Shown here: positions 1-36,109 of the stretch, one piece after another | Layout of the letters: each line of letters opens with the position of its first letter | How positions within the stretch are numbered: the first letter of the stretch is position 1 | Assembly: GCA_012512805.1 (NCBI GenBank) | Contig: JAAZDN010000079.1 | Span: 1-36,109, forward strand | Origin: Erysipelothrix sp. | GTDB taxonomy: Bacteria > Bacillota_I > Bacilli_A > Erysipelotrichales > Erysipelotrichaceae | DNA: 36,109 bases | Direction: 5' to 3' | Made by a program: the position numbers and the translations under genes | The notes under the pieces: generated by a model | Databases searched by the model: none | What the model saw: the letters and a program-made list of their open reading frames with translations, nothing else | Told to the model about the DNA's origin: nothing

Positions 1-290
1 ACTTCATACACTACTTTTGTGTTGCTGAGTATCCAACTGTGCTTCGATTTAAAAACATCTTGGACCGGTGTATTTGAATAACTAATTAGGTAAAGATTAT
101 TGTCTATTTTTTGAATATCCCACGCATCAGTATTGTCAGAGTAATCAGTATTTTTAACATTATTAATCATTATTATGGCTTCATTGTATGTTATATCTTG
201 AGAATAAGGCTCATTGTTCTTTGGCCATATGTTTATCAATATTATTAATATGACACTAATAATTATCCCTATTATTGATTTGTTCTTCAC
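1..290 (-). CDS. Small membrane-anchored/secreted hypothetical protein, 3' end outside the window
   Basis: Minus frame opens with GTG at 290 (VKNKSIIGIIISVILILLINIWPKNNEPYSQDITYNEAIMIINNVKNTDYSDN...), stays open to position 1, has an upstream GGAG and an N-terminal hydrophobic segment. Not in the supplied ORF track. Confidence 0.6.
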   Translation of the reverse strand, partial: MKNKSIIGIIISVILIILINIWPKNNEPYSQDITYNEAIIMINNVKNTDYSDNTDAWDIQKIDNNLYLISYSNTPVQDVFKSKHSWILSNTKVVYE

Positions 291-315
291 TATTCACTCC
301 TCGTTTCACATTATA

Positions 316-351
316 CGTGTATATTATAGCATATGTCTCCTTTAATGTGAA
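316..351 (-). promoter_or_regulatory. Sigma-A-type promoter for the partial gene 1-290
   Basis: Minus strand TTCACA - 17 nt - TATAAT, with TGC just upstream of the -10 hexamer. Confidence 0.55.
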
Positions 352-368
352 AGCGATATTGAGCTAAT

Positions 369-391
369 AAAAAAGAAGCTTTGCTTCTTAT
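369..391 (-). terminator. Intrinsic terminator after greA
   Basis: Minus strand AAGAAGC AAA GCTTCTT followed by TTTT; overlaps the greA stop. Confidence 0.75.
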
Positions 392-858
392 TTAATTTCG
401 ATAATTTTTACGTCGTAACTCTCGTCAACATCAACACTAACAACGTCATTGACCATTTTTCCAAGAATGGCTTGGGCAATTGGTGCTTCGTTTGATAACT
501 TTCCATTGAGTGGGTCAGCTTCTACAGATCCAACGATTGAGTATGTTACTTCTTCATTTAATTGCATATCTAATACTTTTACTGTTGATCCAAGTCGAAC
601 AGCCTTTGAAGTTCCTGATGTCTCATTATTAATAAGGACAGCATTTCTTATCATGTTTTCAAGTTCGCTAATACGTGCTTCAACGCGTGCTTGACGATCA
701 CGTGCTGCATCATAGTCAGCGTTTTCTGATAAGTCCCCTTGCTCACGAGCAGCCTTAAGTTCTTCAATTACTTCTTTACGTACAACATGTATTAAGTTGT
801 TACGTTCATCATTTAGTTTGTCTAACCCTTCTTGGGTTACGTGTACTTTTTCGTTCAT
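388..858 (-). CDS. greA: Transcription elongation factor GreA
   Basis: 156 aa; typical N-terminal coiled coil (LKAAREQGDLSENADYDAARDRQ) and C-terminal domain. Confidence 0.95.
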   Translation of the reverse strand: MNEKVHVTQEGLDKLNDERNNLIHVVRKEVIEELKAAREQGDLSENADYDAARDRQARVEARISELENMIRNAVLINNETSGTSKAVRLGSTVKVLDMQLNEEVTYSIVGSVEADPLNGKLSNEAPIAQAILGKMVNDVVSVDVDESYDVKIIEIK

Positions 859-882
859 TTTAATTACTCCTTTTACTTTAAT

Positions 883-1521
883 CTATTCTATAATGTTCTT
901 GACGTTTAGAATACTTGATATCTTCGTAACAATCAAGTCAATTGCTACACTGTTCTCACTACCGTGGGGTACAATCACATCAGCATATCGTTTTGATGGC
1001 TCAACAAATTGTTCATGCATTCTTTTTACGGTGTTTTGATATTGTGTTACGACATTATCAACACTACGATCACGTTCTTTAATATCACGCATTAAACGTC
1101 TGATAAAACGAACATCTGCATCGGTATCAACAAAGATCTTAATATCTAATAAATTACGGACCGCCTTATCTTCTAGTACAAACAATCCTTCTAATATAAT
1201 AACTTCTGCAGGATGCACTATTTCTGTTTCAGTGGAACGTGTATGATGCGCAAAATCGTAGATTGGTTTTTCTACGGCCCTAAAGTTTAATAACTCATGC
1301 ACCTGTACAATGAGAAAGTCATTGTCAAAGGCAAGTGGATGATCATAGTTTGTTTTAAGTCGTTCTTCAAACGGTAGGTGATCTTGATTACGGTAGTAGT
1401 CATCTTGACGAATCACTTGTACCGACTTTATTTCTTGAAAGGTTTCATATATTTTTTGTGAAATCGAGGTTTTGCCAGAAGCACTTCCCCCCGCAATTCC
1501 AATTACTAATGGTTTTTTCAT
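883..1521 (-). CDS. udk: Uridine kinase
   Basis: 212 aa; P-loop [35 protein letters not shown]. Confidence 0.95.
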
Positions 1522-1523
1522 GT

Positions 1524-2579
1524 TTAAGGCCTCAAATATTTGTTCACGTTTGCGTTGTGTTCTTCAAACGTTTTAGCATAATAAATTGTGTTGTCTCCAT
1601 ATACATCTGCTATGAAATATAGATAATCAGTCGCCTTAGGTTTTAAGGTTGCGATGATGGATCCTTCACCTGGATTTAAAATCGGACCGATCGGTATACC
1701 ACTGTATAAATACGTATTAAAGGGTGAATCAATGTTTATATTTGTTTCACATTCTTGCCAATTTGTATATTCATAAAGTGAATAACAGACAGTAACACTT
1801 GATTGTAATTTCATATTCAAATCTAAGCGGTTATACCAAATCCCCGCAATAATTTGATCGTGTTCAAAGTCACCGGACTCATACTGTGTTATTGAAGCAA
1901 GCGTAAAGATTTCATGAATAGAGTATTTACTTGCTAAAAAATCAGCACGATGCTCATTAAATATCTTATTGGTTTGATTTAATAAGACGCGGGTAACATC
2001 TTGTGCTGTCGCATCAACATAGAAATTATATGTATTTGGTGCTAAGTATCCTTCAAGATATACACGAAGATTTTGATTTAAAATATCGTCTGTTAAAAAC
2101 TCATACTCACTGATCATTTCTTTAATAAACGTCTCATCACTCCAAAGCGTTAACAATTCATCTTCACTAACTAAGAGCTTACTTGATAATGTCTTCGCCA
2201 TGTCTTTAGCCCAGCTACCAGGAATGAGTGTAATGGTAACATCATTTTTTACGATGTTATCTTGATTTTGTAAGTCAGTAAATATCTCACCTACTGATTT
2301 TGAGCGATCCAGTTGAAAATTTCCCGCAATAAATTGTGGTTTCGCAATAAAGCGACCATAAAATTTCGCAATGTCTGCGGATTTAATAATATCCTCAGCT
2401 TCTAAGGCTTTTGTAATTGTCGTTAAATTATCATCAGCATTTACCAGAAAGAGGACAATATCACTCTCTTTACTCATAGGTTTTAATTGTTGATTTAAAT
2501 AAAATCCACTCGCTCCCATGATCAGTAACAAGACAATGAATAAACTTAGAATCTTATGCTTCTTTTTCATCCTGCTCAT
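1524..2579 (-). CDS. mltG: Endolytic murein transglycosylase MltG (YceG-like)
   Basis: 351 aa; N-terminal [57 protein letters not shown]. Start may be M1 or M4. Confidence 0.92.
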
Positions 2580-2802
2580 CCTCGAAAGCTCCTAATACTT
2601 CTTCTACCATATCCCATTCTTCCGGATCTTCAATGGGTATTAAATTATTATCATCATCATACTTTGATGCGAAAACTTCTCCATTTTGATTTTTAGGATC
2701 TAAGTACACAGCATAGCTTGATCCATCATTATCAAAGGTAAATAAAAGTTGCATTTCAATTTCGTTGCCTAATTCATCTGAAACAAAGAATGTATTATCC
2801 AT
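2554..2802 (-). CDS. DUF1292 family protein (YrzB-like)
   Basis: 82 aa acidic protein, EIEMQLLFTFDNDGSSYAVYLDP; overlaps the mltG start. Confidence 0.85.
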   Translation of the reverse strand: MDNTFFVSDELGNEIEMQLLFTFDNDGSSYAVYLDPKNQNGEVFASKYDDDNNLIPIEDPEEWDMVEEVLGAFEDEQDEKEA

Positions 2803-2818
2803 ATTTTTCCTCTTTCTT

Positions 2819-2843
2819 TTAAAAAGGGACGAAGTCCCCTTAA
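2819..2843 (-). terminator. Intrinsic terminator after ruvX
   Basis: Minus strand AAGGGGACTTCGTCCCTTTTT hairpin plus T run. Confidence 0.8.
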
Positions 2844-3256
2844 AGTTTACTATCTAAATAACTTTGCAGTATGACTACTGCCGCAACTTGATCAATAAGA
2901 CCCTTGCGTTTTTTACGAGACACATTTTGAGCAATGAGTGATTGTTTAGCGGTCTTTGTTGAGAGGCGTTCATCCCATAAAATAACTTTATATCCCTTTT
3001 CTTCTAGTAGTATCTTAAAATCATTCGAAATTTCACCACGAATTCCAATATCACCGTTCATATGTTTGGGTAGACCTAAGACAATTGCTTCAACATCATA
3101 TTTCTGAATTAAATCTGTAACAAGATGCAAGGCCTGTTGATAATCATTTTCTTGGAAAAAGATTGTGGTTTCAACACTCGCAACCAGTTTTAATAAATCA
3201 CTCTTTGCGACACCTACCGTCTTACTACCTAAGTCTAAACCAATTAATCGTTGCAT
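2840..3256 (-). CDS. ruvX: Putative pre-16S rRNA nuclease / Holliday junction resolvase-like (YqgF)
   Basis: 138 aa; RLIGLDLGSKTVGVAKSD, VLGLPKHMNGDIG, WDERLSTKTA. Confidence 0.95.
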   Translation of the reverse strand: MQRLIGLDLGSKTVGVAKSDLLKLVASVETTIFFQENDYQQALHLVTDLIQKYDVEAIVLGLPKHMNGDIGIRGEISNDFKILLEEKGYKVILWDERLSTKTAKQSLIAQNVSRKKRKGLIDQVAAVVILQSYLDSKL

Positions 3257-3510
3257 GTATTCTCTAAATAAAATCGAACTAATTCTTCAATGACATCTGC
3301 ACGATCAACGGTTTGAACAATGCTTCGTGCATTATTATGACTAGAGATATATGCTGGGTCATTAGAAATGAGATAGCCGGCAATTTGATTAACGGAATTA
3401 TAACCACGTTGTTCTAATGAATCGTTAACCTTTTTAACAACTAGTTTTATCGTATCACGTTTAATATCCTCTGATGCAAACGCTTTTGTTTCTGTTAAGT
3501 GTTTTGACAT
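3244..3510 (-). CDS. IreB family regulatory phosphoprotein (DUF965)
   Basis: 88 aa; YNSVNQIAGYLISNDPAYISSHNNARSIVQTVDRADVIEELVRFYL; canonical position between alaS and ruvX. Confidence 0.92.
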   Translation of the reverse strand: MSKHLTETKAFASEDIKRDTIKLVVKKVNDSLEQRGYNSVNQIAGYLISNDPAYISSHNNARSIVQTVDRADVIEELVRFYLENTCND

Positions 3511-3562
3511 AAAATACCTCCTTAAGGTCTATTATAAACTATCTACCACTTTTTTAAAAGAT

Positions 3563-6175
3563 TCATAGCCCACTAATAACGGCATTTATCTCATTTTCTA
3601 AATTTGAAGCATCTTTACCACCAGATTGGGCAAAATCAGGACGTCCGCCCCCATTACCACCTGTTGCTTGAGCAAGTGTTTTCGCTATTTGACCCGCGTT
3701 GATGCCTTGCTTATTCAAATCTTTATCACATCCAACAACAAAGACGACTTTATTATTGGCAGTTGTTGCTAAAATGATGAGCGTTTCACTCAACTCATTA
3801 CGAAGATTATCAACTAAATATTTTAAATCATCTGCAGAATAATCAGCATAGATCGCTGAGATCGTTTTAACATTTCCACTCACAACTTTATTTTTTAATA
3901 CTTCGACTTCAATTGACAGTTTAATTTTTGCTAATTCATCAATTTCAGTTTTTAAAGTTCTATTTTCATTCATTAAATCTTCAAGCTTATCTATAAGTTG
4001 TCCACTTTGTTTTACTGAAACTGTTTCTTGAACATCCGCAAGGAAGTTTTCAAGTTGAACGACTTCATCATATACATTTTGTGCAGTTGTAAAGCTAAGA
4101 CGACGCACACCACTACCGACAGATTCTTCACTTAAGATTTTGAAGATTCCAATTTCCGCAATATTTCCTACGTGAGTACCACCACATAATTCTTTTGAGA
4201 AGTCTCCCATTGTTACCACACGAACAACATCACCATATTTCTCATCAAAGAGTGCCATTGCTCCACTTGCCTTCGCATCCGCAATCCCCATGTATTCAAC
4301 ATCAACGTTTGCAGCATAGTCAATCATAGCATTCACCTTAGTTTCGATCGTTTTAATTTGATCATCACTCATCTTTTCAAAGTGTGAGAAGTCAAGACGT
4401 GCATATTTACCATTTACAAAGGATCCTGCTTGTGCAACATGACTTCCGAGTGTTTCAATAAGGGCTGCATGCACTAAGTGAATGGATGAGTGATTACGTT
4501 TTGTATGTTCACGGTTTAAATGATCAACACTCAACTCAACCGTATCATTTATCTTTATTTCAACCGTTGCATCCACCAAGCTTAAAGGTTGACCATTTGG
4601 TGCTTTAACCGTATCAATGACTTTAATGTCATGACCATTAATTACTAAACGTCCAAAGTCTCCTGCCTGTCCACCACTCTCAGCATAAAATGGTGTTGTA
4701 TCGAAGATCACATTACATCTTCCACTTGCTTTTTCAACACGTTCTCCATCTTTAAAGATCGCAATAATCTTACTTGTTGTTGTTAACGTTTCATAGCCTA
4801 CAAAGGTTGATGCTTCACTAAATTCTAATAAGTCCTTGGATTGACTTCCCATTGAATCCATCGTTTTACGTGCATCACGTGCTCGCTCTTTTTGTGCTTG
4901 CATGTTTGCTTTGAAGCCTTCCATGTCAACACTGTATCCTGTTTCAAGGGCAATTTCTTCGGTGAGTTCAATTGGAAATCCAAAGGTATCGTATAGTTTA
5001 AAGGCTACATCACCTGATAATTGTTTATCTTTACTCTCATTTAAAGCTGATTTTAAGAGTTCTTCTCCATCATGGAGCGTTGCACTGAAGCGTTCTTCTT
5101 CAGCTTTAATCATTGTTTCAACATAGTCTAAGCGCTCATGTAAGTTCGGATAGAAGTCTCCCATTGATTGCGCAACTGTTTTCGCAACCTTATATAAGTA
5201 GGCATCATTAATACCAATTTTTTTACTATGGCGAACTGCTCTTCTCAATAGGCGTCTTAAAACGTAGCCACGACCTTCATTCGCAAACATTGCACCATCA
5301 CTTAAGGCAAAGACGATCGTACGAATATGATCACTAATAATCTTAAAGGATTCAGCTTCACTACCTTCGTATTTTTCAGTTGCATAACTTTCAATCGTAT
5401 GAATAATGTCTTGGAAAATATCAATATCAAAGTTTGTTGGAACATCTTGAACAATACATGCTAAACGTTCAAGTCCCATCCCTGTATCAATATTCTTTTG
5501 TGGTAATTCTAAATATTCACTACGTGGTACACCAGGTTTCGCATCATATTGACTAAAGACGACGTTCCATACTTCAAGATAACGATCATTATCAAGTTCT
5601 TCAAAGAACAATCTTTCTCCAATATGTTCTGGATCATATTTTTCACCACGATCATAGAAAATCTCACTGTTTGGTCCACTTGGTCCTTCTCCAATTTCCC
5701 AATAGTTTCCATCTGTTTTTAAAATACGTTTAGGATCTAACTTAATAACTTCAGTCCAAATACGGTAGGCTTCAGTATCATCGGTATGAATAGATACATA
5801 CATTTTTTCAACTTCCATTCCTATATAGTCAACTGATGTTAAAAACTCCCATGCAAATTGAATCGCTTCTTCTTTAAAATAGTCGCCAATTGAAAAGTTT
5901 CCTAACATTTCAAAGAAGGTATGGTGACGTGCTGTCTTCCCTACATTTTCAATATCGTTTGTACGAATTGACTTTTGGGCATTTGTAATACGACGATTAG
6001 CCGGGATAACGGAACCATCAAAGTACTTTTTAAGTGCCGCAACACCACTATTTACCCATAATAAGGTTGGATCATCGTGCGGTACTAAACTTGCTCCAGG
6101 TTCAATCATATGGTCCTGTGCTTTAAAATACTCTAAAAATAACTGTCTAATCTCACTTGTCGATAACTTTTTCAT
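3563..6175 (-). CDS. alaS: Alanine--tRNA ligase
   Basis: 870 aa; MKKLSTSEIRQLFLEYF, GGQAGDFG, HSSIHLVHAAL, CGGTHVGNIAEIG, GGNGGGRPDFAQSGGKD. Confidence 0.97.
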   Translation of the reverse strand: MKKLSTSEIRQLFLEYFKAQDHMIEPGASLVPHDDPTLLWVNSGVAALKKYFDGSVIPANRRITNAQKSIRTNDIENVGKTARHHTFFEMLGNFSIGDYFKEEAIQFAWEFLTSVDYIGMEVEKMYVSIHTDDTEAYRIWTEVIKLDPKRILKTDGNYWEIGEGPSGPNSEIFYDRGEKYDPEHIGERLFFEELDNDRYLEVWNVVFSQYDAKPGVPRSEYLELPQKNIDTGMGLERLACIVQDVPTNFDIDIFQDIIHTIESYATEKYEGSEAESFKIISDHIRTIVFALSDGAMFANEGRGYVLRRLLRRAVRHSKKIGINDAYLYKVAKTVAQSMGDFYPNLHERLDYVETMIKAEEERFSATLHDGEELLKSALNESKDKQLSGDVAFKLYDTFGFPIELTEEIALETGYSVDMEGFKANMQAQKERARDARKTMDSMGSQSKDLLEFSEASTFVGYETLTTTSKIIAIFKDGERVEKASGRCNVIFDTTPFYAESGGQAGDFGRLVINGHDIKVIDTVKAPNGQPLSLVDATVEIKINDTVELSVDHLNREHTKRNHSSIHLVHAALIETLGSHVAQAGSFVNGKYARLDFSHFEKMSDDQIKTIETKVNAMIDYAANVDVEYMGIADAKASGAMALFDEKYGDVVRVVTMGDFSKELCGGTHVGNIAEIGIFKILSEESVGSGVRRLSFTTAQNVYDEVVQLENFLADVQETVSVKQSGQLIDKLEDLMNENRTLKTEIDELAKIKLSIEVEVLKNKVVSGNVKTISAIYADYSADDLKYLVDNLRNELSETLIILATTANNKVVFVVGCDKDLNKQGINAGQIAKTLAQATGGNGGGRPDFAQSGGKDASNLENEINAVISGL

Positions 6176-6190
6176 AATTTCTCCTCCAAT

Positions 6191-6380
6191 AAAAAAACGT
6201 CAAGCCAAAAGTGAATCATCACGGTACCATCTTGGCGGACGCTTAATTTTCTGTAACGCAGTTATGCGGAAACTTTAGTTTCACTCAAAAGTAGCTTCAG
6301 TAGTTGTAAATCATAAGTTGCACCAACCCTTATGTCTCTAACAATTACAAATTACTTACTCATCTTTATCTTCGTTTATG
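6191..6380 (-). ncRNA. T-box leader (alanine) upstream of alaS
   Basis: Minus strand: TATAAT at 6391-6386, candidate specifier GCT (6295-6293) in GAAGCTACT, T-box-like AAGATGGTACCGTGA, and terminator GCGTCCGCCAA...TTGGCTTGACG plus T7. Confidence 0.88.
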
Positions 6381-6432
6381 CTGTAATTATAACATATAAA
6401 TACACTTATGGTCACTAAAATAAACCATTATT

Positions 6433-6462
6433 TAAAAAGGTAATCAATCAAGTACCTTCTCA
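6433..6462 (-). terminator. Probable intrinsic terminator after the pseudogene
   Basis: Minus strand AAGGTACTTGATTGATTACCTTTTTAAA. Confidence 0.5.
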
Positions 6463-6466
6463 TTGT

Positions 6467-8560
6467 TTATTTTTGATTTCTTTTTTTTAGTGTGAGTAAG
6501 ACTGCACTCATTCCATCTGTAATTGAACCATACAATAATGTATAATTTGAAATACCTGTACGTGGAACATTGGAGTGTTGTGGTAATGAATCAACCGGAG
6601 GTACTTCTACTGGATTTTCTACAACCACATTGTATGTATTTGTGATGACATTATCCACTATTTTCTTATCATACTCTTCAAGTAACGTAAGCTCATCCAC
6701 AGAATACATATATGCCTTCCCCATTACATCTGTGCGTGGTAAGTTAGTCCATGTCTATTCTAGCTCACCACCAACAAGTGTAATTGGATCTAAGTAGGCC
6801 ATGCCATCTTGATACAGTTGAATTTCAATATCGGGATGAGTACTTGGACCATTAATCCATTCTTTTTCGACAGTATAATCCATTTTTAAACGTTCATTGT
6901 ATATTGTTTTTATGATGCCATCTTGATTGTAGGCAAAGCTAAATTCTTAACTATCATTTTCTTCAACAATTGGAGTTGTTTTATAACCACTTGGTGTCGC
7001 GGTTTCAACAATACGATAATCACTAGTTGCTAATCGATCAAATATCACAATACCTTCAAGATCAGTACTTCGAATGACAGTATTATCTAAGTTTACATAG
7101 TCAATATATTCATTTGTTAGTGCATCTAATTTTTGTCATTTAAAGGGAACATTCGCAATGGGCGTATTTGTATCAAAATCCTTTTTAAGAATTTTAAGTG
7201 CGCCATTTACAATCGCATCTGCGGATGCACCGGTTCCATCATAGTTTACTGTAAGCTCATTGGATACATAATCTGCTATATCTGTTTTAATCGAATATTG
7301 ATTATCAAATACACCGTTTCTTAAAGGAGTTGCCTTTAAACTGACGGCGTACATATCAAATATTTTCTCAGGATTATTGTCCCAATAATGTTCAATCATA
7401 ATGTCTGTTAAGTCTTGGTTCTACATCTGTTAAGTTGCTGTATATTCGATTCACTTCACCAAAAAAGACAGATCTTAAGCTTGCTCGACTTGATGCTACA
7501 ATATTACTAAAATCAAAATCACTTGCTTTAAACCCTTTAAAATCCACAATGACACGGTGGCCATTGTAAATACCTACCATAGGTTCACTTGATGTTAAAA
7601 CCATTGTTTCAAAATCAGCATAGCTCATCTCACTTGAATGAACTTCGATTCCATTAAAGGTTCCCCCATTTCCAATGGTGTACGCTGTTCTGTTTGCTTT
7701 CCACGTTGAATAGGTCGATGTTTTTGGATTCGTCAATCCCGTCGGCATAGAAAATGCTCCAAATACTCGCACATCACTTAATTGAAGTAATAAATCCTCA
7801 TCAAGATCATCATAGAAAACGGCTTCATTGTATGTTGTGCGAATGCCATCATTAAATCGCTTTGCGTCGTTTCCTTTTCATAAGACATTACGATATTCAA
7901 CTTTACGATCTTCAGGGAATAAATATCCTGATTTTTGTGCATTGCTCATCGATGTATATTCCGGAAGTGTTGTGTAGTTCGTTACTCTTGCAGTGATACT
8001 ATATGATGTTGTTGGTGTTTTCGCTACTCCACTGCGCGCCGTATTTATAGATGCAAATGTATTAAATGAAAGATTAACTAAATTATCATAATTCACAACT
8101 GTACTATTAAAGGTAATGACAACATATGCTTTTGTCCCCTCACGTACAATATTGCATGAGCCGATGCTTACATTTGATCCTTCAACTTCTGCATAAAATG
8201 GGAATTGTGTTGAATTGTTCTCAAATTCATACGACCCAACTTCACCTAGGGGCAGTTCAAATCTAATTTTGCTATCAGCAGTAATGCCTAAGGCCGCAAT
8301 ATCAAATAAGTACCACGTAATTTTACTCTCAATATTTGTTAATAATACTATTAAATCACATCATTAAGAAGCATGTTATCTTCAACTCTTACCTTTTGAT
8401 TTCCTCCACTTTTATTCGTTGATGTGACTGAAACCTTATAGTCATTAATTTCTATAAATTCATCTTGAGTATCTGCAATTACAGCGTAAAAACTTGTAAG
8501 TACTAATACTAGAGATGTTAGTATAACTAAAAATCTATTTTTCATAACCTTTCCTCCCAT
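6467..8560 (-). pseudogene. Degraded LPXTG-type, Cna-B/SpaA-domain cell-surface protein
   Basis: Signal peptide (MKNRFLVILTSLVLVLTSFYAVIA) at 8560; prealbumin-like segments (LDALTNEYIDYVNLDNT...YRIVETATPSGYKTT), Cna-B-like segment (YTVEKEWINGPSTHPDIEIQLYQDGMAYLDP), sorting signal VPRTG + TM + KKRNQK at the C-terminus. In-frame stops at 7878-7880 (TGA), 7136-7138 (TGA), 6947-6949 (TAA), 6755-6757 (TAG), and frameshifts near 8345-8365 and 7400-7420. Confidence 0.88.
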
Positions 8561-8759
8561 TTCGTATTCTTCACTATATAAGTGTTATCAACACTTTTAA
8601 TACCATAAAGAACACTTAAAGTATATATTAACTTCATATATAGGCAAATTTCACAAAGATGGGTGAGAAATGTTATGCTTTACACGATGCGTTGTGTTTT
8701 CATATTTTTATTTAGAAAGAATATATGCTGATACAGTTAATCACATGTTAATGCATTTA

Positions 8760-8787
8760 AAAACCAACCTCTTCAGATTGGTTATTC
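8760..8787 (-). terminator. Intrinsic terminator after the cyclophilin gene
   Basis: Minus strand AACCAATCTGAAGAGGTTGGTTTTT. Confidence 0.75.
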
Positions 8788-8790
8788 GTT

Positions 8791-9327
8791 TTATAATTTA
8801 TCAGGACTTGGTAATGTTTCATTATGACTGTTAATCGTAATTGTTTCTATCGTTAACGGTTTTAATGGTTCTCCACTATTTGATGCGTATTCATTGTTGA
8901 TGACATCTACCACATCTTCTCCACTGATCATATTACCAAAGGCAGCATAATCTTCATTCATTCGTTTCATGTTTGCTGCATCATAGTCTCCGGTTACAAT
9001 ATAAAATTGACTTCCTGCACTATCGCGTGCCATTGAGCGGGCAAAGGCAATTGCTCCCTTATCGTGTTGTGTTTGATTGTCAACGCGGTTGTTTGCGAAT
9101 TCACCTTTTATGGTATATCCTGGTCCACCCATTCCTGTACCTGTTGGATCTCCACCTTGTGCAACAAAGTTACGAATAATACGGTGCATGCTTAAGCCAT
9201 CATAGTAGCCGTTATTTGCAAGTTCACAAAAGTTGTATACAGATTGTGGTGCTTGGTCTACTCTTAATTCAAATTGGATTTCTCCAACATTTTCAAATTT
9301 TATCGTTGCGATTGGATTTTTATTCAT
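8791..9327 (-). CDS. Cyclophilin-type peptidyl-prolyl cis-trans isomerase
   Basis: 178 aa; YDGLSMHRIIRNFVAQGGDPTGTGMGGPGYTIKGEF, GSQFYIVTGD. Confidence 0.93.
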   Translation of the reverse strand: MNKNPIATIKFENVGEIQFELRVDQAPQSVYNFCELANNGYYDGLSMHRIIRNFVAQGGDPTGTGMGGPGYTIKGEFANNRVDNQTQHDKGAIAFARSMARDSAGSQFYIVTGDYDAANMKRMNEDYAAFGNMISGEDVVDVINNEYASNSGEPLKPLTIETITINSHNETLPSPDKL

Positions 9328-9342
9328 TTCTATTCCTTCTTT

Positions 9343-9885
9343 CTAAAAGTTTACATAACCTGTTCTTACTGATAATAAGACTTCTATCATATCATAATAA
9401 TTTTTTTCCTTGGCATAATCAAGGGCCGTTTTGCGATACTTATCGACAAGTCCAGAATTCGCTTTTGCATTTAACAGTTCGCGAACGATGTCTTGATACA
9501 CTTTACTACCATCCGTTAGGGCAATCGCTTCAATAAGGGCCGTGTATCCAAAATTATTTTGGTGATCCACATCTTCTTTTTGTGCTGCTAAGATCAGCTT
9601 CACATTTTCTAAGTGTCCTTTTTCAGAAGCAGGTATTAAGGCATTTCCACCAAAGCGATTAAAGATTGTATAATCAATATCCGCATGCTCAAGCATATAC
9701 GCTAAGATTTCAGTTTTACCCTCAGCTCCTGCATAGAGATAAGGACTATCTAATTGTTGATCCTGTACATTTACATTAGCACCTAAATCAATGAGACGTT
9801 TTGCTTCTTTTACATCATCATTTTTAATTGCAACTAACAGTTCACTTTCGCCATTTTCATTTATACTCTCAATATATTTTGCCAC
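9343..9885 (-). CDS. Ankyrin-repeat protein
   Basis: 180 aa; ankyrin-type repeats (NENGESELLVAIKNDDVKEAKRLIDLGANVNVQDQ..., FGGNALIPASEKGHLENVKLILAA). Confidence 0.85.
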   Translation of the reverse strand: MAKYIESINENGESELLVAIKNDDVKEAKRLIDLGANVNVQDQQLDSPYLYAGAEGKTEILAYMLEHADIDYTIFNRFGGNALIPASEKGHLENVKLILAAQKEDVDHQNNFGYTALIEAIALTDGSKVYQDIVRELLNAKANSGLVDKYRKTALDYAKEKNYYDMIEVLLSVRTGYVNF

Positions 9886-9995
9886 TCTATTCTCCTTCTC
9901 TACTTCACTTCATTTTTAACGCTTTCGATATCATCCATACTGACTTTGTATGTCTACATGGTTGATGTCGATTATTTTTGTCTGATTCTATTCTA

Positions 9996-12164
9996 TCATT
10001 GGTTGAACATTGTATACTGTTTTAGACTTTCACTAAGACTACTTAAGCGAATGTGATCATCTGCCTTTGATATGCGCTCTAAGAATAAACTTTGACTTCC
10101 AACTAAGAGTAAATTCTTTTTAGAGCGGGTAATCGCTGTATATAAGAGACGTTTTCTTAGCATGTAACTGGCACTGTTTACAATTGGGATGATCACTATT
10201 GGATACTCACTTCCCTGTGCCTTATGGATTGAAATACAATAGGCATACGTTAAATAACTTAACAGTTCATCATGATATTCAACGATATTGCCTTCAAAGT
10301 CCACAGTAATTCGAACATCATTTTTATTTGAATCATCAATTTCAATGATAAAGCCAATATCACCATTTGAAACATCCAAATCAATTAAGTTTTTGAGTTG
10401 AAGGACCTTATCGCCCTCACGAAAATTGTGATAGCCATACTTAAAATCCTTCTTATCAGGATGGGCTGGATTAATGAGCTGTTGTATCTTTTTATTCAGT
10501 ATATTAATGCCACTTGCATTTTTATACATTGGCGCTAACAGTTGAATATCATTAATACTGTAGCCATAGTTAATGTACTGTTCAACAATCTGTAATATTA
10601 AATGGTCAACATGATCATTTGGTGTTTCAAAGAAGCGTACATCATCCTCAAAACGAATGGCATCATAGTTACTCTTCACAATATCATCGGCTAAATATAT
10701 AACACTTGAGCCATCTTTTTGACGATATATCGTTTCAAGCTTTACAACGGGTATCAAATCACTCTGGATAAGATCTCGTAAGACAGCTCCAGGTAGTACC
10801 GATGGCAGCTGATTTTCATCTCCGACAATTAAAATCTTCTTCACATTGGCACAGGCCTCTAAAAGACGTGCAAACAGCCATTGATCGACCATTGAAAACT
10901 CATCGATGACTAAAATATCAATGTCTAAGGGTTCTTCATAATTATACTTGAATGTGTTATTGTCTAAATCCCATTTTAAAAGACTGTGGATCGTAAAGGC
11001 TTCCGTACCGCTTAACTCGCCTAAGCGTTTCGCAGCCCGCCCTGTTGGTGCTGTCAGTCCAATGCGTATTGTTGGATATAATTCCTTGTATATTTGAACC
11101 ATTGCATTGATAATCGTCGTCTTACCCGTTCCAGGTCCTCCTGTTAAAATTGAAAGATCAGAGTGCATAAAAGTTTTTATTGCGGCTTTTTGACTTTCAT
11201 CATACGTAATGTTAATGGACTGTTCAATATTTTGTAACAAAGTTTCTAATTTCTTGTCACTGGGCTTATCTAAGGATTGATTGGGGAAGCTATGGATAAC
11301 ACTGGTGATAATCTGTTCACTGTCAAACTGTGTGTGATGATAGACCTTATCGCCTTCTAACATTAACATGCGACGTTTTTGTACCTCTAAAAAGGCATCG
11401 ATAAAATTATAGTCACTATATTTTTTCTCAAAGTCTTTTTGTAAAAGATCTAAATAAACATAGGTATCACCATTTCGTGCCATATGTTCGAGAACATTGT
11501 TAATAAGTATCGCTTCAGCACGATGATGACTCTTAAGGTCAAAGCCCATATTTATTGCGAGTTTTTCACAGGTTTTAAAACCAATACCCGAAATCTCTTC
11601 CATTAATTGATAAGGATTGTTTGTAACAATTTCAATGGTATTTTTTGTATACTTCTTTTCAATTTTCATAATTTGATTGATGCTTAAGCCAAAGCTCACA
11701 AAATAATTGACGATGGCATCAAAGTCATGACTACTGTTGTTTATGCCCGATAAGAGTGATTCCTTTTGTTTATCGCTTATACTGATCGAATTGATGATTG
11801 ATGGATCATCCTTAATCTTTTGGATTAAGTCATCACCTAAAGCATCGTATATAACTCCTGCACTTTTCTTTCCTATACTTGGGAATAATGTGCTGCTTAA
11901 AAAGCGGATGAGTGATGCTTCATCGGATGGTTTTACCTTTTCAACATTCTCAAATTTAAACTGTTGACCATAGGTAGTATGATCGGTATAGTCTCCATAT
12001 AAATGATAGTTTTGATCGTAGTCAATATCTTTAATATAGCCCACGACAATCATTTCATCAAAGAGCGGTGAGTCGACGCTAAAACTTGCGACGGTATAAT
12101 AATTCTGTTCATTATAAAAAATCACTCGCTCAAAATAGCCAGTGATTTTTTCATGCTTAGGCAT
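9996..12164 (-). CDS. recD2: RecD2-type ATP-dependent DNA helicase
   Basis: 722 aa; NNPYQLMEEISGIGFKTCEKLA, Walker A LTGGPGTGKTT, IDEFSMVD, IYRQKDGS, SIHKAQGSEYP. Confidence 0.93.
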   Translation of the reverse strand: MPKHEKITGYFERVIFYNEQNYYTVASFSVDSPLFDEMIVVGYIKDIDYDQNYHLYGDYTDHTTYGQQFKFENVEKVKPSDEASLIRFLSSTLFPSIGKKSAGVIYDALGDDLIQKIKDDPSIINSISISDKQKESLLSGINNSSHDFDAIVNYFVSFGLSINQIMKIEKKYTKNTIEIVTNNPYQLMEEISGIGFKTCEKLAINMGFDLKSHHRAEAILINNVLEHMARNGDTYVYLDLLQKDFEKKYSDYNFIDAFLEVQKRRMLMLEGDKVYHHTQFDSEQIITSVIHSFPNQSLDKPSDKKLETLLQNIEQSINITYDESQKAAIKTFMHSDLSILTGGPGTGKTTIINAMVQIYKELYPTIRIGLTAPTGRAAKRLGELSGTEAFTIHSLLKWDLDNNTFKYNYEEPLDIDILVIDEFSMVDQWLFARLLEACANVKKILIVGDENQLPSVLPGAVLRDLIQSDLIPVVKLETIYRQKDGSSVIYLADDIVKSNYDAIRFEDDVRFFETPNDHVDHLILQIVEQYINYGYSINDIQLLAPMYKNASGINILNKKIQQLINPAHPDKKDFKYGYHNFREGDKVLQLKNLIDLDVSNGDIGFIIEIDDSNKNDVRITVDFEGNIVEYHDELLSYLTYAYCISIHKAQGSEYPIVIIPIVNSASYMLRKRLLYTAITRSKKNLLLVGSQSLFLERISKADDHIRLSSLSESLKQYTMFNQ

Positions 12165-13314
12165 TCAGTGTCTCACTTAAACGCGTACTTATAGCTTTAT
12201 TCATAATGTATGCATCATCGATAACACCACCACCAATGACAACACCCTCTTCTGTGTAGAAGACGGCTTCTTGTCCAGGGGTAATTGCCGCAATCGGTTG
12301 ATCAAATTTTACAAGTACATCCTCACCTTGTTTGTAAAGGCTAACGATGTTATCAGCTTGACGGTATCTAAATTTCGCATGAACCTTTTGTCCATCTTCA
12401 ACATCTAAGAACCAATTTAAATTAGTAATGAGTGCTGAGTCTGCATAGAGCCAACTGTTTTCGTCAACATTTGAAACATACAGTTCATTCTTCACAACAT
12501 CTTTTCCGACAACAAACCATGGTCCTTTGTTTCCACCAATACGAAGACCTTTTCTTTGTCCAATCGTATAGTAGAGTACACCATCATGAGATCCTAAAAC
12601 TTCTTTAGATGAGACATCAATAATTTCACCTGATTTTGCTGGGATATAATTTTTTAAGAATTCTTTAAAATCACGTTCCCCAATAAAGCAAATTCCAGTT
12701 GAATCTTTTTTCTTAGCAATCGATAGTTCAATTTCAAGTGCTATTTCACGAATTTCACCCTTTGTGTATTTCCCCAGTGGAAATAAAACTTCATTTAAAA
12801 CACTCTTATCAACTTGTGATAAGAAATACGTTTGATCCTTATTATCATCTTCTGCCTTTGCCATTACTTTTTCACCATTGAGGTCAATAACTTGTGCATA
12901 GTGACCGGTTGCTAAATAATCAAAACCGAGTTCTTTAGCATAGTCATAAAATGATTTAAACTTAATATGTTTATTACAAAGAATATCAGGGTTTGGTGTT
13001 CTTCCTTTTTTATATTCTTCAATGAATGCTGAAAAGACGTTATCCCAATATTCTTTTACAAAGTCAATGCGTAAAATTGGAATATCTAAGGTATTCGCAA
13101 CACGAACTGCATCTTGATAATCTACTTCCTGTGGACAGATTGCATCCATAATTGTAGGGTTTCCCATAATATCTTGGTTTGCTAGGGAGTCCCAGTTACG
13201 CATAAAACATCCAGTTACATCGTAACCTTCCTTTTTCAACAAATAAGCAGCGACGCCTGAATCGACGCCGCCGGATAGACCTAATAATACTTTTTTCTTA
13301 CTATTCTTCGACAC
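12157..13314 (-). CDS. mnmA: tRNA 2-thiouridine(34) synthase MnmA
   Basis: LLGLSGGVDSGVAAYLLKKEGYDVTGCFMRNWD, CNKHIKFKSF, ATGHYA, GICFIGER. Likely start is GTG at 13314 preceded by GAGG; the ORF-track start at 13362 overlaps spx. Confidence 0.94.
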   Translation of the reverse strand: MSKNSKKKVLLGLSGGVDSGVAAYLLKKEGYDVTGCFMRNWDSLANQDIMGNPTIMDAICPQEVDYQDAVRVANTLDIPILRIDFVKEYWDNVFSAFIEEYKKGRTPNPDILCNKHIKFKSFYDYAKELGFDYLATGHYAQVIDLNGEKVMAKAEDDNKDQTYFLSQVDKSVLNEVLFPLGKYTKGEIREIALEIELSIAKKKDSTGICFIGERDFKEFLKNYIPAKSGEIIDVSSKEVLGSHDGVLYYTIGQRKGLRIGGNKGPWFVVGKDVVKNELYVSNVDENSWLYADSALITNLNWFLDVEDGQKVHAKFRYRQADNIVSLYKQGEDVLVKFDQPIAAITPGQEAVFYTEEGVVIGGGVIDDAYIMNKAISTRLSETLNA

Positions 13315-13318
13315 TTTA

Positions 13319-13750
13319 TCATTCCTCTTTTCGCCAGTGTCCACAATACGGATAGTGTACACAATCTGGTGGACAACTATCTGCTGCGATTTCTTGGACC
13401 TTTCGTGGCAAAAACATTTCTATTTCCTCTTCATCATACCCTATTTGGAAGTTTTTGTTACTAACAATGATTGGGCGACGAAGTACTGTTGGATTTGTTT
13501 GAATAAATCTGATGAGTTCATTAATCGTCATATTCTCAATATCTACGCCAGATTCTCTAATAATTTTAGAACGGGTACTGATAATATCACTCGTTCCATT
13601 CTCACTTCTTTGAATTAAGTGCTTAAGCTCAACTTCATTAAGAGGCAAGGTAATAATATTTTTTTCGATGTATTCCAACTCATGACCATGTAAAAATTTC
13701 TTGACTTTTCGACACGAGGCGCAACCTGGTGATGTATATAGTACTATCAA
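13319..13750 (-). CDS. spx: Spx/ArsC-family protein with a Cys-rich C-terminal tail
   Basis: 143 aa; YTSPGCASCRKVKKFL, TVLRRPIIVSNKNFQIGYDEEEIEMFLPRKVQ typical of Spx; C-terminus SCPPDCVHYPYCGHWRKEE. Confidence 0.88.
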   Translation of the reverse strand: MIVLYTSPGCASCRKVKKFLHGHELEYIEKNIITLPLNEVELKHLIQRSENGTSDIISTRSKIIRESGVDIENMTINELIRFIQTNPTVLRRPIIVSNKNFQIGYDEEEIEMFLPRKVQEIAADSCPPDCVHYPYCGHWRKEE

Positions 13751-13810
13751 AATACCACCTCCATTAACTGATTAACTATTCATATTATAACAAATGACCT
13801 GCTTTTATGC

Positions 13811-13839
13811 TAGACAAATTTTTGAATCTTACTTATAAT
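13811..13839 (+). promoter_or_regulatory. Sigma-A-type promoter for trpS
   Basis: TAGACA (13811-13816) - 17 nt - TATAAT (13834-13839). Confidence 0.75.
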
Positions 13840-13875
13840 TGAATAACAGTGTTAAGCACATAGGAGTGAAGTACG

Positions 13876-14859
13876 ATGAAAAAAATGTTAAGTGGAATTA
13901 AACCAACGGGAGAATTACATCTTGGAAATTATATTGGTGCCTTACGTAATTTTGTGAAGTATCAAGATGACTATGATGTCAATGTTTTTATCGCGAATCT
14001 GCATACAATTACCTTTCCCCAAGACCCTGAAGAAATTAATAAATATTTACACGATGCAATTGGACTTTATCTTGCCTGTGGTCTTGATAAAGATCGTGCG
14101 ACAATCTTTCTTCAATCTGATGTATTAGAACATGCTAACCTCGGTTTTATTTTAGCATGTCATACATATGAGGGTGAACTTGATCGAATGACACAATACA
14201 AAGACCGCAAAAGTAAGGGAGCTGAAGGCCTAAGTGCTGGCTTCTACACCTACCCTAGTTTAATGGCTGCCGATATCCTTATTCATGATGCAGACTTTGT
14301 ACCGGTTGGTGATGATCAAAAACAACATGTTGAGCTTACTCGTGACTTAGCACAACGTATGAACAATCGCTATGGAAAATTGTTCAATGTACCCGAGCCA
14401 TTAATTCAAAAAGTTGGAGCTCGAATTATGGATCTTCAAGATCCAACTCGTAAAATGAGTAAATCTGATCAATCCGATAAGGGATGCATCTACTTATTAG
14501 ACAGTGTAAAATCTGCACGTAAGAAAATTATGAGTGCTCAAACGGATAGTTTAGCTCAAGTAAAATATGATGTTGAAAATCAACCCGGCATTAGTAATCT
14601 CTTAACTATTTATGCTTCAATAGCTGATGTGAGTATTGAAGATGCTGAAGCGAAGTTTAAAGATTATCGCTATGGAGATTTTAAGAAGGCTGTTGCTGAC
14701 GTCGTTGTAGCATTACTTGAGGACATTCAAGGTAAGTTCAATGATATTGTTCAAACTGATATTATTAGTGAGACTTTAGCAAGTGGTAAAGCAAAGGCTC
14801 AAGCCTATGCTTCTAAGAAATTAAAACTTGTGAACGAAACACTCGGTATTCATATTTAA
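13876..14859 (+). CDS. trpS: Tryptophan--tRNA ligase
   Basis: 327 aa; SGIKPTGELHLGNYIGAL, ADILIHDADFVPVGDDQKQHVELTRD, RKMSKSD. Confidence 0.97.
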   Translation: MKKMLSGIKPTGELHLGNYIGALRNFVKYQDDYDVNVFIANLHTITFPQDPEEINKYLHDAIGLYLACGLDKDRATIFLQSDVLEHANLGFILACHTYEGELDRMTQYKDRKSKGAEGLSAGFYTYPSLMAADILIHDADFVPVGDDQKQHVELTRDLAQRMNNRYGKLFNVPEPLIQKVGARIMDLQDPTRKMSKSDQSDKGCIYLLDSVKSARKKIMSAQTDSLAQVKYDVENQPGISNLLTIYASIADVSIEDAEAKFKDYRYGDFKKAVADVVVALLEDIQGKFNDIVQTDIISETLASGKAKAQAYASKKLKLVNETLGIHI

Positions 14860-14912
14860 AGATATAATTACATCATCAAAAATATATGGCATTTAAACGT
14901 ATATACCTATTA

Positions 14913-14937
14913 AAAAAGCGATCTGTGATCGCTTTTT
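14913..14937. terminator. Bidirectional intrinsic terminator between trpS and the YitT-type gene
   Basis: AAAAAGCGATC TGT GATCGCTTTTT, near-perfect palindrome between convergent genes. Confidence 0.88.
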
Positions 14938-14940
14938 CTA

Positions 14941-15810
14941 TTATTCAAAGGGTTTAACGTAGAAGTTACCGGTTACCTTATCAACCTTTGATTCTGTGAT
15001 AAAGGAGTGTGGATCAATACTTGCGGCCATCTTACGAATGTTTGCGGCCTCATTACCTCCGACTACCATATAAAGAATGTATTGTTCTGATTGTCCGTAT
15101 TTTCCTGTTGCTGAGTATTGTGTAATACCACGACGAGAAATGCCAAAGATTGCCTTACTCACTTCATCCGGTAATTTTGTGATAATCGTAATGCCCATTA
15201 AATGATAACGATCATGGAAGGCATTCACAACCTGTGTGTTTGTAAACTGGTAGAGTAGTGAATAGAGTGCCGGTTCAAAGGAGAATAAGACGCCTGAAAT
15301 AAAGAGCATCGCACTGTTAAATAGTAAGACATAGTTCCACACAGAACGACCATAGCGTTGACTAAAGTAAATTGCGATAAAGTCCGTACCACCTGAACAT
15401 GCATCTGCTTTTAAGGCAAGAAGTGTTCCACTTGCTTGTACGACCCCACCAAAGACACAGACAAGTAACATATCATTTGTAAAGGTCATATCCGGTATGA
15501 TTGACGTAAAGAAACTGACGAGCATGACATTAATAATCGATAATATTGTGAACTTACGACCAATAAAGCGATAGACGATAACAGCCGGTACCATATTTAA
15601 CACAAGATATACGACTGAGAATGATATTTTAATATTAAAGTATTCCAAACCAACACGCGAGATGAGTGTTGCGACCCCTGTAAATCCTGAGGGAACAAGA
15701 TGATTGCTTGCAACAAAGATTTTAAAACCAATGGCTGTCACTAATGCACCTAATGTTACTAAAAATAATTTCTTTACATCACTACGATGCCATACAATTT
15801 TACTGTTCAT
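14941..15810 (-). CDS. YitT family (DUF2179) membrane protein
   Basis: 289 aa; GFKIFVASNHLVPSGFTGVATLI, ADACSGGTDFIAIYFSQRYGRSVWNYVLLFN, C-terminal SFITESKVDKVTGNFYVKPFE. Confidence 0.9.
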   Translation of the reverse strand: MNSKIVWHRSDVKKLFLVTLGALVTAIGFKIFVASNHLVPSGFTGVATLISRVGLEYFNIKISFSVVYLVLNMVPAVIVYRFIGRKFTILSIINVMLVSFFTSIIPDMTFTNDMLLVCVFGGVVQASGTLLALKADACSGGTDFIAIYFSQRYGRSVWNYVLLFNSAMLFISGVLFSFEPALYSLLYQFTNTQVVNAFHDRYHLMGITIITKLPDEVSKAIFGISRRGITQYSATGKYGQSEQYILYMVVGGNEAANIRKMAASIDPHSFITESKVDKVTGNFYVKPFE

Positions 15811-16888
15811 TACCTTCCACCTTATCTTCTAAATCGACAGCCATGATGTCTTCAAAGCGTCTTCTTATTTTTTGTGTTGTTATTGTTAATTTATTCATGT
15901 CTTCATACACTGTTTGATAGCTTTTCGAAAGTGCCTCACTACGAATGCTGAAGCGTTCAAATTCAAGGGCTAACTTCGAAAATTCATCTTGCATAATATG
16001 CAAGGTTTCACTTTGCTGAATGTTTAATAAGACAGCCTTTAATGTTGTGATATAAGCCATCATCGTTGATGGTGAGACAACGTAAACATGTTTTGAATAC
16101 GCATATTGAACAAGATCATCATGCTTACCATAGAACTCAGCAAATATGGCCTCACTTGGAACAAACAGAAAGGCTATTTCAGCCGTTTCATTCTTAATGA
16201 TATACTTATCACTAATTGCATTCAAATGGTTCTTTACATCACGTTTAAACTGGGATTGTGCCTGCATTTGATCAGACTTCGCAAGCTGATCATCATACAT
16301 CCTTAAATAGTTTTCCAGTGGAAACTTTGCATCAATGACAATCATCCCCATTGCTTTTGGACCAAAGATTACCGCATCGGCTCGCGTGTTATTACTCAGT
16401 TGATATTGTTGTTGATACAATTGTTTATTAAGACCAAAGGCATTTTCAAGTAGGCTATACAGTTCAACCTCACCATATTGTCCACGTAAACTTTTGTTTG
16501 TTAAAATCTTTTGAAGATCAACAATTTGATGGGATATTGTATCTAAACTTTTCTGTGTCACCGTTAGTGCTACTACTTGTTTAGACACTTCATTAAAGGC
16601 TTCCATCTGACGTTTAGTATCACTCATTAAATGACTTAAGACTTCTTGATTTGCTGATTGTAATTGTTGAGTATGCATATGATTAAAGGTATTTAAGTCA
16701 CCTTTAACATCTCGCATTACATTAAAGCGGAGTTCTGCGAGTTGTTGATTCATTGAATTAATTGTGGACAGCGACTCTTGATTTCCAGCGTTCAATATTG
16801 ATTTCATACGAAAATGTTGAAATGTCAGCACAATTAAAAATAGAATTATTAAACCGATCATCAAAACCATTAAGATTGAATCTTGCAT
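15800..16888 (-). CDS. rmuC: DNA recombination protein RmuC
   Basis: RGQYGEVELYSLLENAFGLNK, IDAKFPLENYLRMY, FLFVPSEAIFAEFY. Start placed at 16888 because the ORF-track ATG at 16909 overlaps a TATAAT; GGTTGGTGAT precedes 16888. Confidence 0.92.
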   Translation of the reverse strand: MQDSILMVLMIGLIILFLIVLTFQHFRMKSILNAGNQESLSTINSMNQQLAELRFNVMRDVKGDLNTFNHMHTQQLQSANQEVLSHLMSDTKRQMEAFNEVSKQVVALTVTQKSLDTISHQIVDLQKILTNKSLRGQYGEVELYSLLENAFGLNKQLYQQQYQLSNNTRADAVIFGPKAMGMIVIDAKFPLENYLRMYDDQLAKSDQMQAQSQFKRDVKNHLNAISDKYIIKNETAEIAFLFVPSEAIFAEFYGKHDDLVQYAYSKHVYVVSPSTMMAYITTLKAVLLNIQQSETLHIMQDEFSKLALEFERFSIRSEALSKSYQTVYEDMNKLTITTQKIRRRFEDIMAVDLEDKVEGNEQ

Positions 16889-16969
16889 TTTATCACCAAC
16901 CTTATTCATTATAACAAGTTAAAGTCTTTAAAGCACTAATAAATGATTGTTTATACAATGTAAACGGTT

Positions 16970-17001
16970 ATAAAAAAATAGTGTCTTTCGACACTATATG
17001 T
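16970..17001 (-). terminator. Intrinsic terminator after the RidA-like gene
   Basis: Minus strand ATAGTGTC GAAA GACACTAT TTTTTT. Confidence 0.88.
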
Positions 17002-17431
17002 ATTCGCATACTCCATCTTCACAGATTTGATTTTCCCATTGTTTCATCAGTTCAGAAGCACGATAATCTATTGCTTCAAGACTAATTTGAATGGATGCAT
17101 TTTCTTCAGCAAGATGATCTACAATTGCCACATCACGTGCTGGATATGGATTTTTAAAATACATCTTGAAGATGTCATCCAACGCTTCTAAGTTCAACTT
17201 GTCTGTGCCATATACTTGCACCTTAACGACATAACTTAAATCAAGTTTTATTGTTTTTAAATAATCATTAATTTTGTTTAGAATACTGTGTGTTTGTTCA
17301 CTAAAGCTTGGATTTTCATCTAAATGATCAGCCATCATCGCTGAAACATAAACATTGTCTCCTACCTTGAGTACCTTAGAGAACGTATTTTTGAAGTCAT
17401 CTTCTGGATCGATCGTAATAGACCTTTTCAT
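16994..17431 (-). CDS. RidA family (YjgF/YER057c/UK114) protein
   Basis: 145 aa; GDNVYVSAMMADHLDENPSFSEQTHSILNKINDYLK, YPARDVAIVDHLAEENASIQISLEAI. Confidence 0.87.
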   Translation of the reverse strand: MKRSITIDPEDDFKNTFSKVLKVGDNVYVSAMMADHLDENPSFSEQTHSILNKINDYLKTIKLDLSYVVKVQVYGTDKLNLEALDDIFKMYFKNPYPARDVAIVDHLAEENASIQISLEAIDYRASELMKQWENQICEDGVCEYI

Positions 17432-17539
17432 AAACGATCCCCTTTCATAGCATGTAAAAGTTATGCTTAACCTTAATATGTATTATCATTATAGAACAGT
17501 TTCAATTTTGAGCAACTGTTTTAATCTCAATTCTAATAA

Positions 17540-17695
17540 TTATCGTGTATCTTCTTTTTCTTGGCGTAACATTGCGCGTAAAATACGACGGCGTTCAACT
17601 GCTCTAAAGAAGATCGTCAAAAGAATAACTACGAAAAAAACAATAATCGCAACGATAGCTAATATTGAGACATAATCATTTAATGATTCTAACAT
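17540..17695 (-). CDS. 51-aa single-pass membrane microprotein
   Basis: Minus ATG at 17695: MLESLNDYVSILAIVAIIVFFVVILLTIFFRAVERRRILRAMLRQEKEDTR*. GAGGGAAAGTG precedes the start; start overlaps the upstream gene by 20 nt. Below the ORF-track size cut-off. Confidence 0.72.
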   Translation of the reverse strand: MLESLNDYVSILAIVAIIVFFVVILLTIFFRAVERRRILRAMLRQEKEDTR

Positions 17696-18248
17696 CACTT
17701 TCCCTCTTTTCTTTTTCGAAGCGAATCGTAATTATAAAACATAAAATATACATGATGATACTTGTAATAAGGATCAGAATACTCGCTATGGCTACGACCA
17801 GTGCGATCATTTGAAAAATCATTACTAGATTTATATAGGGTGTCAGTGTTAAATTCACAATGATGAACAAAACGACGTATTTCAATACAAGTACAATAAA
17901 GATGAGTCTTAACAGTAATCGAATACTACGATACTCTTTAAAATATTTTAACACATCATACAATAAGATTGAAAAAGCACACTGCATAATTGCTAAAGTC
18001 GGGATGCTTTGTATGACTTTAATCATACTAAATTGTAGATCACTCATGCTTAAGGCAAGGCGCACAATAAAGCTATTTTGAAGTGAAGGTACAAAGGTAA
18101 TATAGGTCATTGCAGTTTGTAAGCTGTCAACGTTTAAAAAAATTCGAGCAAACTGGAGTTCATACACTGTATTACTTATGATAATCAACATCGTAATCGT
18201 CAGTAAAATAATGAGTCCGTTATTATATTTACTCTGTAACTTTATCAA
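17676..18248 (-). CDS. Uncharacterised multi-pass membrane protein
   Basis: 190 aa, about four hydrophobic segments, charged C-terminal RFEKEKRESDVRIIK; overlaps the trmL 3' end. Confidence 0.8.
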   Translation of the reverse strand: MIKLQSKYNNGLIILLTITMLIIISNTVYELQFARIFLNVDSLQTAMTYITFVPSLQNSFIVRLALSMSDLQFSMIKVIQSIPTLAIMQCAFSILLYDVLKYFKEYRSIRLLLRLIFIVLVLKYVVLFIIVNLTLTPYINLVMIFQMIALVVAIASILILITSIIMYILCFIITIRFEKEKRESDVRIIK

Positions 18249-18741
18249 TGAAATCAGCCCCTTTTATCTGTTCGGTTAAACTGAGGTTTGAAAATCCAGT
18301 TTGTCGTAAGGCTTCATAGACAACAAGTGCAACACTGTTCGCTAAATTTAAGCTCCGTGCGTTCGCAACCATAGGAATACGTACTGCCTTCTCTTTATAC
18401 TTACGTAAAATATCTGGATGTAGCCCACTACTTTCATTTCCAAAAATTAAATAAATGTCTTCATCACTCTTATACGTCTCATCAGAATACGTCTTTTTTC
18501 CATATCGAGAAATTAAATAGTATGAGCCGGGATGATTGGCTTCAAAATCTGAAAAATTATCATAAATAATATAGTTTGTATCTTTTAAATAATCTAAACC
18601 TGATCGTTTTAACTGTTTGTCTGAGAGTTCAAACCCTAATGGTTTAATTAAAATGAGGCGGGTGTTACTGGCCATAGACGTCCGCATAATGTTACCCGTA
18701 TTACTTGGAATCTCTGGTGCATATAAAACAATATTAATCAT
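18229..18741 (-). CDS. trmL: tRNA (cytidine(34)-2'-O)-methyltransferase, SPOUT family
   Basis: 170 aa; YAPEIPSNTGNIMRT, LIKPLGFELSDKQLKRSGLDYL, FGNESSGLHPDIL, RSLNLANSVALVVYEALRQ. Confidence 0.93.
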   Translation of the reverse strand: MINIVLYAPEIPSNTGNIMRTSMASNTRLILIKPLGFELSDKQLKRSGLDYLKDTNYIIYDNFSDFEANHPGSYYLISRYGKKTYSDETYKSDEDIYLIFGNESSGLHPDILRKYKEKAVRIPMVANARSLNLANSVALVVYEALRQTGFSNLSLTEQIKGADFIDKVTE

Positions 18742-19433
18742 TTCGCAAGCCTTCTTTCACTCATTTTACGGTATACAATTGCCATGACATTAGAGCCAAT
18801 AAAGAGCGTGCCAAAACGGAAGATAATCTTAAAGACGAGCGCTGAAAAGAGTGCTTCTGGGAATAAATTAACCAAGGCATCGACTGCAGGATTCATCAGC
18901 CATAGATCATTTCTAAAGAATACCTTGTGGAAGAAGGTCCAAAAGACATTGAAGTTCACAAAGGCAAACAGTGTAATGATGATGACAAAGACGAAACTAT
19001 AAAGTGACGTTTGATTAAAGATCTTTGTTATTGAATAAATATTAACGACCTTGCGCTTAATGATTAAAATAATCATACATACAAATACAAGAACACTTGA
19101 AAATAACATAAAATTATATGCACCAACATAAAGATTGTGAACATCAATCATGTGCTCCTTATCCTGGCTTGAATACAGATCAAAGCTTGTATTATTTTTG
19201 CTCACGACATATGATAAATCATCGGTAAGCCCTTTTGTATAGGCCAATGCCACAATTGTAGCATTCTCTACATCTTGCTCACTAATTCCCATTCGTTGTG
19301 ACACCTGCTGTTCACGTTGAACTTCTTTATAAAATGCAGGCTGTAGTACCGTTGCATTTACACTTCCAATTAATAGTACAAGAATTAAAAAGATACTTCC
19401 AATTCCTGTCACAATACGATGATTTCTACTCAT
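18738..19433 (-). CDS. DUF1461 / TIGR01906-type integral membrane protein
   Basis: 231 aa; EKEHMIDV-like segment (QDKEHMIDVHNLYVGAY), several TMs, FFRNDLWLMNPAVDALVNLFPEALF. Confidence 0.8.
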   Translation of the reverse strand: MSRNHRIVTGIGSIFLILVLLIGSVNATVLQPAFYKEVQREQQVSQRMGISEQDVENATIVALAYTKGLTDDLSYVVSKNNTSFDLYSSQDKEHMIDVHNLYVGAYNFMLFSSVLVFVCMIILIIKRKVVNIYSITKIFNQTSLYSFVFVIIITLFAFVNFNVFWTFFHKVFFRNDLWLMNPAVDALVNLFPEALFSALVFKIIFRFGTLFIGSNVMAIVYRKMSERRLAK

Positions 19434-20001
19434 TTTCTAAATACTCCCCTAATTTTTTTAAGGCGATACCACGGTGGCTGACCCCATTTTTTTCTTCGTC
19501 ATTTAACTCTGCGAGTGTTTTACTTAATTCTGGTATTAAGAAGATCGGATTATAACCAAAGCCATTCGTGCCACGAAGATCATACGTAATCTCGCCATTT
19601 AATATCCCTTTGAAGGTCGTAATTTCACCCTTAACTGAAAGCGCAATAACTGATGTGAATCTAGCATTACGATTTTCTTTATCTTGCATCATCTCTAGAA
19701 CCATTGGATTTTTAACTTCAAATGGTGTATCTTCCCCTAAAAATCTATGGCTTAAAACACCAGGTTGATTATCCAAAGCTTCAATTTCCAAGCCCGAGTC
19801 ATCCGCAATAACATAGTCATAGTGATCCTTAAGTGCATTTACTTTTAAGATTGCGTTCTCTTCAAAGGTTAATCCTGTTTCATCAACCTCAAGATCAAGT
19901 TGTATATCTTTTAAACTTAAAACATTAAATTCTGTTAATATTGCCTTTACTTCCGCAACCTTGCCAGCATTAGAGCTGACTAATATGATATCTTTTTGCA
20001 T
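19426..20001 (-). CDS. XTP/dITP diphosphatase (Ham1/RdgB)
   Basis: 191 aa; SSNAGKVAEVKAIL, ADDSGLEIEALDNQPGVLSHRF, GTNGFGYNPIFLIPE, SHRGIALKKL. Confidence 0.95.
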   Translation of the reverse strand: MQKDIILVSSNAGKVAEVKAILTEFNVLSLKDIQLDLEVDETGLTFEENAILKVNALKDHYDYVIADDSGLEIEALDNQPGVLSHRFLGEDTPFEVKNPMVLEMMQDKENRNARFTSVIALSVKGEITTFKGILNGEITYDLRGTNGFGYNPIFLIPELSKTLAELNDEEKNGVSHRGIALKKLGEYLENE

Positions 20002-21623
20002 ACATTCTCCTTTAAATTAATTGAATAGACACTGTTACTTTTTTGTTCACTATTGTATAGACTCATGATGAGTGTATCATCACTTCTATAGTCATAATAC
20101 AGTGAAGAATAGCGATATACCTCTTCTTGTGTAAACAGCTTACTTTCGACAAGCTCACGCTTCTTATCCTTCATATTTTCACCTGTAAAAAGTTCCTTTG
20201 GTTTTTGTTTTTGATTGTTTAAATAATCGGATAATAAAACGGACTGAAGATGCTGCTTATCAACACGATTTTTGTATTCAGTATATATTTCTTTGAATAG
20301 ATCATAACGTTGATATTTCAAATTCAAGATCTTAAAGATCTTCCCAAAGTCATAGTACACATCGAAGTAATTATAATCATACACATACTCTGCTAAGTAC
20401 TTAATAGTATAACGAAGGATGTTACGATTGATACTGCGACTCACGCCTTCTGCCACACACATAATTTCATCCATCTCAGCCTCGCTTAACCACGGACTGC
20501 CATGCACTTCGTAGGGCGCTTCTTTATTATACGTATATTCGAGTTGTAGCGCTAAACTTTTCATCTTTGTTCCACGTAATAATTTAAGAATTCCAAGTTG
20601 AAGTTCCGTTGGATATAGTGCTGCTAAAGCGTTAAAGGATGCTTTAAAACTATCTAAATCCTCATAGGGTAAGCCCGCAATTAAATCAGTATGTAAGACT
20701 ACCTTATGTTCTAATAATATGTTGATAACCTTATTTAAACGGTCGTTATCCTGACTTCGATCAACACTTTCTAAGGTTTTTTGATTGTATGATTGAATTC
20801 CGATTTCATAACGTATCCGATCTTTAAAGCGATCATCAATAATAAGATTGATGAGTGTCTCATCCAATCGATCCGCAACAATTTCAACTTGAAAACTTTC
20901 AACGTTTTGATAGTGATCCAACATCTCATACAGAGCGATCGTTCTTTGCTTATGGGCGTTGAATGTTCGATCTAGAAATTTCACTTGTTTTATGTCAAAG
21001 GTTTTGACACTTTCAAATACCTTTTCTAAATAGTCAAGTGAGAAAAATCGCACGTGATTATCAAGTGATGACAAACAGTAAGTGCAGCGAAAGGGACAGC
21101 CTCGACTCGCTTCAACATACAAGTACTGCCGATCCATATTGTTGACGTCAACATCAAGTGCATAAGGACTTGAAAGTTGTTCTAAATAAGCAATCTCTTC
21201 TTTTCGAATGGGTTTAAAGGTATGAGCTGCTATCTTAACGTAGGTATCGTCTTGATGAATTACAAAATCCCAAAATACCCGTTCACCCTCTCCCAAAACA
21301 ATACCTGAAATAGGAAGGGAAAACCAGTCATCATTTTCATAGGTGACCTCTGGTCCACCTAAAACAATTTTAATGTGTGGCGCACTAACACTTAGGGCAT
21401 TAATCAGTGCTTTTGTTTCATTCACATTCCATATATATGTACTCATACCAACGACATCATAGCCTTCTTTAATGATCATCTGTACAATAGGTTCAATGTC
21501 ATCACCTACAATATATTCTTTAAAATCAACACTCACAGTTGGTGGAGCTGCCACATAGAGCCATCGTAATGCGAGATTCTTATGAATAAATGATGAATTA
21601 AACGTGGTTAATAAAACGTGCAT
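19980..21623 (-). CDS. B12-binding domain radical SAM protein (DUF4080-type)
   Basis: 547 aa; N-terminal cobalamin-binding-like domain (VGMSTYIWNVNETKALI...VLGGPEVTYE), radical SAM motif RGCPFRCTYCLS, HTDLIAGLPYED. Confidence 0.88.
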   Translation of the reverse strand: MHVLLTTFNSSFIHKNLALRWLYVAAPPTVSVDFKEYIVGDDIEPIVQMIIKEGYDVVGMSTYIWNVNETKALINALSVSAPHIKIVLGGPEVTYENDDWFSLPISGIVLGEGERVFWDFVIHQDDTYVKIAAHTFKPIRKEEIAYLEQLSSPYALDVDVNNMDRQYLYVEASRGCPFRCTYCLSSLDNHVRFFSLDYLEKVFESVKTFDIKQVKFLDRTFNAHKQRTIALYEMLDHYQNVESFQVEIVADRLDETLINLIIDDRFKDRIRYEIGIQSYNQKTLESVDRSQDNDRLNKVINILLEHKVVLHTDLIAGLPYEDLDSFKASFNALAALYPTELQLGILKLLRGTKMKSLALQLEYTYNKEAPYEVHGSPWLSEAEMDEIMCVAEGVSRSINRNILRYTIKYLAEYVYDYNYFDVYYDFGKIFKILNLKYQRYDLFKEIYTEYKNRVDKQHLQSVLLSDYLNNQKQKPKELFTGENMKDKKRELVESKLFTQEEVYRYSSLYYDYRSDDTLIMSLYNSEQKSNSVYSINLKENVCKKISY

Positions 21624-21646
21624 CTGATCAGCTCCTACTGCTATAC

Positions 21647-21674
21647 ATTATAACATAATGTATATTGACTTCAA
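21647..21674 (-). promoter_or_regulatory. Promoter for the radical SAM gene, overlapped by a palindrome
   Basis: Minus strand TTGAAG (21674-21669) - 16 nt - TATAAT (21652-21647); palindrome TATACATTAT AAC ATAATGTATA at 21642-21664. Confidence 0.6.
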
Positions 21675-21703
21675 TTATGTTATAGTAAGTAAGAGGTGAT
21701 TTT

Positions 21704-22516
21704 ATGGACTTAAATCTACCATTTTCATACACATTTATTAAGAAGTTAGATCTTGGCTTAACGAACAATAATTATTTAATTGAAATGAATGATGAAGTGT
21801 ATATTGTGCGCATGCCGATCAATGATGCGATTCCTAGTAATCGTGAGAATGAACACGCTGTATTACATGCAATTAAAGCATTAGACTTCATCATAGAGCC
21901 AATATATTATAAAAATGGAATTCAAATAAGTCACTATTATCCACAACTTATTACCTTTGATGATTATTTGAGTCCAGAACGAATTATTGAGAGTGCACGT
22001 CTCATGAAAAAACTGCATGAAAGTAATCGCACGGTTGAGCATCATTTTAATCCTGTTGCAATGATTCATACGTATCTCAAACATACGCATAATCATCGTT
22101 TACATATAAGCGTGTATAATGACTTATTTGCACAGTATGCATCCCATCAGTTTACACCTGTACTATGCCATAATGATTGGGTTGCGGGAAATATTTGCTT
22201 TCTTGATCATAAAACGTACTTGATTGATTTTGAGTATGCAGGCATGAATGATCCACTCTTTGATGTCATGTCTTTTATTACTGAGAATGACCTGTCGGAA
22301 GGTGAAAAAAAATTATTCTTAACGCAAATGGTTGATGATTTGAGTGAGAATAATTTACAAGTATTAATGATGTATCGTGATTTGAATAATCTATTATGGT
22401 ACCTTTGGGCATGCATGATGCTTGAACACCGTAAAGATAAAATCTATGCTGAAATCAAAGCTATTAAATATAAACAATTAACGATGGAGTATAAACAACC
22501 TCTATCATTTCTTTAA
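21704..22516 (+). CDS. Choline/ethanolamine kinase-like phosphotransferase (APH superfamily)
   Basis: 270 aa; LTNNNYLIEMNDEVYIVRMP, LCHNDWVAGNICFLDHKTYLIDFEYAGMNDPLFDVMSFITE. Confidence 0.88.
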   Translation: MDLNLPFSYTFIKKLDLGLTNNNYLIEMNDEVYIVRMPINDAIPSNRENEHAVLHAIKALDFIIEPIYYKNGIQISHYYPQLITFDDYLSPERIIESARLMKKLHESNRTVEHHFNPVAMIHTYLKHTHNHRLHISVYNDLFAQYASHQFTPVLCHNDWVAGNICFLDHKTYLIDFEYAGMNDPLFDVMSFITENDLSEGEKKLFLTQMVDDLSENNLQVLMMYRDLNNLLWYLWACMMLEHRKDKIYAEIKAIKYKQLTMEYKQPLSFL

Positions 22517-23188
22517 AGTAATCAATTGTTGAACAAGATGCGCACTGTTTTTACTTGCGATTTTTAAGAATGCTTCAAAATCAAGTTTATTGTCTGTACT
22601 CGCAACAATGTTATCACTAATACTACGAATAATAATAAAGGGAACCTTTAAGGCATCACAGACCATGGCAATCGCACCGGATTCCATATCGGTACAAAGG
22701 GCACTTGGATAATCTTTTAAGATCTGTTCTGTCTGTTCGATTGTATTTACAAACATATCACTGGCTACCATATTCCCGACCTTTAAATTTTGTTGATTTA
22801 AAGATGATAATGTTGAGCGTAGTGTTTCATCACTTAGAAAACTATAGCGTTCTTGTTCAAATCCTTTTTTATATCCAAAGGCTTCAAGATCAAAATCACT
22901 CAGTGCTACATAGTGAGAAACGATCACATCACCAATGTTGAAATCTTTATGTAGTGCTCCAGCACTTCCAATATTAATGATCTCTTGTATTGGATAGTTT
23001 GAGATGAGCAAACTTGCACTCATCGCTGCCAGTGATTTTCCAACCCCACTTTTTGTAATAACGACTTCTTTTTGAGCAACTGTTCCAACATAATACGTTT
23101 GAAAGTTTCTTTCTTCAACCTTGAGGTTTTCAACATGCTCTAAAAATGCAGTAACTTCTTCATCCATAGCTCCAATAATTCCAATCAT
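22505..23188 (-). CDS. mtnN: 5'-methylthioadenosine/S-adenosylhomocysteine nucleosidase
   Basis: 227 aa; IGIIGAMDEEVTAFL, VGKSLAAMSASLLI, NIGSAGALHKDFNIGDVIVS, DMESGAIAMVC, RSISDN. Confidence 0.95.
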   Translation of the reverse strand: MIGIIGAMDEEVTAFLEHVENLKVEERNFQTYYVGTVAQKEVVITKSGVGKSLAAMSASLLISNYPIQEIINIGSAGALHKDFNIGDVIVSHYVALSDFDLEAFGYKKGFEQERYSFLSDETLRSTLSSLNQQNLKVGNMVASDMFVNTIEQTEQILKDYPSALCTDMESGAIAMVCDALKVPFIIIRSISDNIVASTDNKLDFEAFLKIASKNSAHLVQQLITLKK

Positions 23189-23883
23189 TGTTTTTCCCCC
23201 ACTATAAATAATTTTTCGCCGGGCTGTACACCCGCTATATCAAAGTCCGTAAAGGTCTCTGTTTTAAAGCCCAAGTCCTCTAATATTGTTATGACTGCTT
23301 CATGTGCATAGACACGTTGTGTATGTGATTCTTCATACACTTCATCTTCATAAAAGGCAAAGTGATGATATATAAAATCATCCTCACTAATGATCGTCCA
23401 TTGATAATTTGTATCAAGTATATTTCCTGCTTCAATAAACGGAACTTCAAATTCTTCTAAGCGATCGGCAGTGTGCATATCAAAGAGAAATTTTCCACCC
23501 GTCTCTAAATGATCGTATACATTTTTAAACACTTGTTTGAGTGCATCGATGTCTAAAATATAATTTATACTGTCACAAAAACACACAATGGTATCAAAGG
23601 TTTCATCCAACTTAAAGGCTTGCATATCCAATACCTTTGTTGCAATGATTGTTTGTTCACTATCTTTTTCCTTAATGACTTCAATCATTTCAGGCGCCAA
23701 GTCACTGGCTACAAGATGATGATTTTGGGCAATGCGTAAACTTATTTCGCCTGTACCCGATGCAAGCTCTAATACCTTATGTCCTTTTTTATGCTCATTA
23801 AAAAAATCCAGCCATAAATCATAGGCATCCGCATCGGCTAAGAGTGCATCATAGTACTTACTAAAGTGTCTATACATCTTCAA
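23185..23883 (-). CDS. SAM-dependent class I methyltransferase
   Basis: 232 aa; FSKYYDALL, VLELASGTGEISLRIA, FDTIVCFCDSINYI, LETGGKFLFDMHT. Confidence 0.9.
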   Translation of the reverse strand: MKMYRHFSKYYDALLADADAYDLWLDFFNEHKKGHKVLELASGTGEISLRIAQNHHLVASDLAPEMIEVIKEKDSEQTIIATKVLDMQAFKLDETFDTIVCFCDSINYILDIDALKQVFKNVYDHLETGGKFLFDMHTADRLEEFEVPFIEAGNILDTNYQWTIISEDDFIYHHFAFYEDEVYEESHTQRVYAHEAVITILEDLGFKTETFTDFDIAGVQPGEKLFIVGEKQ

Positions 23884-24211
23884 CCATATATGAGCTATAG
23901 TTTAAAAAGAGGTTGTCTAACTTATACACTTCACGCATTTGCTTATCAAAGACATGGAGGACGACATCATAGAGGTCGATTACAACCCAACCACTGTCTG
24001 CCTTTCCATCAATGGCACGAAGTGATAATGTCCCTTCTTTACTAAGGCGGACACACTCATCGACGATCGCATCAATTTGACGCGAACTGTCTACATCACA
24101 AATGACAAAATAATCCGTAAATGCATTTGTGCGTTCAAAATCTATAACATTAATCTTATTCGCAAATTTATCTTCAATAATTTTAATGACGTGTTCTAAT
24201 AATTGTTCCAT
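23870..24211 (-). CDS. rsfS: Ribosome silencing factor RsfS
   Basis: 113 aa; TDYFVICDVDSSRQIDAIVDE, GWVVIDLYDVVLHVFDKQMREVYKLDNL. Confidence 0.95.
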   Translation of the reverse strand: MEQLLEHVIKIIEDKFANKINVIDFERTNAFTDYFVICDVDSSRQIDAIVDECVRLSKEGTLSLRAIDGKADSGWVVIDLYDVVLHVFDKQMREVYKLDNLFLNYSSYMVEDV

Positions 24212-24214
24212 TGT

Positions 24215-25228
24215 TTATTTCTCCTTCAATGCTTGAATCGCATCCGCTTTGACACGTTGAAATCCAGCATTTAAATCTTCTTTACTTAATTGTATATATG
24301 CTTCAGTTGGATACGGACGCCCGCGTTCAACCTTATCGGCAATATATATGAGTTTTGCTAAAGGTGCATCACTTGTTCCTGTTGTATGATGCATAATTGC
24401 ATCGACGATTGCTTCATTTTCAATTTTAAACTGATGCTTCGCAGCATAGGCTCCTGTAAACTGATGATAGACCTTTGGATGATAGTGAAGATGTTCATTG
24501 TAGTAGTGTTTCATAATGTCCATTTGTCTATCGCTATGATCTTCCTTTGTAATATCATGTAAAATTGCTGCAACATACACATCGGTCGGATCGAGTCCAA
24601 CTGCTTCATTGATCTCTAGTGCCACATCCACAACACGCAAGACATGATCAGCACGGTTTTTTGATAGAGACTTTCTAAGGATCGCTTCTAAGTATAGGTG
24701 GTGTTTAAAAATATAGTCTATAACCTTTGAATCGACATATTTAAACTGTCCACTTCTGACATCACTACTTGAGCCTTCAAATTGAAGATCAAGTAAGCGA
24801 TCTTCATCTCTTAGTGATAGTAAGGTTTCATTTCGACTCAGGACAATAAAACTTAACTTATCCATTAAGGTCTTACTCTCATACCAGTTTGGCAAACTCA
24901 CATAACTGTCTGCTCCCATAATCCATTTAAACTGTTGATTTGGATATTGTTTTTCAAGTGCTTCAATTGTTTTTAAGGTATAGGATGGAGTATCTAGATC
25001 CTTCTCAATCGTGCACACCTTGAGTTTTTCATAAGGTGCAACCGCAATCTCTATCATCGCAATTCTATCGTCTATTGAGGCATAGTGTTCATCCTTAAGC
25101 GGTTGATCCTTTGCGACAACATACCAGACTTCATCTAGTTTTTCATAGTCTAAGGCCGCTAAGCCAATCTTAACATGGGCACTTGTGATGGGATCAAAAC
25201 TCCCTCCAAAAAGTCCAATTGTACTCAT
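24215..25228 (-). CDS. nadD: Fused nicotinate-nucleotide adenylyltransferase (NadD) - YqeK HD-domain protein
   Basis: 337 aa; N-terminal GLFGGSFDPITSAHVKIGLAAL, MGADSYVSLPNW, SSSDVRSG; C-terminal HVLRVVDVALEIN, AAILHDITKEDH, HHTTGTSDAPLAKLIYIADKVERGRPYP. Confidence 0.93.
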   Translation of the reverse strand: MSTIGLFGGSFDPITSAHVKIGLAALDYEKLDEVWYVVAKDQPLKDEHYASIDDRIAMIEIAVAPYEKLKVCTIEKDLDTPSYTLKTIEALEKQYPNQQFKWIMGADSYVSLPNWYESKTLMDKLSFIVLSRNETLLSLRDEDRLLDLQFEGSSSDVRSGQFKYVDSKVIDYIFKHHLYLEAILRKSLSKNRADHVLRVVDVALEINEAVGLDPTDVYVAAILHDITKEDHSDRQMDIMKHYYNEHLHYHPKVYHQFTGAYAAKHQFKIENEAIVDAIMHHTTGTSDAPLAKLIYIADKVERGRPYPTEAYIQLSKEDLNAGFQRVKADAIQALKEK

Positions 25229-25518
25229 TTTACTAAAGATATAATTTTCTTACTGCTTGGACGATAAAGTACAATGACGCGTCCTACAATACTTACAATC
25301 TCACTCTTTGTCTCACTTGAAAGAATAATCGCAGCTTCGTTTGCTGTTGTTGTTGAAGTTTTTAAAATATTAATCTTAACGAGTTCTTGAGCTTCAAGTG
25401 CTTGACTTAAGTTTAAGTACATTTGGGGACTTACCCCATCTTTTCCGATTGTTAAAACGGATTTTAGTGAATTCGCTAATCCTTTTAGTTGTCTTTTTTG
25501 TGCATTATTTAATGTCAT
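25225..25518 (-). CDS. yhbY: YhbY-type CRM-domain RNA-binding protein
   Basis: 97 aa; LKGLANSLKSVLTIGKDGVSPQMYLNLSQALEAQELVKINIL. Confidence 0.93.
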   Translation of the reverse strand: MTLNNAQKRQLKGLANSLKSVLTIGKDGVSPQMYLNLSQALEAQELVKINILKTSTTTANEAAIILSSETKSEIVSIVGRVIVLYRPSSKKIISLVK

Positions 25519-26558
25519 ATAAGTGCCTTTCTAATAAGTACCGCAACCTTCTCATTACTCATGATTGCGACATTCTTAATTCCTTTTTTCACATTTACAA
25601 AGCCAAGTCCATTGATCACAATATCAAAGTTATCTTTTCCAATTGGCATTTGTTTTATGAACTTATGTTCACCATGGGTTTTAATATTTGCTTCGTCAAC
25701 ACTTTCGCGTGCCCATTGTTTCTCAGCATTTGCAATTGATGTGCGATGAATTTTAAGACGGTCATTAACGTAGAATATAACCGATGTTTTACTTTTAACT
25801 TCAAATTGGATTTGAATTAATCCTTCAATTGTAAAGCTTGTATCACGTTCTAATTGAAAGACCTTTTGAACAATCTTTTGTGGTACAACAGCCTTTAAAT
25901 CTTCATCATCAACATATACTTGTAAGTTGTCATCACGGATAAGTCCTGGTGTATCGTATAAGGTATACTCGTCCATATCAATCGCAATCAGATCAAGGGT
26001 TGTTCCTGGATATTTGGAAATGGTAATGTTACTGTTCGCAAGTGTATTGATTAATGATGACTTTCCAGCATTAGCCTGCCCCATAATAATAACATCACGA
26101 TCATTTCGGTAATAGTCAATAACTTCTAAAACATTTTCAAAGCCATCACGACCATGATTTCCTGTAAACAAGATTTCTTTAACACTAATACCATAAAATT
26201 TTAGGCGTGATTGAACAAACTGTAGTAGTTTTTGATTTCCCATCGAAGCCGGTAGTAAGTCACGTTTTGTTCCAATTAAAATAATATCTTTATCAAGTAA
26301 ATGACGGTTTAAGCCATCAATAATATTACTGTCAAAATCAAAGAGGTCTACGACCCATAAGATAAGACGGTCATTCTCATTTACCGCATTAAGAATATCA
26401 AAGTTATCAAAATCATTTTTATATGACTTCACTAAATCATTGTAGTTATTAAGTCGAAAACAACGCTGACAAAGGTCATTTTCAATTTTGGGAGTATATC
26501 CTGGATCATCTTGATGTTGATCTTGAAGAACAATTCCACATCCATTACATTTTTTCAT
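25515..26558 (-). CDS. yqeH: Ribosome biogenesis GTPase YqeH
   Basis: 347 aa; N-terminal CNGCGIVLQ...CQRCF zinc finger, GTKRDLLP, GQANAGKSSLINTL, TLYDTPGL. Confidence 0.94.
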   Translation of the reverse strand: MKKCNGCGIVLQDQHQDDPGYTPKIENDLCQRCFRLNNYNDLVKSYKNDFDNFDILNAVNENDRLILWVVDLFDFDSNIIDGLNRHLLDKDIILIGTKRDLLPASMGNQKLLQFVQSRLKFYGISVKEILFTGNHGRDGFENVLEVIDYYRNDRDVIIMGQANAGKSSLINTLANSNITISKYPGTTLDLIAIDMDEYTLYDTPGLIRDDNLQVYVDDEDLKAVVPQKIVQKVFQLERDTSFTIEGLIQIQFEVKSKTSVIFYVNDRLKIHRTSIANAEKQWARESVDEANIKTHGEHKFIKQMPIGKDNFDIVINGLGFVNVKKGIKNVAIMSNEKVAVLIRKALI

Positions 26559-27066
26559 TTGGCCAAAGCCCTCTTTTCTTTAATAGTTTCATGACAACAT
26601 TTTCAATGTGTCGATTAATTTTTGTAAATATCAAATCTTTTTGAACAATAGGTTCTGTTAAGATTACATCAATATTTTGGCGTTTTGCTCCCCATACATC
26701 AGTCATGACCTGATCACCAAGTGCAATCATTTCTGATTTTTTAATATGTGGATAGTCTTTGAATATTTGGTTGTATGTTTTTGCTAAAGGCTTAAGTGCC
26801 ATTGGATATGCCTTGAAGTTCAATGGTTCATTAAAACGTTGCACGCGATCCTCAGTATTATTACTCACAAGGATTACTTCTAATCTCGCAGCATTGAGTG
26901 CACGTAAAAAAGCTTCTGCCTTATCACTGACATCTGCTTCATCATGAGCAACTAGTGTATTATCAATATCACATATGACTAATTTTTTATTTAAGGTCTT
27001 TAATTTTTCAATATTTACGTCATTAAAATGACGGTCTACATAGTCTGGTTGAAACTTCTTAAGCAT
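26545..27066 (-). CDS. yqeG: YqeG family HAD-type phosphatase
   Basis: 173 aa; VICDIDNTLVAHDE, VSNNTEDRV, MIALGDQVMTDVWGAKR. Confidence 0.93.
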   Translation of the reverse strand: MLKKFQPDYVDRHFNDVNIEKLKTLNKKLVICDIDNTLVAHDEADVSDKAEAFLRALNAARLEVILVSNNTEDRVQRFNEPLNFKAYPMALKPLAKTYNQIFKDYPHIKKSEMIALGDQVMTDVWGAKRQNIDVILTEPIVQKDLIFTKINRHIENVVMKLLKKRGLWPNEKM

Positions 27067-27083
27067 TTTATCACCGTAACTAT

Positions 27084-27092
27084 TATATCATA
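27084..27092 (-). promoter_or_regulatory. Extended -10 promoter for yqeG
   Basis: Minus strand ATTATGATATAATAGTTACGGTGATAAAATG: TGATATAAT (TGn-TATAAT) just upstream of the yqeG start. Confidence 0.6.
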
Positions 27093-27128
27093 ATGCTGTC
27101 TTCTTTTTTCATTTGAGGTGGCAATAAT

Positions 27129-27155
27129 AAAAAAAGCTCACGATTACTCGCGAGC
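27129..27155 (-). terminator. Intrinsic terminator
   Basis: Minus strand GCTCGCGA GTAA TCGTGAGC T7 (8-bp stem with one G-U). Confidence 0.88.
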
Positions 27156-27204
27156 CAACCAAGGATTTTTTTTTGGGGGGGAGTAAGCATCCTTGCATAC
27201 TTAC
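27129..27204 (-). ncRNA. Candidate orphan small RNA, about 75 nt, with 5' pseudoknot and 3' intrinsic terminator
   Basis: Minus strand GTAAGTATGCAAGGATGCTTACTCCCCCCCAAAAAAAAATCCTTGGTTGGCTCGCGAGTAATCGTGAGCTTTTTTT. Promoter TTGATT-16-TATAAT (27238-27211) places +1 at about 27204. Confidence 0.62.
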
Positions 27205-27210
27205 ATTATT

Positions 27211-27238
27211 ATTATAACTTAATTTTATATTAAATCAA
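27211..27238 (-). promoter_or_regulatory. Promoter upstream of the candidate small RNA
   Basis: Minus strand TTGATT (27238-27233) - 16 nt - TATAAT (27216-27211). Confidence 0.62.
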
Positions 27239-27257
27239 TAGTTATGAACACTTTAAG

Positions 27258-27785
27258 TTATTTTTTATTAAGTAACTGGCCTAATTGCCTACTATACTTG
27301 TGATAGATGAGACCGCCAAGTCCAACACAGGCTATAAATTGACCGATAAATATCGTCATAAAGTCAAAGAGATACACTCCAAGATAAAATTCATTAAAGA
27401 GAACGAGTGAGAAGATGATTGGAAGTCCAATTGCATTAATAATGACGGGCATCATTAAGGAAACAATGGGAAGTTTTATCTTAAACATACGGATGTTTCT
27501 AAACATGTATGCTAAAATACTTGAAAAAAGTGTAAAGAGTGTTCCAAAGACAATATCGATGGCACCAAAACCATTGACCATCAGGAGTACACCCATTGTA
27601 TTGGTAATTAAACATCCGAGTGTCAGTCCATAAATACCATCAACACTTAAAAGTGCAGTAATAATTAAGGCTTCCGCAATTCTCACTTGAATTGGACCAA
27701 AGGCCATGAACTGAAAAGCCATACTTACTATAAAGTAAATTGCCGCAATCATTGCGATATTAGTAATTCGATACGATTTTTTCAT
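27258..27785 (-). CDS. queT: QueT family queuosine-precursor transporter
   Basis: 175 aa; MAFQFMAFGPIQVRIAEALIITALLSVDGIYGLTLGCLITN, six hydrophobic segments. Confidence 0.88.
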   Translation of the reverse strand: MKKSYRITNIAMIAAIYFIVSMAFQFMAFGPIQVRIAEALIITALLSVDGIYGLTLGCLITNTMGVLLMVNGFGAIDIVFGTLFTLFSSILAYMFRNIRMFKIKLPIVSLMMPVIINAIGLPIIFSLVLFNEFYLGVYLFDFMTIFIGQFIACVGLGGLIYHKYSRQLGQLLNKK

Positions 27786-28951
27786 TGTTGTTCCACCACT
27801 TCTAATACATTACGATCAAGCGTAATTTGAATCTCATACACATACGATTCTTTTAATTGTTTTTTTAAAATACTCATAATTTCTTCATCAGATAACTGAT
27901 CGTCTAAACAGACAAGATCAAAGGCTAAAATGTCTTGTAAAGGATGTTTAATAATTCTCAAGTCATGAAATGATAATGATAACTGATTCTTATTGATAGT
28001 AGAATTAATATGCTCATTAATCTCTATCAATCGCCTATCATTAAGATCAACAGGATCCAAGTGAACTACGAGCTCAACCGCTAAGTGTTTCTTAAAAAGA
28101 TACTCAATTCGATCTGATATTTCATGGGCTTTCAATAAGCTTAAGCTTGCATCAATTTCAACATGTACACTGGCATATTGGACTTGACCATACTGATGTA
28201 CGATTAAGTCATGATAACCTAAAATATATTCTTGCTTTTCTAAGATATCTTGCATCTTTAATATTTCAGTATCACTGATTCTTACCCCTAGTATTTGCTT
28301 ACTAGCGCCAATTAACATTTTAATTCCACTATATATAATAAAGAGTGATAATAAGAGTCCAAGAACGCCATCCACAATCACATTAAAATATGTTTGTACA
28401 ATCAACCCCACTACAATAATCACATTAATATACACATCATTTAAACTATCTTGTGCCGTTGAATGTAAGAGCGATGAGTTTATTTGTTTTCCTAACTTAA
28501 GATTAAAGGATGCTTGCCATATTTTCATCGCAATGCTGAAAAACAGGAGTAAAAGCGACATTGTATCGATCGTGATCTTACTTGGATTTATGATGTTTAA
28601 AATCGAACTGTAGCTAAAGCTCATTCCAACTCCAATAATCACAATTGAAACAAAAATCTCACTGACCATTTCAAAACGACCATGACCAAAGGGATGATGA
28701 TAATCTGCAGGTTTATTAGAAACCTTAAAACCTATATAACTTATCATTGAAGATAATGCATCCAACACATTGTTAAAGGCATCAATAAATACTGAGATAC
28801 TTTGACTAAAGAGTGCTACAATTATTTTTAATAGTGATATGATCAAATTACTTAAAAGTCCTAAAATTGCGGCTTTTTGCCCCTTCACTTCACGCTCATC
28901 ATTATCATGAATGCGTAGTTTATTTATTACATTAATTAAATTCTGTTTCAT
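27782..28951 (-). CDS. Cation diffusion facilitator (CDF) family transporter
   Basis: 389 aa; SQSISVFIDAFNNVLDALSSMISYIGFKVSNKPADYHHPFGHGRFEMVSEIFVSI, LLHSTAQDSLNDVYINVIIVVG. Confidence 0.93.
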   Translation of the reverse strand: MKQNLINVINKLRIHDNDEREVKGQKAAILGLLSNLIISLLKIIVALFSQSISVFIDAFNNVLDALSSMISYIGFKVSNKPADYHHPFGHGRFEMVSEIFVSIVIIGVGMSFSYSSILNIINPSKITIDTMSLLLLFFSIAMKIWQASFNLKLGKQINSSLLHSTAQDSLNDVYINVIIVVGLIVQTYFNVIVDGVLGLLLSLFIIYSGIKMLIGASKQILGVRISDTEILKMQDILEKQEYILGYHDLIVHQYGQVQYASVHVEIDASLSLLKAHEISDRIEYLFKKHLAVELVVHLDPVDLNDRRLIEINEHINSTINKNQLSLSFHDLRIIKHPLQDILAFDLVCLDDQLSDEEIMSILKKQLKESYVYEIQITLDRNVLEVVEQQ

Positions 28952-29067
28952 TGATCCTCCCTAAAAATAAAAGAGGTTTATCCTCTTTTATCTCACCTTT
29001 ATCCACCTGTGCCTTTTATATTTTCATATAAAAGTTCTTCCTGCACTGTCTAACTATTATGTGTTAG
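28952..29067 (-). promoter_or_regulatory. Structured leader of the CDF-queT operon ending in an intrinsic terminator; candidate attenuator/riboswitch
   Basis: Minus strand hairpins GTCTAAC-8nt-GTTAGAC, CTTTTATAT-GAAA-ATATAAAAG enclosed by GTGC/GCAC, then ATAAAAGAGG-ATAAA-CCTCTTTTAT-TTTT directly before GGGAGG and ATG. Possible promoter TTCGAA-18-TATGAT at 29103-29074. Confidence 0.55.
28961..28989 (-). terminator. Intrinsic terminator in the CDF leader
   Basis: 10-bp perfect stem ATAAAAGAGG/CCTCTTTTAT with a U-rich 3' side. Confidence 0.75.
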
Positions 29068-29118
29068 ACAAAGCTATCATAACATATTTATCAAAGAACT
29101 TCGAATACATGCTGTTGT

Positions 29119-30705
29119 TTAATCTAGAAAATCTTCAACAATTAAGTTTACCTTTGTTCGATTTTTAAATGTATTCAATTGTAGATTCACAAGAGCATTC
29201 ATTGTTTGTTTTTGTTCTAATTCACTAATGTCAATGTCTGTTTTAAAACTAAGCATTTCAAGTGATGGACTAATGACCCATTTTAAATACTTATCCTTTA
29301 AGCGTTGCGGTCTTTGTGTTACTTCGAAATGAGCACTAAAGAGTGGTCGTTTAAAATCTGTTCCAAAGGGTTCTAGCATATTGACATGTTTCACTGTTTC
29401 ACTCGTTAATTGATCAAGTGTCAGTTTATGATGATGCTTAGCTTGTGGAATAAACATGATGTCTTCTGAATTTTTTGTTAGAAGTTCTAAAAAGGCATCC
29501 ATTTGATCAATTTTAATACTGATACCACAGGCTTGTTTATGACCTCCAAAGCTTACGAACAGATTTCGATATGGACTTAACAGTTCGTACAAGTCATAGC
29601 CAATTGGACTGCGTCCGCTGCCCTTATAAATATCATTTACCTTTGTAAAGACAAGGATTGGCTCTTGTGAGCTGTTGAGATGACGTCCTGCAATTAATCC
29701 TGTTAAACCTTCATGAATGTTCTCATTAATAAGTACATTCATTGTTCCATACTTCTTTATCTGTGTGAAGCGCTCAAAACTATCTTTTGTAAGAGTAATG
29801 CGTTTTTGATTGATGGCCGTAATTTCTAGAGCACTCTTTTTTATTTCTGTTTCATTTGTTAGTAGAAAATATCGAACACTGTTGTTGACATTGACAAGAT
29901 CAGCCAAACGTCCAAAGGTATTTAACTTTGGAACGACTTGAAATGAAATCATCGTTTGATCAATCTCTTGTGTATAGCTGTTCATTAAATTTTCGATATG
30001 CATATCCCCTTTTTTATTGAGGGTGTACAGTCCATTTTTTATGATATTGCGGTTGTGTCCAAATACGGATACCATATCCGCTATCGTTGCGATCATCGCA
30101 TAAGCATAAAAGGTTGGGATCATCGCTTTTGGTGCAATACGCTCGGCAATGAGTAGTGCTAAACCTGCCCCACACAAATCGTTGTAGCCATATGGAAGAT
30201 ATTTTGGATGCAGCAAGTAATCAAATTCAAAATCGTAGTCTGCATTGATCGTATGATGATCAACAACGACCACTTCGATACCTTTTTCTTTGGCATATTC
30301 CAAGGCTTCAAAGGCCACTATTCCATTATCGACACAAATGATGAGTTCATATTGTTTTGATATCACTTGATCTACAATATTTTTATTAATACCATATCCT
30401 TCTTTAAGGCGATCTGGGATATAAAATCCAACTTCAATTTCAAAACTTTTGAGCGCCTTATAAAGGATTGTCGTTGACATAATGCCATCAGCATCATAAT
30501 CACCAACGATAACAACCTTCTCTTTTAATACTTTTGCCTTATACAATCGATCTAAAATAAGTTCAAGCGCTTGACTTTCAAAAGGAAACTTCTGATCTTT
30601 TAGTATTTGCGAAATGTGCTCATATGACAAATGCTGTTGTAAAAGAATATCTTGGACAAGTGGATCTGTTTGATGCTCATCAAATAATTGTTGAATTTTA
30701 TCCAT
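29119..30705 (-). CDS. recJ: DHH-family single-stranded-DNA exonuclease RecJ
   Basis: VIVGDYDADGIMSTTILYKAL, CVDNGIVAFEALEYAKEKGIEVVVVDHH, GRSPIGYDLYELLSPY, FGGHKQACGISI. Start placed at MDKIQQL (30705); the ORF-track extension overlaps the upstream gene. Confidence 0.9.
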   Translation of the reverse strand: MDKIQQLFDEHQTDPLVQDILLQQHLSYEHISQILKDQKFPFESQALELILDRLYKAKVLKEKVVIVGDYDADGIMSTTILYKALKSFEIEVGFYIPDRLKEGYGINKNIVDQVISKQYELIICVDNGIVAFEALEYAKEKGIEVVVVDHHTINADYDFEFDYLLHPKYLPYGYNDLCGAGLALLIAERIAPKAMIPTFYAYAMIATIADMVSVFGHNRNIIKNGLYTLNKKGDMHIENLMNSYTQEIDQTMISFQVVPKLNTFGRLADLVNVNNSVRYFLLTNETEIKKSALEITAINQKRITLTKDSFERFTQIKKYGTMNVLINENIHEGLTGLIAGRHLNSSQEPILVFTKVNDIYKGSGRSPIGYDLYELLSPYRNLFVSFGGHKQACGISIKIDQMDAFLELLTKNSEDIMFIPQAKHHHKLTLDQLTSETVKHVNMLEPFGTDFKRPLFSAHFEVTQRPQRLKDKYLKWVISPSLEMLSFKTDIDISELEQKQTMNALVNLQLNTFKNRTKVNLIVEDFLD

Positions 30706-31003
30706 TTTTCTTACCAAAAAGTTCATCAAAATCAGACAGTGAGTACTGCTTTGAAGAAACGATTGCATCGGTTGATAAGTATTTGACCATATGCTCAACG
30801 TCAGTATTCATAATTTCAATTACGGCCTGACTCAGTGATTGTGGTTCAACTTTCTTCCATTTAATATTAAACAAATAGTCGATAAAATGATCAAGTTCAA
30901 GATGAGGTAAACTCTCACGTTGAATTTGATTAAATTTTAAACTAATTGTTAAAGATAACTCTTCATGCATTTGACTTTTCTTCTTAAACATAATTCTCAC
31001 CAC
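30698..31003 (-). CDS. ComN/YrzD-like post-transcriptional regulator
   Basis: 101 aa; HFIDYLFNIKWKKVEPQSLSQAVIEIMNTDVEHMVKYLSTDAIVSS; upstream of recJ. Confidence 0.68.
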   Translation of the reverse strand: MVRIMFKKKSQMHEELSLTISLKFNQIQRESLPHLELDHFIDYLFNIKWKKVEPQSLSQAVIEIMNTDVEHMVKYLSTDAIVSSKQYSLSDFDELFGKKNG

Positions 31004-31083
31004 TTCTATAATATCTGTTGTTTTGAAATAATATTATAGCATTAAATCGATGAGTATTTATTTGAAAGTAAATGAAAATACTA

Positions 31084-32376
31084 TTATATTGATTTCACTA
31101 ATTGTTTGAAATAACGACCACGATCTTCATAGTCTTTAAACTGATCAAAACTTGCACATGCTGGACTAAAGAGAATGATATCATCTGCTTGAGCATCTTT
31201 AAGTGCAAAAGATAAGGCATCATCTAATGTATCCACAACAATACTATGATCAAAAACTTCAGCAAGTTTATCTTTAGTTTGACCAAAAACATAGGCTTGT
31301 TTCACATTTGAATTATAAGCTCTTAAGTCTTCAAAACTAATCTGTTTATCATAACCACCTGCAAGTAAGATTACGGGCTGATCAAAGGCTTCAAGTGCAA
31401 CCTTAAGTGATTCAACATTTGTTGCCTTGGAATCATTATAAAATTTAATATTATTTTTTTCTAATACAAATTCAATACGGTGTTCAACACCATTAAAGTT
31501 TTTAATTGCCTTTTGAATATTGAGTGGATCCACACCATAAAGACGTGCCATCAGTGCTGCTACCATAGTATTTTCAACATTGTGTTGGCCCACGATGTTC
31601 AGATCATCTTTTGAAAATAATAATTCACCATTAAACATGATATCTCGACCATTTTCAGTAAGAACACTGTCGATACCGTGAAGGTTTATGGTTTGTACCT
31701 GATCATTATTAAAGCGATGGACAATTTCTTGATCACTTTGATTCAATATATAATAATCGTTTTTATCTTGATTTTGATAGATTCTTTGTTTTGAATTATA
31801 GTAAGCATCTAAGTCTTCATAATAATCCAAGTGATCCATTTGTAAATTTAATAAGGTTGCGATCTTTGGTTTTAAATCATAAATTCCATCAAGTTGAAAA
31901 GATGAAAGTTCAAGGATGAGCGTTTGCATATTAGGATATTTATACACAAGTTCACTAACCGCAATACCGATATTACCACCAAGATAGACATTAGAAAACT
32001 GTTCTTTGACCATTGCATAAAGTAATGATACCGTCGTCGTCTTACCATTTGTTCCACTAATTGCTAAAACATCAACGTCTGAAGCAAAGCGTAGTGCGAC
32101 ATCAATTTCATTATATATCGTATAGCCTTGCGCAAGCACCGCTTTAATAAATGGAGTTGAATATTTAATACCTGGATTTTTCACAATAACATCATAGTGC
32201 GTCTCTAACAAATAATCAGGATGTCCGCCATCAATGACAGTGATGTTCTTTACTTCCAGTTCTTTTTTATAAGTCACTTCATTATTATCCGTTAAAATGA
32301 CCTCATAACCTTCACGATTTAATAATAAAGCCATATATTTACCACTGCGGGCTCCACCTACTATAAGAGCCTTCAT
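31084..32376 (-). CDS. murD: UDP-N-acetylmuramoylalanine--D-glutamate ligase
   Basis: MKALIVGGARSGKYMALLLNREGYEV, AISGTNGKTTTVSLL, YNDSKATNVESLKVALEAF, LLAGGYDK. ATG at 32376 overlaps the mraY stop (TAATG); the ORF-track extension is spurious. Confidence 0.95.
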   Translation of the reverse strand: MKALIVGGARSGKYMALLLNREGYEVILTDNNEVTYKKELEVKNITVIDGGHPDYLLETHYDVIVKNPGIKYSTPFIKAVLAQGYTIYNEIDVALRFASDVDVLAISGTNGKTTTVSLLYAMVKEQFSNVYLGGNIGIAVSELVYKYPNMQTLILELSSFQLDGIYDLKPKIATLLNLQMDHLDYYEDLDAYYNSKQRIYQNQDKNDYYILNQSDQEIVHRFNNDQVQTINLHGIDSVLTENGRDIMFNGELLFSKDDLNIVGQHNVENTMVAALMARLYGVDPLNIQKAIKNFNGVEHRIEFVLEKNNIKFYNDSKATNVESLKVALEAFDQPVILLAGGYDKQISFEDLRAYNSNVKQAYVFGQTKDKLAEVFDHSIVVDTLDDALSFALKDAQADDIILFSPACASFDQFKDYEDRGRYFKQLVKSI

Positions 32377-33350
32377 TAGAGCGTAAATCCTATAGCAATT
32401 CCAATGATTGCTAAAAAGAGTCCAACAGCATAGAACATGTATACAACATGTTTTTCCTTCATGCCCCAAATCGTAAATGAATAGTGAATGGGTGTATATG
32501 GAAAGACACGTTTTCCACGTAATTTTACAGATCCAATTTGAATGATTACTGATAAGGTTTCAAGTACAAATATAAGTCCAATAATAACAAGTGATAATTC
32601 TTGATTTAAGACAATTGCAGTCGCTGCTAAAAGCGCTCCAAGTGATAGTGATCCTACATCTCCCATAATAACCTTTGCGGGCTTTGTATTGTATACAAGA
32701 TAGGCAAGCAGTGATCCAATAACAGCAAATAAGAAATTCGCAAGGTTACTGTTTTCAAGACGAAGTGCCATAAAGATGTATGGAACCAATGCAATAAGTA
32801 CGGTTCCACCTGCTAATCCATCCATTCCATCCGTTAAGTTTACGGCATTACTGACTCCACTTAACATAAAGATAATGACGAGTAAATAGAGCCATCCGAT
32901 GGAAATAAACATCGTTGTAAATGGAATTGCTAAACCCACAATACCATCATTATAGTTATACCAAAGTACTCCAAAAAGAATGGCTAAAACAACTTCGGTA
33001 ATAAATTTCTTTAAGGTTGTAAATCCTATATTATCCTTTTTAACAATAATTAAATAATCATCATAGAGACCAATTAATCCAAAGCTCACAAATGAGGCAA
33101 TGACGAGTAAGGTTGGTATGTGTAAATATGCTCTAAGATTAAATATTGCTAAAACAACGAGCGGAACACATAGAAAGATAAGGCCCCCCATTGTCGGTGT
33201 TTGTTTCTTAGCTTTAAACTGTTCTAAAGCATACTCACTGACTTGTTGATTCAATTGAAAACGTCCCATAAACTTTATAAACGTTGGGTATAAACCTAAA
33301 CTTATGACTAATGAGGCTAAAAAGATCATTAGATTCATCTTTAATTCCAT
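32376..33350 (-). CDS. mraY: Phospho-N-acetylmuramoyl-pentapeptide-transferase
   Basis: 324 aa; KKQTPTMGGLIFL, GLYDDYLIIVKKDN, NAVNLTDGMDGLAGG, MGDVGSLSLGALL, FPYTPIHYSFTIWGMKE. Confidence 0.96.
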   Translation of the reverse strand: MELKMNLMIFLASLVISLGLYPTFIKFMGRFQLNQQVSEYALEQFKAKKQTPTMGGLIFLCVPLVVLAIFNLRAYLHIPTLLVIASFVSFGLIGLYDDYLIIVKKDNIGFTTLKKFITEVVLAILFGVLWYNYNDGIVGLAIPFTTMFISIGWLYLLVIIFMLSGVSNAVNLTDGMDGLAGGTVLIALVPYIFMALRLENSNLANFLFAVIGSLLAYLVYNTKPAKVIMGDVGSLSLGALLAATAIVLNQELSLVIIGLIFVLETLSVIIQIGSVKLRGKRVFPYTPIHYSFTIWGMKEKHVVYMFYAVGLFLAIIGIAIGFTL

Positions 33351-33360
33351 ATAAAAACTC

Positions 33361-35529
33361 CTATCTCAATTTAACGATTACTTCTGAATTTTCATCAATT
33401 ATACTCCCAATTGGAAGACTTTGATAATAGACATTACCAATGCCCTCTATTACAAACTCAGCGCCACTCGCTTCCCAGAATGCCACAACTTCCTTACGTG
33501 CCCAGCCGGTCATTTCGGGTAGTGTAATCTTGCCTTTACCAGTATAAAGTATGAGTTTTTGATTACTCATAATCTTTGTATTGGCCATCGGATATTGGTT
33601 GATAATCTGTTGACCTTCACCAATTATAATGACCTTAGCTTTTGTCGGATCTAATTTAGCTTTAGCATAGTCGAGCGAATGATTCGTTAAACTTGGCATT
33701 CTACTAATTATTATATCATCTTCACTTGGCTCTGCGTTACTATTATTCTCTGTTTTGATAAGGTTGAACTCATCACTCACCTTTAAAATTAAATTATTAA
33801 TCGGTTCTGCTTGAGCACGGTATTGAGTAATATCATACTCTGATTCATATGCATAAAATACTAAGTACTCAGGATCTTCCTTAGGAAAGGCTGCACCGAT
33901 AGAATTAATGTAGCGATCTTTACTGTATTGCCCATCAATAACAACTTGTGCCGTCCCCGTTTTCGCAATAATCTCAATTTCATCGAGTTTATATAGTGAT
34001 CCAGTTGCTAAATCTCCATAAACTACATTGCTCATTAACTCACGCATTTTGGCAGATGTTTCTGGACTGATAGGACGACCTATTTCTTCACTTTTATTTT
34101 TAAATATAACTTCATTATCATCCACAATTTGATCAATAATATACGGTTGCATTTGGATGCCATCATTTACAATAGCTTGGTATGCTGATGCCATTTGTAA
34201 CATCGTCACAGTGGATCCTTGTCCAAAGGTATTGTTTAGTTTTTCTATTGGATAATTGTACAATTTATGGCCAGCAGTCCCTTTGATATTATCTAGTTTT
34301 GTCGGTTGGAAGAGCTTAAAGCGATCAAAGTATTGTTCAAGTATTTCACTTGAAATGCCTCGACTCGCCATCTCTACCATCCCTACATTTGAAGATGCTT
34401 CAAATCCTTGGGCGAAGCTAATCTCTCCCCAATCTTTGCCTGAAGCATTTTGAATTGGAGCATATGGTGTTGCTTCATTTGTCCGATAGGGTCTTCCTGT
34501 ACTATCAAAATTAAAGCGAATCGTTTTCGAATTAAACTTTTGTTCAATATCAAAACCCTCTTCAATTGCGGCAGCGTACATAATTGCCTTTAAGGTTGAT
34601 CCTGGTTCAAACTCAAAGCTCATCGGATAGAAAAGATACTCAACACCATCACGAATTTCAGGATCAAAGGACGGTGCCTGGGATGTTGCGATAATTTTCC
34701 CTGTTTTCACATCCATTACAATTGCCCACGCCTTATCAGTGTTTGAAAGTTCCATTGATTGAGCCAGTGATTCTTCAAGTTGAAGTTGAACGTTCTTATT
34801 AAGGGTTAAGTATATATCATTGCCATTTTCTGCGTTAATGGTTGTACTGTTCGCATTTGGAAGTTTGTATCCATTCAATGTCAGTGTTGAAATACTTTCT
34901 CCATCTTTTCCTGTAAGTTCATCATTATATAAAAGTTCAATTCCCATTTGACCAATTTGTTGTCCCAATTCTTGATCAACATTACTAAATCCAATAAGCT
35001 GTGAGGCGAATTGCCCAAGGGGATAATGTCGTTTTGATGTTTCTGTAAATTCTAAGCCCGGCAGGCCAGACGCTTCAATCTCTGTTTTCTGTGTTAAGCT
35101 TAAGCCTTTTCCAAAGCGTCCGAATTCTGTTTGATATCGTCCTTCAGCCCCACGATTTAAAAGTTCAACATAGTAAGAAACTTCACCACCGAGAACATTT
35201 GAAAGCAGTTGTGCAGTTTCATCAACGTTTACGACATAATGAGGATTCTTTAGTCCATCTACACGCGTCGGTGATAAGTAGGCTACTAAATTATATGAGG
35301 TAACATCTTCAGCAATCACCGTTTGTGTACTATCATAAATCGTTCCACGACGTGCTTTAATAATTGTTTTATAGTCACTATTATTTGAGTATACAGATAT
35401 ATCTTCACCACTACGAAGATGCGTCTTTAAGATGGAAGCATAAAAGATGTTCACAAAAATGAAGGCAACAAGCACCGCCATTGATATAAACATCATAATT
35501 ATTATTCGATTTGATCGTTTTCTAAACAC
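33361..35529 (-). CDS. ftsI: Class B penicillin-binding protein (PBP2/FtsI) with two PASTA domains
   Basis: 722 aa; FEPGSTLKAIMYAAAI (SxxK), SSNVGMVEMA (SxN), AKTGTAQV (KTG); C-terminal PASTA-like repeats. Confidence 0.95.
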   Translation of the reverse strand: MFRKRSNRIIIMMFISMAVLVAFIFVNIFYASILKTHLRSGEDISVYSNNSDYKTIIKARRGTIYDSTQTVIAEDVTSYNLVAYLSPTRVDGLKNPHYVVNVDETAQLLSNVLGGEVSYYVELLNRGAEGRYQTEFGRFGKGLSLTQKTEIEASGLPGLEFTETSKRHYPLGQFASQLIGFSNVDQELGQQIGQMGIELLYNDELTGKDGESISTLTLNGYKLPNANSTTINAENGNDIYLTLNKNVQLQLEESLAQSMELSNTDKAWAIVMDVKTGKIIATSQAPSFDPEIRDGVEYLFYPMSFEFEPGSTLKAIMYAAAIEEGFDIEQKFNSKTIRFNFDSTGRPYRTNEATPYAPIQNASGKDWGEISFAQGFEASSNVGMVEMASRGISSEILEQYFDRFKLFQPTKLDNIKGTAGHKLYNYPIEKLNNTFGQGSTVTMLQMASAYQAIVNDGIQMQPYIIDQIVDDNEVIFKNKSEEIGRPISPETSAKMRELMSNVVYGDLATGSLYKLDEIEIIAKTGTAQVVIDGQYSKDRYINSIGAAFPKEDPEYLVFYAYESEYDITQYRAQAEPINNLILKVSDEFNLIKTENNSNAEPSEDDIIISRMPSLTNHSLDYAKAKLDPTKAKVIIIGEGQQIINQYPMANTKIMSNQKLILYTGKGKITLPEMTGWARKEVVAFWEASGAEFVIEGIGNVYYQSLPIGSIIDENSEVIVKLR

Positions 35530-35825
35530 TACTCATCCGCTTCAGGCACATAAATAATATTGTCTTTATTATGTTCCATATTTTCATCTGCAATAACGTC
35601 CGCAACTTTTGTACGTGTCGTTAACTTATCAATTTCAACCTGTAGTGCTTCATTAACAGCCTGTTCAGACTTGATAATGAGTTCTTTAGATTGGATTTCA
35701 ACGGTAATATCAGTATTGTATTGTTTGAGATATATTGAAGTAAAAGTAAACGCAACCATAGAAAAAACAAATACAACTAGTGCATATACTAATATAGTTG
35801 GACGACGTTTTCTTTTACGATTCAT
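35529..35825 (-). CDS. ftsL: FtsL-like cell division protein
   Basis: 98 aa, single N-terminal TM plus coiled coil, between rsmH and ftsI. Confidence 0.85.
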   Translation of the reverse strand: MNRKRKRRPTILVYALVVFVFSMVAFTFTSIYLKQYNTDITVEIQSKELIIKSEQAVNEALQVEIDKLTTRTKVADVIADENMEHNKDNIIYVPEADE

Positions 35826-35827
35826 AA

Positions 35828-36109
35828 TTAATCCCTTTCTAAAACTCTAAGTTTGGCACTACGTGCCCGTTTGTTTGCTTCTAATTCTTCAGAACTTGCA
35901 AGGACAGGTTTTCTTGTAATGACATCAAAGCCACTTTCAACGATTTGATCTGGCATTAGCGGAATTCGAGCATCGAGTACTTCACCTTGTTTTAACGTAT
36001 TAAACATCTTTTTTACAATACGATCTTCTAAGGAATGGAAGGTAATAATTGCATAGCGGCCTTTATGATTTAAGAGCTGTGCCCCCTGTTCAATGGCCTG
36101 TCTTAAGGC
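35828..36109 (-). CDS. rsmH: 16S rRNA (cytosine(1402)-N4)-methyltransferase RsmH, N-terminus outside the window
   Basis: Minus frame ALRQAIEQGAQLLNHKGRYAIITFHSLEDRIVKKMFNT...SSEELEANKRARSAKLRVLERD*. Not in the ORF track. Confidence 0.93.
   Translation of the reverse strand, partial: ALRQAIEQGAQLLNHKGRYAIITFHSLEDRIVKKMFNTLKQGEVLDARIPLMPDQIVESGFDVITRKPVLASSEELEANKRARSAKLRVLERD

Follow-up and report, generated by a model that had tools for sequence, protein, structure and literature searches.

The locus between queT and yqeG

In the window (the whole stretch of Erysipelothrix sp. DNA that was analysed, 36,109 nucleotides long), the interval between queT and yqeG carries the elements of a small, minus-strand transcription unit. 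Downstream of the interval, yqeG is followed by yqeH. The features of the locus are listed below in the direction of transcription.

27258 to 27785, minus strand: queT (queuosine precursor transporter), the upstream neighbour (Pfam PF06177, E 2e-27)
27233 to 27238, minus strand: -35 hexamer TTGATT (sequence and scan)
27211 to 27216, minus strand: -10 hexamer TATAAT (sequence and scan)
27129 to 27204, minus strand: predicted small RNA transcript of about 76 nt, running from the base of P1, where the +1 is predicted, to the end of the terminator U-tract
27197 to 27204, minus strand: 5′ strand of P1, GUAAGUAU (MFE fold)
27191 to 27195, minus strand: 5′ strand of P2 of the putative pseudoknot, CAAGG, inside the P1 loop (invariant in four of four homologues; complementarity exceeds that of shuffles)
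27183 to 27190, minus strand: 3′ strand of P1, AUGCUUAC (MFE fold; CUUAC invariant in four of four homologues)
27175 to 27181, minus strand: C7 tract of loop 3, the proposed target-binding seed (C6-C7 in four of four homologues)
27166 to 27174, minus strand: A9 tract of loop 3, beside the P1/P2 junction (sequence; A5-A6 in homologues)
27160 to 27164, minus strand: 3′ strand of P2 of the putative pseudoknot, CCUUG (invariant in four of four homologues)
27135 to 27156, minus strand: intrinsic terminator stem-loop, GC-rich, with nine pairs and a GUAA loop (terminator scan)
27129 to 27135, minus strand: terminator U-tract, U7 (sequence)
27082 to 27090, minus strand: separate extended -10 promoter of yqeG, TGATATAAT (sequence; the -10 itself spans 27087 to 27082)
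26545 to 27066, minus strand: yqeG (HAD-IIIA phosphatase), the downstream neighbour (TIGR01668, above cut-off)

Every element of the compact unit that the initial annotation had described between positions 27238 and 27129 is present in the sequence. Specifically, the -35 and -10 hexamers are separated by 16 nt, and the predicted +1 at position 27204 coincides with the first base of the 5′ hairpin, as had been claimed. The promoter and terminator assigned to the RNA are likewise evident both by sequence and by scan. Promoter-like matches overall are no commoner in a 1.5-kb scan than in shuffles, and the promoter of the RNA is the top-scoring match (10 of 12). Two terminators, including that of the RNA, are found in 1.5 kb, where 0.6 would be expected. 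The predicted RNA (about 77 nt) has an MFE of -24 kcal/mol (z = -3.9), a value matched by none of 200 shuffles, and the folds of the three homologues described below yield z = -4.7, -3.2 and -5.3. We infer that the unit is transcribed. In the window, the terminator scan makes no call in the stretch from queT to the RNA, and thus queT transcripts probably end at the terminator of the small RNA.

Elsewhere in the window, a 337-aa open reading frame (24215 to 25228) looks like a fusion of NadD with an HD domain of the YqeK type. Both of the other genomes from the genus contain open reading frames of similar length (337 and 341 aa).

Conservation of the RNA amid changing neighbours

The element in the window genome (G000) recurs in the genus's other two genomes (G001 and G002), where it was identified by DNA search and by a covariance model built from three sequences. 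The same model located a copy in a second genus of the family (G192; E 6e-8), and a later model for phylum-wide searching was built from all four sequences. In each copy, a -35/-10 pair with a 16-nt spacer lies 5-7 nt ahead of UGUAAG or UGUAGG. The TTG-type -35 recurs in G002, G001 and G192, and the -10 elements of the homologues read TATTAT, TATGAT and TATGAT. All four copies share the promoter, P1, CAAGG, a C6-7 run, CCUUG and a 3′ terminator-like hairpin, whose U-tract is weaker in G192. The run of A nucleotides after the C-tract is A9 in the window copy and A5-A6 in the homologues. The initial annotation had looked to relatives for retention of promoter, stems and terminator, and this is what the comparison reveals. 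The homologues are nearly letter-for-letter alike across four species, a measure of conservation drawn from only four sequences, three of which come from draft assemblies of one genus.

The known distribution of the RNA is narrow. An order-wide scan of 316 genomes produced no further convincing homologue, and the window's own genome yields no second copy, its best other match (in C82) reading as coding sequence. An exact-pattern scan of genome contigs found matches only in two known Erysipelothrix-labelled (metagenome) records and none in viral contigs. Searches of plasmids returned nothing meaningful, nor did those of phages, where two matches cover less than half of the query at E 3. Relatives of G192 searched with permissive filters gave nothing beyond chance, and, within the family, no divergent copies were found downstream of 29 queT genes or upstream of 27 further yqeG genes. 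Outside one other Bacilli genome (G377) that is considered below, the extra matches of the phylum-wide model search seem to be coding sequence or to reflect simple composition. Rfam assigns no family to the window, G002, G192 or G377 loci at gathering or permissive thresholds, in keeping with the original view that this RNA is undescribed.

The genes that surround the RNA differ among the four loci. Upstream, queT is present in three (the window genome, G002 and G192; Pfam QueT), whereas in G001 this position is taken by a TetR gene and queT is about 12 kb off on the same contig. Downstream, yqeG is also present in three (the window genome, G001 and G002), whereas in G192 a convergent MFS gene is found there, no co-directional gene follows the RNA, and yqeG lies elsewhere. 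Promoter, core and terminator are kept while both neighbours change, which argues that the RNA is a gene of its own. Judged by sequence only, it is a free-standing gene with its own promoter and terminator, as is characteristic of the C-rich small RNAs (sRNAs) of Firmicutes, and is independent of either neighbour rather than a leader. The stand-alone status first proposed for the window copy thus extends to its homologues.

The interval of about 12 kb that separates queT from the RNA in G001 (C28, 4332 to 16072) holds genes for a branched-chain amino-acid transporter, a CoA transferase, a hydrolase and TetR. The two are adjacent in G000 and G002.

Two cis-type explanations can be weighed against this arrangement. 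The element might be a leader or attenuator of yqeG-yqeH that acts by regulated read-through of the terminator, as the location of yqeG directly downstream in the genus's three genomes could suggest. However, the extended -10 of yqeG (TATGnTATAATnG) is conserved ahead of this gene in G002 and G001 as well, such that yqeG has its own promoter element downstream of the terminator in three of the three copies that adjoin it, as the initial annotation had noted for the window. Moreover, no pseudoknot pairing overlaps the terminator, and the G192 copy does not precede yqeG or any other co-directional gene. We therefore regard a leader function as very unlikely, and the same three observations speak against the earlier suggestion that a ligand-binding pseudoknot controls termination. 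The extended -10 of yqeG has no clear -35 partner in the three genomes of the genus.

Alternatively, the element might be nothing other than the 3′ untranslated region of queT with its terminator, in which case the inner promoter would be unused or the short RNA would be an inert by-product. The absence of any terminator call after queT and ahead of the RNA in the window is consistent with this explanation. We nevertheless consider it improbable, because the conservation is far above the needs of a bare terminator, all four species retain the promoter, and the RNA persists in G001 away from queT.

A putative H-type pseudoknot

The initial annotation paired GUAAG with CUUAC to form stem 1. This hairpin is indeed present, but the stem is longer than was proposed, with the best-supported P1 comprising 8 bp in every copy (GUAAGUAU/AUGCUUAC in the window). 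The P1 loop holds CAAGG in every copy, and CCUUG is located 3′ of the C/A tract in every copy. Pairing between these segments would form the core of P2, which extends to 5, 6, 6 and 7 bp in the four copies. The helix between loop and tail is thus available in four of four copies with workable loop lengths (1-3 nt for L1, 0-1 nt for L2 and 14-18 nt for L3), and so the H-type topology recurs in all homologues with textbook geometry. The exact stems first drawn do require correction. The 8-bp P1 uses the AU of AAGGAU, and therefore P2 is CAAGG/CCUUG with an L1 of 1 nt in the window, rather than AAGGAU/AUCCUU with an L1 of UAUGC; the latter helix cannot fully form alongside P1.

Sequence variation among the homologues bears unevenly on the two helices. 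The innermost pair of P1 (pair 8) is A-U, A-U, U-A or G-C across the four copies, a clear double change that falls just inside the stem originally proposed. Elsewhere in P1, A-U alternates with G-U at one pair and U-A with U-G at another. Within GUAAG/CUUAC itself, only the one-sided change of A-U to G-U is seen, and there are no compensatory changes in P2, whose five core pairs never vary in the four copies. Thus, the compensatory changes that had been sought in both stems are found in P1 but not at the pairs specified. The sixth pair of P2 is U-A in three copies and a G/G mismatch in the window copy. Because P2 is invariant, covariation cannot prove this helix, and its support comes instead from conservation and geometry. 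Among tail shuffles, 2.2% match the P2 complementarity of the window copy and about 0.5% do so for each of the remaining three (0.4-2.2% overall), although the four copies are not independent of one another. When pseudoknots are disallowed, the MFE folds of the G001, G002 and G192 RNAs close part of the 5′ strand of P2 into P1. Overall, the comparative data make it likely that the pseudoknot forms.

The terminator stem behaves differently, with compensatory changes at seven of its nine pairs among homologues. Given that this stem drifts yet remains paired while the core is unchanged, the core appears to be fixed for its letters and not for pairing alone. Such a constraint could reflect a free-standing pseudoknot that functions as an aptamer or titrating RNA, with the near-invariant 45-nt core as the binding site for either a metabolite or a protein that binds RNA. 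The core elements in question (the 3′ strand of P1, CAAGG, C6-7, A5 and CCUUG) are sequence-fixed while the terminator varies freely, and a gene for a queuosine-precursor transporter adjoins the RNA at three of four loci. Furthermore, the topology of P1, P2 and an A-rich L3 equals that of class-I preQ1 riboswitches, which are likewise H-type pseudoknots.

However, the RNA has no sense-strand match to the Rfam model for preQ1 class-I riboswitches (RF00522), to which it therefore cannot be assigned, or to any other Rfam aptamer. A weak PreQ1 line appears on the opposite strand, far below the cut-off. Unlike a preQ1 class-I riboswitch, the RNA sits after queT rather than before it and has no expression platform, and the G192 copy has no downstream gene to control. 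We also know of no counterpart to the C7 tract in known preQ1 pockets. For these reasons, a purely ligand- or protein-binding role seems unlikely. A hybrid arrangement can also be envisioned in which a trans-acting sRNA is gated by a ligand, such that the core, including the C7A5-9 loop, binds a metabolite (perhaps a queuosine precursor, given the adjacent queT) or an RNA-binding protein, and the state of the ligand gates attack of the C-tract on mRNAs. We view this more elaborate scheme as a long shot.

A proposed C-rich seed and comparison with known RNAs

The C6-7 run is predicted to be unpaired and is kept across four genomes of two genera. It is flanked by ACUUACA and A5 and has the appearance of a seed, and we infer, in agreement with the initial annotation, that it is an anti-Shine-Dalgarno seed. 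Base pairing of this type is an established mode of action for Firmicute sRNAs (LhrC, PMC4132741; csRNAs, PMC3091779; review, PMC8383071). For example, the UCCC motifs of LhrC bind Shine-Dalgarno regions (PMC4132741), and RNAIII, RsaE, SprD and FsrA are cited in that work as RNAs whose C-rich motifs pair with Shine-Dalgarno sequences.

Given these C-rich motifs and the precedents of RydC and RsaI/RsaOG discussed below, we favour, with moderate confidence, a free-standing regulatory RNA of about 75 nt in which a pseudoknot is combined with a C-run that blocks G-rich Shine-Dalgarno regions in trans. Transcription would run from a sigma-A-type promoter, positioned at the queT 3′ end, to the RNA's own terminator. 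The 5′ half would fold as a compact H-type pseudoknot (P1 of 8 bp, P2 of 5-7 bp and an L3 of UC6-7A5-9), with the A-run probably in the minor groove of P1 close to the junction. The C-run would remain exposed and, perhaps together with the neighbouring ACUUACA strand of P1, would pair with G-rich Shine-Dalgarno regions and block translation. The pseudoknot may shield the 5′ end and display the seed, in the manner of RydC. If true, the union of a compact pseudoknot and a C-rich anti-Shine-Dalgarno seed within about 75 nt would make this RNA a very small model of how structure presents an sRNA seed.

Ribosome-binding sites of G6-G7 are located 4-9 nt ahead of the start codon in several genes of G000, G001, G002 and G192. 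These candidate partners of the C7 tract include SDR, glyoxalase-like, Cof-type HAD, AraC-like, MFS and ArsR-like genes. The genes behind the G6 runs differ between genomes, and hence no conserved target emerges; among those checked, no gene has a G6-G7 site in more than one species. One further candidate, GGGGGGATG in C109, was rejected as a target site because it lies inside an msrA-like coding sequence. A search of the open-access literature yielded neither RNA-seq for the genus nor any study of small RNAs from these bacteria. A small RNA gene that is this well conserved, with a clearly defined predicted fold and a conspicuous putative seed, offers a concrete entry point for the group.

The phylum-wide search with the four-sequence model also returned two matches in G377 (E 3.5e-5 and 6e-5), both of which correspond to the 5′ ends of sRNA-like genes. 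In order, these genes carry a GUAAG...CUUAC hairpin, C7-UAAAA and a terminator whose loop is C-rich. They lack CAAGG/CCUUG, and one has a tandem neighbour. One of the G377 sRNAs gives a sub-threshold csRNA match of 26 bits, the sole csRNA score among the loci tested. The resemblance could reflect either descent or convergence. The hairpin-C-tract start that the window RNA has in common with csRNA-like genes in G377 suggests a wider, unrecognised group of RNAs.

The minus strand of C1 in G377 holds at least three csRNA/LhrC-like sRNA genes, two of them in tandem (L121, 5300 to 5660; L122, 5950 to 6080). Each has a short 5′ hairpin of the GUAAG/CUUAC type, a C-rich tract and a C5-C7 terminator loop, and none matches an Rfam family at threshold.

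We propose that the window RNA should be filed as a new family of the same functional kind as the C-rich Firmicute sRNAs, with the putative pseudoknot as its distinguishing feature. It resembles the LhrC family of Listeria in being a short Firmicute sRNA with a hairpin, an unpaired C-rich stretch and a terminator. However, LhrC occurs in five copies, carries three UCCC motifs, of which two lie in loops, and has no described pseudoknot, whereas the window RNA has one C7 tract, one copy, a putative pseudoknot and no Rfam match. Membership in the LhrC family was rejected, as the single C-tract is in loop 3 and the GUAA terminator loop contains no CCC.

The csRNAs of Streptococcus comprise a 5′ hairpin followed directly by a conserved [A/C]UCCUAAA[A/C] and then a terminator (PMC3091779). 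The window RNA similarly has a hairpin followed by A-UC6-7-A5, but compared with the csRNA motif it lacks a U and has a longer C run, and there is no separate anti-AUG/anti-SD stretch. The csRNA model (RF02379) gives no line at E ≤ 10 for the window, G002 or G192 copies, and this assignment was likewise rejected. The CiaR direct repeat has the consensus TTTAAG-N5-TTTAAG. The promoter of the window RNA contains a near-repeat with two mismatches, which is not conserved (4-5 mismatches in the three homologues), and it was not accepted as a CiaR site.

Precedents that pair a pseudoknot with an exposed seed come from two other sRNAs. RsaI/RsaOG of Staphylococcus has a predicted pseudoknot (PMC5826253) and an unpaired CU-rich seed (PMC8383071), and is thus a Firmicute sRNA with both of the features proposed for the window RNA. 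However, it is about 145-150 nt long and CcpA-regulated, and the two share no sequence or Rfam match. In RydC of Salmonella and E. coli, the pseudoknot presents the seed and stabilises the sRNA (PMC4337610). Although RydC belongs to another phylum, carries its seed at the 5′ end, is bound by Hfq and has no detected sequence relation to the window RNA, the window RNA would share with it a very short pseudoknot design, a seed that is exposed and a 3′ end rich in U.
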